A stretch of 64,000 nt of DNA from Actinomadura sp. HBU206391 (GTDB lineage: Bacteria > Actinomycetota > Actinomycetes > Streptosporangiales > Streptosporangiaceae): assembly GCF_014323665.1 (NCBI RefSeq), contig NZ_JABVEB010000006.1, positions 1-64,000 on the forward strand, in the 5' to 3' direction. The position numbers and the translations under genes are program-made. Below are positions 1-64,000 of the stretch, piece by piece (within the stretch, counting starts at the first letter, position 1; each line of letters opens with the position of its first letter). A model generated the notes under the pieces. That model searched no databases and was not told where the DNA came from. It saw nothing but the letters and a program-made list of their open reading frames with translations.

Positions 1-1070
1 GCCGCCTGCGGTGGGCGGGCGGCCGGTCCTGGTCGAGCGGGGCGATTGGAGACCAGGTCCAGCAGCCCGCGCACGATCAGGGACTCGTCACCGACGACCG
101 CGACGTCCACGGCGACGACCCTTCCGATCTCGGCCGCGTCGACGTGCGTGTGCACGACCTCGGCGCCGAGCGGGACAGGGGGGCCGGGATCGGGCTCGAA
201 CTCGATGAACGAGCGGCAGCCGAGCAGCATCACGACGTCGGCGCCGTCCGCCGCCGGGTGGGCGGCGGAGTAGTTGCCGGCGTACTGCGGGTGGTCGGTC
301 GGGAAGGCGGGCCGCTCGAAGCTCCGCCGGTCCTCGTTGAACACCACCGCGCCCGTCCGCTCGGCCAGCCGGACGAGGTCGTGCTCGGCGCCGTGCCTGG
401 CCACCTCGGCCCCCGCCACGAGCACCGGACGCCGCGCGGCGTCGAGCAGTTCGGCGGCGGCGCGCAGCCGTTCGGGGTCGGGCGCCACGCGGGACGCGAC
501 GAGGTGCCGTGCCGGATCGGGGACGGGGCCGTCGCCGGGGGCCTCCATGAGGTCCTGGGCCAGCCCCAGCCACACCGGTCCGCATGGTTCCGCGGTGGCC
601 GTGCGCAGCGCCTCGGTCAGGTCCTCGGGCACGCACTCGGCGGTCAGCGACTGCCATTGCCGCTTGACGAACGGCCGCGCCAGCTCGCCCGTGCCGGGCA
701 GGCTGGTGAAGCCACCGTGCGACTGGATGCTCGCGGGCTTGAGGCCGTTGAGGACGATCACCGGCGACCGCGCCATGCGGGCGGCGTCCAGGTGGCTCAG
801 CCCGTTGACCAGCCCGAGATGGGTGTGCAGGTAGGCCACTGCGGGCCGGCCGGTCGCGCGGGCGTAGCCGTCCGCCATCGCGACCGTCACCGACTCATGG
901 GTCGTCAGTACCACCTCGATGCCCGGGTGGTGCAGCGTCGCGTCGAGGAAGGCCGCCTCGGTGCTGCCCGGGCAGATGAAGACCCGGTCCACGCCCCACG
1001 CTTGCAGCACGTCGAGCACCGCGTCGGCGGTGGTGCGCCCTGTGTCCCCGGCCGTCGAACCCGCGGTCAT
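1..1070 (-). CDS. ThDP-dependent decarboxylase / acetolactate synthase-like enzyme (partial)
   Basis: The gene is read on the minus strand from ATG at 1070 and runs off the left edge, so only about 356 N-terminal residues are visible. The N-terminal pyrimidine-binding domain is recognisable: VFICPGSTEAAF near residue 30 is followed by the segment HESVTVAMADGYA, whose Glu would activate thiamine diphosphate. A central domain with VLVAGAEV follows. This is the benzoylformate decarboxylase / acetolactate synthase superfamily. The start overlaps the stop of the aldehyde dehydrogenase (ATGA, 1067-1070), so translation is probably coupled. Next to an aldehyde dehydrogenase and gentisate genes, decarboxylation of an aryl 2-oxo acid to an aryl aldehyde is the likely role. 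This is inference, since the C-terminal cofactor domain is outside the window. Confidence 0.85.
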   Translation of the reverse strand, partial: MTAGSTAGDTGRTTADAVLDVLQAWGVDRVFICPGSTEAAFLDATLHHPGIEVVLTTHESVTVAMADGYARATGRPAVAYLHTHLGLVNGLSHLDAARMARSPVIVLNGLKPASIQSHGGFTSLPGTGELARPFVKRQWQSLTAECVPEDLTEALRTATAEPCGPVWLGLAQDLMEAPGDGPVPDPARHLVASRVAPDPERLRAAAELLDAARRPVLVAGAEVARHGAEHDLVRLAERTGAVVFNEDRRSFERPAFPTDHPQYAGNYSAAHPAADGADVVMLLGCRSFIEFEPDPGPPVPLGAEVVHTHVDAAEIGRVVAVDVAVVGDESLIVRGLLDLVSNRPARPGPAARPPQA

Positions 1071-2575
1071 CGCCCATCACCCGCCGGCGCCGGCCCGGGC
1101 AGACCGGAGACGTCGCGCCAGTCGGCGATCGTCTGCGGTTCGGTGCAGGCCTCCAGGGCGGCGACGCCGTGCCCGCGGCCGATGCCGCTGCCCTTGAACC
1201 CGCCGAACGGCATGTCGACGGCCGACGCGCCGACTCGGTGCACGTTGAGGAACACGCTGCCGGAGTGGATGCGCCGCGCCACGTCGCGGGCGTGGTCGCG
1301 GTCCTCGCTCCACACCGATGCCCCGAGCCCGAACTCGGTGGCGTTGGCCATCCGAACGGCGTCGTCCTCATCGTCGAAGGGAAGGATCGGCACGACCGGC
1401 CCGAACTGTTCGTCGGCCACCAGCTCGGCGGTCGGATCGAGGCCGGTGACCACGTGCGGAAGCAGGAAGTACCCGTCGTCGAAGGACCCGGCGTCGAGCT
1501 TCCTGCCGAGTTCGTGCACGGTGGCGCCGGCCGCCCGGGCGCGGTCGATCAGGCCGTTGACCTTATCGAACTGGGCGCGGTTGTTCAGCGGCCCCATCGT
1601 CGAGCGCGGGTCGAGGCCGTCGCCGACGACGATCTCGTCGACGGCGGCGCGGTAGCGCTCGGTGAAGTCGTCGTACCGGGAGCGGTGCACGTAGATGCGC
1701 TTGACGTTGAAGCACACCTGGCCGGTGTTGCCGTACACGCCCTGCACCAGCTCGCCGACCAGCGCGTCGGTCACGTGTGCGCTCTCGAGCACCAGTGCCG
1801 GGTCGTTGCCGCCGAGCTCCAGGCTGACGTTCTTGAGGTTGCCCGCCGCGCCGGCCAGCACGCTCCGGCCGGTGCCGGCCGACCCGGTGAAGAACACCTT
1901 GCGTACGAGGGGGTGCCGCACGAGCGCGTCGCCGGCCTCGGCGCCGGTGCCTGGCACCACGTTCACGACGCCGTCGGGCAGGTGCCGGGCCAGTGCGGCG
2001 AGCACCTCGCCCAGCGCCAGCGGCGCGAACTCCGAGGGTTTGACGACGACGGGGTTGCCGGCCAGCAGGGCAGGCGCGAGGCCGAGGAAGCAGAGATAGA
2101 CCGGGGAGTTCCACGGGACGATCACGCCGGTGACGCCCATCGGCCGCCGCCCGACGTGGACGGTGACCCGCTCGTCCGCGCGCAGGACCCGGTCCTCGTC
2201 CAGTTCACCGGCCAGGCCGGCGTAGTAGCCGAGGATGTGGGCCGCGCCGCCGACGTCGAGCCGGGACTCCCAGAGCACCTTGCCCTGTTCCCTGGTCAGC
2301 AGCATGGCGAGCTCGGGGATCATGCCGCCGAGTTCGGCCGCCGCGTCGCGCAGCAGACGGGCCCGCTCGTGCGGGCCGAGCCCGGCCCATCCGCCGAAGG
2401 CCGAGTGCGCGGCGCGCACGGCGTCGTCGATGTCCGACGCGGTGCCGAGGGCGTGCTCGCCGACGATCTCGCTGCGGCGGGCCGGGTTGTGCACGGGCGC
2501 GAGCGGCGCGGGCCTGGCCTGGCCCGCGACCAGCACGGGGGCGAGGTGAAGCCGGGTGTCTCGTGTGGTGGTCAT
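1067..2575 (-). CDS. NAD(P)-dependent aldehyde dehydrogenase
   Basis: The protein has 502 residues, the full length of the ALDH superfamily. Visible signatures are the VPWNSP cofactor-site segment, the FTGSAGTGRSV nucleotide-binding loop, ELGGNDPALV with the general-base Glu, and GNTGQVCFNVKRIYV with the catalytic Cys. It oxidises an aldehyde to the acid. The closest-sounding families are benzaldehyde/vanillin and salicylaldehyde dehydrogenases, but the substrate cannot be read from the sequence. It starts with MTTTRDTRLH at 2575, 7 bp after the FAH-type gene, and overlaps the ThDP enzyme by 4 bp. That makes it the link between aryl aldehyde production and the monooxygenase/dioxygenase steps upstream in the operon. 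Confidence 0.93.
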   Translation of the reverse strand: MTTTRDTRLHLAPVLVAGQARPAPLAPVHNPARRSEIVGEHALGTASDIDDAVRAAHSAFGGWAGLGPHERARLLRDAAAELGGMIPELAMLLTREQGKVLWESRLDVGGAAHILGYYAGLAGELDEDRVLRADERVTVHVGRRPMGVTGVIVPWNSPVYLCFLGLAPALLAGNPVVVKPSEFAPLALGEVLAALARHLPDGVVNVVPGTGAEAGDALVRHPLVRKVFFTGSAGTGRSVLAGAAGNLKNVSLELGGNDPALVLESAHVTDALVGELVQGVYGNTGQVCFNVKRIYVHRSRYDDFTERYRAAVDEIVVGDGLDPRSTMGPLNNRAQFDKVNGLIDRARAAGATVHELGRKLDAGSFDDGYFLLPHVVTGLDPTAELVADEQFGPVVPILPFDDEDDAVRMANATEFGLGASVWSEDRDHARDVARRIHSGSVFLNVHRVGASAVDMPFGGFKGSGIGRGHGVAALEACTEPQTIADWRDVSGLPGPAPAGDGR

Positions 2576-2582
2576 GGGCGGC

Positions 2583-3449
2583 CTACCTGACCCGTAGGGT
2601 CATGGCGCCGAGCCGGCTGATCTGCGTCTCGAGCAGGTCGCCGGGGCGGATCGGTCCGACTCCGGGCGGCGCGCCGGTGAAGATGACGTCGCCGGGCAGC
2701 AGCGTCATCATCCGCGACGCGTACGACACGATGGCCGGGATTTTGGTGATGAGCGTGGCGGTGTTGACCGCCTGCCGCTGCTCTCCGTTGGCCAGCAGCC
2801 GGATGTCGAGGTCGCCGGGGTCGCCGACCTCGTCGGCGGTGGTGACCCAGGGCCCGAGCGGCGAGAACGTGTCGTAGCTCTTGCGGCGGGACCGGTCGGC
2901 CGGGCTGCGGACGGTGATGTCCAGCCCGACGGTGTAACCGAAGACGTGGCCGAGCGCGGTGTCCTCGGCGATGTCCTTGCCGCCGGCGCCGATGACGATG
3001 ACCAGCTCGGACTCGTGGTGGATCTCCTCACCCGCCGCGACGATCTCGGGTGGCAACACGATGTCGTCGGCGGGGCCGGAGATGGACGACGGCGCCTTGA
3101 GGAAGACGTCGAAGTTCATCATCCACGACTCGACCCGGCCGAGCGTCCGCCGCTGAACGTCGTGCATCTCCTCGACGTGCGCGGAGTAGTTGCTCGCGCA
3201 CGCGACGATCTTGGAGGGGTTCAGTACGGGTGCGTGCAGCCGTACTGACGCGAGCGGCAGCCGCGTACCGCCGCTCGCCGCCTTCTCCAGGTCGGGCCGC
3301 GCCTCGGCGAAGTCGCGGCACAGCCGGCGCCACCAGCCGGCGGTCAGCCCGTCGGGGTCGTGCGGCCAGGGCAGGGCGTCGGTGACGTCGACGATGGTGT
3401 CGCCGTCGACCGCGCCGAGCCGCAGGTCGTCGAAGATGGCCAGCTTCAT
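2583..3449 (-). CDS. Fumarylacetoacetate hydrolase-family protein (probable fumarylpyruvate/maleylpyruvate hydrolase)
   Basis: The 288-residue protein starts at ATG 3449 behind a clear GAGGAG ribosome site. It has the FAH fold signatures: an SKIVACASNYSAH segment, the metal-ligand stretch HHESELVIVIG, a GYTVGLDIT loop, and the C-terminal DVIFTGAPPGVGPI-type motif. In gentisate pathways this family cleaves fumarylpyruvate (or maleylpyruvate directly) to fumarate or maleate plus pyruvate. The gene lies 11 bp downstream of the gentisate dioxygenase gene, which supports that role. No maleylpyruvate isomerase is visible in the window. Either it lies left of the edge or this enzyme acts directly on maleylpyruvate. 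Confidence 0.88.
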   Translation of the reverse strand: MKLAIFDDLRLGAVDGDTIVDVTDALPWPHDPDGLTAGWWRRLCRDFAEARPDLEKAASGGTRLPLASVRLHAPVLNPSKIVACASNYSAHVEEMHDVQRRTLGRVESWMMNFDVFLKAPSSISGPADDIVLPPEIVAAGEEIHHESELVIVIGAGGKDIAEDTALGHVFGYTVGLDITVRSPADRSRRKSYDTFSPLGPWVTTADEVGDPGDLDIRLLANGEQRQAVNTATLITKIPAIVSYASRMMTLLPGDVIFTGAPPGVGPIRPGDLLETQISRLGAMTLRVR

Positions 3450-3460
3450 GTCGGTTCTCC

Positions 3461-4540
3461 TCAGGGCCGGAACATGCCGGTGACGGTCTGCGGGGTGTCG
3501 AGGGTCTGCTCGCGGTAGACGCCGAGCGCGCGCAACACGGGGGTGTCGCTCAGCGTGAACAGGTCGGCGGAGGTGTGGGCCAGGTGCTCGACCGGTGCCC
3601 AGGACGGCACGACGAACATGTCGCCGGGTCCCCATTCGAAGCCCTGCCCGGCGATGACGGTCGTGCCGGTTCCGCGGTGGACGACGTACACGGCGTTGCC
3701 GCTGCGCCGCACCGGGAGCGTCGAGCGCCCGGGGGCGAGCCGGTGCATCGCGCACGCCAGCGTGGGCAGCACGCTCGCGCCCGACCGCGGGTTGGTGAAC
3801 TCCAGGCTCACCATGGGGTCGTCGCCGCGCGCGGCGAGGCGGCCGAGCTCGGCGTCGGTCTCGGTCCACCGGTAGACCAGCAGCGGTGAGGGCGCGGGGT
3901 CCAGCGGGTCCTCGACCCGGCCGTGGGTCATCCCCCCCGCACCGGCGTACAACTCCTCGGAGCGGTTCCGGCCGGTGACCGGCTGCCGCAGGTCGGGATA
4001 GGGCTCGAAGAAGATGCCGTCGAGCGCCTCGATCATCGGCAGGTCGAGCCCGTCGAACCAGAACATGGCCGCGTCACCGGTGTTGGTGTGGTCATGCCAG
4101 TTCCACGCGGGCGTCAGGATCAGGTCGCCGGGACGCATCTCGCACGCGTCGCCGTCGACCGTCGTCGACACCCCCTCGCCCTCGAGGACGAACCGGATGG
4201 CGCCGGGGGTGTGCCGGTGAGCCGGCGCCGACTCGTGCGGGCCCAGCGCCTGGATCGCCCCCCACAGCGTCCCCGCGGCGTAGGGCCGTCCCCCGAGGCC
4301 CGGGTTGGCCAGGCTCAGCACCCTGCGCTCACCGCCGCGTCCGACCGGTACGAGCCCGATCGAGCGCTCGGCCAGCGGACGCATCACGGCGGCCGGCCAG
4401 AGCCACGGCACCGCCTTGGGCTGCGGGGTGGGCGTCAGCAGCTGCTCGGTGATGGTCCACAGCGGCTGCAGGTCGGCCGCGGCGACCTCCTTGTACAGCG
4501 ACTCCAGTTCGTCGGCCGGTACGGCCCGCTCGTCCGCCAT
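3461..4540 (-). CDS. Gentisate 1,2-dioxygenase (bicupin)
   Basis: The 359-residue protein starts at ATG 4540 with a GGAGGGA ribosome site. The longer open frame upstream is a shadow of the monooxygenase gene. The first cupin carries the Fe(II) histidines in HRHTPGAIRFVLEGEG, followed by the family signature LTPAWNWHDH and WFDGLDLPMIEALDG. The second cupin is degenerate around VYVVHRGTG. Length and motifs match gentisate 1,2-dioxygenases, which open the ring of gentisate (2,5-dihydroxybenzoate) to maleylpyruvate with O2. Salicylate and 1-hydroxy-2-naphthoate dioxygenases share this fold, so the exact substrate rests on context: a hydroxylase on one side and an FAH hydrolase on the other. Confidence 0.9.
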   Translation of the reverse strand: MADERAVPADELESLYKEVAAADLQPLWTITEQLLTPTPQPKAVPWLWPAAVMRPLAERSIGLVPVGRGGERRVLSLANPGLGGRPYAAGTLWGAIQALGPHESAPAHRHTPGAIRFVLEGEGVSTTVDGDACEMRPGDLILTPAWNWHDHTNTGDAAMFWFDGLDLPMIEALDGIFFEPYPDLRQPVTGRNRSEELYAGAGGMTHGRVEDPLDPAPSPLLVYRWTETDAELGRLAARGDDPMVSLEFTNPRSGASVLPTLACAMHRLAPGRSTLPVRRSGNAVYVVHRGTGTTVIAGQGFEWGPGDMFVVPSWAPVEHLAHTSADLFTLSDTPVLRALGVYREQTLDTPQTVTGMFRP

Positions 4541-4596
4541 GTCGTGCTCCCTCCTCGGTCGTCGCGGCAGATGCCGCCGGTTCGGCTGCTTCGCCG

Positions 4597-5856
4597 CTAA
4601 CCGGCGGCCGCGCGGATGCTCTCGTACTCGTGCGGCGGTGTGCCGATGCCGAACCGCTGAACGCTCTCCAGCAGCGAGACCCGGCGCATCCAGGCGCGCG
4701 CGCGGTCGGGGTCGCCCGCGATCGCCCGCATCTCGTCCTGGTTCTCGCGCCGGCGCGCGTCGTCGGTCTCGGCCAGCCGTTCGGTGTTGCGTCGCGTGTC
4801 GGCCTGCACGTACTCGACGGCGACGCGGCGGCGGATCTCGGCGAACGTGCGGAGCTCGTCCTCGCGCTCGGCGGTGCCCGCGAGGACGCGGGCGATCCTG
4901 GTGGTGACGTCGATGGCGTCGTGGATGCCGCTGTTGAGACCGACCCCGCCCATCGGGCTGTTGATGTGGGCGGCATCGCCGATGATCATGGTGTTGCCGA
5001 CGCGGAACGTCGAGGCCACCCGCTGGTGCACGTTGTAGATCTGGTGGTCCACGATCGGATAGCCGCCCGGGAAAGCGGCGAGCCCCTGCAGCTGCGCCTG
5101 GAGCGTCTGCGGGCTGGTCGCCTCCTCGCGGGAGACCTCGGGCGGTACCGGCCAGACCGCACGCCATGACTCCGGGGTGCGCAGGATGAACAGCCACTCC
5201 CGGGGGTCGGCCACGTAGTTGACGTCGGCGATGCCGGGCACGAGCTCGCTGATGTCGGCGGTCGTGCTGGCGATGAGAAAGCGCTCCGGGTGCGTGTAGC
5301 CCGCGAAGTCCACCCCCAGCGACTGCCGCACCGTGCTGCTCGCGCCGTCCGCTCCGATCACGTACGACCCGTGCAGGGTCACTGGACCGTTCCCGGTCTC
5401 CATCAGCACCGTCGCGCCGTCGCCGGTGCTGACGACCTCGCGGACCCGGCTGCCGAAGAACATCGTGACGTTGTCGTCGGTGCGCAGCCGTTCATGCAGC
5501 ATCCGCACGAGATGCTGCTGGTTCAGCTGGAGCCGGTACGGGTACGGCGTCTCGTCCTTCAGCAGGGTCAGATCGAACTCGGCGACCAGGCCGTCGCGCC
5601 GGTCGCGGAACTGGTATCTGGGCACGGCCAGTCCCTCGGCGACCATCTGACCGGTGATGTCGATCCGCTCCAGCAGTTCGAGCGTGGCGGCGTGGAAGGT
5701 CGACGCCCGCCAGTCGGTCTTGGGGACGGCCTCGGCCTCGATCAGCACCACGGGAATGCCCTCGCGCGCCAGCATCGCGGTCGCGGTCATGCCGACCGGA
5801 CCTGCGCCGACGACGATGACAGGGGGCTCGTTGTGACCGGGGGTAATGCTCGTCAT
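4597..5856 (-). CDS. FAD-dependent aromatic-ring monooxygenase
   Basis: The 419-residue protein is a class A flavoprotein hydroxylase. It has the N-terminal dinucleotide site VVGAGPVGMTATAML, a conserved DG motif (IGADGASSTVRQ), and the GDAAHINSPMGGVGLNSG segment that binds the FAD pyrophosphate/ribose. It lacks the thioredoxin-like C-terminal domain of the longer phenol hydroxylases. It is first in the operon, 56 bp upstream of gentisate dioxygenase, so 6-hydroxylation of 3-hydroxybenzoate (or 5-hydroxylation of salicylate) to gentisate is the natural assignment. That substrate is inferred from the neighbour. The start MTSITPGH lies 58 bp from the divergent IclR gene. Confidence 0.9.
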   Translation of the reverse strand: MTSITPGHNEPPVIVVGAGPVGMTATAMLAREGIPVVLIEAEAVPKTDWRASTFHAATLELLERIDITGQMVAEGLAVPRYQFRDRRDGLVAEFDLTLLKDETPYPYRLQLNQQHLVRMLHERLRTDDNVTMFFGSRVREVVSTGDGATVLMETGNGPVTLHGSYVIGADGASSTVRQSLGVDFAGYTHPERFLIASTTADISELVPGIADVNYVADPREWLFILRTPESWRAVWPVPPEVSREEATSPQTLQAQLQGLAAFPGGYPIVDHQIYNVHQRVASTFRVGNTMIIGDAAHINSPMGGVGLNSGIHDAIDVTTRIARVLAGTAEREDELRTFAEIRRRVAVEYVQADTRRNTERLAETDDARRRENQDEMRAIAGDPDRARAWMRRVSLLESVQRFGIGTPPHEYESIRAAAG

Positions 5857-5914
5857 CCCGCTACACTAACGAGATATTCCAGCTATCAGAAGTAAGTCAA
5901 GGTACAGTTCCTTC
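5857..5914. promoter_or_regulatory. Divergent promoter region, monooxygenase operon / IclR
   Basis: This 58-bp gap separates the start of the catabolic operon (minus) from the IclR gene (plus) and is noticeably AT-richer than its surroundings. It must hold both promoters, and it is where an IclR-family regulator normally binds. I see no strong perfect palindrome, so no operator is assigned. Confidence 0.45.
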
Positions 5915-6697
5915 ATGTCGAATAATCCGGGCGCTGGTGACGGTGGATCAAGTTCCGTGGACAACGCGCTCCGGCTGCTCGAGATCATCGGGGAACGTCA
6001 GGTGCTGCGGGTCGCGGATGCCGCGGACCTGCTCGGAGTCGCCCGGTCGACCGCGCACCGGCTGCTGACCGCGCTGCGCCGGCGTGGGTTCGTACTGCAG
6101 GACAAGCCCAACGGCGCCTACCGCCCGGGGCCGGTGCTCAACGAGATCGGGCTGGCCGCCATCGGCCGGATCGACATCCGCCGCACGGCGCGGCCGGTGC
6201 TCGAGGAGCTGCGCGAGCAGACCCGCGAGACCGTCAGCCTGTCGCTGCTCGAAGGCCGGAACATCCGCTTCGTCGACTGCGTGGAGAGCCCCCGGTCGGT
6301 ACGGGTCGGGAACCGGACCGGGATGGTCATGCCCGCGCACTGCACCGCCGGCGGCAAGGCGATCCTCGCGTGCCTTGCCCCCGTGGAGCTCGACCGCCGC
6401 TATCGCGACCGGGAGCTGACGACCCGCACCCCGGCCTCCATCAGCGACTGGGCGGTGCTGTCCCGGGAGCTGGAGGACGTCCGCAGGGACGGTTACGCCC
6501 TCAACGGCGAGGAGGGCGAGAGCGGCATCAGCGCCGTCGCCGTGGCGCTGCGCGACGTGACCGGCGCTCCGCTGGCCGCCATCGCCGTGGTCGTCCCGTC
6601 CAGCCGCATGCCGACGGAGGAGTCCGCGCGAGCGCTGGCGCCCACGGTGCTGCGGGCGGCCGAGACCATCCAGCAACTGCTCTCTGCTGAATTCTAG
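5915..6697 (+). CDS. IclR-family transcriptional regulator
   Basis: The 260-residue protein has the standard IclR layout. An N-terminal winged helix-turn-helix (about residues 15-75; VDNALRLLEII, then LLGVARSTAHRLLTAL) is followed by a GAF-like effector domain (about 90-255; CTAGGKAILA). IclR proteins near aromatic operons usually sense the pathway substrate or an intermediate, as activator or repressor. This one is divergent from the monooxygenase-gentisate operon and is its likely regulator. Its last codons (Ala-Glu-Phe-stop) lie inside the first copy of an 18-bp tandem repeat, so further in-frame TAG codons follow the true stop at 18-bp spacing. Confidence 0.93.
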   Translation: MSNNPGAGDGGSSSVDNALRLLEIIGERQVLRVADAADLLGVARSTAHRLLTALRRRGFVLQDKPNGAYRPGPVLNEIGLAAIGRIDIRRTARPVLEELREQTRETVSLSLLEGRNIRFVDCVESPRSVRVGNRTGMVMPAHCTAGGKAILACLAPVELDRRYRDRELTTRTPASISDWAVLSRELEDVRRDGYALNGEEGESGISAVAVALRDVTGAPLAAIAVVVPSSRMPTEESARALAPTVLRAAETIQQLLSAEF

Positions 6698-6779
6698 ATC
6701 CGGGCTGAATTCTAGATCCGGGCTGAATTCTAGATCCGGGCTGAACTCTGGATCCCGGGCCGAGCTCCAGATCCCGGGC
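6686..6779. repeat. 18-bp tandem repeat over the IclR stop codon
   Basis: The unit GCTGAATTCTAGATCCGG occurs perfectly at 6686-6703, 6704-6721 and 6722-6739. Two diverged, slightly longer copies follow at about 6740-6759 and 6760-6779 (GAACTCTGGATCCCGGG, GAGCTCCAGATCCCGGG). Each perfect unit carries an in-frame TAG. The array ends about 40 bp before the next ribosome site. Confidence 0.95.
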
Positions 6780-6829
6780 GGACGCCGCCCGAGCGCATAC
6801 CATCGGCGTCATCCGCCGAGGAGGCGCTC

Positions 6830-7570
6830 GTGACCGTGTCGGCAGAGCTCGCCGAGATCAGCCAGTGGTGGCGGACACAGTGGTCGGCCACGCGCTCCGG
6901 GCCGATGCCCGCGGCTCGCGGCCCGCGGCCCTTCCGGATCGCGGGCAGCGCGAACGACCAGACCACCCGCGACGGCGTGGACAACCCCTATTGGCAGTTC
7001 GTGCGCCAGCTTCCCTCCGTCGACGCGGGCCTCGACGGCGTCGCCGCCGACGGTTTCGCCCGCGGTCTGCCGGTCGGCCATCACCTGCTGACCATGCGCT
7101 ACTCGTGGGCGATCCCCTCGCCGGGCGACATCGGCTGGCTCGCCGACCTCCTCGGCCACCGCGGTCTCGTCGAGATCGGCGCGGGCTCCGGCTACTGGGC
7201 GTGGCAGGCGCGGCAGGCCGGAATCGACGTGCTCGCCTACGAGCCGAGCGACCCGGCCGACAACGGCTACAGCGACGGCGTCGAGTACCTCGCGACCCTT
7301 CGGGGCGACCACACGGCCGCCGGGCGCCATCCCGACCGCGCCATGCTGCTCTGCTGGCCGTCACAGGGCGACCCCTGGGCGGCGCTCGCCCTCGCCGCCT
7401 ATGCCGGCGACCTGCTCGTCTACATCGGCGAGGGCCCGGGCGGGCGCTGCGCCGACGACGGGTTCTTCGAGCTCCTGGGCAGACATTGGACGCCGGCCGG
7501 CGCGAGCCCGCACCACGTCTCCTGGTCGCGCACCCGCTGCACGATGACCGCCTACCGCCGTACGACCTGA
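6830..7570 (+). CDS. Putative SAM-dependent methyltransferase-like protein
   Basis: The 246-residue protein begins at GTG 6830 behind GAGGAGG. The segment LVEIGAGSGYWAWQ near residue 110 matches motif I of class I SAM-binding Rossmann folds, and VLAYEPSD follows at the motif II position with an acidic residue. The rest (PYWQFVRQLP near the N-terminus; LLCWPSQGDPWA) resembles conserved actinobacterial and fungal proteins of unknown function, and I cannot name a substrate. It stands alone on the plus strand between IclR and the importer operon, whose substrate-binding gene ends 13 bp away in the opposite direction. Enzymatic activity is inferred only from the SAM-site motif. Confidence 0.7.
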   Translation: MTVSAELAEISQWWRTQWSATRSGPMPAARGPRPFRIAGSANDQTTRDGVDNPYWQFVRQLPSVDAGLDGVAADGFARGLPVGHHLLTMRYSWAIPSPGDIGWLADLLGHRGLVEIGAGSGYWAWQARQAGIDVLAYEPSDPADNGYSDGVEYLATLRGDHTAAGRHPDRAMLLCWPSQGDPWAALALAAYAGDLLVYIGEGPGGRCADDGFFELLGRHWTPAGASPHHVSWSRTRCTMTAYRRTT

Positions 7571-7582
7571 GCCGTTCCCCGC

Positions 7583-8581
7583 TCAGCCCATGACGGCTTT
7601 GCCGTAGTCGAAGTCGTGCTTCAGGTAACCGATCTTGCGCATGATGCCGGCGAACAACTCCAGCGACGCGCGGTCGTTCTGCGGCTTCCACTGGTTCAGG
7701 CGGACCTTGGCGGCCATGGCGGCGTCCAGGGTGCTGATCTTCGGAAGCGCCTGGCGGAACGACTCCGGGTCCGCGGCGATGTCCTGCGCCGTCAGCCGCA
7801 GCCCCCGCTGGAAGGCGGCGACCAGGGCCGGCTTGGTCTTCACCGTCTCGGACGCCGCCAGGTAGCCGCCGACTTGCAGGGCCGGCCGCAGCGCGGCGTA
7901 CGGCTGCACGACCTCGCGCAGCCCGCGGGCCAGGCCGACCGTGCCGAACGGCTCGATGAGGAATCCGGCGTCCACGTTGCCGCGCTGGATGGCCGCGACC
8001 ATGTCCGGGAACGGCATCTCGACGAACCTGATGGTGGAGAACACCTTGGGGTCGGAGTTCATCAGCCCGGCGATGACGACGTCGCTGACGCCCTGCAGCG
8101 TGTTGACCGCCACGCGCTTTCCGGCCAGCCCGGCGACATCCCTGATCGGGCTGTTCTGGGGCACCTGGAGCGAGGAGAAGTCCTTCGTCGCGGTGTCGGA
8201 CGCGCTGGTGCCCGGCGCGATGATCTTGACGGGCAGGCCGCGGTCGATCGCGATCATGCAGGAGACGACGGCCGAGCCGGCGATGTCGAGCTCACCGCTG
8301 ATCAGCGAGGGGATGACCGTGGTGCCGCCGCCGGAGGTCTTGAAATCGATGAACAGGCCCTGCGTCTTGAAGTGGCCGCGCTGCATCCCGTACCGCACGA
8401 ACGCCGCGGGCATGCCGGCGGTATCCGCCACGGTGATCTTGCGGAGGCCGTCCTGCGCCTTACCGCCCGAGTTGTACGTGCCCGCCGACAGGTCGTAGTC
8501 GGCGTTCCCGCACCCGGCGGCGGCCAGCGCGAGCGCCAGCACCGCGCCCACACAGGTGAGGAACCTTCTGATCGGACTCAT
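7583..8581 (-). CDS. ABC transporter substrate-binding lipoprotein (TauA/SsuA/NMT1 type)
   Basis: The 332-residue protein starts with a signal peptide ending in the lipobox LAAAGC (Cys near residue 24), so it is probably anchored on the outer face of the membrane. The body has the two-lobed fold of NMT1/TauA/SsuA-type binding proteins (FKTSGGGTTVIPSLISGELDIAGS; PFPDMVAAIQRGNVDAGFLIEPF). It is the last gene of the importer operon, 31 bp after the ATPase gene. Transporters of this class carry sulfonates, nitrate, pyrimidine precursors or aromatic carboxylates such as phthalate. The adjacent gentisate genes make an aromatic acid most likely. Confidence 0.9.
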   Translation of the reverse strand: MSPIRRFLTCVGAVLALALAAAGCGNADYDLSAGTYNSGGKAQDGLRKITVADTAGMPAAFVRYGMQRGHFKTQGLFIDFKTSGGGTTVIPSLISGELDIAGSAVVSCMIAIDRGLPVKIIAPGTSASDTATKDFSSLQVPQNSPIRDVAGLAGKRVAVNTLQGVSDVVIAGLMNSDPKVFSTIRFVEMPFPDMVAAIQRGNVDAGFLIEPFGTVGLARGLREVVQPYAALRPALQVGGYLAASETVKTKPALVAAFQRGLRLTAQDIAADPESFRQALPKISTLDAAMAAKVRLNQWKPQNDRASLELFAGIMRKIGYLKHDFDYGKAVMG

Positions 8582-8612
8582 CTGATCCTCTCCGAGTCGC
8601 TCGGGTGGCCGC

Positions 8613-9380
8613 TCACAGGGCGGCCGGCTCGCGCTGGATCGCCGAGAACAGGCGGCTGCGCAGCTCGGCGAACTCCGGCAGCTGCTTGGTCTTCAGCTGG
8701 TCGCGCGGGCGCGGCAGCGGGACATCGACGTCCAGCGCGACCTTCGCCGGCGCCTCCAGGACCAGCACCCGGTCGGCCAGATAGACGGCCTCGTCGATGT
8801 CGTGGGTGATGAACAGGACCGTGACGTCGAACCGCCGCCAGATGTCCAGCAGCAGGTCCTCGAGGTCGAACCTGGTCTGCGCGTCGAGCGAGGCGAACGG
8901 CTCGTCCATCAGCAGGATCTTCGGCCGGTAGGCGAGCGCCCGCGCGATCGCCACCCGCTGCTGCATGCCGCCGGACAGCTGCCACGGGTAGCGCTTCTGC
9001 CGCCCGGACAGCCCCACCGCCTCGAGCGCCTCCTCGGTCGCCTTCTGCGCGTCCTGCTTGGAGACGCCCTTGTAGCGGAGCGGGAAGGAGACGTTGCGGG
9101 CCACCGTCATCCAGGGCAGCAGCGACCTGCTGTAGTCCTGGAAGACGAACGCCATGTCCTTCGGCGGTGCGACGACCTTCTCTCCGTGCAGCACGATCTC
9201 GCCGCTGGTCGAGGGGATGAGGCCGGACAGGCACCTCAGCAGGGTGGACTTGCCGCATCCGGAGGATCCGAGGATGCAGACGAACTCGCGATCGGCGACC
9301 GAGAAGGTCACGTCGGCGATCGCGGGAGCGGCCTGCGGATCCGGTCCGTAAACCTTGCGGAGCCGGGATACCTCAAGCAT
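8613..9380 (-). CDS. ABC transporter ATP-binding protein (TauB/SsuB type)
   Basis: The 255-residue protein is a complete ABC ATPase. It has Walker A GSSGCGKSTL, a Q-loop in VFQDYSRSLLPW, the signature [15 protein letters not shown], Walker B ILLMDEPF, and the switch His in FITHDIDEAVYLADR. The sequence groups with NitT/TauT-family import ATPases. It overlaps the end of the second permease gene (9373-9380) and precedes the binding protein, so it powers uptake by this operon. Confidence 0.95.
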   Translation of the reverse strand: MLEVSRLRKVYGPDPQAAPAIADVTFSVADREFVCILGSSGCGKSTLLRCLSGLIPSTSGEIVLHGEKVVAPPKDMAFVFQDYSRSLLPWMTVARNVSFPLRYKGVSKQDAQKATEEALEAVGLSGRQKRYPWQLSGGMQQRVAIARALAYRPKILLMDEPFASLDAQTRFDLEDLLLDIWRRFDVTVLFITHDIDEAVYLADRVLVLEAPAKVALDVDVPLPRPRDQLKTKQLPEFAELRSRLFSAIQREPAAL

Positions 9381-10224
9381 CGTTGACCTCCGGGACGTTC
9401 TTCCGGGCGGCGCCGCCCGGGTTTTTGGGGTTCTTGGGCTTCTGGGCTGATTCGGGCAGCAGGCCGTTGGCGCCGCGGTGCCAGCGCAACACCCGGTCCT
9501 CGACGCGTACGAAGATCCAGCTGAGGGTCAGGCCGAGCAGGCCGAGCAGGATGACGCCGCCCCACATCGCCGGGATCTCGAAGGAGCGCTGCGACTGCAG
9601 CACGAAGTAACCGATGCCGTCGCGGCTGGCCACCATCTCCGAGACGACCATCAGGATGATGCCGATGCCCAGGCTGGTGCGCATTCCCGCGAAGATCCGC
9701 GGGGACGCGGCCGGCAGGATGATGTGCCTCAGCCGGGCCGAGGTCGGGATGCGGTAGGCCCGCGCCATGTCGAGCTGCTCCTCCTCGACGCCGCGCACGC
9801 CGTCGAGGGTGTTGAGCAGGATCGGCCACATGGTGCCGAGCACGATGATGAACACCTTCGAGCTGTTGTCGGTTCCGAACACCAGCATCGCGAAGGGGAT
9901 CAGGGCCGGGGCGGGGAGCGCCCGCAGGAACTGCACCACCGGGTCGAAGGCGGTCCGCAGGATCCTCGACATGCCGAAGAGGACACCGAACGTGACCCCT
10001 CCGACGATGGAGATGCTGTAACCGGCGAGCAGCCGCAGCACGCTGGGCACGAGGTCGCTGCCGACGCGGTCGAAGAGCCAGTTGTCGGCGAAGACCCGCA
10101 CTATCTCGGTCAGCGGCGGGAAGAAGAAGTCCTCGGCCTGCGCCGACCACAGGCCGAAGGCCAGCAGTAGCGCCACCGGTACGACGAGATGCTGCAGGAA
10201 CAGCGAAAGCCGTCTGAGGGTCAC
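9373..10224 (-). CDS. ABC transporter permease (TauC/SsuC type), second subunit
   Basis: The 283-residue integral membrane protein starts at GTG 10224, which overlaps the previous stop (GTGA) and has AGGAGGTG just upstream. The longer open frame is out-of-frame noise. It has about six hydrophobic segments and the EAA-type cytoplasmic loop (DMARAYRIPTSARLRHIILPAA) that contacts the ATPase. The Pro/Lys/Asn-rich tail after residue 255 is unusual for the family. It is paired with another permease gene, so the channel is probably a heterodimer. Confidence 0.92.
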   Translation of the reverse strand: MTLRRLSLFLQHLVVPVALLLAFGLWSAQAEDFFFPPLTEIVRVFADNWLFDRVGSDLVPSVLRLLAGYSISIVGGVTFGVLFGMSRILRTAFDPVVQFLRALPAPALIPFAMLVFGTDNSSKVFIIVLGTMWPILLNTLDGVRGVEEEQLDMARAYRIPTSARLRHIILPAASPRIFAGMRTSLGIGIILMVVSEMVASRDGIGYFVLQSQRSFEIPAMWGGVILLGLLGLTLSWIFVRVEDRVLRWHRGANGLLPESAQKPKNPKNPGGAARKNVPEVNDA

Positions 10225-11102
10225 CGTGCCACCTCCTGGCGCTGCGAGGGGTGCCACCGCAGTGCCTTGCGTTCCACGGCGGCGAACGCCGAGTTCAGGG
10301 TCAGGCCCAGCAGCCCGGTGGTGATGATCAGGGCGTACATGAGCGTCACGTTGCCGGCCGACTGGGCGACGGCGATGGCCCGGCCGAGACCGGGCGCCCC
10401 GCCGACCAGTTCGGAGGTGACGGCGAGGACCAGTCCGATCGCCGCCGCGATGCGCAGGCCCGTCGCGATGTACGGGGCGGCGCTCGGGATCGTGATCACC
10501 CAGAACCGGGCGGACGGGCCGAGTCCGTACGAGCGAGCGGTGTCGCGCGCGACCGGGTCGACGTCCTGTACTCCGTAGATGGTCTGGAACAGCAGGGGCC
10601 AGAAGGTGGCGAAGGCGATCAGGAAGACCTTCATCTCCAGCCCGGTGCCGTACACCAGCACGGCGAGCGGGATCAGCGCGACCGACGGGATCGGCCGGCA
10701 GAACTCGATGACGATCCGCGACAGGCGGTAGGCGAGCGGGCTCGACCCGAGCAGGACTCCGATCGGCACGGCCAGCAGCGTGGCCAGACCGATGCCGACC
10801 GCCCAGGCGCGCAGCGTGCGCCCGATCTCGACCCACAGCGGTTGCTCGACGACGAGCCGGAAGAACTCGGCGTACATCGAGCTGACCGGCGGGAACCAGT
10901 CACGCGGGAGTACCCCGAGCCGCGAGCACAACTCCATGACGGCGAGGACGACGAGCACCCCCGCCACCTTGGTCAGCAGATCGGCGCGCTTGCCGAGCCA
11001 GATGCGAACGGCCGGTGGCCGGGCGGCCCGTTCATCCGGCGCCGCCGCTTCGGGCGCCACGACAGAGGGCGGGCCGCCCTTGTGCGTTACGGGTTGCCGC
11101 AC
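10221..11102 (-). CDS. ABC transporter permease (TauC/SsuC type), first subunit
   Basis: I place the start at GTG 11102, 8 nt after a GAGGAGG ribosome site, giving 293 residues. An upstream in-frame extension looks like leader sequence. The N-terminal 40 residues are cytoplasmic and Ala/Pro-rich. About six membrane segments follow, with an EAA loop (DTARSYGLGPSARFWVITIPSA) and the GLGRAIAVAQ segment typical of NitT/TauT permeases. It is the first gene of the importer operon; the 5' region (11103-11215) is AT-rich and presumably carries the promoter. Confidence 0.91.
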   Translation of the reverse strand: MRQPVTHKGGPPSVVAPEAAAPDERAARPPAVRIWLGKRADLLTKVAGVLVVLAVMELCSRLGVLPRDWFPPVSSMYAEFFRLVVEQPLWVEIGRTLRAWAVGIGLATLLAVPIGVLLGSSPLAYRLSRIVIEFCRPIPSVALIPLAVLVYGTGLEMKVFLIAFATFWPLLFQTIYGVQDVDPVARDTARSYGLGPSARFWVITIPSAAPYIATGLRIAAAIGLVLAVTSELVGGAPGLGRAIAVAQSAGNVTLMYALIITTGLLGLTLNSAFAAVERKALRWHPSQRQEVAR

Positions 11103-11215
11103 GACATGTGCCTCCTCGTCAGGGCGCTGAGATTTCACGCAAGTTAACGTGCAGCTTCCGCATGAAGCAATACATATGCTCCTGAATTCCGCTAACAAGA
11201 ATTGAAATGCGGAAA

Positions 11216-11241
11216 AGTAACGGCGGGTACCCGCCGTTACT
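11216..11241 (-). terminator. 26-bp perfect palindrome, terminator of the MFS gene
   Basis: AGTAACGGCGGGT (11216-11228) is followed directly by its reverse complement (11229-11241), centred on a GGTACC. On the minus strand it lies 22 bp after the MFS stop and is followed by TTTTCC, as in an intrinsic terminator. A symmetric operator for the importer operon is the alternative. Confidence 0.7.
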
Positions 11242-11263
11242 CTCGCTGTCATTACGCTGGCGG

Positions 11264-12835
11264 TCATTGCCTCGCGACGCTCACCAGGTCACCGTGCTCG
11301 GGCTCGTCGCCGATGCCCTCGGGGATGACCTTGGGGACACCGCGGAGCGTGAACAGCGCGGCGACCGCGACCACCGCGGCGAGCGCCGCGCTGCACACGA
11401 GCGCCACGTGCATGCCGTCGACGAAGGCGTTCCGCGCGGCTCCCGCGACCTGCTCGGCGAGCCCGGCCGGAAGCGAGGCGGCGACGCCGAGTGCGCCGGC
11501 GAGCGAGTCCTCTGCGGCGGCCCCGGCCCCGGTGGGCAGCCCGGCGGGCAGGACGAGGCCACCCCGGTAGGCGGCCATGAGGATGCTGCCGAGGACGGCC
11601 ATGCCGAGGGCGCCGCCGAGCTCGGCGGCGGTCTCGGCGATCGCCGAGGCGGCGCCGGTACGGTCCCTCGGCACCGAGGCCAGGATGGTGTCGGCGGTGA
11701 CCGTGAGCGCCATCCCCATGCCCAGGCCGTTGGGGATCATGGCGAGCAGGAGGACCGGGTAGCCGGTGTCGGTGCCGGCCAGGACGAACAGGGAGAACCC
11801 GGCCGTCGACAGGGCCAGGCCCAGCGCGACGACGCGGGCCCTGCCGAGTGCGCTGATCAGCGGCGGTGCGAGGGCGGCGCCGCCCACCATTGCGGACAGG
11901 GCCCCGGGCAGGCCCGCGAGACCGGACCTGAGCGGCGACCAGCCGAGGACGAGCTGGAAGTACTGCGCCAGGATGAGCGACTGGGCGACCAATGCGAACA
12001 TCGCGAACAGGTTGGTGGTGACCGAACCCGAAAAGGCCGCCACGCGGAAGAGCCGCACGTCGATGAGCGGCTCGCTCAGGCGGGTCTGCCGCCGGATGAA
12101 CAGGGTGAGCCCCGCGACGCCGATCAGTGCCGCCACGCCGACCCCCGGCTGGGCGAGGCCACCGGCGGCCGACTCCTTGACGGCGTAGACGATGCCGAGG
12201 ACGCCGGCGATCGACAGCGGCACGCTGACCAGATCAAGGCGCCCCGACACGGCCGCGCGGACGTCGGGCAGCAGGACCAGGCCGACGACGAAGCCCACCG
12301 CCATGATCGGCACATTGATCATGAACACGGCGCCCCACCAGAAGTGGTCGAGCACCGTGCCGCCGAGCACCGGCCCGAGCCCCACCGAGAGCCCGCCGAC
12401 CCCGCTGAAGACGCCGATGGCCATGGTGCGCTGCCGCGGTTCGGTGAACGCGCTGCGGATGAGCGCCAGCGCCGACGGCATGATGGTGGCGCCGGCCACG
12501 CCCAGCAGCGCACGTGCCGCGATCAGCAGTTCGGCGGTCGGGGCATGGGCCGTGAGCGCCGAGGCCGCCGCGAACGCCGCCATGCCGGTCAGCATCAGCC
12601 GCTTGTGCCCGATCCGGTCGCCCAGCGAGCCCATGGTGACCAGCAGCCCGGCCAGCACGAACCCGTACACGTCGGCGATCCACAGGATCTCGGTGGCCGA
12701 GGGGCCCAGATCGCGGGCGAGGCTGGGAATCGCCAGGTGCAGCGCGGTCAGGTCGAGGTTGGGCACGATCGCGATCAGGCACCCCACGGCGAAGGTGCCC
12801 CATTTGCGGGTGTTGGAGATAGGCGAGGAGGTCAT
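11264..12835 (-). CDS. MFS multidrug exporter (DHA2 / EmrB-QacA type)
   Basis: The 523-residue membrane protein has about 14 predicted segments, typical of the 14-TMS DHA2 drug:H+ antiporters. Visible signatures are motif A (GSLGDRIGHKRLML), motif C-like GLGPVLGG, and the first-helix pattern NLDLTALHLAIPSLARDL. It starts 82 bp downstream of the AfsR-like regulator gene on the same strand and is followed by a strong palindrome. It probably exports a toxic or secondary compound. The substrate is unknown, and control by the adjacent regulator is only suggested by position. Confidence 0.93.
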   Translation of the reverse strand: MTSSPISNTRKWGTFAVGCLIAIVPNLDLTALHLAIPSLARDLGPSATEILWIADVYGFVLAGLLVTMGSLGDRIGHKRLMLTGMAAFAAASALTAHAPTAELLIAARALLGVAGATIMPSALALIRSAFTEPRQRTMAIGVFSGVGGLSVGLGPVLGGTVLDHFWWGAVFMINVPIMAVGFVVGLVLLPDVRAAVSGRLDLVSVPLSIAGVLGIVYAVKESAAGGLAQPGVGVAALIGVAGLTLFIRRQTRLSEPLIDVRLFRVAAFSGSVTTNLFAMFALVAQSLILAQYFQLVLGWSPLRSGLAGLPGALSAMVGGAALAPPLISALGRARVVALGLALSTAGFSLFVLAGTDTGYPVLLLAMIPNGLGMGMALTVTADTILASVPRDRTGAASAIAETAAELGGALGMAVLGSILMAAYRGGLVLPAGLPTGAGAAAEDSLAGALGVAASLPAGLAEQVAGAARNAFVDGMHVALVCSAALAAVVAVAALFTLRGVPKVIPEGIGDEPEHGDLVSVARQ

Positions 12836-12916
12836 GGACGTCAGCCTCGGCGCAGTCGCTGACCGGCCGCCTACCGGACACTGACCGCACGCCCTGAGCC
12901 CGACTTGCCCGGCCCG

Positions 12917-15900
12917 TCATGCCCTGGCCAGCGCGAACGCCTCCTCGCGGGTCATCTCCGCCCCCCGTGCGTAGGCCGCCGCATACGCCGAGTCGCCGAC
13001 CAGCTCACGCGACCGCGCGGCGACACGGGCGACGTCGGGGTCCCCGGGCACCGAGGCTCCGCGCAGCCCGGTGGCCGCGCCGAGCAGCAGAGCCGCCCGC
13101 CGCCCGTCGTCCTGGAGCAGCGCCACACCTGCCAGAGCCTCCACGGCGCCCGCCGCCAGCATGAGGTTCGCGTGGTCGAGCGAAGCGGTGAGCGCCTGCA
13201 GATGCCAGGAACGGGCGCCTTCGGCGTCTCCCTCGGCCTCGGCGATCCGGCCCAGGCCGATCACCGCCTGCGAGTGCGCCCACAGGGTGGAGAACCAGTG
13301 CGCCGGGGTGGCGCGCATCGCGGCCTCGTACAGTTCACGGGCCTGCGCCAGATCGCCGCGCAGACGCGCGACCTGACCGAGCCCGTGTCGCGCCACGGCG
13401 GCCTTCTCAGGAGCGCCGGCCTGGACTGCGAGGTCGCACGCCCGCTCGAAATCGGCCTGTGCGGCGGCGAGGTCGCCGTCCCTCAGCAGCCCTTCGGCGC
13501 GACGGTGCAGCATGTCGGCGGTGTCCTCGAGGGCTCCGAGCCGGCTCACCAGTTCGAGGCCCTCGTCGAGCAGGGCGAGCGCCCTGTCCCGGTCGCCACG
13601 CCACTCGGCGAGCAGGGCCAGCGGGTCGAGCGCGTTGGCCATGCCCCAGCGGTCGCCGACGCCGCGGAAGCCGTCGAGCGCCGCAGCGAACTCGGGCTCG
13701 GCCTCGGCCATCTCTCCGCGGAACTGGTGCTGGAAGCCCAACCCCAGCCGCAGGAGCGCCTGCGACCACGGGTCCGGGCCGATCTGCCGCTGATGTGAGG
13801 CGACATCGGTGCGGCCGGGGCCCGCCCCGATCGCCCAGAGGACGGTGGTGAACGGATAGCGGAGCGGCTCGTCGATGCCTGCCATGATCGACTCCGCCGG
13901 GTCGAGCCGGGCCGCCGGATCGCCGTGTTCGGATCCGCCCCACAGGGCGTTCACGGCGCAGAGCACGTACTCCTCCTCGAGCCCGCTCAGTGGCTCCCGG
14001 CCGATCCGGGTGAGGAGTTCGGCGGCCAGCGGAGCGCCTTCGACCCGCCCGCGCAGCCACCAGTACCACGAGAGCGCGGCCACGAACCGGAGGGCCATGG
14101 CCGGGTCGGCGCGCACGGCCCACCGGAGCGCGGCGTGCAGGTTGCCGTGCTCAGCGGTGAGCCCGGCCAGCCACTCCAGTTGCTTCGCGCCGCGCAGGTG
14201 CGGATCGGCGGTGCGCGCGAGTTCGAGGAAGTACGCGGCGTGCGCCCGCCGCAGCGGCTCCTCCTCGCCGGCCTCGGCCAGCCGCTCGGCGCAGAACGCC
14301 CGCACCGTGTCGAGCATGCGGAACCGCGCGCCGTCACCGTGCGGCCCGTCACTGTGGAGAAGGGACTTGTCCGCCAGGCCGATGAGCAGTTCGTCGACGT
14401 CCCCGAGTTCGTCGCCGGGCGACGCGCACACCCGCTCGGCCGCCGCCGGGGTGATGCCGCCGGAGAACACGGTGAGCCGTCTGGCCAGCACCTGTTCGGT
14501 GGTGGAGAGCAGGTCCCAGCTCCACTCCACCACGGCGCGCAGCGTCTGGTGCCGAGGCGCGGCCGTACGGCTGCCGCGCGACAGCAGCCGGAACCGGTCG
14601 TCCAGCCGGGCGGCGACCTCCGTGACGGACAGCGAGCGCAGCCGGGCGGCGGCCAGTTCGATCGCGAGCGGCAGCCCGTCGAGGGCGCCGCAGATTCGCA
14701 GCACCGCGTCGGCGTTGCCGGCGTCCACCTCGAAGCCGGGCCGTACGGCGGCGGCGCGATCGGCGAAGAGCCGCACCGCCGGATAGCCGAGCGTCTCCGC
14801 CGGAGCGGTGCCCGGTGGCGGCAGCGCGAGCGGCGGCAGGGGGCGCAGCGTCTCGCCCGTAATGCCGAGCGCCTCGCGGCTGGTGGCGAGCACCCGCAGA
14901 CCGGGACAGGCACTGAGCAACCGGTGGGCGAGCCGGGCGATGTCCTCGATGACGTGTTCGCAGTTGTCCAGTACGAGCAGCATCCGCCGGTCGGCGAGCG
15001 CGCGGATCAGCCGGTCGGCGGGGTCGGGCTGCCGGCCGTGGGGGGACTGGAGCAGCCCGGCCTCCCGCAGGCCGAGCGCACCGAGTACCGCCTGCGGCAC
15101 CTCGTGCCCGGCGCCGAGCGGCGCCAGGTCGACGAAGCGCACCTCGCCCTCCTGGCGCTGGCTCGCCTCGATCGCGAGCCGGGTCTTGCCCGCGCCGCCG
15201 GGACCGGTCAGCGTGACCAGGCGCCCGTCGGCGAGCAGCCTGCCGATCTGCTGCAGCTCGTGCCCGCGTCCGACGAAACTGGTGAGCTGGGCCGGGGGCC
15301 GCACCGGTGTCGTCGCCGGGTAAGCCGCAACCGGCTCCGCCGAGCCCGGGTACGTCACCGGATCGCCTGAGTACGCCGTGGCCGGCCTAGCGGGTGCGAG
15401 TGACGGGTCGGCCCGCAGCACGGCGAGGTGCACCTCGGCCAGCTCGGCGGACGGGTCGGTGCCGAGTTCCTCGGCGAGCATGCGCCGCGCGTCCTCGAAG
15501 ACCCCGAGGGCCTCGGCCGGCCGGCCACTGCCGTACAGGGCCCGCATGAGCAGGCCCCGGGCCCGCTCCCGCAGAGGATGCGCCGCGACCAGTGCCTGAA
15601 GCTCGGCCACCAGCGCCCGGTGCCGGCCCAGCGCCAGCCCTGCCTCGGCGTGGTCCTCGACCGTGGCCACCCGCAGCTCCTCCAGGCGGGTCGCCTGCGC
15701 GTGGGCGAACGGAGCGTCGCGCACGTCGGCCAGCGCCGGTCCGCGCCACTGGTCGAGCGCCCTGCGCAGGAGTACGGCCGCCCCCGCGTGGTCGCCCTCG
15801 TCGAGCGCGTGCCCGCCCTCGCGGGCGAGCCGCTCGAACCGGTGCGCGTCGACGTCCTCGGGATCGACCGCGAGCCGGTAGCCGGCCGGGTGGAACTCCA

Positions 15901-16153
15901 CCACCTCGCGGCCCGGCCCGGCCTCGTCCCGCAGCCGCCTGCGGAGCCTCGACACCTGCGACTGCAGGGCGTTGGCGGCATGGGCCGGCGGGTCCGCGCC
16001 GTACAGCCCGTCGATCAGCCGCTCCACCCCGACCAACTGACCGGCGTCCAGCAGCAAGAGCGCGAGCAGCGAGCGCGGCCTCGGGCCGCCGAGCGGCACC
16101 GAGTCCCCGCCGGCCCACCGCGCCTCGACCGCGCCCAGGATGCCGAACAACAC
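12917..16153 (-). CDS. AfsR/SARP-family regulator with NB-ARC and TPR domains
   Basis: From GTG 16153 the protein has 1078 residues and begins at the winged-helix domain (LFGILGAVEARW). The layout is an OmpR-like DNA-binding domain (about 1-95), a bacterial transcriptional activator domain (about 100-245), a Pro-rich linker, an NB-ARC NTPase (Walker A GPGGAGKTRL near 317-326, Walker B LLVLDNCEHV) and a TPR-rich C-terminus. AfsR-like proteins activate secondary-metabolite or export genes after NTP/ligand switching. ATG 16213 would add about 20 residues with no domain support. Divergent from the SDR gene, and upstream of the MFS exporter on the same strand. Confidence 0.92.
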   Translation of the reverse strand: MLFGILGAVEARWAGGDSVPLGGPRPRSLLALLLLDAGQLVGVERLIDGLYGADPPAHAANALQSQVSRLRRRLRDEAGPGREVVEFHPAGYRLAVDPEDVDAHRFERLAREGGHALDEGDHAGAAVLLRRALDQWRGPALADVRDAPFAHAQATRLEELRVATVEDHAEAGLALGRHRALVAELQALVAAHPLRERARGLLMRALYGSGRPAEALGVFEDARRMLAEELGTDPSAELAEVHLAVLRADPSLAPARPATAYSGDPVTYPGSAEPVAAYPATTPVRPPAQLTSFVGRGHELQQIGRLLADGRLVTLTGPGGAGKTRLAIEASQRQEGEVRFVDLAPLGAGHEVPQAVLGALGLREAGLLQSPHGRQPDPADRLIRALADRRMLLVLDNCEHVIEDIARLAHRLLSACPGLRVLATSREALGITGETLRPLPPLALPPPGTAPAETLGYPAVRLFADRAAAVRPGFEVDAGNADAVLRICGALDGLPLAIELAAARLRSLSVTEVAARLDDRFRLLSRGSRTAAPRHQTLRAVVEWSWDLLSTTEQVLARRLTVFSGGITPAAAERVCASPGDELGDVDELLIGLADKSLLHSDGPHGDGARFRMLDTVRAFCAERLAEAGEEEPLRRAHAAYFLELARTADPHLRGAKQLEWLAGLTAEHGNLHAALRWAVRADPAMALRFVAALSWYWWLRGRVEGAPLAAELLTRIGREPLSGLEEEYVLCAVNALWGGSEHGDPAARLDPAESIMAGIDEPLRYPFTTVLWAIGAGPGRTDVASHQRQIGPDPWSQALLRLGLGFQHQFRGEMAEAEPEFAAALDGFRGVGDRWGMANALDPLALLAEWRGDRDRALALLDEGLELVSRLGALEDTADMLHRRAEGLLRDGDLAAAQADFERACDLAVQAGAPEKAAVARHGLGQVARLRGDLAQARELYEAAMRATPAHWFSTLWAHSQAVIGLGRIAEAEGDAEGARSWHLQALTASLDHANLMLAAGAVEALAGVALLQDDGRRAALLLGAATGLRGASVPGDPDVARVAARSRELVGDSAYAAAYARGAEMTREEAFALARA

Positions 16154-16300
16154 GGCATTGATTGTGGCCCATACCGGGATGCCGCAGATGTGACGGGGCG
16201 TTGCAGAGGCCATCGGGCTGGAACGCACTGAGGAGCTTGCAATGTCGCTGTCGGGGTCATCGTCGTCGGAGTCGTCAAGGTCATCGGGTCGTCGCGGTCG

Positions 16301-17008
16301 TTGTCGGGCAGGAAGGTCGTCGTCACCGGGGGCGGGACCGGCATCGGCCTGGCCACGGCGAGACTGGCAGTGGCGAGGGGGGCGTCGGTGGTGCTGATGG
16401 GCCGCACCGAGGCGACGCTCAAGGAGGCCGTCGAAGAGCTCGGGGACGCGGCTTCCTACGAGGTGCTCGACGTGACCGACGGTGACGCGGTCGAAGGGGC
16501 GTTCGCATCGGTCGGCGCGTTCGACCATCTGGTCACGTGCGCGGCGGGATCCTTGGCGGGACCGTTCGCCGAACTGGCCGAGAGCGATGTGCGCGACTTC
16601 TTCGAGACCAAGTTCTGGGGGCAGTATCGCTCGGTGAAGGCGGCGCTGCCGAGGCTCGCCAGGGACGGATCGGTCGTACTGCTGTCAGGCTTCCTGTACC
16701 GCAAGGCCGAGCCAGGGCTCTCGCCGTTCGCGGCGGTGAACGGGGCGATCGAGGGGCTGGTCAAGGCGCTGGCGATCGAGGCGGCGCCCGTGCGCGTCAA
16801 CGCGCTCGCGCCCGGACAGATCGACACCCTGGGCGGTGGTGAGCCCATGGACGAGGCGACCCACCAGGCGTATGTCGACTCCGTTGCCGCAGGGCTGCCG
16901 CTCGGCCGGATTGGGACGGCCGAAGAGGCCGCCCACGCGGCGCTGTTCCTGGTGGAGAACACCTTCACCACAGGCATCACCCTGGATGTCGACGGAGGTA
17001 AGCGCTGA
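16301..17008 (+). CDS. Short-chain dehydrogenase/reductase, start disrupted
   Basis: The SDR body is intact: cofactor loop VVTGGGTGIGLATA, TCAAGSLAG for the NAG position, substrate and C-terminal segments (VRVNALAPGQIDT; GITLDVDGGKR), about 235 residues. The classical Tyr-x-x-x-Lys is not obvious: the catalytic stretch reads SPFAAVNGAIEGLVKAL with Phe where Tyr is expected. The only in-frame start is TTG 16301 with no ribosome site. A GAGGAG-preceded ATG at 16242 is out of frame and encodes the same opening (MSLSG). About 53 bp of TCG-rich sequence separate the two. The gene may be frameshifted or use the weak TTG. Confidence 0.75.
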   Translation: MSGRKVVVTGGGTGIGLATARLAVARGASVVLMGRTEATLKEAVEELGDAASYEVLDVTDGDAVEGAFASVGAFDHLVTCAAGSLAGPFAELAESDVRDFFETKFWGQYRSVKAALPRLARDGSVVLLSGFLYRKAEPGLSPFAAVNGAIEGLVKALAIEAAPVRVNALAPGQIDTLGGGEPMDEATHQAYVDSVAAGLPLGRIGTAEEAAHAALFLVENTFTTGITLDVDGGKR

Positions 17009-17042
17009 CCGTCGGCCCGAAACCGCTTGCCGGCCGGCGTCA

Positions 17043-18416
17043 TCAGTTCCGCATGCGGATGGTGTGGAGGAAGTGCTCCTGCAGGGGGCTGAGGGCCTTC
17101 GGTGGGGTGAGGGGTTGGGCGGGGACGTGGTGGGTGTGGCCGAGGAGGCTGGTCCACTTCATGTCGTCGAAGGCGTTGCGGCGGGGGGTCCAGCCGAGGT
17201 CTTTGAGGTCGTGGCAGTGACCGCATTCGGCGTCGAGGTTCCAGACCTTGGTGGGGCCGCCTTTGGCGTGGTCGAGGCGGTGGTCGATCTCGGATCTGGA
17301 GGCGGGCACGCGGCAGCCCGGTCCTCGGCAGGTGCGGTCACGGGCGATCACGAACGCCCGCTGCCGGCGGGTGGGCGCGCGCCTCGGATCACGCCAGGCT
17401 TGCCGCTCGGGCGGGCGGGTGGTGCCGTGGTGCAGCAGGCGGCCGGTGAAGGGGTCGGTGATGCTGAACCGCCAGATCGTCTCTCCATCGGAGGTGCGGG
17501 TGGCGGCGATCTGCCGGGCGACGTCGGCGATCACCGGGCCCCATCCGGCCAGTTCACCTGCCCGTTCGGCCAGCCCCATCAGGGTGGGCAGGTCTGCGGT
17601 GAGCTCGACCACGCCGCGGCGGTGTACCGGGCCGGGCCCGGCATAGGTGCCGGAGATCAGGTCCAGGTAGACGTCGGCGCGGATCTGGTCGATCGGCCGG
17701 TCGTCGCCGGCCTGTTTGGCGGCGCGGGCCAGTGCGTCCAGCCGTTCGTCGGCCGCCGCCGCCCGGTCGGCGGGCAGATTGCACCCCGACAGGTACCCGG
17801 TGCCGTCGGCGTTGAGGCCGCGTACGACCTTGCGTTCGGCGACCCCTCCTTCATAGCGCTCACGGGCGGCGTCAGGGTCGGCCTCCAGCACCAGTTTCCG
17901 TAGCCGGTGGGCCAGTTGCCCCGTCGTCAGCGACGGTGCCTGCGGCAGGATCTGCGCGGCGATGCGGCGGGCGAGTTGCTCGGGGACGGCACCGGTGCCC
18001 TCCAGCAGCACTCTGGCCCTGGGCAGGTCGATCGACCCGGTCGCCAGCGCGGCCCACACGGCGGGCAGCCGTTCCACCAGGCCCCAGGCCTCTTGCAGTC
18101 TCGCCAACGCCGACCGCCTGGTCCACCTCAACGCCGCAGCGATCTCGGCCGCCGCCAGCCCCTCGATGTCGGAGTCCCACACATGCGACAACCGCGAGCT
18201 CTCCACCCGGACCCGCTCGCTCACCGCCACCATGTCGGCGGCCAGCTCGGCCTGCTCGAACGCCAGCTGCCGCGAACGCGCCTGCAACAGCACCACCAGA
18301 TCGAACCCCGACAACGCGGATCGGTCGATCGAGGCCAACGCCGCACCCAGCGCCGGGCCGGGCGGCATCTCCGCCAACCCCACCGGCAACGGCTGCGATG
18401 ATTCCTGTTCGATCAC
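17043..18416 (-). CDS. DUF222 / HNH endonuclease domain protein (13E12-type)
   Basis: The 457-residue protein starts at GTG 18416. The N-terminal two thirds is the helical DUF222 region (ALRWTRRSALARLQEAW; GTGAVPEQLARRIA). The C-terminal third is an HNH nuclease fold: Cys pair in CRGPGCRVP, then EIDHRLDHAKGGPTKVWNLDAECGHCH with the DH catalytic pair and zinc cysteines. Such genes are multicopy in actinobacteria, often beside mobile or degraded DNA. Their biological role is not established. Flanks here fit that: an SDR with a damaged start on one side and a GNAT relic on the other. Confidence 0.9.
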   Translation of the reverse strand: MIEQESSQPLPVGLAEMPPGPALGAALASIDRSALSGFDLVVLLQARSRQLAFEQAELAADMVAVSERVRVESSRLSHVWDSDIEGLAAAEIAAALRWTRRSALARLQEAWGLVERLPAVWAALATGSIDLPRARVLLEGTGAVPEQLARRIAAQILPQAPSLTTGQLAHRLRKLVLEADPDAARERYEGGVAERKVVRGLNADGTGYLSGCNLPADRAAAADERLDALARAAKQAGDDRPIDQIRADVYLDLISGTYAGPGPVHRRGVVELTADLPTLMGLAERAGELAGWGPVIADVARQIAATRTSDGETIWRFSITDPFTGRLLHHGTTRPPERQAWRDPRRAPTRRQRAFVIARDRTCRGPGCRVPASRSEIDHRLDHAKGGPTKVWNLDAECGHCHDLKDLGWTPRRNAFDDMKWTSLLGHTHHVPAQPLTPPKALSPLQEHFLHTIRMRN

Positions 18417-18589
18417 ATGTTCGATAATACTCTATGACCCTGATTTTCAATAGGCTTATCGCGAAAGTGTGAGCCAATTGATAAGGCATGGATTGTCGCG
18501 AATATTCCACTCAAGACTTTCAATGAGTGCGGGTCATTGGGCCGTCACGATGATCCACTCCGCGGTCGGTTCGCGTGACGTTTCTGGTT

Positions 18590-18893
18590 GTCCAGTGCAC
18601 AGGACAAGAACCTGTCGATCAGTTCCAATTCGATTCGTGCACACCGTCATGTCCGACCGCGGCCCGGGCGGCCGGGACGTCGGTACGGCGCTCATGGACG
18701 AAGCCGAGCGTCGAGCCAGAACGCACGGAGCTCCCGCATTCGCACTTGACCACTGGGCGGGAAGCGATGAACTGCACGTATCTATGACAAGCGTGGTTAC
18801 GTCAAGATGGCGGAATGCGACGACCACCAAGGTGAAAAGACGGTACGCAACGCTGTACGCGTCTACCGCCTCTCCTCGGAGAGTTCTGATTGA
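18590..18893 (+). pseudogene. GNAT N-acetyltransferase relic, frameshifted
   Basis: In one frame the DNA encodes DVGTALMDEAERRARTHGAP and FALDHWAGSDELH, the acetyl-CoA-binding loop and following strand of a GNAT domain. At about 18778-18781 the reading continues only in another frame as IYDKRGYVKMAECDDHQGEK, then VRVYRL and a stop at 18891-18893. This is the expected GNAT C-terminus, so a single-base loss is the simplest explanation. Upstream of 18640 the N-terminal half is not convincingly recoverable. No ribosome site fits a complete gene. Confidence 0.75.
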
Positions 18894-19108
18894 AGCCGCG
18901 CTGAACCGCGCGCCCAAGTCCAATGAATGATTTGCGATCGAGGACTCGGCCGTCTTCCGTCCAGCCCGACCCCGTCCGATCCAGGTGACCAAGTCTCCAG
19001 ATGAGCGGCGGAATCTCAAGGGCGTGTCCGCCTTCGGCCGACCGGCCATCCCCCGTGAAGGGGGGCGCGTCTACTCAGTGATCCTTCCACGGACAGAGAG
19101 GGGATCTG

Positions 19109-20326
19109 ATGCTCACCACATCGCCGGTCATGCGATCCAGCATCCCGCGTCTTGCCGTCGTCGCGATGCTGGCGGCGGCGATCGCGCTGGCCGGATTACT
19201 GACCGCGCCTGTCCAGGCGGCGGCCACACCGCAGTCAGTGGCTTATCAGATCAATGCCCGACATAACGGTCACCTGCCCGGCGGGGTCGCGGCCTCATCG
19301 CTGGGAGGAACGCCGATGTGGTCGCGCGATCTGGGCGGCGCGGTCTCGTACCCGATCGTGGCCGGGGGGCGCGTCTTCGTCACCGCCGCAAAGCCTGATG
19401 TCTATGGCACACGGCTGCATGCGCTCGACGCCGCCACCGGCACCGAGCTGTGGGACCCCATCGACCTGGGCGGCACCTACTGGTGGTCGGCGCTCGCCTA
19501 TGGTGGCGGTCGCCTGTACGCGCTGAACGGAGACGGTCGGCTGTCGGCGTTCCGACCCGGTAGCGGCAAGCAGCTGTGGAGTGTCGATCTGCCCGGTCAG
19601 TGGTCGTTCAGCTCCGCTCCCACCTATCGGGACGGCGTCGTCTACACCGGCGGGGCGGGATCCGGCGGCACGCTGTATGCGGTCAACGCCGCTGACGGAA
19701 GCATCCGCTGGACCCAGTCGGTCGCCAATGGTGATCAGAGCTCGCCCGCAGTCACCGCCTCCGCGGTCTATGTCTCCTACGCCTGTGCGCAGACCTACTC
19801 GTTCGACCCTGGTGACGGCGCCCAGATCTGGCACTACTCCGAAGCATGCGGCGGCGGCGGTGGCAAGACGGCAGTGGTCGCCGACAACGCGGTATGGATC
19901 CGCGACACCCTTGAGGGCGATCCGCTGGCACTGCGCAGTTCCGACGGCTCGGTACGGGCCAGGTACCAGGCGAACCGGGCCCCGGCCTTCAACGGGCGGC
20001 AAGGCTACTTCCTGCACGATGGCGTCCTTTATGCCCGGAACACCCGCACGTTGGCCGCGACGTGGAGCTTCACGGGGGACGGCGGGCTGACCAGTGCCCC
20101 CATCGTGATCGCCGGACATGTCTACATAGGTTCGAACTCAGGACAGGTGTGGGCGTTGAACGAGAAGACCGGACAGGTCGCCTGGACCGCAATGGCCGGC
20201 GCTCCCATCAGCGCGCCCGACGAGCATAACGTCAGCACTCCGCTGACCGGACTCGCCGCCGACGGCTCCCGTCTCATAGTCCCGGCCACCAACTCGCTGG
20301 TCGCCTTCGGGGCCGCCACTCGCTGA
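19109..20326 (+). CDS. Secreted PQQ-like beta-propeller protein
   Basis: The 405-residue protein has an N-terminal signal peptide (Arg near residue 9, hydrophobic run about 15-35, cleavage near VQAAA). It is followed by repeated blades of the PQQ/quinoprotein type with the recurring pattern G..L.ALDA.TG...W (LHALDAATGTELWD, LYAVNAADGSIRWT, VWALNEKTGQVAWT). There are no cofactor-binding or Ca-ligand residues that would make it a dehydrogenase, so it is probably a structural or binding propeller, either secreted or surface-attached. A GAGAGGGG site precedes ATG 19109. It is monocistronic with a hairpin downstream at 20363-20408. Confidence 0.88.
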   Translation: MLTTSPVMRSSIPRLAVVAMLAAAIALAGLLTAPVQAAATPQSVAYQINARHNGHLPGGVAASSLGGTPMWSRDLGGAVSYPIVAGGRVFVTAAKPDVYGTRLHALDAATGTELWDPIDLGGTYWWSALAYGGGRLYALNGDGRLSAFRPGSGKQLWSVDLPGQWSFSSAPTYRDGVVYTGGAGSGGTLYAVNAADGSIRWTQSVANGDQSSPAVTASAVYVSYACAQTYSFDPGDGAQIWHYSEACGGGGGKTAVVADNAVWIRDTLEGDPLALRSSDGSVRARYQANRAPAFNGRQGYFLHDGVLYARNTRTLAATWSFTGDGGLTSAPIVIAGHVYIGSNSGQVWALNEKTGQVAWTAMAGAPISAPDEHNVSTPLTGLAADGSRLIVPATNSLVAFGAATR

Positions 20327-20362
20327 GCAGGCGGCGATCACACTCACTATCAATGGTCAGTA

Positions 20363-20408
20363 GTCAGGGGCCTGATGCCTGGAGAGATGCCGGCATGAGG
20401 CCCCTGAC
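20363..20408 (+). terminator. Hairpin after the beta-propeller gene
   Basis: GTCAGGGGCCT (20363-20373) pairs with AGGCCCCTGAC (20398-20408). The 24-nt loop contains a smaller GATGCC/GGCATG pairing. There is no T-run, as is common for terminators in very GC-rich genomes. Confidence 0.65.
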
Positions 20409-20586
20409 GCACGTTGGTCGGAGTCGTTAGGCCCGCCCTGGGCGTCACGCTCATGTCCGGACGCATGCGCCGGCACCCGCGCGGACCCTGAGCCCGGCAG
20501 GACTGCAGGCCTGGTGGACATGGCACAGCAGGTCTCTTTCCGACCCCTTACACCGCTCTTACCCCAGCTCCATCTAGAGTGCGGAG

Positions 20587-21294
20587 GTGAGTCGAGATTC
20601 CTCTACGGGCAGATTCGGTGGCCCGCTCAGGCGAAGGCCGAAACGGGAGCCGAAGAACCGTTCGTTCCTACGGGAGCTTCCGCTACTGCTCGGTGTGGCG
20701 CTCGTTCTGTCGTTGCTCGTCAAGACCTTCCTGGTCCAGGCGTTCTTCATCCCCTCGGAGTCGATGGAGAAGACCCTGCACGGGTGCCAGGGATGCACCG
20801 GCGACCGCATCCTGGTGGACAAGGTCTCGTACCGGTTCGGTGACCCGAGCCCAGGGGACATCGTCGTGTTCCGCGGACCGTCGTCGTGGACCCCCGAGGC
20901 CCCGCCTCCGGACCAGGGGATGCTCAGCCGGATCGGCGGGTTCTTCGGCCTGCCGCAGGCGAGCGAGAAGGACTTCGTCAAGCGGGTCGTCGCGGTCGGC
21001 GGTCAGAAGGTGGCCTGTTGCGATCGGCGCGGCCGGGTCACGGTCGACGGCAAACCGCTCACTGAGCCGTACATCTACGAGAACAACCCGGTCAAGGACC
21101 GGGAGTTCGGGCCGGTGACCGTCCCCGCGAACCGCCTCTGGGTGATGGGGGACCACAGGTCGGCCTCGGCGGACTCGCGGGCCCACGTCAGCGACCAGTT
21201 CACCGGTACCGTCTCGGTCGACGATGTGATCGGCAAGGCCTTCATCATCGTCTGGCCGCCCACCCGCTGGAACTTCCTCGACACCACCGGCTGA
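20587..21294 (+). CDS. lepB: Signal peptidase I
   Basis: The 235-residue S26-family protease has one N-terminal membrane helix (about residues 30-50). It carries box B FIPSESMEKTL with the catalytic Ser, box D GDRILVDKVSYRFGDPSPGD and KRVVAVGG with the catalytic Lys, and box E VMGDHRSASADSR. It cleaves Sec/Tat signal peptides on the outer face of the membrane. An insert of about 30 residues (SSWTPEAPPPDQ and neighbours) between boxes C and D is common in actinobacterial paralogues. The start GTG 20587 is fused to the only SD-like GGAGG, so the message may be leaderless. The usual ribosomal-protein or rnhB neighbours are absent, suggesting an additional paralogue. Confidence 0.93.
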   Translation: MSRDSSTGRFGGPLRRRPKREPKNRSFLRELPLLLGVALVLSLLVKTFLVQAFFIPSESMEKTLHGCQGCTGDRILVDKVSYRFGDPSPGDIVVFRGPSSWTPEAPPPDQGMLSRIGGFFGLPQASEKDFVKRVVAVGGQKVACCDRRGRVTVDGKPLTEPYIYENNPVKDREFGPVTVPANRLWVMGDHRSASADSRAHVSDQFTGTVSVDDVIGKAFIIVWPPTRWNFLDTTG

Positions 21295-21372
21295 GCCCCA
21301 GGTCATCGCCTTCCGCAGCCGGGGCGTGGTGCGGGTCGAGGTGATCAACCATTGCCGCGGCGGCGCGCCGCC

Positions 21373-21420
21373 CAACTGCATGATCACGACAGAGGTTTCT
21401 CTGTCGTGATCATGCAGTTG
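21373..21420. repeat. Dispersed palindromic element, copy 1
   Basis: A perfect 22-bp inverted repeat: arms 21373-21394 and 21399-21420 with a 4-nt loop, core CAACTGCATGATCACGAC. It sits between the convergent lepB and FtsX-type genes and may act as a bidirectional terminator. Related copies are at 46692, 46800, 48635, 48700 and 55759. Confidence 0.93.
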
Positions 21421-21454
21421 TTCGCGAGCCCACACTGGCGGCGGGGTGGTCGCG

Positions 21455-22645
21455 TCACGTGCTGGTCAGGGCGATGGTCGGGGGGAGCCGGGATGCCCGT
21501 ACGGCGGGGTAGAGGCCGGCGACCACGCCGACGACGAGTGTCGCGGCGAGCCCGCCCCCGAGCGCCCACGCGGGCACCACGGGAGGCCAGTCCCGGGCGA
21601 GCGCGTACGCCATTGTCACGAGGGAGCCGATGACCGAGCCGGCCGCCCCGCCGAGGGCCGAGAGCATCAGCGACTCGGTGAGGAACTGCGTGCGGATCTG
21701 CGCGCGGGTGGCGCCGAGCGAGCGGCGCAGGCCGATCTCTCTGCGGCGTTCCAGTACGGAGATGACCATGGTGTTGGCCACCCCGACGCCGCCGACCAGC
21801 AGGGCGACAGCGCCGAGGCCGAGCAGCAGGCCGGTGAAGGTGCCGGCGGCGGCCGCCCGGGCGGCGAGGGCGTCCGAGGGCCGCGACACCGCGACCTCGT
21901 GCGGGCTCTCCGGGTTCACCGTGCGGGGCAGGACGTCCCGGACGGCCTCGACCGACTCCTCCGCCGACCGTTCGTAGACGGTCGTGGGATGGCCGTCGAA
22001 GCCCAGATGCGCGCGTGCGGCCGGAATGCCGACGAGCGCGGCGCGGTCGATCTCCGGTGCCAGCGGCATCGCGTCGAGGATGCCGGTGACGGTGAACCAG
22101 CGGTCGCCGACCCGCACCTGTACGCCGACGCGGCTGATGCCCAGCCGGTCGGCGGCCACCGAACCGAGCACGACGGCCGGATAGCGGGCCGTGGCCGCGT
22201 TGAGCCAGACGCCGGTGCGCACCCGCCCGTCGAGGGTCTCGAGCAGGTCGAGCGTGGCGGCCCGGACGCTGATCCCGCCGGTCTCGACCTTGGGGATGCG
22301 GTCGGTCCGCCGGATCGTCGCCGTGACCTCTCCCGTGGCGCTCGCCGTGAACACCGGGCCGACCCGGCCGACCATCGCCACCGCGTCGACCGGCAACTTG
22401 ACGTCGCCGCCCGAGAACGTGGCGCCGGGCTCCACGCGGAGCAGGTTCGTGCCGAGCCGGTCCAGCCGGCGCAGCAGTTCCTCCTGGCCCGACGCCGAGA
22501 TGCCGATCACCGAGACCATGGTGGCGATCCCGATGGCGATCCCGAGCGCGGACAGCACCACGCGGGCCGGGCGGGCACGCAGCCCCGAGGCGCCGACCCT
22601 GGCGACGTCGCCGGGGCTCAATCTGGCCGGTACGAGCGGATTCAT
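21455..22645 (-). CDS. MacB/FtsX-type ABC transporter permease
   Basis: The 396-residue protein has one membrane helix near residues 30-50 and a large extracytoplasmic MacB-PCD domain (about 55-240). A C-terminal FtsX-like core follows with three helices ([32 protein letters not shown] precedes the last pair). It couples the ATPase encoded by the overlapping upstream gene to export or mechanotransmission across the envelope. Last gene of the six-gene ECF-led cluster, ATGA overlap at 22642-22645. MacB systems move peptides, toxins or lipoproteins; the substrate here is unknown. Confidence 0.92.
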
Positions 22646-23385
22646 CGCGCGTCCTCCGTCCGAAGCGCCGCGGGCCCGCCCCCGGGGTCGTTAGCCGTCT
22701 CGTCGGAGACGATGTCGCCGTCACGTACGCGCACCCGCCGGGGGCATCGCGCGGCGACCTCTCGGTCATGGGTGATGATGACGACCGTCGTGCCATCGGC
22801 GTGCAGATCGCGGAGCAGTCCGAGCACCGCGTCACCGGAGGCCGAGTCGAGGTTGCCGGTGGGCTCGTCGGCCAAGAGCAGCGGGGGGTCGCCGACCACC
22901 GCTCGCGCGATCGCCACGCGCTGCCGTTCGCCGCCGGACAGCTCGTGCGGCCGGTGCCGCAGCCGGTGCGCGAGCCCGACGCGTTCGAGGGCGGCCCCGG
23001 CCAGTTCGCGCCGGACGCGCACGGGCCGCCCCGCGTAGAGCAGCCCGTCGGCCACGTTGTCGAGCGCCGACCTGCCCTCGGCCAGGTGGAACTGCTGGAA
23101 CACGAAGCCGATGTGCGCGGCACGCAGCGCCGACAGCCGGTGGTCGGCCAGCGCGCCCACGTCGTGTCCCGCGATGCGGACCGTCCCGCCCGAGGGCCGG
23201 TCGAGCGTGCCGATGAGGTGCAGGAGCGTGGACTTGCCCGAGCCGGACGGGCCGGTGATGGCCAGCAGTTCACCGGTCTCGACCGTGAGATCCACCCCGC
23301 GCAGGGCGTCGACCCCCGCGGGATAGCGCTTCGTGACCCCGGTCAGTTCGATGATCTTGGAGTGGGGGGAGGTGGACGGCTTCAC
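22642..23385 (-). CDS. MacB/LolD-type ABC transporter ATPase
   Basis: I start the gene at GTG 23385, which overlaps the adaptor stop (GTGA), for 247 residues. The upstream extension is shadow. Motifs are complete: Walker [12 protein letters not shown]-loop FVFQQFHL, signature [16 protein letters not shown], Walker [14 protein letters not shown], His switch [10 protein letters not shown]. The [10 protein letters not shown] wording is typical of LolD/MacB/FtsE-class ATPases. It partners the FtsX-type permease downstream. Confidence 0.95.
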
Positions 23386-24458
23386 CGGGCCGGCACCCCG
23401 ACCTTCATGCCGCTCGACAGTGCGGAGCCGATGATCTCCACCCGGCCGCCGCCGTACGCGCCGGTGCGGACGCCGACGACCCGCCGGGCTCCGCCCGGGT
23501 CGACGATCTCTACACCGTAGCCGCCTTCGCGCAGCGCGAGCAGGGCCTCCACCGGCACGCTGAGGACGTTCCTGCGGCGTGCGGTCTCCATCGTGACCAT
23601 GACCGGCCCTTGGTCCAACCGGCCGGTCCGCCGCCCGTCGCCCAGCCGGATGTCGACGTCGACGGTCGCTTCGCCGCCTTGCCCGGAGGGGCCGGAGCCC
23701 TGGGCCGGCTCGGCCTTCTCGGCGACCGTCCCGACGGACGTGATCCTGCCTGGGACGGTGCCGCCGTCCGGTAGCTCCACGGTCACCGAGGCGCCCTTCC
23801 GGGCGAGGTGCTGGTCGCTCGCCTTGAGATCCACATGCACGACACGCCTGGTGCTCGTCACGGCGAGCAGCGGCCGGCCGGCGCCGATGCGGTCGCCGAC
23901 CGCCGCCTTGGCCCCGGTGACCCGCACCTGCGCGGGCAGGAAGGTCACCTGGGCGGCGTCGACCGAGCCGGTCTTGGCCAGCCCGTTGTCGCCCTGCCAC
24001 CGGCGTACGGCCTCTGCCGTGGCCGCGGAGAAGTGCGCGTCCACGGTCAGACCACGCCCGTGGCCGAGCGCCCGCAGCGCGCGTTCCAGTTGCCTGACGT
24101 CGGGCCCGTCCTCGACGCCCTGCCGCAGCGTCCGGTAGAGCGGCACGGTGCCGTACATCAGCACGACCCGCCTGCGGTCCACCTCATAGAGGGCCGCGCC
24201 CTGCCTGATGACGGCGCCCGGTGCGGGAAGCCGGGTGACGGTGCCCGGCGCCGCTGCGGCCACGCCGCGTTCGCCGGCGTAGGTGAGAGTGCCGTCCACC
24301 GACGTGGTGTCGACCAGGTCGCCGCGGGTCACCTCGGCCGTGGCGGGTGCCGGGGAACCCGCCGGGGCCGCCTCGCCCGCTCCGCCGGCCCGGGCCACGG
24401 CGACCCCGGCGCCGGCGACGACGAGTACGGCGGCCCCGGCGGCCACCTGCCGTCTCAC
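23382..24458 (-). CDS. HlyD/MacA-like efflux adaptor with peptidoglycan-binding-like insert
   Basis: GTG 24458 overlaps the lipoprotein stop (GTGA), giving 358 residues. An N-terminal anchor (about 5-22) precedes a biotinyl-lipoyl-like hairpin region ([19 protein letters not shown]). Residues about 105-165 look like a PGBD1 peptidoglycan-binding domain ([30 protein letters not shown]). HlyD-like beta domains follow. Such adaptors link the transporter to the cell wall in Gram-positives. It is between the lipoprotein and the ATPase in the operon. Confidence 0.88.
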
Positions 24459-24931
24459 CCGCGGCTCGGCAGGAACTTGCCGCAGTCCTTCAGCGACCGG
24501 TCGAACCTGGGCTTGTTGCCCCCGTCGAAGTCGGGCGGCGGCATGTTCGGCGGGTCGGGAAAGTCGAAACCGTGCTTGCGCATGCACTGGGCGAGCTTGG
24601 TGAACCTGTCGCGCGTCTCGGGGTCGTTCATGTCGATCCGGGTGCCGCCCAGGGCCTTCTGGAACTCCTCGCAGGCCTTCATGGCCTTGTCGGGGATGGC
24701 GAGCCCGCCCTTCGGAAGGTCGCGTGGGTCGTCGGGCATGGCGACGCCGTTCTCGCGCATGCACCGCGCGTATCTCAGCTGCGCCTGGTCAGGGTCGACG
24801 GAAGCCCGGGCGGACGCGGAGGCGGACGCCTTGCCGCCGCCCGCGCTCGCGATGCCGTCCCCGGACGAGCCGCCGCATGCGGTGAGTGCCAGCATCGGTA
24901 CGGTGAGCAACAGTGTCGAGACACGATTCAT
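24455..24931 (-). CDS. Small lipoprotein with paired Cys motifs
   Basis: The 158-residue protein has a signal peptide with lipobox LTACGG (Cys 19). The mature part is low-complexity Ser/Ala at first, then has four cysteines in a repeated pattern: YARCMRENG ... KACEEF and LAQCMRKHG ... KDCGKF. The two halves look like an internal duplication, each with Met-Arg-x-(Asn/His)-Gly after the first Cys. This type of lipoprotein is often found beside MacAB-like genes in actinobacteria. Its function is not known to me; a substrate-capturing or adaptor role for the transporter is inferred from the operon. Confidence 0.85.
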   Translation of the reverse strand: MNRVSTLLLTVPMLALTACGGSSGDGIASAGGGKASASASARASVDPDQAQLRYARCMRENGVAMPDDPRDLPKGGLAIPDKAMKACEEFQKALGGTRIDMNDPETRDRFTKLAQCMRKHGFDFPDPPNMPPPDFDGGNKPRFDRSLKDCGKFLPSRG

Positions 24932-24978
24932 GGAGGAGTCCTCTCGGGTGGACGCAGGGGGGCCGGGTGTCTTCGAGG

Positions 24979-25896
24979 TCAGCTGCCTTTACGGCACGCC
25001 TTGCTCATCGGGTAGGACTGGGAGACGCGGGTCGAGTCGGCCACCAGGAGCGCCTTGCCCTGTTCGGTCAGCCAGCCCTCGTGGACAAACCAGGCGCCGG
25101 GCACCGAGGTCCGGTAGCCCTTGAGGGGTACGGCGAAGCTCGCGACCACGTGATGTTCCCTCAGCAGACTCGTCACCCGCGAGACCGGCTGGTTGACGAA
25201 GTCGACGCACGCGAGCGGTTCCCCGGGATTGTTGAGCTGGCCGAAGGCGTTGTACCGCTCACCCGGGCGGCCCTTCCGGCCGAGCCCGATGACCGACTTC
25301 CCCTTGAACCTCGCGTCGCGGTAGGGCTGGTAATCGACCGGAATCCTCAACCCGATCGTGCAGCTGACGATCGCGTGGCAGGAGCCCGGGCGCTTGATGG
25401 GCGAGACCAGGTCCTTCCGGCGGGACAGCTGGTCGAATGACAGGCCGTTAGTCCGCATGTCGAACGGCGGGAAGACGGCGCCTTCGAGACTCGGAGAGAC
25501 CGGTTCGACCCTGAGCGTGATCGAGAGACCGAGATCGCGGAGCTGGGACTCATAGCGCTCGGGATCGGCGAAGAGGTCCTTCACCGTGACGATGTAGTAG
25601 TCGCCTTCCCTCGTGATGTCGAGCGCGGCCGCAGGACGCGGCCCGATGTGCGTTGTCGCGGGCAGGAACCAGCCAGCGATCAGTACGGCGGCCGCCAGCG
25701 CGACGACGAGCGGCGCGGCGACCCTGCTGCGGAGCATCCGGTGGCCGCGCCGGGGTGCGGCCGCGGGGCCGGGCTCCCTCGGCTCGGCCGTGATCGGCGT
25801 GGCGGTGATTTGGGCGAGCAGCTCTCGCGTGCCCTCGCCCATGGGCGGAAGGCGATGTGCGGGTTCGAGGCCCTTGACGATCTCGTTGATGCTCAT
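24979..25896 (-). CDS. Single-pass membrane protein encoded with the ECF sigma factor
   Basis: The 305-residue protein has about 50 cytoplasmic residues (MSINEIVKGLEPAHRLPPMG), a membrane helix near residues 58-78, and a roughly 220-residue extracytoplasmic domain I do not recognise. It overlaps the sigma factor gene by 4 bp (ATGA, 25893-25896). Gene position, topology and the short N-terminal tail resemble membrane proteins that accompany actinobacterial ECF factors (CU044_5270-like), which may act as anti-sigma or sensor partners. There is no zinc-binding HxxxCxxC motif, so a classical ZAS anti-sigma role is not supported. Confidence 0.8.
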   Translation of the reverse strand: MSINEIVKGLEPAHRLPPMGEGTRELLAQITATPITAEPREPGPAAAPRRGHRMLRSRVAAPLVVALAAAVLIAGWFLPATTHIGPRPAAALDITREGDYYIVTVKDLFADPERYESQLRDLGLSITLRVEPVSPSLEGAVFPPFDMRTNGLSFDQLSRRKDLVSPIKRPGSCHAIVSCTIGLRIPVDYQPYRDARFKGKSVIGLGRKGRPGERYNAFGQLNNPGEPLACVDFVNQPVSRVTSLLREHHVVASFAVPLKGYRTSVPGAWFVHEGWLTEQGKALLVADSTRVSQSYPMSKACRKGS

Positions 25897-26447
25897 TTGC
25901 CCATCCCCTCGGCCATCGCCACGGCGCGCGCCCCGTATCGCTCCACGTCCACACCCTTCAGTGCCAGCTGCCGGGCGAAGCGCTTGCGCGCGCGGTGCAA
26001 GCGGACCCGTACGGTGCCGACCCGGCAGCCGAGCACCTCGGCGATCTCGCTGGGGGACAGCCCCTCCCAGCCGGTCAGCGACAGCAGCTCGCGTTCATCG
26101 GGCGTCAGCCGGGCGAAGGCGGCGCGCACCTCCTCCCGATGCTGAGGCGCGTTCGGCGCGGCCTCGGCGAACTCGCTCCGCAGCCGGGTGATGAGCAGCT
26201 CACGCCGGGCGGCGCCACGGTGGTGGTTGGCGAGAACCCGGCGCGCGACGCCGTACAGCCAGAGCCGCGTTCCGTCACCCGGCGGCACGGCGTCGAGGCG
26301 GCGCCAGGCGGTCAGGAACGTCTCGCCGATCGCGTCGACCGCGTCGTCGGGGGAGTCGGTACGGCGCAGCACGTAACGCGAGATGGCCTCGTAGTGCGCC
26401 TCGTAGATCTCCTCGAAGCGGCGCCGCTCGTCCGGCGGGTGACCCAC
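25893..26447 (-). CDS. ECF-type RNA polymerase sigma factor
   Basis: From GTG 26447, behind GGAAGGGAG, the protein has 184 residues, normal for an ECF factor. Region 2 runs from FEEIYEAHYEAISRYVLRR to DAIGETFLTAWRRL. Region 4 has LTPDERELLSLTGWEGLSPSEIAEVLGC with the HTH GTVRVRLHRARKRF. It leads the MacB-like operon and probably directs its transcription. The upstream DNA contains GTAACG- and CGTC-like pieces but not at standard ECF spacing, so autoregulation is not claimed. Confidence 0.93.
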   Translation of the reverse strand: MGHPPDERRRFEEIYEAHYEAISRYVLRRTDSPDDAVDAIGETFLTAWRRLDAVPPGDGTRLWLYGVARRVLANHHRGAARRELLITRLRSEFAEAAPNAPQHREEVRAAFARLTPDERELLSLTGWEGLSPSEIAEVLGCRVGTVRVRLHRARKRFARQLALKGVDVERYGARAVAMAEGMGK

Positions 26448-26558
26448 GCTGTCTCCCTTCCGAGGGTTATCTCGGCAGATGTCCGGACGATCGCGAGCGT
26501 TACACGCGCGGCCGGTTCGGGAAAGCGTCGGCCGGGTAGCGCCAGGCTTGGGGGTGCG

Positions 26559-26954
26559 ATGACTGGGACTGGGACGGGGACGGCAGAGGGAACGCCCGAG
26601 GTCCGCGTGCGACGGGTGTACGACCCGCCGGCGCCCGAGGACGGCACCCGCGTGCTCGTGGACCGGATCTGGCCTCGGGGGCTGGCCAAGCAGGACGCGG
26701 AGTTCGACGAATGGGGCAAGGAGGTCGCTCCGTCGACCTCGCTGCGCCAGTGGTACGGCCACCGGCCGGAGCGGTTCGCCGAGTTCCGCGACCGCTATGA
26801 GGAGGAGCTCCGCGACCCCGAGCGCGCTCGGGAGCTCGACCGGCTCGGGGAGCTCGCGAGGTCGGGAACGCTGACGCTGCTCACGGCGACGAAGGACGTC
26901 GAGCACAGCCACGCGGTAGTGCTGGCCGAGCTGCTGAGAACGCCGGCCGACTGA
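26559..26954 (+). CDS. DUF488-family protein
   Basis: The 131-residue protein from ATG 26559 contains the DUF488 core: RVYDPP near residue 20, then RVLVDRIWPRGLAK, WGKEVAPSTSLRQWYGH, FRDRYEEEL, and a C-terminal LLTATKDVEHSHAVVL. The conserved Arg/Trp/Lys pattern is present. Proteins of this family are widespread; a nucleic-acid or phosphate-handling role has been suggested but not settled. It is divergent from the ECF operon by 111 bp and stands alone. Confidence 0.9.
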   Translation: MTGTGTGTAEGTPEVRVRRVYDPPAPEDGTRVLVDRIWPRGLAKQDAEFDEWGKEVAPSTSLRQWYGHRPERFAEFRDRYEEELRDPERARELDRLGELARSGTLTLLTATKDVEHSHAVVLAELLRTPAD

Positions 26955-27033
26955 GCGGGCGGCGGCCCGCCGCCGACCCGGGAATTGGGCCTTGTCGTCA
27001 GGAGGAGCAAAGGTTATTGTCAGTCATCAGACA

Positions 27034-27053
27034 GTAAACTTTACTATTAGTAA
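27034..27053. promoter_or_regulatory. Overlapping palindromes upstream of a TetR-like remnant (putative operator)
   Basis: AGTAAA-C-TTTACT (27034-27046) and TTACTA-T-TAGTAA (27041-27053) are two perfect palindromes sharing six bases. They lie 12 bp before the GTG of a very short open frame. The AT-rich block stands out strongly from its surroundings and looks like a TetR-family operator. Confidence 0.6.
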
Positions 27054-27064
27054 GGTGATCTGCC

Positions 27065-27121
27065 GTGCCGCGCTCCCCTCCACAGAACCAGCCTGAGCAG
27101 CGGAAACGTGATGCGGCGTGA
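27065..27121 (+). pseudogene. Possible TetR N-terminal remnant (18 codons)
   Basis: From GTG 27065 the frame reads Met-Pro-Arg-Ser-Pro-Pro-Gln-Asn-Gln-Pro-Glu-Gln-Arg-Lys-Arg-Asp-Ala-Ala and stops. This resembles the first residues of TetR regulators just before the helix-turn-helix, and an operator-like block sits directly upstream. No downstream frame resumes a TetR domain, so if this was a regulator only its first codons and control region remain. Confidence 0.4.
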
Positions 27122-27638
27122 CCGTGTCAACGGCACGCCCTCTCCTCCCTTGTCGGGAGCCAGAACGCTCGCCCTTCCTGCCTCGCCCCCACCCGCCCGA
27201 GGACCGACATTGCGAGGCTCATGGCGGACCAGCAGGAGACCACCTCACCGGCCACCTGGACCCAGATTTGCGACTGGGGCAAGGCCAGAGGCCTCGCCCG
27301 GCCGGCGTTCTGGTTCGGTCAACCGCGACCGGCCGTGCCCGGGCGGCGGGGTCGTCTCGAACTGCAGCGGCGTGTCGCAGCAGCAATGGGAGTTCACCCG
27401 GATCACCGCCGGCCTCTGATCCCCGCCCGGGGGCGCGGGTCCGATGGGCCCGCGCCCTTGGGGATCCGCCGGCGGCCGGTGTCTTCGGCGTCGACGGCCC
27501 GGGTAGACCTCCGATCGAGGGGCCGCCGATCGATCGGCGGGACGACGACGTACGGCGGGACGACGACGACGTACGGGGGATCGTTCCCAGGCGCTCGCGG
27601 GCAGGTACACGCGACTGAGCGCGACTGAGGAGGACGAG
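27122..27638. other. Intergenic region without a convincing gene
   Basis: No frame here has codon use or motifs that persuade me. A segment ending in Asn-Cys-Ser-Gly-Val-Ser-Gln-Gln-Gln-Trp-Glu-Phe (stop at 27417-27419) faintly recalls the QxW motif of ricin-type lectin repeats and could be a relic. A short imperfect direct repeat (GCGGGACGACGACGTAC-like) lies at about 27537-27575. Confidence 0.5.
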
Positions 27639-28355
27639 ATGAACGCGTCAACGGAGAAGACGCCGCCCGGGCCCGGTCGGGCGGCGCGAACGCAGGACGG
27701 GCCGCGGGGCGCTGGGCGCGGCGGTGGGCTGCGTCACCTGGCGATGATGGCCCTGCTGCTGATCGGGCCCCCGGGGCCGGAGGTCCTGGGCGGCCGGTCC
27801 CCGCGACCGAACCGCGTCCCGGCGGCCGTCGACGAGGAGGGCGAGGGCATCGTCGTGGGCGCCGGCCCTCTCACGGTCGACGTCTACCTCGACTTCCTCT
27901 GCCCGTTCTGCCGCCTGTTCGAGCAGACCACAGGGCCGGTGCTGGAGCGCCTCGTGGCGCAGGATCTGATCGAGGTCGTCTACCACCCCATGGGGTTCCT
28001 CGACGAACTGTCGACCACCCGCTACTCCTCCCGGGCGTCCGCCGCGTCGGGCTGCGCCTCCGACGCGGGCGGCTTCGTCGAGTACGCCCACGCGCTCTTC
28101 GCCGCCCAGCCGCCGGAAGGCGGGCCCGGCCTCAGTGATGACGAGCTGATCGCGCTCGGTGAGCAGGTGGGGCTCCGCGAGCCCGGCTTCGCCGAGTGCG
28201 TTCGCAACGCCACCTACCTGGACTGGGCGACGTACGTCACCGAGAGGGCGCTCAAGCGCGGGGTCGCGGCCACCCCGACCGTCTTGGTGCAGGGCCTGCC
28301 GGTACCCGCCAACCCGCGGCCCATCCTCAACGCCGTGGCGGCCCTCACCGCCTGA
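27639..28355 (+). CDS. Membrane-anchored DsbA-like thioredoxin-fold protein
   Basis: The 238-residue protein starts at ATG 27639 after GAGGAGGACGAG. A short basic N-terminus and weak hydrophobic segment (about 32-44) precede a thioredoxin-fold domain. The active site is CPFC (LDFLCPFCRLFEQ) and the cis-Pro loop is GVAATPTVLVQG. The inserted helical domain and overall length fit DsbA_4-type (BdbD-like) proteins, which oxidise or isomerise disulfides outside the membrane. Two further cysteines (GCASD; ECVRN) lie in the helical insert. No DsbB/VKOR partner is adjacent. Confidence 0.87.
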   Translation: MNASTEKTPPGPGRAARTQDGPRGAGRGGGLRHLAMMALLLIGPPGPEVLGGRSPRPNRVPAAVDEEGEGIVVGAGPLTVDVYLDFLCPFCRLFEQTTGPVLERLVAQDLIEVVYHPMGFLDELSTTRYSSRASAASGCASDAGGFVEYAHALFAAQPPEGGPGLSDDELIALGEQVGLREPGFAECVRNATYLDWATYVTERALKRGVAATPTVLVQGLPVPANPRPILNAVAALTA

Positions 28356-28407
28356 GCCCGGCCCGGTCCTGCCCGGTCACGCCGGGTCATACCGGGTGCA
28401 GGTGCGA

Positions 28408-29598
28408 TCACTCCGAGTGGGCGGACTTCTTGCCGGTCCAGTCCAGGCAGAGGATGACGGCGTCGTCGAGGAGTTCGCCGCCCTCGTGGTAGTCGAGCAG
28501 ACCGCGGGTGAGGCTGCGGACGGCCTCCGGGGGGTCGAGCAGCCGGGTCCGGCGCAGCGCCTTGGGCAGCGCGAGGTTTCCGTACGCCTCCCCGGCAGGG
28601 GAGAGGGCGGTGTGGACGCCGTCGCTGACGATGATCAGCCGGTCGCCCGGTTCGACGGTGAACTCCTGCACGGTGTATTCGGTGTCGGGGAACAGACCGA
28701 GGGGCAACTGCGCCTCGAGCTCGATGGGCCCGACGTCGTTGCCGCGCAGGCGCCACATCAGCGGCGATCCCGCGTCGATGGCCCGCACGCGCCCCGTGGC
28801 GATCTCGAACTCCAGCAGAAGGGTGGCGACGTTGATCTCGCCGCCATGGTGCGAATAGATCATCTCGTTGGCGAGGGTCGCCTGGTCGACCAGTCCGGCG
28901 CCGGAGCGGCGGGCGTTGCGCATGGCGCTGATGGCCAGATTGGTCAGGAGCGCGGCCTGGGTGCCCTTTCCCATGCCGTTGCTGACGGTGACGATGAGGC
29001 GGTCGGCGGTGGCCGACCAGTCGTAGTTGTCGCCCCAGACGTCGTAGGCCGGTTCAAGCTGCCCGGCCAGGTTGTACTCGGCGCACGCGCACGAGCGGCC
29101 GGGCAGCAGATCCCACTGCATCTCGGCCGCGAGGGTGAGGCGGCTGCGGCGACGCAGGCGCCGGTAGACGTCGGTGCCGGATTCGGCGATCTTCAGGGCG
29201 CGGGCGATCATGTGGGCGAGCGAAGTGAGCTGCCGCAGGTCGTCGTCGGCGATCTCGCCGGCCGAGAAGATCGACAGCACGCCGAGCCGGTCGCCGTGCA
29301 CGCTGAGCGGCACATGGGTCTGGTGGGCCCGGTGGGGCCGGTCCTCCGGAGCGGTGGCGGCCTCGGTAATGGTCTGCTGGGCGGCGAAGGCGCGGCCGAT
29401 AGGGGTGTTGTCCATCCGGATCGGCTCGCCGCCCGCACTGACCGGGATGAGGAAGGCCATCCGGTAGTCGGACAGGTAGATCTCGGCGCCGGTGACGGGG
29501 AAGTGCCCGGCGATCACGTCCAGGGCGGTGCCGGCGACGGCGTGGGGCTGTGCCTGCCAGATCGCCTGTTCGGCGTCGCTGAGCCGGTCTTCGTACAT
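28408..29598 (-). CDS. GAF-PP2C (SpoIIE/RsbU-type) protein with altered metal site
   Basis: The 396-residue protein starts at ATG 29598 (GAAGG upstream; GTG 29601 is possible). Residues 1-140 form a GAF-like domain and about 150-395 a SpoIIE-type PP2C domain. Several metal-site positions are kept (YDVWGDNYD near 186-193; IIVSDGVHTA; LDDAVILCL). The motif that reads GDVSGHG in active relatives, including the protein encoded at 30486-31700, is SNGMGKG here, with Asn 207 replacing a metal-binding Asp. It may be weakly active or a regulatory pseudophosphatase. It is divergent from a MarR gene, which may control it. Confidence 0.85.
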   Translation of the reverse strand: MYEDRLSDAEQAIWQAQPHAVAGTALDVIAGHFPVTGAEIYLSDYRMAFLIPVSAGGEPIRMDNTPIGRAFAAQQTITEAATAPEDRPHRAHQTHVPLSVHGDRLGVLSIFSAGEIADDDLRQLTSLAHMIARALKIAESGTDVYRRLRRRSRLTLAAEMQWDLLPGRSCACAEYNLAGQLEPAYDVWGDNYDWSATADRLIVTVSNGMGKGTQAALLTNLAISAMRNARRSGAGLVDQATLANEMIYSHHGGEINVATLLLEFEIATGRVRAIDAGSPLMWRLRGNDVGPIELEAQLPLGLFPDTEYTVQEFTVEPGDRLIIVSDGVHTALSPAGEAYGNLALPKALRRTRLLDPPEAVRSLTRGLLDYHEGGELLDDAVILCLDWTGKKSAHSE

Positions 29599-29697
29599 CA
29601 CGTCTACCTTCGAGTCGGGGCCACCGATCCGAGCACGCCGCGGGTCGCGCGGGCGCGGGTTCTCACCGGTTCGGGTGCCGTATGCAACAGTATTGTT

Positions 29698-30183
29698 ATG
29701 GGCGCCTTGGATGAGCCATCCCGGCTGGTCGAGCTGGCGGCGGCTATCGACGACTTCGCGGGTACGTTCAACCAGGTATGGGAGCGCGCCCATCAGACCC
29801 CCACGACGCAGGTGCCGGCCACCCAGATGAGGGTTCTGTTCATCGTGGAACGGCGGGGCAGCGTCAACGTCAGCGGGCTGGCGGCCGAACTGGAGGCCTC
29901 GGTGCCCTCGGCCAGCCGCCTGTGCGACCGGCTGCAGGCCGGCGGTCTGCTCGTGCGTGACCCCGGCCCGAACCGTCGCGAGATCACGGTGCGGCTGAGC
30001 CGGGACGGCCAGAGCCTGCTCGACGAGGTACGGCGGGCACGCCGCGAGGAGCTCGAGCGGGTGCTGGCGGCCATGTCCCCTGGCTCGCGCACCGCCCTGC
30101 TCACCGGGCTGGCGCATTTTCACGCGGCGACCGGGCTCGGTCGGGCGAACGAGGCCTCCGACTCGGTCTCCAGACCTGCTTGA
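29698..30183 (+). CDS. MarR-family transcriptional regulator
   Basis: The 161-residue protein has the MarR winged helix-turn-helix: MRVLFIVERRGSVNVSGLAAELEASVPSASRLCDRLQAGGLLVR, then the beta-wing DPGPNRREITVRLS. Start ATG 29698 directly follows a near-palindrome (AACAGTATTGTT, 29686-29697) and has no ribosome site, so the transcript may be leaderless and self-regulated. It is divergent from the GAF-PP2C gene by about 100 bp and its likely target is that gene or itself. Confidence 0.88.
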   Translation: MGALDEPSRLVELAAAIDDFAGTFNQVWERAHQTPTTQVPATQMRVLFIVERRGSVNVSGLAAELEASVPSASRLCDRLQAGGLLVRDPGPNRREITVRLSRDGQSLLDEVRRARREELERVLAAMSPGSRTALLTGLAHFHAATGLGRANEASDSVSRPA

Positions 30184-30234
30184 TCATCCGAATTCGCACG
30201 GTGAGCAGCGGAGTCGTCGCACGCAGCGATAGTT

Positions 30235-30259
30235 GTTGCATGGCAAATGTCTTGGGTAT
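30235..30259 (+). promoter_or_regulatory. Putative SigB/SigF-type promoter for the RR-PP2C operon
   Basis: GTTG (30235-30238), a 15-bp spacer, then GGGTAT (30254-30259) fit the actinobacterial general-stress consensus GTTT-N14-16-GGGTAY with one mismatch. The first gene of the partner-switching operon starts at 30486, which leaves a leader of about 220 nt. Confidence 0.4.
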
Positions 30260-30485
30260 CGTGCCGATGCGAGGCTGAACGCCGGCGCGCTCCGGCTTGA
30301 TCGAAGGGGGCGCACCGACGAGCCGGGACGGGTACGGTGGCGGGATGCCCGATATGGGCTTTTTGCCCCCTGTCTGGAACCGGCGGCCGAACACCACTCC
30401 ACCTCCGGCGGCACGGCGGCCCATCCGCTGAGTCGCCGTCCATGCGAGCCGGAAGCCGGTTTCTCCACGAAAGGCTCAACCGCTT

Positions 30486-31700
30486 GTGAGCACCGTCAGT
30501 CGATCGCGGCCTCTGGCCGTCTCGGGCGCGGGGCAGGACGTTCTCGAGCTTCTGTTGATCGAGGACGATCCAGGTGACGCTTTCCTGGTCGAGGAGTTCC
30601 TCGAGGAGAGCGAGCTGGACGTACGGATGACGGTGGCGCAGAGCCTCGCCGACGCCCGGCGGCTGCTCATCTCCGAGGCCTCCGGACCGCAGTGCGTCCT
30701 GGCGGACCTCTCCCTGCCGGACGGCAGTGGGCTCGACATGCTGCGAGAGGTGCTCACCATGGCGCCGCGGGCGGCGGTGCTGGTGCTCACCGGCCTCAAC
30801 GACGCGCACGTCGGGGTGTCGGCGGTCGCCGCCGGCGCCCAGGACTACCTGGTCAAGCAGGACGTCGACGCCCCGCTCCTGGCCCGCGCCATCCGCTACG
30901 CGCTCGAGCGCAAGCGCGCCGACGAATCCGAGCGGCAGCTCGTCGAGGCGCGCATTCTGAGCCAGGAGAACGCCCGCCTGGAACGCGGCCTCCTGCCGGT
31001 CCCGTTGATCGAGGACGAGAACCTGCGGCATCACGCCCGCTACCAGCCCGGGCGCGAGCGGGCCCTGCTCGGCGGGGACTTCTACGACACCGTCCAGACC
31101 GAGGACGGCGCCATCCACGTCGTGATCGGCGACGTCAGCGGCCATGGCGCTGACGAGGCCTCACTCGGGGTTCGGCTGCGGATGGCCTGGCGCACGCTGG
31201 TGCTCGCGGGGCTCACCGGCGAGAAGCTCCTCGACACCCTCGACACCGTGCTGGCCCTGGAACGGTGGTCCGACGAGATCTTCACGACCCTCTGCATGGT
31301 CACCATCGATCCGTCCCGGCGAACGGCACTGATGTACCGGGCCGGGCACCCTCGGCCGCTGCTGTTCACCGAGTCCGGCGTCGACGCACTGCCCGACGAT
31401 CGGTGCGGGCCCGCCCTCGGGCTCATCCCCGGCGTCGGGTGGCCGATGACCACGATCGAGCTCGGCGAGTCCTGGGGACTCATGCTCTACACCGACGGCC
31501 TGATCGAGGGATACGCGGGCGAGGGCAGTGAAAGGCTCGACACCGAGGGCCTCGTGACCCTCACCCGGCAGATCCTCGGGCGCGGCATGACCGGCGGCGA
31601 AATGATCGACACGCTCGTGGCCGAGGTCGAGGCGCTCAACCAGGGCGTGCTGACCGACGACCTGGCGATACTGATGCTCGGGCGGGGAAGTGCCACATGA
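30486..31700 (+). CDS. Response regulator-PP2C phosphatase (RsbU/SpoIIE type)
   Basis: The 404-residue protein starts at GTG 30486. A receiver domain (about 18-140; LLLIEDDPGD acidic pair, phospho-Asp in VLADLSLPDGSG, LVLTGLND, Lys in YLVKQD) is joined by a short coiled-coil to a PP2C domain (about 180-404). The metal motifs are intact: LLGGDFYD, IGDVSGHG, LYTDGLIE, TDDLAILML. Such proteins dephosphorylate STAS anti-anti-sigma factors once their receiver is phosphorylated. It overlaps the histidine kinase gene by 4 bp, and that kinase is its likely phosphodonor. Confidence 0.93.
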   Translation: MSTVSRSRPLAVSGAGQDVLELLLIEDDPGDAFLVEEFLEESELDVRMTVAQSLADARRLLISEASGPQCVLADLSLPDGSGLDMLREVLTMAPRAAVLVLTGLNDAHVGVSAVAAGAQDYLVKQDVDAPLLARAIRYALERKRADESERQLVEARILSQENARLERGLLPVPLIEDENLRHHARYQPGRERALLGGDFYDTVQTEDGAIHVVIGDVSGHGADEASLGVRLRMAWRTLVLAGLTGEKLLDTLDTVLALERWSDEIFTTLCMVTIDPSRRTALMYRAGHPRPLLFTESGVDALPDDRCGPALGLIPGVGWPMTTIELGESWGLMLYTDGLIEGYAGEGSERLDTEGLVTLTRQILGRGMTGGEMIDTLVAEVEALNQGVLTDDLAILMLGRGSAT

Positions 31701-33478
31701 GGACCGACGAGATGCCGGTGCCATCCTCCGACCCGCCCCCCTCGGCGTCCGCCGACCTGACCGACGGCGGACCGGCCGACCCGTTGGACGACCGCGCCAC
31801 CGCTCTGGCCGGCGCGCTCGGGCCGCCGGTGCTCGCCCCGTTCATCCAGCCGGGCGAGGGCAGCAGGCTGAGCCGGGTGCGGCTCGGGCAGTGGTACGGC
31901 CTGGGCGGTGGGATCCTGGCCCTCCTGCTGATAGCCGTGCTCGCCCAGGCAGGGCTCTCGACTTACCAGCAGACCGTGGCACGCGACCTGCTCATCGAGA
32001 AGGTCGACCCTGCCGCGCTCCTGCAGGTGCAGCTCAGCGGTTCGATCGGCCGGCAGGACTCCACCATCCGGCAGTACGCGGAGTCCGGCGATCCGGCCCA
32101 GCTGGCCGCATACCGACAGACGATCACCGACCAGGCCCGTATCTCGGGGTCGATGCGGCGGCTGCTGGCCGATGTGCCCGATGCGGACCGCACCCTCGGT
32201 GACATCGACCGGGTCGAGGCCGCGGTCGCGAGCTGGCGTACCCGGTTCGCCGAACCGCTCGCCGCACCGGGCCGGCGCCCGGGGCGGCCCTCCCCGGACG
32301 GCGAGGAGCTCAGCCAGGAGTCGTTCGTTCAGATCCGGACGGCCAACGCCACCCTGCAGAAGAACCTGAGCGCTCTGCACACCACCTTCGCCGATCGGCT
32401 ACAGGCGCGGGTCGTGAACTTCTACTGGTCGTTCGCGGCCGCCGTGATCATCATCTTGGTCGTCGCGGTCGGGCTCGCCTGGGTACTCCGACGTACGGTG
32501 CTGCGCCCGGTGTCCTCACTCGCCACCAACGTCCGGGCCGTGGCCCAGGGGGATCTCGCCCACCCGCTCGACATCAACGGCCCGGCCGAGTTCGTCGAGC
32601 TGGCCGCCATCGTCGACGCCATGCGGCACCGGATCATGGACGAGTGGCGTTTCACCTCCGAGGCACGCCGCATGCTCGACGAGCAGGCCACCGAGCTGCG
32701 CCGCTCGAACGCCGAGCTGGAGCAGTTCGCCTACGTGGCCAGCCACGACCTCCAGGAGCCGCTGCGCAAGGTGGCGAGCTTCTGCCAGATGCTGGAGCGG
32801 CGGTACGGCGACCAGCTCGATGAGCGGGGCCGCCAGTACATCGACTTCGCCGTCGACGGGGCCAAGCGCATGCAGGCGCTGATCAACGACCTGCTCAACT
32901 TCTCCCGAGTCGGCCGGGTGGAGCGCCGCGAGGAATCGGTCAGCATGCAGAAGTCCCTGGACCGGGCCCTCTACAGCCTGGCCCAGTTGCGGGAGGACAC
33001 CGGCGCCGAGGTGACGTCCGACGAGCTTCCCGAGCTGCCCGGAGACCAGGGACAGTTCACCCAGTTGCTGCAGAACCTCATCGGCAACGCGCTCAAGTTC
33101 CACGGCGACGACCCGCCGCGCGTGCACATCGGCGCGCGGCAGGACGGTGCGATGTGGGAGTTCAGCTGCGCGGACAACGGGATCGGCATCGACGCCAAGT
33201 ATTCCGACCGCATCTTCCTCATCTTCCAGCGGCTGCACGGGCAGGACGTCTACGCCGGCACCGGCATCGGGCTCGCCATGTGCCGCAAGATCGTCGAACA
33301 CCACGGCGGCCGGATCTGGCTCGACACCGAGTCGGACCCGGACCGCCAGGGCACGACCATCCGCTGGACCCTTCCCGCGGCTACCCCCGAGCCGGCCGCG
33401 ACCCCCGACGTGGCCGGGGCCGGCGACTCAGACTCCGACTCCGCTGGGTCCGCCGACTCAGCCAGTACCGACGAATAG
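31697..33478 (+). CDS. Membrane sensor histidine kinase
   Basis: The 593-residue protein has a Pro/Asp-rich cytoplasmic lead (1-60), TM1 (68-86), an extracytoplasmic helical sensor of about 150 residues (CHASE3-like in size), and TM2 (about 243-264). HAMP, a HisKA box [16 protein letters not shown] with His 350, and a HATPase with N box LIGNALKF and G boxes NGIGID and GTGIGLAMC follow. The C-terminal tail is Asp/Ser-rich. It sits between an RR-PP2C and a stand-alone receiver in one operon, so it probably phosphorylates one or both. Confidence 0.93.
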
Positions 33479-33488
33479 GGCGACCGTG

Positions 33489-33926
33489 ATGACCGAGGCA
33501 GCCCGTCCCATCGAGGTCCTCCTCGTCGAGGACGACCCGGGCGACGTGCTCCTGACCAAGGAGGCGTTCGCCGACAACAAGGTGAGGAACAACCTCACCG
33601 TCGTCAGCGACGGCGAGGAGGCCACGGCCTACCTGCGGCGGGAGGGCGACTACGCCGACGCGCCGCGCCCCGACATGATCCTTCTCGACCTCAACCTGCC
33701 CCGCAAGGACGGCCGCGAGGTGCTCGAGGAGGTCAAGGCCGACCCCGAGCTGCGCTCGATCCCGGTGGTGGTCCTGACCACGTCCGACGCGGACGAGGAC
33801 ATCCTGCACAGCTACGATCTGCACGCCAACGCCTACGTCACCAAGCCGGTCGACTTCGAGCAGTTCATCCGCGTCGTGCGCCGGATCGACGACTTCTTCG
33901 TCACCGTCGTCAAGCTCCCCCGCTGA
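33489..33926 (+). CDS. Single-domain response regulator (Rcp1-like)
   Basis: The 145-residue protein is only a receiver: [18 protein letters not shown], phospho-Asp in [26 protein letters not shown], and [11 protein letters not shown]. It is of the Rcp1/CheY-like class that pairs with HisKA kinases whose H-box reads ASHDLQEPL, as the upstream kinase does. With no output domain, it may shuttle or drain phosphate in competition with the RR-PP2C. The start is taken as ATG 33489; GTG 33486 is possible. Confidence 0.92.
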
Positions 33927-34047
33927 CCGCACCCTTCCCCGGTCGTGACATGTAGGACTCGGGGACGGCGAGTGCGTCCATAGGCATCGCCACGACGCCC
34001 GATCACGGTCATCATGAGGATCGGGCTCACCGAGGGGGACGTGGCCG

Positions 34048-35121
34048 ATGGGGGTACGGGCGGCATCTCGGCGTGGATCATGGCTGGCGATGACGGCCAC
34101 CGCACTGGCGGTCACGGCCGGCTGCATGCCCGGCCCGTTATCGCCGCCGGCGGCCGAAGGCCCTTTGGGCAAGGGGGGCGCGCAGGCGGTGCGTGCGCAG
34201 CAGCGCGGCTTTGCGCTCCCGTCGTGGAGCGCAGGCGACTACGCCGGCCCGGAGGCCGCAGCCTATGTCAAGGCGATCGCCGACACCGGCGCCCGGTGGC
34301 TGCAGCTCAATCCCACCTGGTACCAGCAGAGCCCGCACGACGACGCGCTGCGCACCACCGGCGAGACGGCGAGCGACAACAGCGTGCGCCACATCATCCG
34401 GCTCGCCCGAGCTGCGGGGCTCAAGGTGCTGCTCAAGCCACATGTCGATCTGCTCGACGGGCAGGACCGGGCCACCATCAGACCCGCGGATCCGGGCCGC
34501 TGGTTCGCCGCCTACACCCGGTTCATCGTGCACTACGCCGAGCTGGCGAGGGAGTCGGGCGCCGCCGAGTTCGCGGTCGGCACCGAGCTCGCCGGGGTCT
34601 CGGGCGAGCGGGCCGAATGGCTGGCCGTCATCAAGGCGGTCCGGGCCCGCTTCGACGGGCCACTCGTCTACGCGGCCAACTACGACGAGTACCCGAATGT
34701 GCGGTTCTGGGACGCGCTCGATCTCATCGGAGTCGACGCGTACTGGCCGCTCGCGCAGGTCCCGACGACCGACCGGGCGGCGCTGCGGCGCGCCTGGGAG
34801 CCGATCGCGGCGGAGCTGGCGGCGTTCTCCGCCGCGCGGCACCGCAGGATCCTGTTCACCGAGGCCGGCTATGTCAGCCAGCAGGGCGCCACGACCCGGC
34901 CGTACTCATGGACGATCAGCGAGGTGCGCGGCGACGAGGAGCAGGCCGCCGCCTACCACGCACTGCTCGAGGGCTTCAGCGGCCGGACGTGGTGGGCCGG
35001 TGTCCACTGGTGGATGTGGGACGACTGGCCCGGAGCCGGTGAGACCCCGCACGCGCTGGCCTATTCGCCGCACCACAAGCCGGCCGAGCAGGTCGTTCGC
35101 AGATGGTGGCGGGGCCGGTGA
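34048..35121 (+). CDS. Glycoside hydrolase-like lipoprotein (GH113-like TIM barrel)
   Basis: The 357-residue protein has a signal peptide with lipobox AVTAGC (Cys 26). A (beta/alpha)8-barrel glycosidase pattern follows: RGFALPSW, ARWLQLNPTWYQQ, LKVLLKPHVDL, then FAVGTELAG (Glu 180, acid/base position) and ILFTEAGY (Glu 272, nucleophile position), and WWMWDDW near the end. These features match GH113 and related retaining barrels. It is probably anchored outside the membrane and trims a polysaccharide. It opens the exopolysaccharide-like locus and ends at a hairpin that includes its stop codon. Confidence 0.85.
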   Translation: MGVRAASRRGSWLAMTATALAVTAGCMPGPLSPPAAEGPLGKGGAQAVRAQQRGFALPSWSAGDYAGPEAAAYVKAIADTGARWLQLNPTWYQQSPHDDALRTTGETASDNSVRHIIRLARAAGLKVLLKPHVDLLDGQDRATIRPADPGRWFAAYTRFIVHYAELARESGAAEFAVGTELAGVSGERAEWLAVIKAVRARFDGPLVYAANYDEYPNVRFWDALDLIGVDAYWPLAQVPTTDRAALRRAWEPIAAELAAFSAARHRRILFTEAGYVSQQGATTRPYSWTISEVRGDEEQAAAYHALLEGFSGRTWWAGVHWWMWDDWPGAGETPHALAYSPHHKPAEQVVRRWWRGR

Positions 35122-35139
35122 GCGGGGGTCACCGGCCCC
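35111..35139. terminator. Bidirectional hairpin overlapping a stop codon
   Basis: GGGGCCGGTGA (35111-35121), whose last three bases are the stop of the glycosidase gene, pairs with TCACCGGCCCC (35129-35139) across a 7-nt loop. It lies between two convergent genes, so it can end transcription from either side. Confidence 0.75.
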
Positions 35140-35182
35140 GGACCTGTTCTCCGAGTGACTGGGCGGCTAGGGCACTAGGGGC

Positions 35183-37030
35183 CTAGGGGAGGACGACGGA
35201 CGTCGGGCTCACGAACGTGTAGCCCAGGGCCCGGATGCCCTGCACGGTCTCGCGCAGCGGGGCCACCGGGTAGTACGGGTGGTAGAAGAAGCTGGCGAAG
35301 CCGTCGCGTACGGCCAGGTTCAGCTTGGCGGAGTTGATCATGTCGGCGGGTAGCCGCGGCGGACGGTTGTTGTAGGAGTCGGGCTCGTAGTTGCCCAGGT
35401 TCTCAGGGATCACCTTCGAGCCGTAGACGTCCTTGACCGGATAGGGGAAGAACTGGCCCATGTAGACCTGCGGGTTGATCGGCGCGGGGGTGAGCTGACC
35501 GGCGTAGTAGAGGCTGCGCTCGTAGCGTGCCGTGAAGTGCTGGTTGATCACGCCGTAGTCGGTGGCGGACGCCGCGTAGTGCGGTGTCGTCCACAGCTTC
35601 GGCGTGGGCAGCAGATTGAGCAGGAACGCGGTCTTGGCGCTGACGATGCGGGAGTTCGCCCAGGCGGCCGAGTCCTCGGCGACCGGGCCGTCGTAGATCA
35701 CGTTGTCGGCGCTGTCGACGTGCGCCCGGAAGAACTCGAAGTCGTCGCCGGTGACGCCGTTGTAGGGGTTGTCGACGTTGCCGTACTGGTGGGTGTAGCC
35801 GTGATCGATGATCGTGCCGCCGTGAGCGAGCATGTACCGCACCGCCGCCATGACGGCGGGCGCCTGCTGCAGCGTCCTGGTCTCGGGGACGCCGTCGTTG
35901 TAGGCCCCCTTGGGGTCGGTGTAGACCGGGATCAGCTGGAAGCCGTACGGGATGCCCTCCTCGGTGAGGTACTCGGCGATGTCCATGAGCTGCTCGGGGT
36001 CGCTACCGGGGCTGATGTCCTCCAGCCGGAGCAGGGCCCGATGCCGGGTGGGCGTGGTCGGTTCGAGTGCGTCGAACAGCAGGTCGTAGAAGGCGATGGC
36101 CCGGTCGGACTCGTTGAAGTAGGTGTAGGGGATCTCACCGATGTAGGTGAGGTTGCTCGACCGGACCGCCCAGGGGAATCGCGTGTTCGGTGACGTGCTC
36201 GTGTCGACCGCCTCGGCCAGGCTTGTCACGGCCGGATAGCCGGGGCCGGTGAGGACGTTCGGCCGGAGGATCCCGCTGTCGGCGCCGGCCGGGATGTTGC
36301 GGCCGAGCGGCTGGGTCTTGTAGTCGACCTGGGTCACCTGGCCGACCGAGCCGCCGACGTCGAAGTAGGACGTGGTCGGATCCCAGCCGTAGCGGGCCGT
36401 GAACGCCGGAACGCCCACCTTGCCGGCGAGGTTCCAGATGTTGTCGTTCATCCAGATGACCGGCTGGGTGGAGGTGGCAACGTCGGTGTAGAACGCGTTC
36501 GGGATCGCGTCGGGGATGTCACCCCCGTAGTAGGTGGAGCCGATGTAGATCGTCGCGGTGAACTGGTTGATCTGCCCGGAGGTGTACTGCGACACCGGCT
36601 TGGTGGTCACGGTGCCGAAGTGCCCGGCCAGGTTGGCGGTGGCCATCGCGTACAGCTCGCCCAGGAACCCGTACGGCCCCGCCGTGTCATAGAGGACCAG
36701 GGTCGTGGGCTGGCTCGCGGCCCGCAGGGCGTTGGCCTTGCCCGGTACGGCGCCGACGCTCTTGACCGCTCTGGCCACGGTCGCCGAGAGCGCCGTGGGC
36801 GCTGTGGTCCGGCGCTGCTTGCGACGGGCCACATCGGCCGAGCGCTGCTTCGTGGCCCACTTGGGCAGCGCCGTGGTGACGGACCTCGGCTGCACGAACG
36901 CGGTGCCGGCCTCCCCCGGGGCCGGACGGCCGCCGGGCGAACCGGCGGCACTGCCGGCGGTGGCCGCCAGCAGTCCGGCGGCCGCGATGATTACCGCGAC
37001 CGCCTTCCCCCGTTCCCATCGAATTCTCAT
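35183..37030 (-). CDS. Secreted DUF2334 polysaccharide deacetylase-like protein
   Basis: From ATG 37030 the 615-residue protein has a clear signal peptide (MRIRWERGKAV, hydrophobic to about residue 29). A basic linker and an N-terminal domain of unknown type (about 100-330; LVLYDTAGPYGFLGELYA) follow. A DUF2334 domain is next: LLRLEDISPGSDPEQL with the metal Asp, GIPYGFQLIPVY, and IIDHGYTHQYG with the His pair. DUF2334 is related to NodB-type deacetylases, so removal of acetyl groups from an extracellular polymer is plausible. It is divergent from the glycosyltransferase operon and convergent with the glycosidase. Confidence 0.85.
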   Translation of the reverse strand: MRIRWERGKAVAVIIAAAGLLAATAGSAAGSPGGRPAPGEAGTAFVQPRSVTTALPKWATKQRSADVARRKQRRTTAPTALSATVARAVKSVGAVPGKANALRAASQPTTLVLYDTAGPYGFLGELYAMATANLAGHFGTVTTKPVSQYTSGQINQFTATIYIGSTYYGGDIPDAIPNAFYTDVATSTQPVIWMNDNIWNLAGKVGVPAFTARYGWDPTTSYFDVGGSVGQVTQVDYKTQPLGRNIPAGADSGILRPNVLTGPGYPAVTSLAEAVDTSTSPNTRFPWAVRSSNLTYIGEIPYTYFNESDRAIAFYDLLFDALEPTTPTRHRALLRLEDISPGSDPEQLMDIAEYLTEEGIPYGFQLIPVYTDPKGAYNDGVPETRTLQQAPAVMAAVRYMLAHGGTIIDHGYTHQYGNVDNPYNGVTGDDFEFFRAHVDSADNVIYDGPVAEDSAAWANSRIVSAKTAFLLNLLPTPKLWTTPHYAASATDYGVINQHFTARYERSLYYAGQLTPAPINPQVYMGQFFPYPVKDVYGSKVIPENLGNYEPDSYNNRPPRLPADMINSAKLNLAVRDGFASFFYHPYYPVAPLRETVQGIRALGYTFVSPTSVVLP

Positions 37031-37406
37031 GATCGTAACCCCCGCCTTTCTTGCGGTGTGTTGACAGACGCGAAGCGCACAAGCGAAGTATGAACTGAAG
37101 AACGGGAAATCCACCAGCAATAGTTGAAGCCGATCTCGGCCACCGTAATGCCCGGCAATAGGAAATCGCTTTCCGTCTGTACCACGGAAGTATCCGATAG
37201 GCAATCCATCCGGACTACATCGCCCGACAGTGGCCGCAGATACCGGCTAACCTTCGCTCAGCGCTCCGTTCGGGGTACTTTGCCTCCGTAAAGCACGGCG
37301 GGTCGGGGTGGAAGGGGCCGATGGGGGGAGCCCTGGGTCCACGTCGCCAAGATCCGAATCGGGAAGGGCGATCGAACGGTCGCCGCATTTCTGGACGGGG
37401 TCATTA
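37031..37406. promoter_or_regulatory. Divergent intergenic region of the polysaccharide locus
   Basis: About 376 bp between the DUF2334 gene (minus) and the small membrane protein gene (plus), AT-richer than flanking DNA. Promoters for both directions must be here. I see no clean consensus sites and no persuasive gene. Confidence 0.4.
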
Positions 37407-37628
37407 ATGTACGCCAAGCCTTCCATTGGCCTGCTCGCCGTAGCCGGGGCGGCCACCATGCCCACGGCCACCCCGACGTTCCGCGTCGCCAGGCTGTTGC
37501 TCCAGATCACCGGGGTGGGCTTCGGCCTCTACTGCGCCGGTGCCGTCGTGCTCTTCCTCGTGGGGTGCTGGATGCGGTGGCGCGACGCCGTCGAGCGCCG
37601 TCGCGGCGATGCGGTGGAGGGCCTGTGA
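37407..37628 (+). CDS. Small membrane protein upstream of the glycosyltransferase
   Basis: The frame from ATG 37407 gives 73 residues with one strong membrane helix (about 38-58, GVGFGLYCAGAVVLFLVGC) and a basic C-terminal tail. An in-frame start at 37308 would add 33 Gly/Ser-rich residues; ATG 37458 would shorten it. Its stop overlaps the GT2 start (GTGA, 37625-37628), so the two are translationally coupled. By position it could be an accessory subunit of the synthase, as PgaD is for PgaC, but there is no sequence signature for that. Confidence 0.6.
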   Translation: MYAKPSIGLLAVAGAATMPTATPTFRVARLLLQITGVGFGLYCAGAVVLFLVGCWMRWRDAVERRRGDAVEGL

Positions 37629-38866
37629 CCTCGGATTTCGCGATGGCGGGCAGTGTCGCGATCATCGTCTTGGCCGTCACGTACAACACGGGCATGTTCG
37701 GTCTGTCCCGGCGGCGGCACCGGCGTGCCGAAGGTCGGTCGCGGCCCCGCCTGTACGTCTTCATCCTCGCCTGCCTGAACGAGGAGAAGGTCATCGCGGC
37801 GAGTCTGGAACGCATCACCTCGCTGCACGGTGACAATTTCGTGGCCATGGTCATCGACGATGCCTCTGACGACGGCACCGCACGGGTCGTCCGCGACATC
37901 GGTTCCCCGAAGGTGGCGCTTTACCAACGGAAGCTGCCGAATGCACGACGCGGAAAGGGTGCGGCGCTCAATGCCGGACTACGTCGTTTGCGGGATGCGA
38001 AAATTGTCCGTCGCTATGATCCAGACGATGTGATCGTCTGTGTGGTGGATGCGGACGGGCGGCTCGATCCACATATTCTCCAGGAAGTCAACCCGCATTT
38101 TGACGACCCGACTACGGGCGCCGTACAAGTAGGCGTCCGTATGTACAACCGGAAACAGGGTCTGCTGGCCCGGCTCCAGGATATGGAGTTCGTGGTGTAC
38201 GGCGACATATTCCAGAGCGCGCGCCAGCACATCGGCAGCGTGGGGATGGGCGGCAACGGGCAGTTCATGCGGCTGTCCGCCCTCGATTCGCTTCCGGGTG
38301 ATCCGTGGAGCGACTGTCTCACCGAGGATCTGGATCTCGGCGTACGGCTCCTCGCGCAGGGATGGCGCAACAGCCACTGCCTCACCGCGGCCGTCCACCA
38401 GCAGGCCGTGCTGTCCCTCGGCCGGCTGCTGCGGCAGCGGTCCCGGTGGTTCCAGGGGCACATGCAGGCCGCCCGCCTGGCGCCCCTCATCCTGCGGAAG
38501 ATAGCCCCGCGCCCGGCCGTCGACCTGCTGTATCACCTGTCGAGCCCGGTGCTTCTGCTGCTCACCTCGCTGCTGCCGCTGTCGTTCCTCGTGGCGTTCG
38601 CCGGAACGGTCATCGCGTCGATCGTGAGCGGGCATGTGCTGCTGTCGCCCTGGTGGCTGCCCTGGTTCTACCTGATGACCTTCGGCGTCGCGAGCGCGTA
38701 CACCTACGTGTACCGCAAGCGCGAGCCGGACCTCGGGATCCTGCGATCCCTTCTGCTCGGGCACGTCTACGTGCTCTACGGCTACATCTGGTTCGTCTCC
38801 GGATGGTGGGCGGTGGGCCGCACCGTCAGGGGCCGGCAGACGTGGCTTAAGACCGCGCGCACCTGA
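37625..38866 (+). CDS. Processive family 2 glycosyltransferase (polysaccharide synthase type)
   Basis: Starting at GTG 37625 the protein has 413 residues: an N-terminal membrane helix, a cytoplasmic GT-A domain and three or four C-terminal helices. The processive GT2 signature D,D,D,QxxRW is complete: VIDDASDDGT, VVDADGRLDP, TEDLDLGVRL and QRSRWFQGH. GGNGQFMRLS precedes the third Asp. This resembles synthases of poly-GlcNAc, hyaluronan or cellulose type. It is followed at 57 bp by a UDP-GlcNAc 2-epimerase, which suggests a HexNAc polymer containing ManNAc; that is inference. Confidence 0.92.
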   Translation: MTSDFAMAGSVAIIVLAVTYNTGMFGLSRRRHRRAEGRSRPRLYVFILACLNEEKVIAASLERITSLHGDNFVAMVIDDASDDGTARVVRDIGSPKVALYQRKLPNARRGKGAALNAGLRRLRDAKIVRRYDPDDVIVCVVDADGRLDPHILQEVNPHFDDPTTGAVQVGVRMYNRKQGLLARLQDMEFVVYGDIFQSARQHIGSVGMGGNGQFMRLSALDSLPGDPWSDCLTEDLDLGVRLLAQGWRNSHCLTAAVHQQAVLSLGRLLRQRSRWFQGHMQAARLAPLILRKIAPRPAVDLLYHLSSPVLLLLTSLLPLSFLVAFAGTVIASIVSGHVLLSPWWLPWFYLMTFGVASAYTYVYRKREPDLGILRSLLLGHVYVLYGYIWFVSGWWAVGRTVRGRQTWLKTART

Positions 38867-38923
38867 GCGCGACCGATCGCCCACAGGTTCCGCCCGCGCC
38901 TACGTCACCCAGAGGAGAACGTC

Positions 38924-40105
38924 ATGTCCACAGCCATGCGCCAGGACCCGGCGGGGGAGCCCGAGTCCGGGGAGGTGATACGCGCCATGATCGTCCTTGG
39001 CACCAGACCCGAGGCGATCAAACTGGCGCCGGTCGTACGCGCCATGACCCGTACGGACGGATTCGTCCCGCTCGTCATCAACAGCGGACAGCATCGGGAG
39101 ATGCTGGAGCAGATGCTCCATCTGCTCGGCGTCGGCGTGCAGGTCGACCTGGCCGTGATGCGCGACCGGCAGCGGCTGTCGGAGCTCACCGGCCGGCTCG
39201 TCACCGGGCTGAACGACGTCGTCCGTGCCCGCAGGCCCGACCTGGTCATCGTCCAGGGCGACACCACCACCGCGCTGTGCGGCGCCCTCGCGGCCGCGTA
39301 CGAGAAGGTGCCGGTCGCCCATGTCGAGGCGGGGTTAAGGACCGGCGACGCCTACAACCCGTTCCCGGAGGAGATCAACCGCCGGCTGATCGGCCGGATC
39401 GCCCGATGGCACTTCGCGCCGACCCAACGTGCCGCGCACCACCTGTACGCGGAGGGCGTGCCGGCCGAGCACGTGATCGTCACCGGCAACACGGTCATCG
39501 ACAACCTGCACTGGATCCTGGCCGGCGGCGGAGGCACCTCGGCGTTCCGCAGCGCACGGCGCAGGCTGCTGGTGACCCTGCACCGCAGGGAGAGCCAGGG
39601 CACGGACATGCGCGGCATGGCGCGGACGCTGCGGCGGCTCGCCGACCGCAGTGACTGCGAGGTGCTGCTGCCACTGCACAAGAGCCCGGCCGTACGGGAG
39701 TCGCTGCTGCCCGAACTCGTGGGCCACCCGCACATCATCGTGACCGAACCCCTCGGCTACGCCGACTTCGCCGCGACCCTGGCGGCCTGCGACGTGGTCC
39801 TGACGGACTCCGGCGGAGTTCAGGAAGAGGCGCCGACCCTTGGCAAGCCCGTTCTCGTCCTACGCGCGACCACCGAACGACCCGAGGCCGTGGAGGCGGG
39901 CGTGGCCCGCCTGGTCGGGACGGACGCCGACGAGGTCTTCGCCGCGGCGACCCAGCTGCTCGACCATCCGCTCGAATACCAGCGGATGGCGGGAGCCGCC
40001 AACCCGTTCGGCGACGGGCGGGCCAGCGAGCGCATTCTCGCGGAACTCGACCGTGACCGCCGCCGGCCCGGCGCCGATGCCTTGCTGGCGACCGCCTTGG
40101 ATTGA
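38924..40105 (+). CDS. wecB: UDP-N-acetylglucosamine 2-epimerase (non-hydrolysing)
   Basis: The 393-residue protein has the characteristic opening MIVLGTRPEAIKLAPVV (after about 20 leader residues), HVEAGLRTGD, PFPEEINRRL, VTGNTVIDNL, LVTLHRRE, and TDSGGVQEEAP...GKPVLVLRATTERPEAV. It interconverts UDP-GlcNAc and UDP-ManNAc to feed polymer synthesis. There is no UDP-ManNAc dehydrogenase (wecC) next to it, so the product is probably used as ManNAc. A 5' AGAGGAG ribosome site precedes ATG 38924. Confidence 0.93.
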   Translation: MSTAMRQDPAGEPESGEVIRAMIVLGTRPEAIKLAPVVRAMTRTDGFVPLVINSGQHREMLEQMLHLLGVGVQVDLAVMRDRQRLSELTGRLVTGLNDVVRARRPDLVIVQGDTTTALCGALAAAYEKVPVAHVEAGLRTGDAYNPFPEEINRRLIGRIARWHFAPTQRAAHHLYAEGVPAEHVIVTGNTVIDNLHWILAGGGGTSAFRSARRRLLVTLHRRESQGTDMRGMARTLRRLADRSDCEVLLPLHKSPAVRESLLPELVGHPHIIVTEPLGYADFAATLAACDVVLTDSGGVQEEAPTLGKPVLVLRATTERPEAVEAGVARLVGTDADEVFAAATQLLDHPLEYQRMAGAANPFGDGRASERILAELDRDRRRPGADALLATALD

Positions 40106-40147
40106 CAGACTGGGCGGCCACCGACCACCCCGAGCCCCGGTGGCCTC

Positions 40148-40894
40148 ATGAAGCCGTTCTCGTCTCTGCACGAACGGTGGGCGACGCCCACCCGCGGCGC
40201 GACTCTGCGCGGCGGCGGTCCCGGCCGTCGCCGCTGGTGGCTCCGGCCGCGGGTGGGCTGCCCGGCCGTTCTGGCGCTCGCCGGATTACTGGGGATCCTG
40301 GTGCCGGCGCTCCTGCCCGACTCCGGTGACGGCGTGCTGCACCGGTGGCGGGACGGCACGACGCACGGGCCGTGGCGCGCGGTCTTCGACGGTGAGGGGA
40401 TCAGCGGCGTTCGGGACGGCGTCATCGTGCTGCGGCCGAAACCCGCCGTGCAGCCGGCCGAGACCCACGCGTGCCTGGTCGTGTCCCGCAAGACCTATCA
40501 CGACATGGATCTGAGCATCCGGTTCCGTACGACCGCCCAGCTCCGGCAGCCGCAGCCGAACCCCTGGGAGGTCGCCTGGGTGGTCTGGGCCTATACCGAC
40601 GAGCACCACTTCTATTACCTCACCCTCAAGCCCAACGGCTGGGAGCTCGGCAAGCGCGACCCGGCCTATCCCGGCGGGCAACGGTTCCTCGCCACGGGCG
40701 ACCCGGAGTTCCCGGTGGACCGCTGGTACCAGGTCAAGATCAGTCAGCGGGGGGCCACCATGACGGTCCGGATAAAGGACCGCGAGCTGACCGTCCACGC
40801 CGACGAGGAGCGCCCCTACCTCTCGGGTGCCGTCGGGGTCTACACCGAGGACGCCGAGACCGAGTTCCGCTCCATCAAGGTGAGCCCGCGCTGA
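40148..40894 (+). CDS. Membrane-anchored LamG/DUF1080-like carbohydrate-binding protein
   Basis: The 248-residue protein has a basic N-terminus, a membrane helix near 38-55, and an extracytoplasmic beta-sandwich. HDMDLSIRFRTTAQ, WVVWAYTDEHHFYYLTLKPNGWELGK, WYQVKISQRGATMTVRIKDREL and SGAVGVYTEDAETEFRSIKV match the pattern of concanavalin-like DUF1080/3-keto-disaccharide hydrolase-like domains. It probably binds or processes the surface polysaccharide made by the upstream genes. It starts 42 bp after the epimerase gene, so it likely shares their transcript. Confidence 0.78.
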   Translation: MKPFSSLHERWATPTRGATLRGGGPGRRRWWLRPRVGCPAVLALAGLLGILVPALLPDSGDGVLHRWRDGTTHGPWRAVFDGEGISGVRDGVIVLRPKPAVQPAETHACLVVSRKTYHDMDLSIRFRTTAQLRQPQPNPWEVAWVVWAYTDEHHFYYLTLKPNGWELGKRDPAYPGGQRFLATGDPEFPVDRWYQVKISQRGATMTVRIKDRELTVHADEERPYLSGAVGVYTEDAETEFRSIKVSPR

Positions 40895-40906
40895 CCGTGG
40901 AGGCGG

Positions 40907-42307
40907 TCAGATCTCGTCGGGCAGGGGCATCGCGAGGGGCAGCCGGAGGACGAACCGGGAGCCGCCGGTCGGTGACTCCTCGACGTCGAGCGTGCCGCAG
41001 TGGGCGTGCGCGATCTCGCGGGCGATCGCCAGGCCGAGCCCGGTGCCTCCGTGGTCGCGGCTGCGAGCGGAGTCCAGCCGGGTGAACCGCTGGAACACGC
41101 GCTCCCGGTCGACCTCGGCGATTCCGTCTCCGTCGTCCATCACGCTCAGTTCGGCCTTGCCTCCGTTGTGACGCACCTCGGTCCACACCGCGTGGCGGGC
41201 GTGACGCTGCGCGTTGTCGAGCAGGTTGGTGAGGACCCGGAGGACCTGGGCGCGCACGGCGTTCACGATCGCGCCGGGGTCGAGCCGGAGATGCACGGTG
41301 AGCCGGTCCGAACGCCGGGACACCTCGGTGCGGACCAACTCGGCCAGGTCCAGCCGCTCCAGCGTCGCCGGGTGGTTCACCCCCACGCGCGCCAGCAGCA
41401 GCAGGTCCGTAGTGATCGCTTCGAGCCGGTCCACGTCGCTCAGGGCCCGGTCGAGCACCTCGTGCAGATCGGTCTCGTCCGGGTGCAGCTGAGCCTCCTC
41501 CAACTGGGTGCGCAGCCCGGCGATCGGGGTGCGCAACTCGTGCGAGGCATCGGAGGTGAACTGCCGCTGCTGATCGAAAGCCGTCTGCAACCGGCACTTG
41601 GCCTGCTCCAGACGGTCGAGCGTGCTGTTGATCGCCCGGGCGAGCTTGGCGATCTCGTCCGCACCGTCCGGCTCGGGGACCCGGTTGCTCATGTCCTTGA
41701 CATTGATGGAGGCCAGCTCGGCGCGGATGGCCTCGACCGGCTCGAGCGTCTGACCTGTGATCTTCCAGGTCGCCAACGAGGCGAGGGCGATCAACGAGAC
41801 CACCTGTATGCCGAAGAGCGAGTCGAAGAACCCCGTGGACAGCACGCCCGGAGCCCGGCGGCCCGCGTACACGACCGGCGAGTCCGGCGAGGACCGGACG
41901 CGCATCGCAGAGAGGCGCAGGCAGCCCATGTGCGAATGCGCACAGACCTGCAGATCCTTGCGGGGGTGCCGCACGCCGGGCCAGACGTCCGTTAAGGGCG
42001 GCAACCCGCGGATGGCGTGCGACGACGCGATCACATGGTGGCCCGGCGCCACGACCTGCACCAGGTCGACGCCGGCGACGCGGGGCTCCACAATGGTGGT
42101 GATGGTCCCGCTCCGGACGGCCCGCGCGGTGACCGCTGACTGCTGCCGGACCTCCCGCCACTCGGTGCTCGTCAGCGCATGGCGTGCGACCGTGCCGGCG
42201 ACCAGCCCGGCGGGTACGAGCAGGAGCACCGCCGCAACGGTCACGAGCACGGTCATCCGGGCGCGGAGAGAATGGGGGCGCATCCGGACACGCCGGGTCG
42301 CGGTCAT
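40907..42307 (-). CDS. Orphan sensor histidine kinase
   Basis: From ATG 42307 the protein has 466 residues: TM1 near 18-38, an extracytoplasmic sensor of about 125 residues, TM2 near 168-188, HAMP, H-box FTSDASHELRTPIAGLRTQL, and HATPase with N box NLLDNAQRHA and G boxes DDGDGI and GTGLGLAI. The sensor has two cysteines in a CAHSHMGC arrangement that could bind metal or form a disulfide. No response regulator is adjacent; the neighbours are a polysaccharide gene and an XRE regulator. Its partner must be elsewhere. A TTG start at 42343 is less likely. Confidence 0.9.
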   Translation of the reverse strand: MTATRRVRMRPHSLRARMTVLVTVAAVLLLVPAGLVAGTVARHALTSTEWREVRQQSAVTARAVRSGTITTIVEPRVAGVDLVQVVAPGHHVIASSHAIRGLPPLTDVWPGVRHPRKDLQVCAHSHMGCLRLSAMRVRSSPDSPVVYAGRRAPGVLSTGFFDSLFGIQVVSLIALASLATWKITGQTLEPVEAIRAELASINVKDMSNRVPEPDGADEIAKLARAINSTLDRLEQAKCRLQTAFDQQRQFTSDASHELRTPIAGLRTQLEEAQLHPDETDLHEVLDRALSDVDRLEAITTDLLLLARVGVNHPATLERLDLAELVRTEVSRRSDRLTVHLRLDPGAIVNAVRAQVLRVLTNLLDNAQRHARHAVWTEVRHNGGKAELSVMDDGDGIAEVDRERVFQRFTRLDSARSRDHGGTGLGLAIAREIAHAHCGTLDVEESPTGGSRFVLRLPLAMPLPDEI

Positions 42308-42440
42308 GGAGCCCAGCTTCACCACCCCGGGCCAAGGCAACAAGGATGCTCTTCACATGGGAAAACGCGACCGTGGGAGCCGCATATCCTGGGAGTCTTA
42401 CGCCCACCCTGAAGGCTCGAATCGGTCGTACCGTTGCTTC

Positions 42441-43298
42441 ATGGACTGCGACAAGCTGCTCGGTGAGTTTCTCCGGGCCAAGCGCGAGGCCATCAGCCCC
42501 GATGACGTGGGACTCCTGCACTTCGGCCATCGTCGAACACCCGGGCTGCGCCGTGAAGAGGTGGCCATGCTGGCGGGGGTCAGCACGGACTACTACATGC
42601 GCTTGGAGCAGGGGCGAGAACGCCATCCCTCCGAGCAGGTGGTCAGCGCGCTCGCACGCGTCCTGCATCTGGACTCCGACTCCACGGCGTACATGCACGA
42701 ACTCGCGCATCCGGGGCCGCGGCAGCGCCGCACCACGGGCCGGGTGGAGCGGGTCAGCCCAGGCCTGCTCCGGCTCATGGACAACTGGACGCGCACCCCG
42801 GCGCTGGTGCTCGGCGCGCGGTTGGACGTGCTGGCCAGGAACCCGCTGGGCTCCGCCCTCTACGAGGGACTGCACCACAACGACAACCTGATGCGGCTGA
42901 CCTTTCTGAATCCGAAGGCGCGGGAGTTCTTCCAGGACTGGGACATGGTCGCGATCAACAAGGCGGCCCACCTGCGCGCGGCGGCGGGCACGGGTCTCGA
43001 CGACCCCTACCTTCCCGAGCTGGTCGACGAGCTCTCGGTCGGGAGCGCGGAGTTCCGTCGGCTGTGGGCGCGCCAGGACGTACGGAGCAAGACCCGTGCG
43101 TCGCACAGCTTCCGCCACCACCAGGTCGGTGATCTGACCCTGGCGTACGAGTCGTTCAGCATCAACGGGGCTCCCGGCCAGCAGCTCATCGTCTATCAGG
43201 CCGAGCCCGGCAGCACGTCCGAGCAGGCCCTGGCCCTGCTGGGCGGCGCCGTCATCGAGCACGCGTCACCTGAACACGCGCACCATCTGACCTTCTGA
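42441..43298 (+). CDS. XRE-family regulator with MmyB-like ligand-binding domain
   Basis: The 285-residue protein has the signature GHRRTPGLRREEVAMLAGVSTDYYMRLEQGRERHPS, the helix-turn-helix of this family (about 30-70). A MmyB-like PAS-fold domain follows (LLRLMDNWTRTPALVLGARLDVLARNPLGSAL; LTLAYESFSINGAPGQQLIVYQAEPGS). Such regulators often repress a neighbouring oxidoreductase gene, but none is present here. It is divergent from the orphan kinase by 133 bp. The stop codon lies inside a 19-bp tandem duplication. Confidence 0.92.
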   Translation: MDCDKLLGEFLRAKREAISPDDVGLLHFGHRRTPGLRREEVAMLAGVSTDYYMRLEQGRERHPSEQVVSALARVLHLDSDSTAYMHELAHPGPRQRRTTGRVERVSPGLLRLMDNWTRTPALVLGARLDVLARNPLGSALYEGLHHNDNLMRLTFLNPKAREFFQDWDMVAINKAAHLRAAAGTGLDDPYLPELVDELSVGSAEFRRLWARQDVRSKTRASHSFRHHQVGDLTLAYESFSINGAPGQQLIVYQAEPGSTSEQALALLGGAVIEHASPEHAHHLTF

Positions 43299-43329
43299 AT
43301 CACCTGACCACTTCTGAATCACCTGACCA
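43292..43329. repeat. 19-bp tandem duplication across the XRE stop codon
   Basis: CTTCTGAATCACCTGACCA occurs at 43292-43310 and again, perfectly, at 43311-43329. The first copy contains the stop TGA (43296-43298). Confidence 0.95.
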
Positions 43330-43350
43330 CCTGACGCGGGCATCGCCCGG

Positions 43351-43391
43351 GAACCGGGCCGGCCACCGGGGGCGGGCGGCCGGCCCGGTTC
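43351..43391. terminator. Strong bidirectional hairpin
   Basis: GAACCGGGCCGGCC (43351-43364) pairs perfectly with GGCCGGCCCGGTTC (43378-43391), 13-nt loop, between the convergent XRE and PAP2 genes. Confidence 0.8.
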
Positions 43392-43400
43392 CAAACCCGG

Positions 43401-44204
43401 TCAGGTGCGGTCCGGCGCCTTGCTCGGATCGCCGCTCGGTGCGATCTCGGGTGCCGCCTCCGGTTCGACGCCCTCGATCGCGGGCGTGGCGGGCGCGCGG
43501 CCCTCGCTTCGCCGCCACGTCTCGAAAGCGGTGGTCGTCGCGATCACGACCGCGAGCCCGAACACCCAGCCCGCGAGTACGTCACTGACGTAGTGCACGC
43601 CGAGCGCCACCCGGCAGAAGCCGGCGGCCACGGCCACCACGGCGGCGACCGCCCACACCGCCTTCCGCCACGAGGCGGGGATCACCGGCAGCAGGATGAG
43701 GACGATCACAAGGCAGCCGAGCGCGGCGGTCATCGCGTGACCGGAGGGGAACGAGCCGCCGGGCGCGTGCGCGATGGGCGACTCCAGGTCGGGCCGGGGG
43801 CGATCCACGACGACCTTGAACAGCAGGCCGAGCAGTCCGCCGACGACCAGCGTGGTCATGGCCCACACGGCCAGCCGCCGCGCTCCGCGCACGAACAGCC
43901 AGATCGCCAGACCGCCGATGATCAGCCGGAACACCCAGGCGTGGAAGATGTACGAGGTGGCCTGCAGCGGATGGACGAAGCCGCGGTGATCGAGCACGTA
44001 CTCGTTGAGCGTGCGGGTGGCGTCCTCGTCGAGCCTCTCCAGCGGTCCCCACTTGGTCTCCACCAGGGCCAGCAGTCCGGCGAACGGCACCAGGACGAGG
44101 AACGCGGCCAGGCTGGCGAGCGTCAACCGCAGGCCCAGCCGATGGTCGGGGTTCAGTCGCCGGTCCGACCAGGAACGCGGCGACGTCCGGGATTTCGTTG
44201 TCAC
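43401..44204 (-). CDS. PAP2-family membrane phosphatase
   Basis: From GTG 44204 (GGGGCGG upstream) the protein has 267 residues; ATG 44237 would add 11. It has about five or six membrane helices and the complete lipid-phosphatase signature: KVVVDRPRP, PGGSFPSGHA and RVALGVHYVSDVLAG. The family removes phosphate from phosphatidic acid, undecaprenyl pyrophosphate or related lipids on the outer leaflet. The C-terminal tail is acidic and Pro-rich. A role in recycling undecaprenyl carrier for the nearby polysaccharide genes is possible but unproven. Confidence 0.92.
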   Translation of the reverse strand: MTTKSRTSPRSWSDRRLNPDHRLGLRLTLASLAAFLVLVPFAGLLALVETKWGPLERLDEDATRTLNEYVLDHRGFVHPLQATSYIFHAWVFRLIIGGLAIWLFVRGARRLAVWAMTTLVVGGLLGLLFKVVVDRPRPDLESPIAHAPGGSFPSGHAMTAALGCLVIVLILLPVIPASWRKAVWAVAAVVAVAAGFCRVALGVHYVSDVLAGWVFGLAVVIATTTAFETWRRSEGRAPATPAIEGVEPEAAPEIAPSGDPSKAPDRT

Positions 44205-44330
44205 GCCGCCCCATCTACCCGACCGATCGCGGAGCATGCATGAGGGCCGGACGTGCTGTGCGGCCGAAGGTCATCGCGTTGTACGGCCGCCCGGTTGTAC
44301 GGCAGTGCCCGGCATGTCGTCAGGACGTGC

Positions 44331-44410
44331 TACTGTTTGGACAGTTGCAGTTGTGGTTCCCATGGACTTTGTGTGCGCCTGCTGGTTAACCTCAGGCGCT
44401 TTTTGTTTTT
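44331..44410 (+). promoter_or_regulatory. Cold-shock gene leader with intrinsic terminator / possible small RNA
   Basis: TACTGT at 44331-44336 is a plausible -10 element. GCGCCTG (44375-44381) and CAGGCGC (44393-44399) form a stem whose loop holds GGTTAACC, followed by TTTTTGTTTTT (44400-44410). This is a textbook intrinsic terminator, rare in such GC-rich DNA, placed 85 bp before the cold-shock ATG. It would yield a roughly 65-nt leader RNA unless read through. Confidence 0.65.
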
Positions 44411-44495
44411 CCGGATCTCCGGACGGGGCGATCATCACGGCGACACCAGGCCCGCGATGTGCGGGCTGACAGCACTGCCCCAGAAGGAGATAGAT

Positions 44496-44699
44496 ATGGC
44501 AACCGGTACCGTGAAGTGGTTCAACGGCGAAAAGGGTTTCGGCTTCATCTCGCAGGATGACGGCGGCGCCGACGTCTTCGCCCACTACTCGAACATCAAC
44601 GGTCAGGGCTTCCGTGAGCTTCTGGAGGGCCAGAAGGTGGAGTTCGACGTCACGCAGGGCCAGAAGGGCCTGCAGGCCGAGAACATCCGCACGGTCTGA
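44496..44699 (+). CDS. Cold-shock protein (CspA family)
   Basis: The 67-residue protein is a complete cold-shock domain: [15 protein letters not shown] (RNP1), DVFAHYSNI (RNP2-like), [21 protein letters not shown]. It binds single-stranded nucleic acid and acts as an RNA chaperone. ATG 44496 follows AGAAGGAGATAGAT, a very strong ribosome site. The gene is flanked by a terminator in its leader and another after its stop, and is followed by a DEAD-box helicase gene, a pairing common in cold-shock RNA metabolism. Confidence 0.97.
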
Positions 44700-44723
44700 G
44701 AACTCACGCAGAACACGCGGCCG

Positions 44724-44746
44724 GGCCCGCACCGTCGGTGCGGGCC
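44724..44746 (+). terminator. Terminator of the cold-shock gene
   Basis: GGCCCGCACC (44724-44733) pairs with GGTGCGGGCC (44737-44746) over a 3-nt loop, 25 bp after the stop codon. Confidence 0.85.
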
Positions 44747-45066
44747 TTCGGCTGTCGCTTCAACGCGGCACGCTGCGGCCCCTCTGGGCCGCGCGCCGCG
44801 TGCACGACGGGAGATGCCGCTCACACGGCGGGTCCAGGCGCGGTTGAAGCACCGCGGCCGACCAGGCCGAGCGGGAGGGCCGCGCGACCGTCCGCAGCCC
44901 CTGAGCACGCCGGCGCGTCGGCGCGACTCTGTCCTCCCCACTGTTTCGATCTCCACCACGGCTCGTCGGCGCGATCTGCGCTCGGGCCGCCATGCGCAAC
45001 GTCGTCTCGACGCGCCCCAAGACGCTCGTGAAGCCCCAGAAAGGGCAGATCATCAGTACCGAACGT

Positions 45067-46533
45067 ATGCCTCGTAAGCGCTCGTCCCGTTCCACCGGCA
45101 CCGGCCGCTCGTCCGGTGCCCGCTCGTCTGGCACTCGCTCGTCCGGCGCCCGTTCGGCCGCCGCTCGTCCGGCCCCCGTGTCGTTGGTCCCCTCGACCCC
45201 GGCGCGCCCGCCGGCGGCGACCTTCGCCGAGCTCGACATGCCCGGGGCCCTGCTGGCGACCCTGACCCGCGAAGGGGTCACCGAGCCTTTCCCCATCCAG
45301 TCGGCGACGCTGCCGGATGCCCTGGACGGCCGTGACGTGCTCGGCCGCGGCCGTACCGGCTCGGGCAAGACCCTGGCCTTCGGGCTGTCGCTGCTCGCCC
45401 GCACCGCCGGCCGGCGCGCCGAGTCGGGCACCCCGCTGGCCCTGGTGCTCGTCCCGACCCGCGAGCTGGCCCAGCAGGTCACCGACGCGCTCACCCCGTA
45501 CGCCAACAGCGTGCACCTGCGCATGGCCACCGTGGTGGGCGGGATGTCCATCTCCAAGCAGGCGAACGCCCTCAAGCGCGGAGCCGAGGTCGTCGTCGCC
45601 ACCCCGGGCCGGCTGGCCGACCTGATCGACCGGCGTGCCTGCCGGCTGGACCAGGTGACGATCACCGTGCTCGACGAGGCCGACCAGATGGCCGACATGG
45701 GGTTCCTGCCCCAGGTCACCGCCCTGCTCGACCAGGTCGCGCCGGGCGGGCAGCGGATGCTGTTCTCCGCGACGCTCGACCGCAACGTCGACCGGCTGGT
45801 CCGCCGTTTCCTCAGCGACCCGGTGACCCACTCGGTCGACCCGTCCGAGGCCACGGTCACCACCATGGAGCACCACCTGCTCCACGTCACCGACGCGGAC
45901 AAGAACGACGTCACCACGCACATCGCCGCTCGTGACGGTCGGACGATCATGTTCGTGGGCATGAAGCATGCCGCCGACCGTCTCGCCCGCAGGCTGCTCG
46001 CGTCGGGCGTACGCGCGGCCGCGCTGCACGGCGGGAAGTCCCAGCCGCAGCGCACGCGCACCCTGGAGCAGTTCCGGACCGGGCAGGTCACCGTCCTGGT
46101 GGCCACCAACGTCGCGGCCCGCGGCATCCACATCGACGGCCTCGACCTGGTCGTCAACGTGGACCCGCCCGTCGACCACAAGGACTACCTGCACCGCGGT
46201 GGCCGCACCGCGCGCGCCGGCGAGTCGGGCACCGTCGTCACGCTCGTGACCCCGAGCCAGCGCCGGGAGCTCGACCGGATGATGATGACCGCCGCGATCC
46301 GGCCCGAGACCACGCGGGTACGTCCCGGCGACACCGAGCTCGCTCGCATCACCGGCGCCGAGACCCCTTCGGGAGTGCCGGTCACCGTCGCCACCGTCGC
46401 CGAGCGTCCCAGGACGCGTAACGGTGGCGCGTCCGGCCGTGGCCGTGGCCGTGGCCGCCCGTCGGCCGGACGCCGTACGTCATCACGTCACGGTGGCTCG
46501 CAAGCGGGCACGGGCCGTACCGCCGTCGCCTAG
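45067..46533 (+). CDS. DEAD-box ATP-dependent RNA helicase
   Basis: From ATG 45067 the protein has 488 residues; ATG 44992 would add 25 without a ribosome site. An Arg/Ser-rich N-tail with a repeated Ser-Ser-Gly-Ala/Thr-Arg unit precedes the core. The core has the Q motif FPIQSATLP, motif I GRTGSGKT, Ia PTRELAQQ, motif Ib TPGR, II DEAD (VLDEADQM), III SAT, IV/V MFVGMK and ATNVAARGIHI, VI HRGGRTARAG. The C-tail is Gly-Arg rich. Such tails bind RNA. It likely remodels structured RNA in the cold or during ribosome assembly, next to the cold-shock gene. Confidence 0.95.
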   Translation: MPRKRSSRSTGTGRSSGARSSGTRSSGARSAAARPAPVSLVPSTPARPPAATFAELDMPGALLATLTREGVTEPFPIQSATLPDALDGRDVLGRGRTGSGKTLAFGLSLLARTAGRRAESGTPLALVLVPTRELAQQVTDALTPYANSVHLRMATVVGGMSISKQANALKRGAEVVVATPGRLADLIDRRACRLDQVTITVLDEADQMADMGFLPQVTALLDQVAPGGQRMLFSATLDRNVDRLVRRFLSDPVTHSVDPSEATVTTMEHHLLHVTDADKNDVTTHIAARDGRTIMFVGMKHAADRLARRLLASGVRAAALHGGKSQPQRTRTLEQFRTGQVTVLVATNVAARGIHIDGLDLVVNVDPPVDHKDYLHRGGRTARAGESGTVVTLVTPSQRRELDRMMMTAAIRPETTRVRPGDTELARITGAETPSGVPVTVATVAERPRTRNGGASGRGRGRGRPSAGRRTSSRHGGSQAGTGRTAVA

Positions 46534-46691
46534 CACCGGCGGAACGCGAGCACGGCACGACCCACGCCGTGGCCGATGGTGAGAGATCGCCATTCGGCCA
46601 CGGCGTTCGTGCGTCGGCTCCGGCCCGTGGCATGCCACGCTCCGTGCGAGGGAACGGCCGGACGGCCGGGAGGATCGCAGGAATGTCGACC

Positions 46692-46739
46692 TCCAAGTGC
46701 ATGATCACCGCAGACAATCCCCGCCGTGATCACGCAGTT
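46692..46739. repeat. Dispersed palindromic element, copy 2 (imperfect)
   Basis: Left arm 46692-46710 and right arm 46722-46739 (GCCGTGATCACGCAGTTG) match the family with about three arm mismatches. It is followed by TTCGCGA, as is copy 1 at 21373-21420. Confidence 0.85.
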
Positions 46740-46799
46740 GTTCGCGACGGTGTCTTGGTGGTGTCTCGTCGCCTGGCGTGGCGGTGCTTCCGGTGCGAG

Positions 46800-46847
46800 C
46801 AACTGCATGATCACCGCAAACGAAATTCTGCCGTGATCATGCAGTTG
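46800..46847. repeat. Dispersed palindromic element, copy 3
   Basis: Left arm CAACTGCATGATCACCGC (46800-46817), right arm GCCGTGATCATGCAGTTG (46830-46847), 12-nt loop, one mismatch between the arms. It lies between the convergent helicase and GNAT-PhzF genes, about 60 bp from copy 2. Confidence 0.92.
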
Positions 46848-47026
46848 TCCTCTGGGCCAGAACGCGTCGGAGATCCATCTGATCACCGACAGGGCGGCTT
46901 GCCGCTGTCTGTCAGGACCTCCTCGCGGACGTGCGTGAAGAACGTGGAGGACGCCGAAACCGCCGCCGCTACGAACGCGAACCCGAACACGCCGGTCACT
47001 GGCACGGCGCCGACCGTTTCGTGGCC

Positions 47027-48493
47027 TCAGCCCTCCGCCGGGATGCGCACGGCCGCACCCGAGACCCGGATCCTGGGGTCGCCGTCCCGCAGCTCCACCC
47101 GGAGCAGGCCGGGCCGTCCCATGTCGGCTCCCTGATGGAGCGTCAGCACGGCAGTGGAGTCCGCCTTGCCCAGCTCCCGCAGGTACGCGCCGAAGGCGGC
47201 CGCCGCCGCCCCGGTCGCAGGGTCCTCGACCACGCCGCCGACCGGGAACGGATCGCGTACGTGGAAGGTGTCCGCCGACTCCCGCCAGACCAGCTGCACG
47301 GTGGTGAGATCCCGGCCGGTCATATACCGCTCCAGCCGGTCGAAGTCGTAGTCCAGGTCGGCCAGGCGCTCCCGGGTGGCGGCGACCAGGACCAGATGGC
47401 GTGCCCCCGCGTAGGCGATCCGCGGCGGCAACCCGGCATCGAGTTCCTCGGTTCGCCAGCCCAGCGCGGCCAGCGCCTCGGCCAGATCGGCCGCGCCGAC
47501 CTCCTCGACGTACGGTTCGACGCTGGTCAGTGTGGCCCGCAGCGCACCGTCGCCGTCCGCCACCACGTCGACCGGGACGATCCCGGCCAGGGTCGCGAAG
47601 TGCAGCTCGCCGGGGCCGATCCGCTCCGCCAGCGCCACGGCGGTCGCGACGGTGGCGTGGCCGCAGAACGTGACCTCGGCCTTGGGGCTGAAGTACCGCG
47701 CGGTGAACGCCCTGCCCGGCTCGCCGAGGTCCGCCGGTGGCGCGGTCAGAAAGGCGGACTCCGAATAGCCGAGCTCGGCGGCGATCGCGAGCATCGCCGC
47801 GTCGTCCAGCCCGGTGGCGTCGAGCACCACTCCGGCCGGATTGCCGCCGGCTGGGTCGGCGGTGAAGGCCGCATACCGCAGGATCTCGGGGCCGCCGGCG
47901 TACGAAGATTCCGTCATAGGTGCCTCTATATCAAGATGAGCGATTTCTTTCAGCGGGACTTCGAGAACGATTTCGAGGCCGTCCTCGTCGTCCCACTGCT
48001 CGCCGATCTCGACGAACCCGAAGCCGGCGATGGTCGCGAACGACGCGGCGTTGCCCGGACTGATCGACGCCCGTACCGTCCTGACCGAGCGTTCGCCGGC
48101 GTGGCGCAGCAGCTCGCGGACCGTCGCCTTCGCGTATCCCCGGCGCCGGCAGGCGGGGTCCACGGAGTAGCCGATCTCGACCGTACCGGTCTCGTCGGGC
48201 GATCCATGAAAGCCGGCATATCCGACGGCGACGCCCTCGGGTTCGGCCACCACCGCGTGTGTGCTCCACGGTGCGCCGCCCGGGTCGGCGGCCAGCTGGT
48301 CGATGCGCAGCCGCCACACCCGCGCCGAGACGTCGGTGGTGAAGTACGGGGTGAGAGCGATCCCGGCTTCGGCGCCCGCCCCGGCGAGATCTCCCTCCAG
48401 CAGCGCCGTCATCGCCGCCGGGGGCAGCGGCACCAGCCGCACCGACTTCGGACCGGCCGTGGCCGGCGCCTGCCGGTCGTCTTCGTCTGTCAC
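47027..48493 (-). CDS. GNAT acetyltransferase-PhzF isomerase fusion
   Basis: One 488-residue frame joins two enzymes. Residues 1-185 are a GNAT domain (VAVGYAGFHG, VEIGYSVDPACRRRGYAKATVRELL, SISPGNAASFATIAGFGFVEIG). From Met 193 a complete PhzF/DapF-fold protein follows (FTADPAGGNPAGVVLDA, GYSESAFL, FSPKAEVTFCGHATVATAVAL, VVEDPATGAAAAAFGAYL). An internal ATG at 47917 is preceded by an AGAGG-like ribosome site, so a separate PhzF chain could also be made. PhzF proteins isomerise or epimerise small acids; the joint substrate is unknown. There is no stop between domains. Confidence 0.88.
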   Translation of the reverse strand: MTDEDDRQAPATAGPKSVRLVPLPPAAMTALLEGDLAGAGAEAGIALTPYFTTDVSARVWRLRIDQLAADPGGAPWSTHAVVAEPEGVAVGYAGFHGSPDETGTVEIGYSVDPACRRRGYAKATVRELLRHAGERSVRTVRASISPGNAASFATIAGFGFVEIGEQWDDEDGLEIVLEVPLKEIAHLDIEAPMTESSYAGGPEILRYAAFTADPAGGNPAGVVLDATGLDDAAMLAIAAELGYSESAFLTAPPADLGEPGRAFTARYFSPKAEVTFCGHATVATAVALAERIGPGELHFATLAGIVPVDVVADGDGALRATLTSVEPYVEEVGAADLAEALAALGWRTEELDAGLPPRIAYAGARHLVLVAATRERLADLDYDFDRLERYMTGRDLTTVQLVWRESADTFHVRDPFPVGGVVEDPATGAAAAAFGAYLRELGKADSTAVLTLHQGADMGRPGLLRVELRDGDPRIRVSGAAVRIPAEG

Positions 48494-48529
48494 GAGGAAA
48501 TGGTCACATACCGCCCAGAGGCGGCAACG

Positions 48530-48586
48530 AGCAGGCCCACGACCGTACTTGGAGAATCAGCAGGCCCACGACCGTGTTGGAGAGTC
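48530..48586. repeat. 28-29 bp tandem duplication upstream of the GNAT-PhzF gene
   Basis: The unit starting AGCAGGCCCACGACCGT occurs at 48530-48558 and 48559-48586 with two substitutions and one indel (TACTTGGAGAATC versus TGTTGGAGAGTC at the end). It lies 36 bp upstream of the gene start. Confidence 0.92.
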
Positions 48587-48634
48587 AGGCGGCGGTGGTG
48601 CCCAACAGCCGTTCGGGGGTGACCCCTCCCACCC

Positions 48635-48652
48635 GCCGTGATCATGCAGTTG
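48635..48652. repeat. Dispersed palindromic element, right half only (copy 4)
   Basis: GCCGTGATCATGCAGTTG followed by TTCCCGG, without a left arm. Confidence 0.88.
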
Positions 48653-48699
48653 TTCCCGGCCGCGCTGCAGCCGAGCACATGAAATGAAGTAAGGCCCAT

Positions 48700-48757
48700 G
48701 CGCACAACTGCATGATCACGGCGGAGAACCCCCTGCCGTGATCATGCAGTTGTGCGC
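48700..48757. repeat. Dispersed palindromic element, copy 5
   Basis: Perfect 23-bp arms, 48700-48722 and 48735-48757, with a 12-nt loop. The core CAACTGCATGATCACGGC / GCCGTGATCATGCAGTTG is extended by five further paired bases on each side. Confidence 0.94.
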
Positions 48758-48898
48758 CAGGGATTGCACTGCCCCTTAGCGCCTGCGCTGGTTCTGTGGG
48801 ATTCAGGGCAGGCTGGGACGGTGCCCTGGCCGGCGCGCCCACCGCAGACGGGGCGGGCCGTACCGCCGCCGCCCGCGGTGAGCACACGGTGTCCGGCG

Positions 48899-49441
48899 TC
48901 ACCGGGAGCGACCCGGCCGCCCGTCCGGGTCGCTCCGACGCCGCCACCAGGTCATCGCGACAAGCACACCGACGATGGCCGTCGCCGTGCGGCCGCTGCG
49001 CGCCTTCGGCGCCGGCTCGGCGGCCGCGGCGGACTCGCGGGCTCGTATCGAGGCGGCGCGCGCCTTGGCGCGCATCCGCCGCATGGTCTTCATGGCCGAG
49101 GCCAGCCGAGTCCGTCTCCTGGCGCTCCGGCGCCGGCGCACCCACACCATAGGCGCGGCCATGCGCGCGATCACCGCATCGGCACCACGCCGCACCGCGT
49201 GCGGCCGGTTCTCGGGGGAGGCGTCCTCCCAGAGACCGCTGTGGAACCGGCCGACCTTGGCCTGTTGTTTCCGACGACCGTGACTCGTACGCTCTTTGGC
49301 CGAAGGAACGGCTTGGTGGCTCTGAGCGGTGACCTTCTTCGTCACTCGCGTGGCCATTTCCGGTGCGTGAACCTTGAGGCCGATCTCCCTGGCCGCCGGG
49401 GTCGTCGGCGCGTCCTGTTTTGATTCTCCGTGCGTCGTCAT
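48899..49441 (-). CDS. Basic protein of unknown function with C-terminal hydrophobic segment
   Basis: ATG 49441 has an excellent GAGGAG ribosome site 7 nt upstream and opens a 180-residue frame. The protein is strongly basic. A polar N-terminal half (HQAVPSAKERTSHGRRKQQ) is followed by Arg/Ala-rich helical sequence (MKTMRRMRAKARAASIRARE), a short hydrophobic stretch (TATAIVGVLVAMTWW), and an Arg-rich tail. I do not recognise a family. It could be a membrane-attached or nucleic-acid-binding protein. Its ribosome site and codon use support a real gene. Confidence 0.65.
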   Translation of the reverse strand: MTTHGESKQDAPTTPAAREIGLKVHAPEMATRVTKKVTAQSHQAVPSAKERTSHGRRKQQAKVGRFHSGLWEDASPENRPHAVRRGADAVIARMAAPMVWVRRRRSARRRTRLASAMKTMRRMRAKARAASIRARESAAAAEPAPKARSGRTATAIVGVLVAMTWWRRRSDPDGRPGRSR

Positions 49442-49838
49442 CAGCGGGCTCCTCAGCCTGATCGGTTCAGTGAAGCCGATTTCGAATGCCACGGAAATGA
49501 GCAAGTCGAGCAGAACTCATCACGGATGCCGATTACCAGGGACACCGGGTTTCGCGGTGGCGGCTATAACATGGGCAGCGTCCTTGTGAGATTTTTCCAT
49601 TCCTCTCAAACGGCGCGGCGACCCGCCCTATAGTACATAACGAATTTGCTTAGTCACAAAAATCAGTAAAAAAACTGCATTTGGTGCATTTCGCATATCG
49701 CGATCTTTCGTGCGCTCAGACCTTGCGCCACGCCAGATTACGGTCCGTCCAGGCGAGGTGAGGCCCGAGCGTGGGGCTCACGACCCCTCCCGCCGGCCGG
49801 CAGGTGTTCTTGTCTGAACCGCTGCGAGGGAGCCGATC
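49442..49838. promoter_or_regulatory. Divergent intergenic region with an AT-rich block
   Basis: About 400 bp between the basic protein gene (minus) and the STAS gene (plus). Positions about 49620-49710 are markedly AT-rich, with CAGTAAAAAAACTG at about 49665-49678 forming a small inverted repeat. Promoters are likely here. No gene is seen. Confidence 0.45.
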
Positions 49839-50150
49839 GTGGAAGTACTGCGTCTGTCGATCCGTACCTATAACGGCACCGCGACCGTCACGGTGGCCGG
49901 GGAACTGGACATCGCCACCGAACCCGATCTGAGGTCGTACATGGAGCGCGTTCTCCTCGGCCGACACGAACGGATCATCCTCGACGTGAGCGCGGTGTCC
50001 TTCATCGGAGCGACGGGACTTGGCGCGCTGGTCGCCGTGCAGCGTCACGCCAGGCGGCGGAACACGCAGATGCTACTGGCCGGCGTCCATCCGTCCATGT
50101 TCCGCCTAATGGAGATCACCAAGCTGGACGACTACTTCGTCCTTCTCTGA
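49839..50150 (+). CDS. STAS-domain anti-sigma factor antagonist
   Basis: The 103-residue protein from GTG 49839 is a single STAS domain (VTVAGELDIATEPDLRSYMERVL; ILDVSAVSFIGATGLGALV). The regulatory serine of the usual DSSGL motif is replaced: the loop reads GATGL, with Thr as the only phosphorylatable residue and Gly in place of Asp. In partner-switching systems the unphosphorylated form binds an anti-sigma kinase and frees sigma. A candidate substrate for the RR-PP2C encoded at 30486-31700, though not adjacent. Confidence 0.9.
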   Translation: MEVLRLSIRTYNGTATVTVAGELDIATEPDLRSYMERVLLGRHERIILDVSAVSFIGATGLGALVAVQRHARRRNTQMLLAGVHPSMFRLMEITKLDDYFVLL

Positions 50151-50308
50151 CGTCGCCTTCGGCGTGCTCCGCCGATCTCGGGAGTGGGCCGGCTTCGGCC
50201 ACTGCGCGCGACATTTCCGGCTCGGAGTGCTTCGCGGTATTGTTCGGACTCTACCCGATGAATAGGGTCCGGATGACGGTCCGAATTCGCGGCTTCCAAA
50301 GGTGGGCG

Positions 50309-50734
50309 ATGAGCTGGGATGTCTTTCTTGTCGGGTTTCCGGATCGTGTGACCTCCGTGGAGCAACTCCAGCCTGACTTCCGCGAGAGTCCGGTCGGCCC
50401 GGTCGATGAGGTCGTGGAGCGCCTGCGTACCGACTGTGCCGTCGAGTTCGGCCCGAGGGGCTCGACCGGGGGCGCGGTCGAGGGCGACACGTGGTCGATT
50501 GAAGTGTCGGTCGGCCGGGACGACCCGGTGAAGGGCGTCATGTTGTGCGTTCGTGGAGCGGGTGACGAAGTGCTCGCGGTGATCCACCACATCGCCAGGA
50601 CGCTCGGATGCGTGGCGATCGACTGCTCCTCCGGAGAGATCCTGCGGGAAGGAAGCGCGGGAAGCTGGCATGACTTCCAGCAATGGCGCGACCGTGCGAT
50701 CGGGCCCACACCGAACCGCGGCCCTCACGGCTGA
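50309..50734 (+). CDS. Conserved hypothetical protein (MSWDV-type)
   Basis: The 141-residue protein from ATG 50309 (AAAGGTGGG upstream) starts MSWDVFLVGFPDRVTSVEQL, an opening I associate with small soluble proteins of unknown function in actinobacteria. It has an alpha/beta composition, no membrane segment, and a C-terminal segment with Trp residues (SWHDFQQWRDR). A longer in-frame start at 50240 lacks a ribosome site. No function can be assigned. Immunity or stress protein families share this kind of opening but there is no toxin gene nearby. Confidence 0.7.
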   Translation: MSWDVFLVGFPDRVTSVEQLQPDFRESPVGPVDEVVERLRTDCAVEFGPRGSTGGAVEGDTWSIEVSVGRDDPVKGVMLCVRGAGDEVLAVIHHIARTLGCVAIDCSSGEILREGSAGSWHDFQQWRDRAIGPTPNRGPHG

Positions 50735-50802
50735 GAAGACGCGAGGACCGCACCCGCTCCTGAACGCTGCTCAAGCCGGCCGCGATGATGCCGCGACCCG
50801 GG

Positions 50803-51360
50803 TCACGGGCCGGTGCCTCCGCCGGCCTGCACGCCGAGGTCGGACCCGGCGGATGTGGTCAGCAGGAAGTCCGGCTTGGCGCCGGCCCAGCTCTGGATGC
50901 TCAGCGAGTTGAGTGCCGCGACGATCCGCTTCTCCTCGTAGACGAAGTGCGTCTCCAGCAGGGCGGCCAGCGTGTCCAACTCGGAGCGCACGCGCTTCGC
51001 CTCGTCCGGACCCGGATCCGCCGCCGCTCCTAGGCCGCCGAGCAGTTCCTCCAGCCTGAGCAGGGTCCCGGTCACCAGTTGGTGGTCGCGTCCCAGCTCC
51101 TCGAGCACGGGGCGCAGTTCGGGGAACTGCTCCGCGAGGACGGGGAACGCCCCGTCGTCCTCGCCGGTGTGATGCCGGCTCAGTGCCGAGCAGAACGTCA
51201 GGCAGTGCGCCCGCAGCTCCCGTGGCCGCGCGCCGCCGTCGAGGTAGGAGTCGACGTCCGCACGGAGCCGGTCCAGCTCCTCGCGGAGCCAGAGGTGGAC
51301 TTCGATCAGCTGATTCCCGAACGCCGTGAGGCGGCCGTTCGGTTCGGTGGGTGTTTCCAT
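50803..51360 (-). CDS. Hemerythrin-like metal-binding protein
   Basis: The 185-residue protein from ATG 51360 is a four-helix hemerythrin HHE domain: His in EVHLWLREELDRL, HCLTFCSALSRHHTGEDDGAFPVL, DHQLVTGTLLRLEELL, and THFVYEEKRIVAAL. These His and Glu residues are the expected di-iron ligands. Actinobacterial relatives bind O2 or NO or protect against oxidants. The C-terminal 30 residues are Gly/Ser-rich. An upstream in-frame ATG at 51393 lacks a ribosome site. Confidence 0.87.
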   Translation of the reverse strand: METPTEPNGRLTAFGNQLIEVHLWLREELDRLRADVDSYLDGGARPRELRAHCLTFCSALSRHHTGEDDGAFPVLAEQFPELRPVLEELGRDHQLVTGTLLRLEELLGGLGAAADPGPDEAKRVRSELDTLAALLETHFVYEEKRIVAALNSLSIQSWAGAKPDFLLTTSAGSDLGVQAGGGTGP

Positions 51361-51533
51361 GGAGGTCCCATGATTCGGCGCCTCCATGCCCACGACGGAC
51401 TCGTTGCCGGGTACACGCGACGCTGACGTGGGATTTCATCATCGTTCGGACGGGCCGTCAAGCGATCACCGATGTGACCGGCCACAATCCGCTGCATACG
51501 AACGGCACACGGCTCCGGAACCACGTCCGACGA

Positions 51534-52019
51534 CTACGGGCGAGGGGGCGCAGCGGAGTCTCTGGCCAGCCGGCCCAACGTCAGATCCAGTATCTGGACG
51601 CGGCCGTCGATGGGTTGGACGCCGTCCCACCAGCAGATCGCGCTGATCTCGTCGTTCGGGACGAAGCCGTCGCCCGGCGTCGCCTCTGCGGTGTAGAGGG
51701 CCGCGTACTCGGGGCACCGCTCGGGCCCGAGTACGAATCGTGCGTAGCCGGCGAAGGTGAGGTCCGGGACGTCGATGCCGGCCTCCTCGCGCAACTCACG
51801 CCGGGCCGCCTGACGCGGTGTCTCTCCGGGATCGATCATTCCGCCCGGCAGCTCCCAGCGCTGGCGGAACCGATCGAAGACGATGAGCAGCCGGTCGCCA
51901 TGCCACAGTGCCACGAGCGCGGCCGGCAGCGGCGCGTCGTCGAAGCGGGTCTTCTCGGCGACGCGATGGAACGCCACCAGCGCGTTGCCCATGTCGTCGA
52001 CGGCGAGAGCATCGGTCAC
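51534..52019 (-). CDS. Nudix hydrolase
   Basis: The 161-residue protein has the complete Nudix box GGMIDPGETPRQAARRELREEAGI (Gx5Ex7REUxEExGU pattern) after RWELP. It hydrolyses a nucleoside diphosphate linked to another moiety; the substrate is not predictable. Its start (52019) is 90 bp from the start of the caspase-NTPase-kinase gene, divergently, so the two may share a control region. Whether they act together is unknown. Confidence 0.92.
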   Translation of the reverse strand: MTDALAVDDMGNALVAFHRVAEKTRFDDAPLPAALVALWHGDRLLIVFDRFRQRWELPGGMIDPGETPRQAARRELREEAGIDVPDLTFAGYARFVLGPERCPEYAALYTAEATPGDGFVPNDEISAICWWDGVQPIDGRVQILDLTLGRLARDSAAPPRP

Positions 52020-52109
52020 GGCGACACCTCCTCACCACGGCCCTTCTCGCCGCATGGGGTCGCCGGTCTATTCTCTTTCCGGGGCGGATGGATGGGGAAC
52101 GGGGTCGTC

Positions 52110-55100
52110 ATGACGCAGCGGCGCGCGTTGGCCATCGGGGTCACGGAGTTCGGTGATGCCGCCGAAAACGGAAGCGATCTTCTGCCGTTGCCTTTCGCCG
52201 CCCGGCTGGCACGGGAGCTGGCGAGTTCTCTCGGCGCGCTCGGGTACGAATGCACGATTCGTGATGACGTGCCGTTTTCCACCCGGGCGCTCGGCGACGC
52301 GGTGCTGTCCCGGCTCCGCGAGGCGGATGCGGACAGTGTCGTCATCGTGCATGTGATCAGCCATGGAGATATCGAGCAGCGCACGGGAGCGCTCTGGGTC
52401 GCGGGGTCGGACGGCGAGCCCGGTGACGGTGCCACGGAGATCGAGGGCTGGCTCAGAGCGGTGGAGCGTGGCCCGGACGGGCCGATGGTGCTGTTTCTGC
52501 TGGATCTGTGCCGATCGGGTACGGCGGCCAGATTGCCCTGGCACATCGCTCTCGCCGATGGGCGGGCTCGCGCCTGGGTGCTCGCCGCCTGCCAGAGCGA
52601 CGAGGGCGCCTTCGACGGTCGTTTCTCACAGGCCGTGATCAACGTACTCGACCGCATCAGGCGGGAAGAGCTCGATATCGATCCGGCCCTGCCGAATGTG
52701 CCGTATCCGGCGGTGGCCCGCGCGGTCAGAGAGGAGGTCAATCTCCTCGCGGCAAAGGCCGATGGGTCCCGCCAGGAGGTGACCGCGACACTCATCGATT
52801 CCAGTGCAGACCTGACAAAGCTCGCATTCTTTCCAAATCCCGCGCACGACCCTTCGGATTCGCGGAGGCGGTTCCGCGCACGGCTCGACGCCGGCCTGTT
52901 GCCCTTTCTCGATGATCTCGACGAGGGCCTTGATGCCCGTCATTTCATCGAGCGCGCCACCGGATCGAGTCCCTTCAACCGGACACCGGGCTTTTCGCGG
53001 ATGTCGGGCTGTTTCACCGGCCGCCGCAAGGAGCTGCGGAGACTTTCCTGGCTGCTCAGCGGAGAGTTCCCCGAGGTCGGGCCCGCTCCGGCGCTGGGCG
53101 TGGTCACCGGGAGCCCGGGGGCGGGCAAGTCCGCACTGCTCGGGGTGCTCGTCTGCTCGTCCCATCCGAGCCTGCGGGAGACGACGCACCAGGTCTGGGA
53201 TCACGTGCGCCGCGCCCTCTACACGGTGGACGAGAGGTTCGCGGCGGTGCACGCTCGCGGGCGCCGGCTCGACGAGATCGTCGCCTCCATCGCCCGCCAG
53301 CTCGGCCTGGGCGAACTCGACTTTCCCGACGACCTCGTCGACGCGATCCGCGACCTGCCGCCGCCGGCCATCGTGCTGGACGCCCTCGACGAGGCCGAGA
53401 ACGGCCCGTTGATCATGGAAGAGCTCGTCCTTCCGCTGGCGAGGGCGCAGCGAGACGACGGCTCACCGCTCGTGCGGCTGGTCGTGGGCGTGCGAAAGTA
53501 CGGCGACTACGCCCCGCTCCGCGACTTCGCGGCAGGCCACGGTCTGCTGGCCGACCTCGACGACCAGCCTCGTGAGGTGCTCGAGGACGATCTTGAGGAG
53601 TACGTCACCGAGCTGCTCAGCGCCAGCGACGTCTACAAGCAGCGCGAAACCGTACGCAGGAACTTCGCCCGGGAGGTGGCGGGGGTGCTCGCCGCGCCTC
53701 CGGCGGAGGGGGTCCGCAATCGATGGGGTGAGTTCCTGGTCGCCGGCCTGTACGCACGGCATGTGGTCGCGACCACCTTCGACCGGCCGATCCGCAAGGC
53801 CCGCGAGGCCAGGGACCTGGGCAGGCGAGTGCCGCGCAGCCTCCCGGAGGTGCTCGCCCTCGACCTCGACGCCACCACGTCGTCGCTCCTGCGGCCCGCC
53901 TTGCTGGCGCTGGCGCGCACGTATGGCGACGGGATGCCGCTCTCGGTGCTGCGCAGGGTGTGCGGCGCCTACCTCACCGGAATCTCCGAACCGACCACCG
54001 GCCAACTGCGCAACGCGCTCGACCTCGGACGTTTCTATCTCCGGCAGGTCACCGACACCGACGGGACGACGCTCTACCGGCTGTTCCACCAAGGTCTGGC
54101 CGATCATCTGCTGGGCCGCGGGCGGAACTCCTCGATGCGCATCCAGGAGGCCTTCCGCACGTCGGTGTTCCTCGATCTGCTGGTCGCACCGCTCGGAGCC
54201 GGGCCTGCCCGGGACTGGGACGTGGCGGAGCCGTACGTGATCAGGCATGTGCTGCAGCACGCCGCCGATGCCGGACGGCTCGACGAGTTCGCCCCGGGCC
54301 GCCCGTGGACCCCGTCGGACACGACCGGCGGGATGCGAGTGGAAGAACCGATGAGCGGCGGATCCATGAGGTACGGCCCACCGGGCCTCCGCCAGCGTCA
54401 GCGAGAGATGTCCGCCGAACGCGATGAGCGGCCCCGTGACCCTGATCGCGACCAGACCGACCCGCGCTTCCAGATCCCGCCGTCTCCGCCGTCTCCGCCT
54501 GCCGGTTTCGGCGTCGCAGAGCCTCGGGTGAGTGACCCTGATCGCGACCAGACCGATCCGCGCTTCGAGATCCCGCCGTCCCCGTACGTTCCCGAGCCGC
54601 GAGCCGGAGACCCCGAGGCGCTCTCGCCCGCACCCCTGGGCGTGGACCGCTGGCGGGGGGAGGCCTCCATTCTCGGCCGGCCCGGTTATCTGGAGGAGAT
54701 CTATGCCAGAGAGGTGTGGCAGGCCGCCTCCGATCTCGTTCTCAACGGTCGGTGGCGGCTGGTCGCACTGCGCCAGAACATCGACCGGGCTGGGACGAGC
54801 ACTCTGTGGGACGCCGTTCAGGTGGCCGGCGAGACGCCCGTCGTGGTGAAGCTCGTTCCCACGGGCAGCCTGGGTTCGGCGACCAGGACCGGCGTGCTGC
54901 GCCGGAGGGCGCTGCGCAACGACATGCGGATGAACACGCGCAGCAGGCGGATCCGCGAGATCGTCGACTCCGGCGAAGACCAGGGATTCGGCTATCTGGT
55001 GATGCCACAGTACGGTCCCGGCAGCCTCAGCGGCCACCTGGCCTCTCCCGAGGCGGGCCGTCGTCTGGGCTGGTGCCTGGAGATCGCCGACCAGGTGCTC

Positions 55101-55718
55101 GAAGGGCTCGAGGCGGCGCACGCGGACGGATTCGTCCACCTCGACGTCAAACCGGCCAACGTCGTGCTGGACGGCGACGCGGCACGGATCATCGACTGGG
55201 GGCTCTCGGTGCGCTGGCGGAACACAGACCCCGGGCGCGAACCGATGACGGGCGGCACCCCCTTCTTCGCCAGCCCTGAGCAGATCGCCCAGAAACCCGG
55301 GTGGTGCACGCCTCTGGCGGACCTCTACGGTGCCGGCGCCCTCCTGTACTGGCTCATCACCGCCGAGGCGCCTCTCGCACGGGAGCTCGGCCGGTCTGCG
55401 AGCCCGTTCGGTGTCGTCTCGTTCCTCGACCTCGGCGGCCGGCCCGAGCGTGTCGACCGGCTCGTCCCGGGAGTCCCCGAGGTGGTCGCAGACCTGGTCG
55501 ACCGCTGGCTGGAGAGATCGCCCGCCGACCGCCTGCCGCCCGGCGCGCCCCCCGAGGCGGCGATGACCGCCGCACGGCGTGCTCTCGCCGCCCTCCGACG
55601 CAGCCGGCGCGTCCGGAAGGCGGCCCAGGTGGAAGCGCCCGTAGCGTCGCGCGAGCGCGGCATGGATCATCGGACGCCCTCCGTTGACGGCCCCACCCGC
55701 GACTTCGAGCCGGGATGA
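52110..55718 (+). CDS. Caspase-like / STAND NTPase / protein-kinase-like fusion protein
   Basis: From ATG 52110 (52092 also possible) the protein has 1202 residues. Domain 1 (about 1-240) is a C14 caspase-like fold: VIVHVISHG with His 85 and LFLLDLCRSG with Cys 134. Domain 2 (about 295-700) is a STAND/NACHT-type NTPase: CFTGRRKELRRL, Walker A GSPGAGKS (334-341), Walker B IVLDALDE (421-428), then helical winged-helix-like sequence. A Pro/Asp-rich linker (about 740-850) contains DPDRDQTDPRF twice. Domain 3 (about 875-1150) is a kinase: VVVKLV (Lys 914), FVHLDVKPANVVL (Asp 1012, Asn 1017), IIDWGLS (Asp 1029), GGTPFFASPEQ. No membrane helix. Confidence 0.9.
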   Translation: MTQRRALAIGVTEFGDAAENGSDLLPLPFAARLARELASSLGALGYECTIRDDVPFSTRALGDAVLSRLREADADSVVIVHVISHGDIEQRTGALWVAGSDGEPGDGATEIEGWLRAVERGPDGPMVLFLLDLCRSGTAARLPWHIALADGRARAWVLAACQSDEGAFDGRFSQAVINVLDRIRREELDIDPALPNVPYPAVARAVREEVNLLAAKADGSRQEVTATLIDSSADLTKLAFFPNPAHDPSDSRRRFRARLDAGLLPFLDDLDEGLDARHFIERATGSSPFNRTPGFSRMSGCFTGRRKELRRLSWLLSGEFPEVGPAPALGVVTGSPGAGKSALLGVLVCSSHPSLRETTHQVWDHVRRALYTVDERFAAVHARGRRLDEIVASIARQLGLGELDFPDDLVDAIRDLPPPAIVLDALDEAENGPLIMEELVLPLARAQRDDGSPLVRLVVGVRKYGDYAPLRDFAAGHGLLADLDDQPREVLEDDLEEYVTELLSASDVYKQRETVRRNFAREVAGVLAAPPAEGVRNRWGEFLVAGLYARHVVATTFDRPIRKAREARDLGRRVPRSLPEVLALDLDATTSSLLRPALLALARTYGDGMPLSVLRRVCGAYLTGISEPTTGQLRNALDLGRFYLRQVTDTDGTTLYRLFHQGLADHLLGRGRNSSMRIQEAFRTSVFLDLLVAPLGAGPARDWDVAEPYVIRHVLQHAADAGRLDEFAPGRPWTPSDTTGGMRVEEPMSGGSMRYGPPGLRQRQREMSAERDERPRDPDRDQTDPRFQIPPSPPSPPAGFGVAEPRVSDPDRDQTDPRFEIPPSPYVPEPRAGDPEALSPAPLGVDRWRGEASILGRPGYLEEIYAREVWQAASDLVLNGRWRLVALRQNIDRAGTSTLWDAVQVAGETPVVVKLVPTGSLGSATRTGVLRRRALRNDMRMNTRSRRIREIVDSGEDQGFGYLVMPQYGPGSLSGHLASPEAGRRLGWCLEIADQVLEGLEAAHADGFVHLDVKPANVVLDGDAARIIDWGLSVRWRNTDPGREPMTGGTPFFASPEQIAQKPGWCTPLADLYGAGALLYWLITAEAPLARELGRSASPFGVVSFLDLGGRPERVDRLVPGVPEVVADLVDRWLERSPADRLPPGAPPEAAMTAARRALAALRRSRRVRKAAQVEAPVASRERGMDHRTPSVDGPTRDFEPG

Positions 55719-55758
55719 ACCACGCCGGAGCGTCGGCCAGGTGGCGGCCGGGTCCCCG

Positions 55759-55776
55759 GTCGTGATCACGCGGTTG
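55759..55776. repeat. Dispersed palindromic element, degenerate right half (copy 6)
   Basis: GTCGTGATCACGCGGTTG differs from the right arm consensus at three positions and is followed by TTCTCGG. It lies between two convergent genes. Confidence 0.75.
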
Positions 55777-55827
55777 TTCTCGGCATGCGTACGCCCGTCA
55801 GCGCGCGATCATGGCATGGGTCGGTGG

Positions 55828-56940
55828 TCAGGGGCTGATGGCCAGGAAGAGGAAGGCCGCGAGCAGGGAGAGGTGCACTCCGCCCTGCAGTACGGTGGCC
55901 CGCCCCGGGACGACGGTGAGGGTGGCCACCACGAACGTCAGGCCGAGCAGCACCATGTGAGTGGCGCCCAGGCCCAGTAGCAGTGGGCCGGTCAGCCAGA
56001 TCGACGCGAGGGCGATCGCCGGGATGGTGAGGCCGATGCTCGCCATGGCCGAGCCGAGTGCGAGGTTGAGACTGATCTGGATCTGGTCGCGGCGGGCGGC
56101 TCGCAGCGCGGCGAGGGTCTCTGGCAACAGGACCAGTAGCGCGATCACGACGCCCACCACCGCGGGCGGCAGCCCGGCGGACACCACCGCCGACTCGATC
56201 ACCGGAGACTCGACCTTCGCGAGCCCCACCACGGCGACGAGGGCCAACAGCAGCAGGCCGAGGCTCGTCATGGCGGCCCGTGCCGGGGGTGGAGCGGCGT
56301 GCTCGACCGGGACCTCGCCGGCGGTGCCATCGGCTCCGACGGGCAGGAAGTAGTCGCGATGCCGGACGGTCTGGGTGATCACGAACAGGCCGTACAGAGC
56401 CAGTGAGGCGACCGCCGCGAACGCCAGTTGCGGCGGGGAGAAGGCCGGCCCGGGCGTGCTCGTGGTGAAGGTCGGCAGCACCAGGCTCAGCGTGGCGAGC
56501 GTCGCCACGGTCGCGAGCGCTCCGCCCGTGCCCTCGGCGTGGAAGACCACCACCCGGCGGCGCAGCGCGCCGACCAACAGGCACAGCCCCACGATGCCGT
56601 TGCAGGTGATCATCACGGCGGCGAACACCGTGTCGCGGGCCAGCGACGACGCCTTCGGCCCGCCCGAGACCATCAGGGTGACGATGAGCGCCACCTCGAT
56701 GACGGTGACCGCCACCGCGAGGATCAGCGAGCCGAACGGCTCGCCCACGCGGTGGGCGACCACCTCGGCGTGGTGTACGGCGGCCAGCACCGCGCCCGCG
56801 AGAAGGCAGGCAACGATCACCACCACGGCTCCGGGCAGGTGACGGCCCCACGTCAGCACCAGGGCGACGATCGCGGTCACCGGGACGACGATCATCCAGC
56901 GTGCGACGGTGAACCGGACTACCCGCGTCATGCCCTCCAT
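55828..56940 (-). CDS. Ca2+/H+ antiporter, ChaA/CaCA family
   Basis: From ATG 56940 the protein has 370 residues with about 11 membrane helices. The two inverted CaCA repeats carry their acidic ion-binding motifs: HHAEVVAHRVGEPFGSLILA with VTVIEVALI, and LLPETLAALRAARRDQIQ with NLALGSAMASIGLT. These motifs match bacterial ChaA-type cation/proton exchangers, which expel Ca2+ or Na+/K+ at high pH. A hydrophilic loop (about 225-265) separates the halves. An alternative GTG start at 56970 would add ten residues. Confidence 0.92.
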   Translation of the reverse strand: MEGMTRVVRFTVARWMIVVPVTAIVALVLTWGRHLPGAVVVIVACLLAGAVLAAVHHAEVVAHRVGEPFGSLILAVAVTVIEVALIVTLMVSGGPKASSLARDTVFAAVMITCNGIVGLCLLVGALRRRVVVFHAEGTGGALATVATLATLSLVLPTFTTSTPGPAFSPPQLAFAAVASLALYGLFVITQTVRHRDYFLPVGADGTAGEVPVEHAAPPPARAAMTSLGLLLLALVAVVGLAKVESPVIESAVVSAGLPPAVVGVVIALLVLLPETLAALRAARRDQIQISLNLALGSAMASIGLTIPAIALASIWLTGPLLLGLGATHMVLLGLTFVVATLTVVPGRATVLQGGVHLSLLAAFLFLAISP

Positions 56941-56944
56941 GCTG

Positions 56945-57430
56945 CCTGTTCCGATCCGGCGGGGAAGCACCTGGTCAGCGCGGCACGCGAGCCTTGATCA
57001 AGGATGGCGGCCTCAGACCAGGCGGTGACCGCCGTCAGCAGCCGTTCGATCTCGTGCTCGCGGGCGATGTCGGCGACCGCGGTGCTCAGCCTGCCGGTAT
57101 TGGGGGAGCCGCTTCTCGGCGGCTGCGAGCCGCTCGGCGGACCGGCCGACGATCGTGACCTCGCTGCCCGCCGCGAGCAGGGTCTCGGCCAGGGGCGAGA
57201 CCCATGCCGGAGCTGCCGCCGACAATGACTGAGCAGCAGCTCCTCCAGCCGTGCGGGCAGCCACGGAGGTACCCCGTTGAGCAGTCCGAGGCGCAGCACC
57301 GGGTCGGTGACGCCCGCGGCGCGACGGGCCTCACGTACGGCCTACTGGGCGGCGCGCACCGTCTCGCGGGCGGAGCGGAGCAGGACGGCGCCGGCCGGGG
57401 TGAGCTCCCCGCCCCGGGAACCTCTGATCA
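56945..57430 (-). pseudogene. Composite relic: LysR fragment joined to a frameshifted SDR fragment
   Basis: Read on the minus strand, 57430 to about 57230 encodes LysR-like sequence (GGELTPAGAVLLRSARETVRAAQ, then an in-frame TAG, then VLRLGLLNGVPPWLPARLEELL). It passes directly into an SDR N-terminus in another frame (VIVGGSSGMGLA), shifts again (LAETLLAAGSEVTIVGRSAE), and after a run of five C shifts once more (ADIAREHEIERLLTAV). The two parent genes are truncated and fused, with at least three disabling changes. Confidence 0.75.
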
Positions 57431-57460
57431 ACAGTGCCGCGCCCACTCGCGCTCCACGGT

Positions 57461-57502
57461 GCCGGTCAGCTCTTGCCGGTCAGTGTCTGCCGGTCAGTGT
57501 CT
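57461..57502. repeat. 14-bp tandem repeat over the end of the winged-helix regulator gene
   Basis: GCCGGTCAGTGTCT is perfect at 57475-57488 and 57489-57502, with a diverged copy at 57461-57474. The copy at 57489-57502 contains the regulator stop codon on the minus strand (57494-57496). Confidence 0.9.
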
Positions 57503-57799
57503 ACCGGTTTGGGCCAGGTCGCTGATGCGGCGCAGTTCGGCGAGGTGGCCGGCCAGCGCTCGCCGGCCCTCGGGGCTGAGCGCTAGCCAGGTGCGCCTGT
57601 GCGCCTGGCCCGAGGTCTTCGTCACGGTCACATAGCCGGCGGTCTGCAGCGCCTTGACATGCTTGCTGAGCACCGAGTCGGCGATCCCGAGGGTGTCCCG
57701 GATCACGGAGAACTCCGCCGAGTCGACGGCTGCGAGCATGGCGCAGATCCGCAGCCGGTGGGGCGCGTGGATCAGCTCGTCAAAGACCGGCTCGCTCAT
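57494..57799 (-). CDS. Winged-helix transcriptional regulator (MarR/ArsR-like, HTH_34 type)
   Basis: The 101-residue protein is a bare winged helix: FDELIHAPHRLRICAMLAAVDSAEFSVIRDTLGIADSVLSKHVKALQTAGYVTVTKTSG, then RRTWLALSPEGRRALAGHLAELR. Single-domain regulators of this type act as dimers and are often encoded next to a membrane protein they control. Its start overlaps the end of the upstream membrane protein gene by 20 bp, so the two form an operon. The probable binding site is the paired palindrome at 58258-58302 at the operon head. Confidence 0.88.
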   Translation of the reverse strand: MSEPVFDELIHAPHRLRICAMLAAVDSAEFSVIRDTLGIADSVLSKHVKALQTAGYVTVTKTSGQAHRRTWLALSPEGRRALAGHLAELRRISDLAQTGRH

Positions 57800-58265
57800 G
57801 ATCCGCCCGTAGATCCTGCTGTACGGCCTGGTCGATGCGGAGGCCGACGACGATCGTCATTACTCCGATCAGCACCCCGCCCACCGCGATGGCGTAGCGC
57901 ACCTCGGCCCCCCACTCCAGGTACATCCCGATCGCGGCGACGACGAGACCGGCCAGAGCCCAGGCCACGCTCAGCCGACGGGCGGTGGGCGTCGCCGTGT
58001 AGGGGTCGAAGGAGATCCCCGTCGAGCGCTTGACCGCCCAGCCGAGCCCGAGCACCACGAGGGTGAGCAGCGGAACCCCGAAGGACGCGAAGCGCAGGCT
58101 CATCGAGACGAGGGCGAAGGCGATCGCCGCGCCGAGCCCCACGTGGTACCACCACGGGATCGTGATGCGGTCGGCCACCCTGGCACGCGCGTCGGCGACC
58201 CCGTCGAGAGCGGCACGGGCGGCCGCCGCGTCCGGGATCTCGGCCCGGGGAGAGCTGCTTTCCAT
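57780..58265 (-). CDS. Four-helix membrane protein co-encoded with the regulator
   Basis: From ATG 58265 the protein has 161 residues: a soluble N-terminus (about 1-40) and four membrane helices in two close pairs (YHVGLGAAIAFALVSM; LLTLVVLGLGWAV; LAGLVVAAIGMYL; GGVLIGVMTIVVG). The family is unknown to me beyond its frequent pairing with small winged-helix regulators. The start codon lies within one of two inverted operator copies, and a TATGCT hexamer on the minus strand (58273-58278) ends 7 nt upstream, so the message is probably leaderless. The in-frame ATG 58277 is less likely. Confidence 0.78.
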   Translation of the reverse strand: MESSSPRAEIPDAAAARAALDGVADARARVADRITIPWWYHVGLGAAIAFALVSMSLRFASFGVPLLTLVVLGLGWAVKRSTGISFDPYTATPTARRLSVAWALAGLVVAAIGMYLEWGAEVRYAIAVGGVLIGVMTIVVGLRIDQAVQQDLRADHERAGL

Positions 58266-58302
58266 GACGGAAAGCATAACGCGAACTTTCCGTCATGGAA
58301 AG
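58258..58302 (-). promoter_or_regulatory. Promoter with paired operator copies
   Basis: CTTTCCATGACGGAAAG (58258-58274) and CTTTCCGTCATGGAAAG (58286-58302) are each near-palindromic and are exact inverted copies of one another, 11 bp apart. On the minus strand a TTTCCA-N17-TATGCT promoter lies inside the block, ending just before ATG 58265. Binding of the co-encoded regulator here would cover promoter and start. Confidence 0.7.
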
Positions 58303-58350
58303 CACGATGACCGACGCCGTCTGAGGCCGACCGACGCGGTGCCCGGCCCC

Positions 58351-58583
58351 GTGCGGCCGAGGGGCGTACTGCACCGGCCCGTCGGCGGCGGCCCGGAAGT
58401 CATGCACGAGCAGCTCACGCACCTGGTCGAGACCGCGGGCCCGCACCGATGTCTACACGCTCAAGGGCGCAGCTGGTGTCCAACACCGTCAGCAACCACA
58501 TCTCGAGCATCTTCGCGAAGCTCCAGGTCGCCAGCCGGGCCGAGGCGATCGTGCGGGCACGATCGGCCGGCCTGGGCCAATGA
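58351..58583 (+). pseudogene. Relics of a DUF5753 and a LuxR-type HTH domain
   Basis: Positions 58351-58440 encode GVLHRPVGGGPEVMHEQL and THLVETAG, typical of the DUF5753 domain of XRE regulators, with no start or HTH upstream. In a different frame, about 58476-58583 encodes NTVSNHISSIFAKLQVASR followed by AEAIVRARSAGLGQ and a stop. This is the C-terminal recognition helix and tail of a LuxR/NarL-type regulator. Two unrelated gene fragments lie end to end. Confidence 0.65.
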
Positions 58584-58597
58584 GCCGCCGGGGGCGG

Positions 58598-60463
58598 TCA
58601 GCCGGTGAGGTCGAGCTTCAGGTCGTAGTCCTCCAGCCAGGTGTTGAGCTGAAGCACCAGCTCGATGTTCCTGCGGTAGTGCTCCAGGCCGATCGAGCCG
58701 GTCCGCCCCGCCGCCACGGCGCGAGCGCGGTCGACATCGATCAGGCTCCTGACGGGTGCGTTCTCCTTGGCGAGGAGCTTGGCGAGCTCGTCGCGCAGCG
58801 CCCGCTCGTACGTCGGGTCCTGGGTGGACGGGTACGGGCTCTTGAGTCGCTGGAGGATCGACTCCGGCAGGATGTCCGAGGCCGCGGCCCGCAGCAGGCT
58901 CTTCTCCCGCCCGTCGAAGGTCTTCATCGACCAGGGGGTGTTGAACACGTACTCCACGAGCCGGTGGTCGCAGAAGGGCACCCGTACCTCCAGGCCGCTG
59001 GCCATGCTCATGCGGTCCTTGCGGTCGAGCAGGATCTGGACGAACCGGGTGAGGTGCAGGTAGCAGATCTCCCGCATCCGGCGCTCCCGGCCGGTGACGC
59101 CGTCGAGGTAGGGGACCTCCGCCAGCCCGGCGCGGTAGCTCGCCTCGCGGTAGGCGGGCAGGTCGAGCTGCTCGTTCAGGCCGGGGTCGAGCAGGCTGGC
59201 GCCCTCGTCGTCGTCCGCCCGCAGGCTGTAGTACATCGCGGCCAGCCACGGGAAGGTGTCGGCCTCGATGGCCTCGGCGTCGTGGAACCACCGGTAGCCG
59301 CCGAACACCTCGTCGGCCGACTCACCGGACAGGGCCACGGTCGACCGGCTCCGGATCGCCCGGAACAGCAGGTAGAGCGAGGTGTACATGTCGCCCATGC
59401 CGTTGGGCTGGTCGTTGGCGCGCAGCACGGTGCGCCGTACGGCCGGATCCATCAGGTCGGCGGTCGACAGCACGATGTCGGTGTGGTCGGCGGCGATGTG
59501 CTCGGCCAGTTCGTGGACGTACGGCGTGTCCGGGGTCTCGCGCAGCGGGTCGGCCTTGAAGTGCTCGGTGTAACCGACGAAGTCCACTGAGAACGACCGG
59601 ATCGGGCCGGCGTTCTGCGCGTCGAGCGCCTTGGCGGCGAGCGCGGTGACGGCCGAGGAGTCGAGCCCGCCGGACAGCAGGGTGCACAGGGGCACGTCGG
59701 AGATCAGCTGGCGGTCGACGATGTCGTCGAGCAGCTCTCGTACGGTCCGGACGGTGGTGTCGAGGTCGTCGGTGTGCTCGCGCGCCTCCAGCCGCCAGTA
59801 GCGCCGCTTGCCGACGCCCGTGCGCTTGACGCGCACCAGTTGCCCGGGGCGCACCTCGTACATGCCGTCGAAGACCGTCGACTCGGGGGCCTTCACGAAG
59901 CCGAGCAGCTCGCGCAGTCCGTCGTTGGTCACGACCCCGTCGACCTCCGGGTTGACCAGCAGGGCCTTGGGCTCGGAGCCGAAGACCACGCCATGGGGGG
60001 TCGGGTAGTAGTGGAGGGGCTTGATGCCCATCCGGTCGCGTACGAGGAGCAGCTCCTCGATGCGCGGGTCCCAGATGGCGAAGGCGTACATGCCGTTGAG
60101 GTGGTCGACGAAGTCCTCACCCCACTGCTGGTAGGCGTGGAGCACCACCTCGGTGTCGCTGGAGGTGCGGAATCGGTGACCGTGCCCGGCCAGCTCCTCG
60201 CGGAGCTCGCGGAAGTTGTACACCTCGCCGCTGTAGGTCATCGCGGCCACGGTGCGCCCGTCCTCCTCGATGGTCATCGGCTGGCGGCCGCCCTCGATGT
60301 CGATGATGGACAGGCGCCGGTGGCCTAACGCGGCGTGAGGAGAGAACCAGATGCCCTCGGCGTCCGGCCCGCGGCACGCCATGGTGTCCGTCATCGACTG
60401 TACGATCTGCCCCTCACGGCTCAGGTCGCGCTCGAAGTTCACCCAGCCGGTGATTCCGCACAT
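58598..60463 (-). CDS. asnB: Asparagine synthase (glutamine-hydrolysing)
   Basis: The 621-residue protein starts MCGITGWV at ATG 60463 behind AGGAGG, so Cys 2 is free as the glutaminase nucleophile after Met removal. The N-terminal class II amidotransferase domain (RGPD, YSGEVYN, SSDTEVVLHAY) is followed by the synthetase domain with the PP-loop LLSGGLDSSAVTAL and GESADEVFGGY, and RFVQILLDRKDRMSMASGLEVRVPF. It makes asparagine from aspartate, glutamine and ATP. It is monocistronic between relics and an operator region. No lasso-peptide or other pathway genes are adjacent. Confidence 0.95.
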   Translation of the reverse strand: MCGITGWVNFERDLSREGQIVQSMTDTMACRGPDAEGIWFSPHAALGHRRLSIIDIEGGRQPMTIEEDGRTVAAMTYSGEVYNFRELREELAGHGHRFRTSSDTEVVLHAYQQWGEDFVDHLNGMYAFAIWDPRIEELLLVRDRMGIKPLHYYPTPHGVVFGSEPKALLVNPEVDGVVTNDGLRELLGFVKAPESTVFDGMYEVRPGQLVRVKRTGVGKRRYWRLEAREHTDDLDTTVRTVRELLDDIVDRQLISDVPLCTLLSGGLDSSAVTALAAKALDAQNAGPIRSFSVDFVGYTEHFKADPLRETPDTPYVHELAEHIAADHTDIVLSTADLMDPAVRRTVLRANDQPNGMGDMYTSLYLLFRAIRSRSTVALSGESADEVFGGYRWFHDAEAIEADTFPWLAAMYYSLRADDDEGASLLDPGLNEQLDLPAYREASYRAGLAEVPYLDGVTGRERRMREICYLHLTRFVQILLDRKDRMSMASGLEVRVPFCDHRLVEYVFNTPWSMKTFDGREKSLLRAAASDILPESILQRLKSPYPSTQDPTYERALRDELAKLLAKENAPVRSLIDVDRARAVAAGRTGSIGLEHYRRNIELVLQLNTWLEDYDLKLDLTG

Positions 60464-60750
60464 GAATCCCCGCCTCCTTTTCGCAATATCGCCGGGTGTC
60501 ACAAAGCGCCGGGTCGCCGGCCGCGGCGCTTCGCACCCACTGATCGCCCGAGTTGTCGGTCGAGCGGTGGCGGCAGGGGCCGCTCGAGGTCACCTGGTGG
60601 TGGCGAAGAGCGTCCGGTCATCCGGTGTACGCGCGGGCACCGCCGTACGGATGCCGTACCGATCTCGGACGGATCTCGTACGGACGCCGAACGGATGTCG
60701 AGTGGATCGACGCGGGCGGGTCGCGTGGCGGCCGTCATCACTCAGCCGAT

Positions 60751-60793
60751 GATGAACTATGGTTCATCATCAATATGAACTATAGTTCATATT
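60751..60793. promoter_or_regulatory. Two TetR-type palindromic operators
   Basis: GATGAACTATGGTTCATC (60751-60768, one mismatch) and a perfect 22-bp palindrome at 60772-60793 (core ATGAACTATAGTTCAT) have centres 23 bp apart. They precede the TetR gene by 40 bp, and TATTAT at 60789-60794 could be a -10 element overlapped by the second site. The remaining 60464-60750 stretch up to asnB holds only low-complexity direct repeats and no gene. Confidence 0.8.
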
Positions 60794-60833
60794 ATACCGG
60801 GAAGTGGAAACCGCAGGTAAAGGATGGTGAGCC

Positions 60834-61487
60834 ATGGGACTGCGCGCCGATGCCGCGCGTAACCGCGCGCGCATCCTCGAAGCGGCGCGGGCCCAGATCG
60901 CCCGCTACGGTCCGCGCGCCGGCATGGACGAGATCGCCGAGGCCGCTGGAGTGGCCGTCGGCACGTTGTACCGCCACTTCCCGACCAAGGCCGACCTGAT
61001 CTCGGCGGCCCTGACCGACCGCACCACCCGGGTCGTCGACTCGGTCGAGGCGGCGGTCGAGCGGGTCCGCGGCGGCGGGCGCGCGCTGGAGGAGATCACC
61101 GCGGTCTTCTCCCAGCTCGTGGACGTCAGCGGCGAGGACCGCGCCGTCAAGAGCGCGGCGGCCGCACTCGGGATCAATGGTGATGACCAGGCGAAACAGC
61201 GGATGCGGGCACGGGCCGGCCTCGACCGGCTCATCACCGCAGCCCACGCGGACGGCGACCTGCACCCCGACGTCACCAGCGCCGACATCGCGCTCCTGCT
61301 GACCACCATGCCGGGACACGAGATCGACACGCGAGCCCGCTACCGCTGGCTGCAGCTCATGCTGCGCGGCCTCACCCCGGCACGCCATGGCGACCGTCGC
61401 CCGGCCGACCGGAACGCCGCAGGCCGGATCACCGTGGGCCCGGACACGCCGGATCGGAGCACCGCAGAGCGGAGCGTCGTGGAGTAG
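60834..61487 (+). CDS. TetR-family transcriptional regulator
   Basis: The 217-residue protein has the TetR helix-turn-helix: RILEAARAQIARYGPRAGMDEIAEAAGVAVGTLYRHFPTKADLISAAL. An all-helical ligand domain follows (about 60-190) and a polar C-terminal tail of about 25 residues. The two palindromes upstream are its likely operators, so it is autoregulated. No divergent target gene starts at the operators other than asnB 290 bp away; its regulon may lie elsewhere. Confidence 0.94.
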   Translation: MGLRADAARNRARILEAARAQIARYGPRAGMDEIAEAAGVAVGTLYRHFPTKADLISAALTDRTTRVVDSVEAAVERVRGGGRALEEITAVFSQLVDVSGEDRAVKSAAAALGINGDDQAKQRMRARAGLDRLITAAHADGDLHPDVTSADIALLLTTMPGHEIDTRARYRWLQLMLRGLTPARHGDRRPADRNAAGRITVGPDTPDRSTAERSVVE

Positions 61488-61728
61488 CGGGTCATACCCG
61501 ATCCGGCCGCGGTGGTTCACTCGTCACATGCTGGGCATCAGGGCTACGTGGAATCGATGCCCATGACGTGGGGGAGGCCGGTCGGGGGCCTGGGCGTTCA
61601 CCGCACCGTCGGCCTGCCGGTCCGCTTCGTCAGCCGCAGAACCAGTGTCCCGATTCCGGCGTCTCAGTGGGGACAGGATACGGTCACGGTGCCGGCCCTG
61701 ATTCGGTCGCTGGACGAAAGGACGGCAT

Positions 61729-62097
61729 GTGCAGAGCGATGACCTGGGCGTCAGTCTGACGCAGACCAGCGGAGCGGCGGCGGTCGTGGCCGTCTCCGGC
61801 GAGCTGAACCTGTTCACCAGCGGGGGTTTGAGCGCGGCCGCGCAGGCCGAGGCCGGTGACCACGCCCACGTGATCCTCGATCTCGCCGGGGTTCCGTTCT
61901 GCGACTCCAGCGGGCTGAACTCCCTCATCATCCTGTATCGCAGGTTGCAGGCGGTCGGCGGTTCCCTCTGCCTGGCCGCCGTTCCGGAACGGCTCGTGCG
62001 GCTGCTGCACACGACCGGTGTCCAGCGCCTGATCCCCGTCTACCCCACCGTCGACGACGCCCTCGCGCACCTGCCCAAGAGCCGCGAGCGGGCATAG
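61729..62097 (+). CDS. STAS-domain anti-sigma factor antagonist
   Basis: The 122-residue protein from GTG 61729 (AAAGGA upstream) is a STAS domain with the classical phosphorylation loop FCDSSGLNSL, so the regulatory Ser is present, unlike in the STAS protein encoded at 49839. It would be phosphorylated by an RsbW-like kinase and reactivated by a PP2C phosphatase. It is convergent with the RsbA-like gene (31-bp gap), a pair that probably belongs to one partner-switching circuit. Confidence 0.92.
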   Translation: MQSDDLGVSLTQTSGAAAVVAVSGELNLFTSGGLSAAAQAEAGDHAHVILDLAGVPFCDSSGLNSLIILYRRLQAVGGSLCLAAVPERLVRLLHTTGVQRLIPVYPTVDDALAHLPKSRERA

Positions 62098-62127
62098 CGG
62101 CACGGTGACCCCGGCGGGGCGAGAGGG

Positions 62128-63060
62128 TCAGAGCGCGAAGTAGGCGCGGGTGGTCGTGCCGCCGAGCCAGGTGTGCAGGCGCACCAGATCGGCCAGATGG
62201 TGCACCAGCAGAACTCCGCGGCCGCCGGGAACGGCGGGATCGACCGAGTGGCGGCCCATCAGCGGATCGGTGATGACGCCGAGGTCGCGTACCTCGCAGA
62301 TGAGGTATCCGTCCTGCCGCCAGGTCCGCAACGTGCCCGACCCGCCGCCGTGTTCGAAGGTGTTGGCGGCAAGCTCGCTGACCACGAGTTCCAGGTCGAG
62401 CGTGCGGTCGGCCGCCAGCCCGGCGCGCCGGGCCTCCCGCAGGACCAGGGCCCGCACCGCGCTGAGCATTCCGGAATCGAAGGTGAGCACCACGGGTTCG
62501 GCGGACGGCTCGCTCAGCGGCACGTTGTAGGTGTCCAGCACCTGTTCGGGGGAGTAGTCGGGGCTGAGGTGCTCGCCCGCCTCGTCCATCAGGATCGGGT
62601 GGGTACCGGCGGCGTCGGCCATGACCTTCGCGCTGAGCGCCGCGGCGTCGTACGGGCACACCTTGGTGACGGCGCGGTCGGCGAGCGCCAGGTTGATGAG
62701 GGCCTCATGCTGTACGCACGCCGGGTACTCCTGCTCATTGCGACCCGGCCAGATGGGTTCGCTGACGATCCGTACGCGGGTGCGCGGGTGGGCGTCGGCG
62801 AACTTCCGCACGATCGCCGGAATGATGCGGCCTGGGTTGCGGCCCGCCCGGCTCATGTCGACCAGCCAGACCTGGGCAGCCGACGCGCCGAGCTCGGAAC
62901 GCAGCAGGTCGAGCTTCGGCTGGGGAACGGCGACCGCTACGGGCTCCCCGGCGTCGAGCCCGCCATGGATGAACGCCGTGGTGCGGGTGACGTAGTCGCG
63001 AGCGCCGCGATAGAAGAACGCCAGATGCCGGAATCGGCCCCCCACGGCGCCTTCTGGCAC
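62128..63060 (-). CDS. RsbA-type anti-sigma regulatory protein (MEDS plus HATPase)
   Basis: The 310-residue protein from GTG 63060 has an N-terminal MEDS/DcmR-like sensor domain (about 10-170; HLAFFYRGARDYVTRTTAFIHGGLDAGEPVAVAVP) and a C-terminal RsbW-like HATPase (about 195-310; LELVVSELAANTFEHGGGSGTLR, N box kept; VRDLG; GGRGVLLVHHLAD). Such proteins bind or phosphorylate STAS partners and inhibit a SigB-type factor. Next to it are a STAS gene and two SigB-like promoters. The sigma factor itself is not in the window. Confidence 0.9.
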   Translation of the reverse strand: MPEGAVGGRFRHLAFFYRGARDYVTRTTAFIHGGLDAGEPVAVAVPQPKLDLLRSELGASAAQVWLVDMSRAGRNPGRIIPAIVRKFADAHPRTRVRIVSEPIWPGRNEQEYPACVQHEALINLALADRAVTKVCPYDAAALSAKVMADAAGTHPILMDEAGEHLSPDYSPEQVLDTYNVPLSEPSAEPVVLTFDSGMLSAVRALVLREARRAGLAADRTLDLELVVSELAANTFEHGGGSGTLRTWRQDGYLICEVRDLGVITDPLMGRHSVDPAVPGGRGVLLVHHLADLVRLHTWLGGTTTRAYFAL

Positions 63061-63188
63061 TTCATCACCCGCTCGTTGAGTGCGACGGCCTCGGGTCGTA
63101 CGCTGCGCAGATCCTAGCCTCGGACGGCGAGCGGGCCGGTCCGCTCGCGGGCCACGGCTCTGGAGCCCACGGCATGCTCGTCACCGCC

Positions 63189-63425
63189 TCAGCTCTGCCG
63201 CGGGGCCTCGTCGCGGCGGTTCCGCTGGCCCGGATCGCCCTCGATCACCCCGCCCTGCACGGCGCCGCGGTGGGGGCCGTCATCGGAGCCGCGTGCCGGC
63301 CGGCCGCGCTTACGCGCGATCACGGTCGTCGCGACGACGAAGGCGATGATGCCCAGGACGAGCACTATCGGGCCGACGATGAGCAGGGAGTTATCGCCGA
63401 CGGGTGACGCCGCCAGGGGAACCAT
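63189..63425 (-). CDS. Small single-pass membrane protein
   Basis: The 78-residue protein from ATG 63425 has AAGGAGA upstream, a membrane helix at about 14-37 (LLIVGPIVLVLGIIAFVVATTVIA), then a basic and Gly/Asp/Arg-rich soluble tail. I do not recognise a family beyond small stress-type membrane proteins. A near-perfect SigB-like promoter lies about 85 bp upstream (63509-63532), suggesting a general-stress gene. Confidence 0.75.
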   Translation of the reverse strand: MVPLAASPVGDNSLLIVGPIVLVLGIIAFVVATTVIARKRGRPARGSDDGPHRGAVQGGVIEGDPGQRNRRDEAPRQS

Positions 63426-63508
63426 CGTGTCTGTCTCCTTGTCGCGTGGGCGGATCGGGCCGAAGCGGCCGCCGAGTTCGCGGATGGCCTCTCTTCGGAG
63501 ATGGGGCC

Positions 63509-63532
63509 ATACCCTCCCCGTCGCGACTAAAC
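63509..63532 (-). promoter_or_regulatory. SigB/SigF-type promoter (minus)
   Basis: On the minus strand GTTT (63532-63529), a 14-bp spacer, then GGGTAT (63514-63509), an exact match to the actinobacterial general-stress consensus. It faces the small membrane protein gene. Confidence 0.6.
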
Positions 63533-63546
63533 GACAGAGCGTGGCA

Positions 63547-63570
63547 GTTTCAGCCGCACACAGAGGGAAC
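63547..63570 (+). promoter_or_regulatory. SigB/SigF-type promoter (plus)
   Basis: GTTT (63547-63550), a 14-bp spacer, then GGGAAC (63565-63570), one mismatch from GGGTAC. It faces the gene at 63640 and is back-to-back with the minus-strand promoter. Confidence 0.5.
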
Positions 63571-63639
63571 ATGAATGTTTCAAGAGCCCTGTTCGAGGCC
63601 GGCATCGGCGCCGGCCGTCATCGGCGGGAGGAACGAAAA

Positions 63640-63969
63640 ATGCCGCAGCGGGCGTGGAGCAAGAAGCGCGAACGGCAGTACGAGCACATCAAGGAGTCGC
63701 AGGAGAGCCGCGGTGTCGGTGAAGACCGGGCCGAGGAGATAGCCGCGCGCACGGTGAACAAGAACCGGGCGCAGTCGGGCGAGGCCAAGCAGGCGAGCAG
63801 GACCTCGACCGACGACATGTCGCCGCAACGGCGCGGAGGCAAGCGATCAGGCCGCCCGGGCCCGCGCGGCCGGACCAGAGACCAGCTTTATGCCGAGGCG
63901 CGCAAGAAGGGCATCAAGGGCCGCTCGTCGATGACCAAGAAGCAGCTCGAGGACGCGCTCGGCGACTGA
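63640..63969 (+). CDS. Small basic SAP/Rho-N-like protein (often labelled plasmid stabilisation protein)
   Basis: The 109-residue protein from ATG 63640 (GGGAGGAACG ribosome site) begins MPQRAWSKKRERQYEHIKESQESRG and continues with EDRAEEIAARTVNKNRAQSGEA, the two conserved blocks of a widespread small protein family. It ends with a SAP/Rho-N-like motif (TRDQLYAEARKKGIKGRSSMTKKQLEDAL) that usually binds nucleic acid. The plasmid label in databases is historical. An upstream SigB-like promoter and the neighbouring stress genes suggest a stress-induced nucleic-acid-binding protein. Confidence 0.88.
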   Translation: MPQRAWSKKRERQYEHIKESQESRGVGEDRAEEIAARTVNKNRAQSGEAKQASRTSTDDMSPQRRGGKRSGRPGPRGRTRDQLYAEARKKGIKGRSSMTKKQLEDALGD

Positions 63970-64000
63970 GCGGCGGATCACCCCGGGCGTCCGCCCGATT

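Follow-up and report, generated by a model that had tools for sequence, protein, structure and literature searches.

The locus lies in a 64,000-nucleotide stretch of Actinomadura sp. HBU206391 (contig NZ_JABVEB010000006.1; hereafter the window), in which an uninterrupted frame on the plus strand runs from the ATG at 52110 to the stop at 55718 and encodes a protein of 1202 residues. The order of its parts is caspase, STAND ATPase, linker and kinase, and all coordinates of the gene given below refer to the plus strand. A full-length homologue is present in Actinomadura craniellae (64% identical). The open frame extends upstream as far as 51351, but a start there was ruled out because a NUDIX gene (51534-52019) occupies the minus strand of this upstream part; homologues begin at the ATG at 52110. 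The gene scan of the window returned ordinary neighbours for the query gene (NUDIX, hemerythrin, Na/Ca exchanger) and no recognisable defence island around it. The first-pass annotation had described caspase-like, STAND-NTPase and Ser/Thr-kinase domains on one 1202-residue protein, and this architecture is borne out by Pfam, by AlphaFold models and by the copy in a second genus. The key residues (His85, Cys134, Lys340, Walker B at about 421-428, Lys914, Asp1012, Asn1017 and Asp1029) were likewise found where it had placed them.

We first consider the N-terminal segment (residues 1-250, 52110-52859), for which a caspase-type protease fold is well supported by modelling. Across residues 1-262, aligned between the query and 18 relatives, His85 (52362-52364), Gly86, Asp132 (52503-52505) and Cys134 (52509-52511) are invariant in the 19 sequences. 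The whole-protein Pfam scan of the query gave no caspase match at threshold; the query alone matches Peptidase_C14 below threshold (E 7e-4), and a match to this family was observed in 12 of the 19 sequences. Lack of a caspase fold in residues 1-240 would have refuted the first-pass annotation. Such a fold was found: the AlphaFold model (pLDDT 87.9) aligned with the MALT1 paracaspase with a Z of 20.6 over 202 residues, with caspase-8 at 20.1 and with caspase-7 at 19.7. Both the His/Cys dyad and the caspase fold of the metacaspase/paracaspase group (peptidase C14, clan CD) are therefore present in the query. Asp132, two positions before the Cys, presumably corresponds by its motif to the S1 Asp found in MALT1 and in metacaspases. 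The DxC Asp is typical of MALT1 and metacaspases, and QAC is typical of Asp-specific caspases. Since the query carries the former motif and not the latter, its sequence predicts that the caspase should cleave after Arg or Lys.

The middle segment (residues 263-735, 52896-54314) comprises a STAND NTPase and a winged-helix/helical region. In Pfam, the query matched AAA_16 (E 1.8e-5) and also NPHP3_N. Residues T333, G334, P336, G337, G339, K340 and S341 of Walker A (334-341, 53109-53132) and D424, D427 and E428 of Walker B (421-428, 53370-53393) are invariant in the 19 aligned sequences. The segment was modelled by AlphaFold with the same relatives as the caspase segment (pLDDT 87.6), and the model aligned with the NB-ARC domain of tomato NRC1 (Z 15.6, 306 residues), NRC2 (Z 15.1), the bacterial STAND-TPR protein 6mfv (Z 14.3) and Apaf-1 (Z 14.1). 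These alignments span 300-344 residues, so that the fold extends past the P-loop domain. NOD2, NLRC4 and CED-4 were also retrieved by Foldseek at lower rank. ORC/Cdc6 AAA+ proteins score against the model too, as expected of P-loop relatives. On this modelling, the middle segment is an NB-ARC/NACHT-like STAND ATPase by fold.

Between the STAND region and the kinase lies a Pro/Asp/Arg-rich linker of low conservation (54315-54689) with two PDRDQTDP motifs (54441-54464 and 54537-54560). PDRDxTDP motifs are found in the linkers of both the query and A. craniellae, and the linker region of the latter is a 60-bp tandem repeat in six copies. The Ser/Thr-kinase domain follows at residues 871-1160 (54720-55589), with a Pfam Pkinase match (E 1.4e-20) and PknA/PknE/StkP-type Ser/Thr kinases as the nearest solved structures in the PDB. 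The ATP-binding Lys914 (54849-54851), the catalytic Asp1012 (55143-55145), Asn1017 and the Mg-binding Asp1029 (55194-55196) are kept in the query and in A. craniellae. The kinase is nevertheless atypical, with HLD for HRD, DWG for DFG and a degenerate glycine loop. No clear alpha-C Glu is seen: its position falls on Asp938 when aligned with a DUF4407-kinase relative and on Asn937 when aligned with stand-alone relatives. The "complete kinase catalytic core" of the first-pass annotation is therefore worded a little too strongly, the Lys/Asp/Asn/Asp set being present and the HRD and DFG motifs, the glycine loop and probably the alpha-C Glu departing from the canonical form.

These substitutions bear on a reading in which the kinase has little or no catalytic activity and instead acts as a decoy or binding module for recognising a protein, while the other parts of the chain work as in the switch proposed below. 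The degenerate glycine loop, HLD, DWG and the missing clear alpha-C Glu fit this idea, as does the disruption of catalytic residues in most kinase domains of vWA conflict systems (PMC7159879). However, the ATP-binding Lys, the catalytic Asp, the Asn and the Mg-binding Asp are retained in both species, and in one relative the alpha-C Glu lines up with Asp938; we regard a decoy kinase as unlikely.

Outside the fusion, the nearest relatives of the kinase comprise stand-alone kinases about 420 residues long (41-45% identity) and DUF4407 membrane proteins that carry the same kinase at the C-terminus. When 395 genomes of the class were searched for one more fusion carrying a kinase of this subfamily, DUF4407-kinase proteins were the only long ones returned. 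From these sequences, the kinase looks like a module plugged into several different proteins. Matches to the PADLOC models PD-T4-6, MAD6 and MkoA were confined to the kinase domain; because only this domain was covered, they were taken as general kinase similarity and not as membership of those systems.

To place the fusion within its family, we relied on the second copy and on a family search. The same three-part protein is found in A. craniellae (contig NZ_QLYX01000008.1), which belongs to another genus, with 64% identity over its full length. By domain, identity is 63% for the caspase, 74% for STAND and 64% for the kinase. Conservation of the linker is much lower, so that all three domains appear to be kept by selection. 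The first-pass annotation had raised the possibility of two separate genes joined by a local fusion or assembly artefact; an intact copy in a second genus excludes a single-genome, chance or misassembled origin. In a scan of genome contigs, only two close relatives were observed.

The family search covered about 250 genomes from the bacterial family of the query and was run with residues 1-767 because the full-length protein filled the candidate list with unrelated kinases. Long matches were obtained in about a dozen genomes. Of 18 loci inspected, 13 code for a caspase-STAND protein that continues in a long C-terminal extension, and beta-propeller/WD40 models match 12 of these 13 extensions, the exception being one locus (L044). 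At four further loci the protein ends after the STAND part, and the last of the 18 is the kinase form of A. craniellae. At two loci (L051 and L054) the gene of the STAND-ending protein is followed by a separate WD40 gene, and a third, near-identical locus (L056) has a matching gene. In the query protein, Pfam gave no WD40 match and the kinase occupies that C-terminal position. The query genome encodes a WD40 paralogue as well, 49% identical over residues 4-752. In the caspase-STAND tree, the kinase forms of the query and A. craniellae pair as sisters (support 1.000) within a set of WD40 forms, which indicates, at the level of sequence, that the swap from WD40 to kinase happened once. The earlier suggestion that the kinase sits where relatives carry sensor repeats thus agrees with the propeller in 12 of 13 fused relatives and the single nested kinase clade. 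Taken together, it is well supported that the query protein is a genuine, uncommon branch of a caspase-STAND family that nearly always ends in a WD40 propeller.

Many relatives have a conserved partner gene, which encodes a serine hydrolase of about 280 residues with a GHSLG-type motif (AHSLG), an N-terminal HG and conserved Asp and His. The protein resembles PGAP1/Abhydrolase_6 alpha/beta-hydrolases, with weak Pfam scores. The hydrolase gene adjoins the caspase-STAND gene at 12 of 18 loci in the first set, 6 of 7 in the class-wide set and all nine plasmid loci, frequently with a 4-bp overlap of the two genes (L009, L045, L056 and plasmids). A tenth, near-identical plasmid also carries the hydrolase. 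Each of the 12 family-set genomes with a full-length caspase-STAND gene has a hydrolase match, compared to 123 of 251 genomes overall. On three Streptomyces plasmids, the pair is flanked by a Tn3 transposase on one side and a tyrosine recombinase (integrase) on the other. Three loci considered as hydrolase fusions (L054, L056 and L099) proved on frame checks to be separate genes, adjacent or overlapping. As a control, a related hydrolase occupies a conserved chromosomal site in four genomes, where no caspase lies nearby; linkage to caspase-STAND therefore characterises a single branch of the hydrolase family and not the whole of it. This conserved partner alters the likely output of the system relative to the first-pass annotation.

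At the query locus, no hydrolase gene was found within the window, and the only hydrolase match of the query genome adjoins the WD40 paralogue. Next to the A. craniellae kinase form, a hydrolase gene lies 36 bp away in convergent orientation. Where a genome carries several caspase-STAND paralogues, there is often one linked hydrolase, which makes sharing of the hydrolase in trans among paralogues plausible. The missing gene would also be accounted for if the kinase were a second output, the active caspase cutting the Arg-containing linker and the freed kinase phosphorylating host proteins so that growth stops. The two PDRDQTDP motifs of the query linker and their repeated copies in A. craniellae would then be accessible Arg sites, and kinases are known as effectors in actinobacterial conflict systems (PMC7159879). 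Yet the C-terminal slot of the family otherwise holds a WD40 propeller, normally a sensor, and the A. craniellae kinase form retains its adjacent hydrolase, which makes a released effector kinase improbable in our estimation.

We then considered the distribution of the family and its bearing on function. Relatives were detected in 30 of 251 family genomes at a loose cutoff and in far fewer at full length; in the two other sampled genomes of the query's genus, the search with residues 1-767 gave none. No PADLOC model matches the caspase-STAND part or the hydrolase, and no relative was found in phage records at the cutoff used. The NLR-like switch, the MALT1-like protease and the occurrence of relatives as mobile two-gene cassettes make an antiphage or cell-death role plausible by analogy. 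An alternative is a protein of developmental or stress signalling, such as one controlling programmed hyphal lysis before sporulation, in place of an immune protein. Such a role would suit the ordinary chromosomal neighbours, the lack of a PADLOC model for the caspase-STAND part and the multicellular habit of actinomycetes with their many Ser/Thr kinases. The patchy distribution described above and the plasmid-borne relatives beside transposase and integrase genes are a poor fit to a core role, and we hold the developmental explanation to be a minority possibility, somewhat unlikely.

The reading that we favour, at a probability of roughly 0.5, is that of an NLR-like protease switch with the kinase as input and the caspase and hydrolase as output. 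As its fold suggests, the STAND module would keep the resting protein closed. The C-terminal kinase would be the input, and the switch would flip when the kinase meets its target or when a phosphorylation state changes; input is favoured over output because the kinase occupies the sensor slot of the family. ATP-driven oligomerisation of the STAND module would then bring the N-terminal caspases together and activate them by proximity, following the logic of the apoptosome and initiator caspases, as the fold and the invariant dyad suggest. The caspase would cut after Arg or Lys, judging from its sequence, and its most likely client would be the PGAP1-like serine hydrolase, supplied here in trans from beside the WD40 paralogue. 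The activated hydrolase may damage membrane lipids or arrest growth, and the purpose would most likely be defence by altruistic death. In its favour are the MALT1-like and NRC1/Apaf-1-like folds with their invariant residues, the single swap of propeller for kinase, the hydrolase linkage and the plasmid-borne pairs described above, and the VMAP and canu parallels given below; moreover, the kinase is about as conserved as the caspase (64% and 63%) and the linker is not. Against it, the query locus has no hydrolase and ordinary neighbours, no PADLOC model matches the caspase-STAND part or the hydrolase, phage records yielded no relative at the cutoff used, and the kinase could equally be an output.

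A more specific form of this switch, which we consider quite unlikely, is a phosphorylation-gated bacterial NLR. Here the kinase would sense an invader-driven change and the STAND oligomer would activate an Arg-specific caspase, which would both activate the lipase-like hydrolase in trans and cut the PDRDxTDP linker, so that the kinase is released or reset. If true, one chain would hold three activities that are split among separate proteins in eukaryotic death pathways.

Several known systems share parts of this arrangement. Metacaspase-NACHT-WD40 proteins were already catalogued in 2012 (Asplund-Samuelsson et al., PMC3501461); like the query, they combine an N-terminal caspase-fold protease and a STAND/NACHT ATPase on one chain, and the relatives of the query are exactly of this kind. 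They differ in having WD40 repeats at the C-terminus where the query has a kinase, and a linked alpha/beta-hydrolase gene is unmentioned in the consulted parts of that paper (PMC3501461). In the VMAP conflict systems, a caspase domain always has an alpha/beta-hydrolase neighbour, and S/T kinases are among the effectors in actinobacteria (Kaur et al., 2020, PMC7159879). The hydrolase gene beside the caspase is thus a common feature, whereas the VMAP switch is MoxR-vWA and that of the query a STAND ATPase; no MoxR or vWA partner was noticed at the loci studied here. The canu antiphage defence, described in 2025, pairs a MALT1-like caspase with a partner nuclease (PMC12799240), a separately encoded enzyme likely activated by the caspase, as we propose here. 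In contrast to the query, the canu caspase chain lacks STAND and kinase parts, and its partner is an MBL-type nuclease and not an alpha/beta-hydrolase. Canu caspases also bear an Ig-like domain; Pfam gave no Ig match on the query, and no MBL-type nuclease was found among the scanned neighbour genes. Apaf-1/CED-4 and plant NLRs have the same STAND fold (NRC1 and Apaf-1 alignments above), expected to control a death output; the query departs from them by carrying its protease on the same chain and a kinase where the sensor would be.

In the literature searched, we found no description of a caspase-STAND-kinase (caspase-NACHT-kinase) chain or of a caspase-STAND/hydrolase cassette, which is weak evidence of absence. 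The pairing of the caspase-STAND family with a PGAP1-like hydrolase gene is new here. Trypsin-nuclease and caspase-nuclease pairs have recently been demonstrated in antiviral immunity and offer a parallel to the caspase-STAND/hydrolase pair. Overall, the plasmid-mobile caspase-STAND/alpha-beta-hydrolase pair is likely a protease-activated effector system. Since the kinase cleanly replaces the propeller while the caspase-STAND chassis is conserved, it becomes testable whether bacterial caspase-NLRs have an interchangeable sensor module in their C-terminal slot.

In locus L051, caspase-STAND, WD40 and the PGAP1-like hydrolase are encoded by three separate, consecutive genes (L051:2823-8145), and this trio is the unfused version of the fused caspase-STAND-WD40 system. 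On three Streptomyces plasmids (L123, NZ_CP109383.1; L130, NZ_CP109329.1; L132, NZ_CP108278.1), a two-gene caspase-STAND-WD40/hydrolase cassette has a Tn3-family transposase on one side and a tyrosine recombinase on the other, and its hydrolase is annotated as 'serine peptidase'. Four genomes (L113-L116; e.g. L113:6511-7518) carry a paralogue of the caspase-linked hydrolase whose place in the chromosome is conserved; its neighbours are a HAD-like gene and a second, small gene, and no caspase was found near it at these four loci.

The kinase subfamily of the query protein is also carried at the C-terminus of DUF4407 membrane proteins, after a Pro-rich linker (L121:3994-7122 and L122:5410-8268, fusions from two genomes that belong to a different family). 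In the Actinomadura craniellae relative, the linker preceding the kinase is encoded by six copies of a 60-bp tandem repeat of the PDRDWTDPNPWR type (L041:4228-4588), compared to only two diverged copies in the query.

In the query's own genome, a gene for a TPR-repeat protein (L009:14496-16226) directly follows the hydrolase gene adjoining the WD40 paralogue, and its product is a possible third component.
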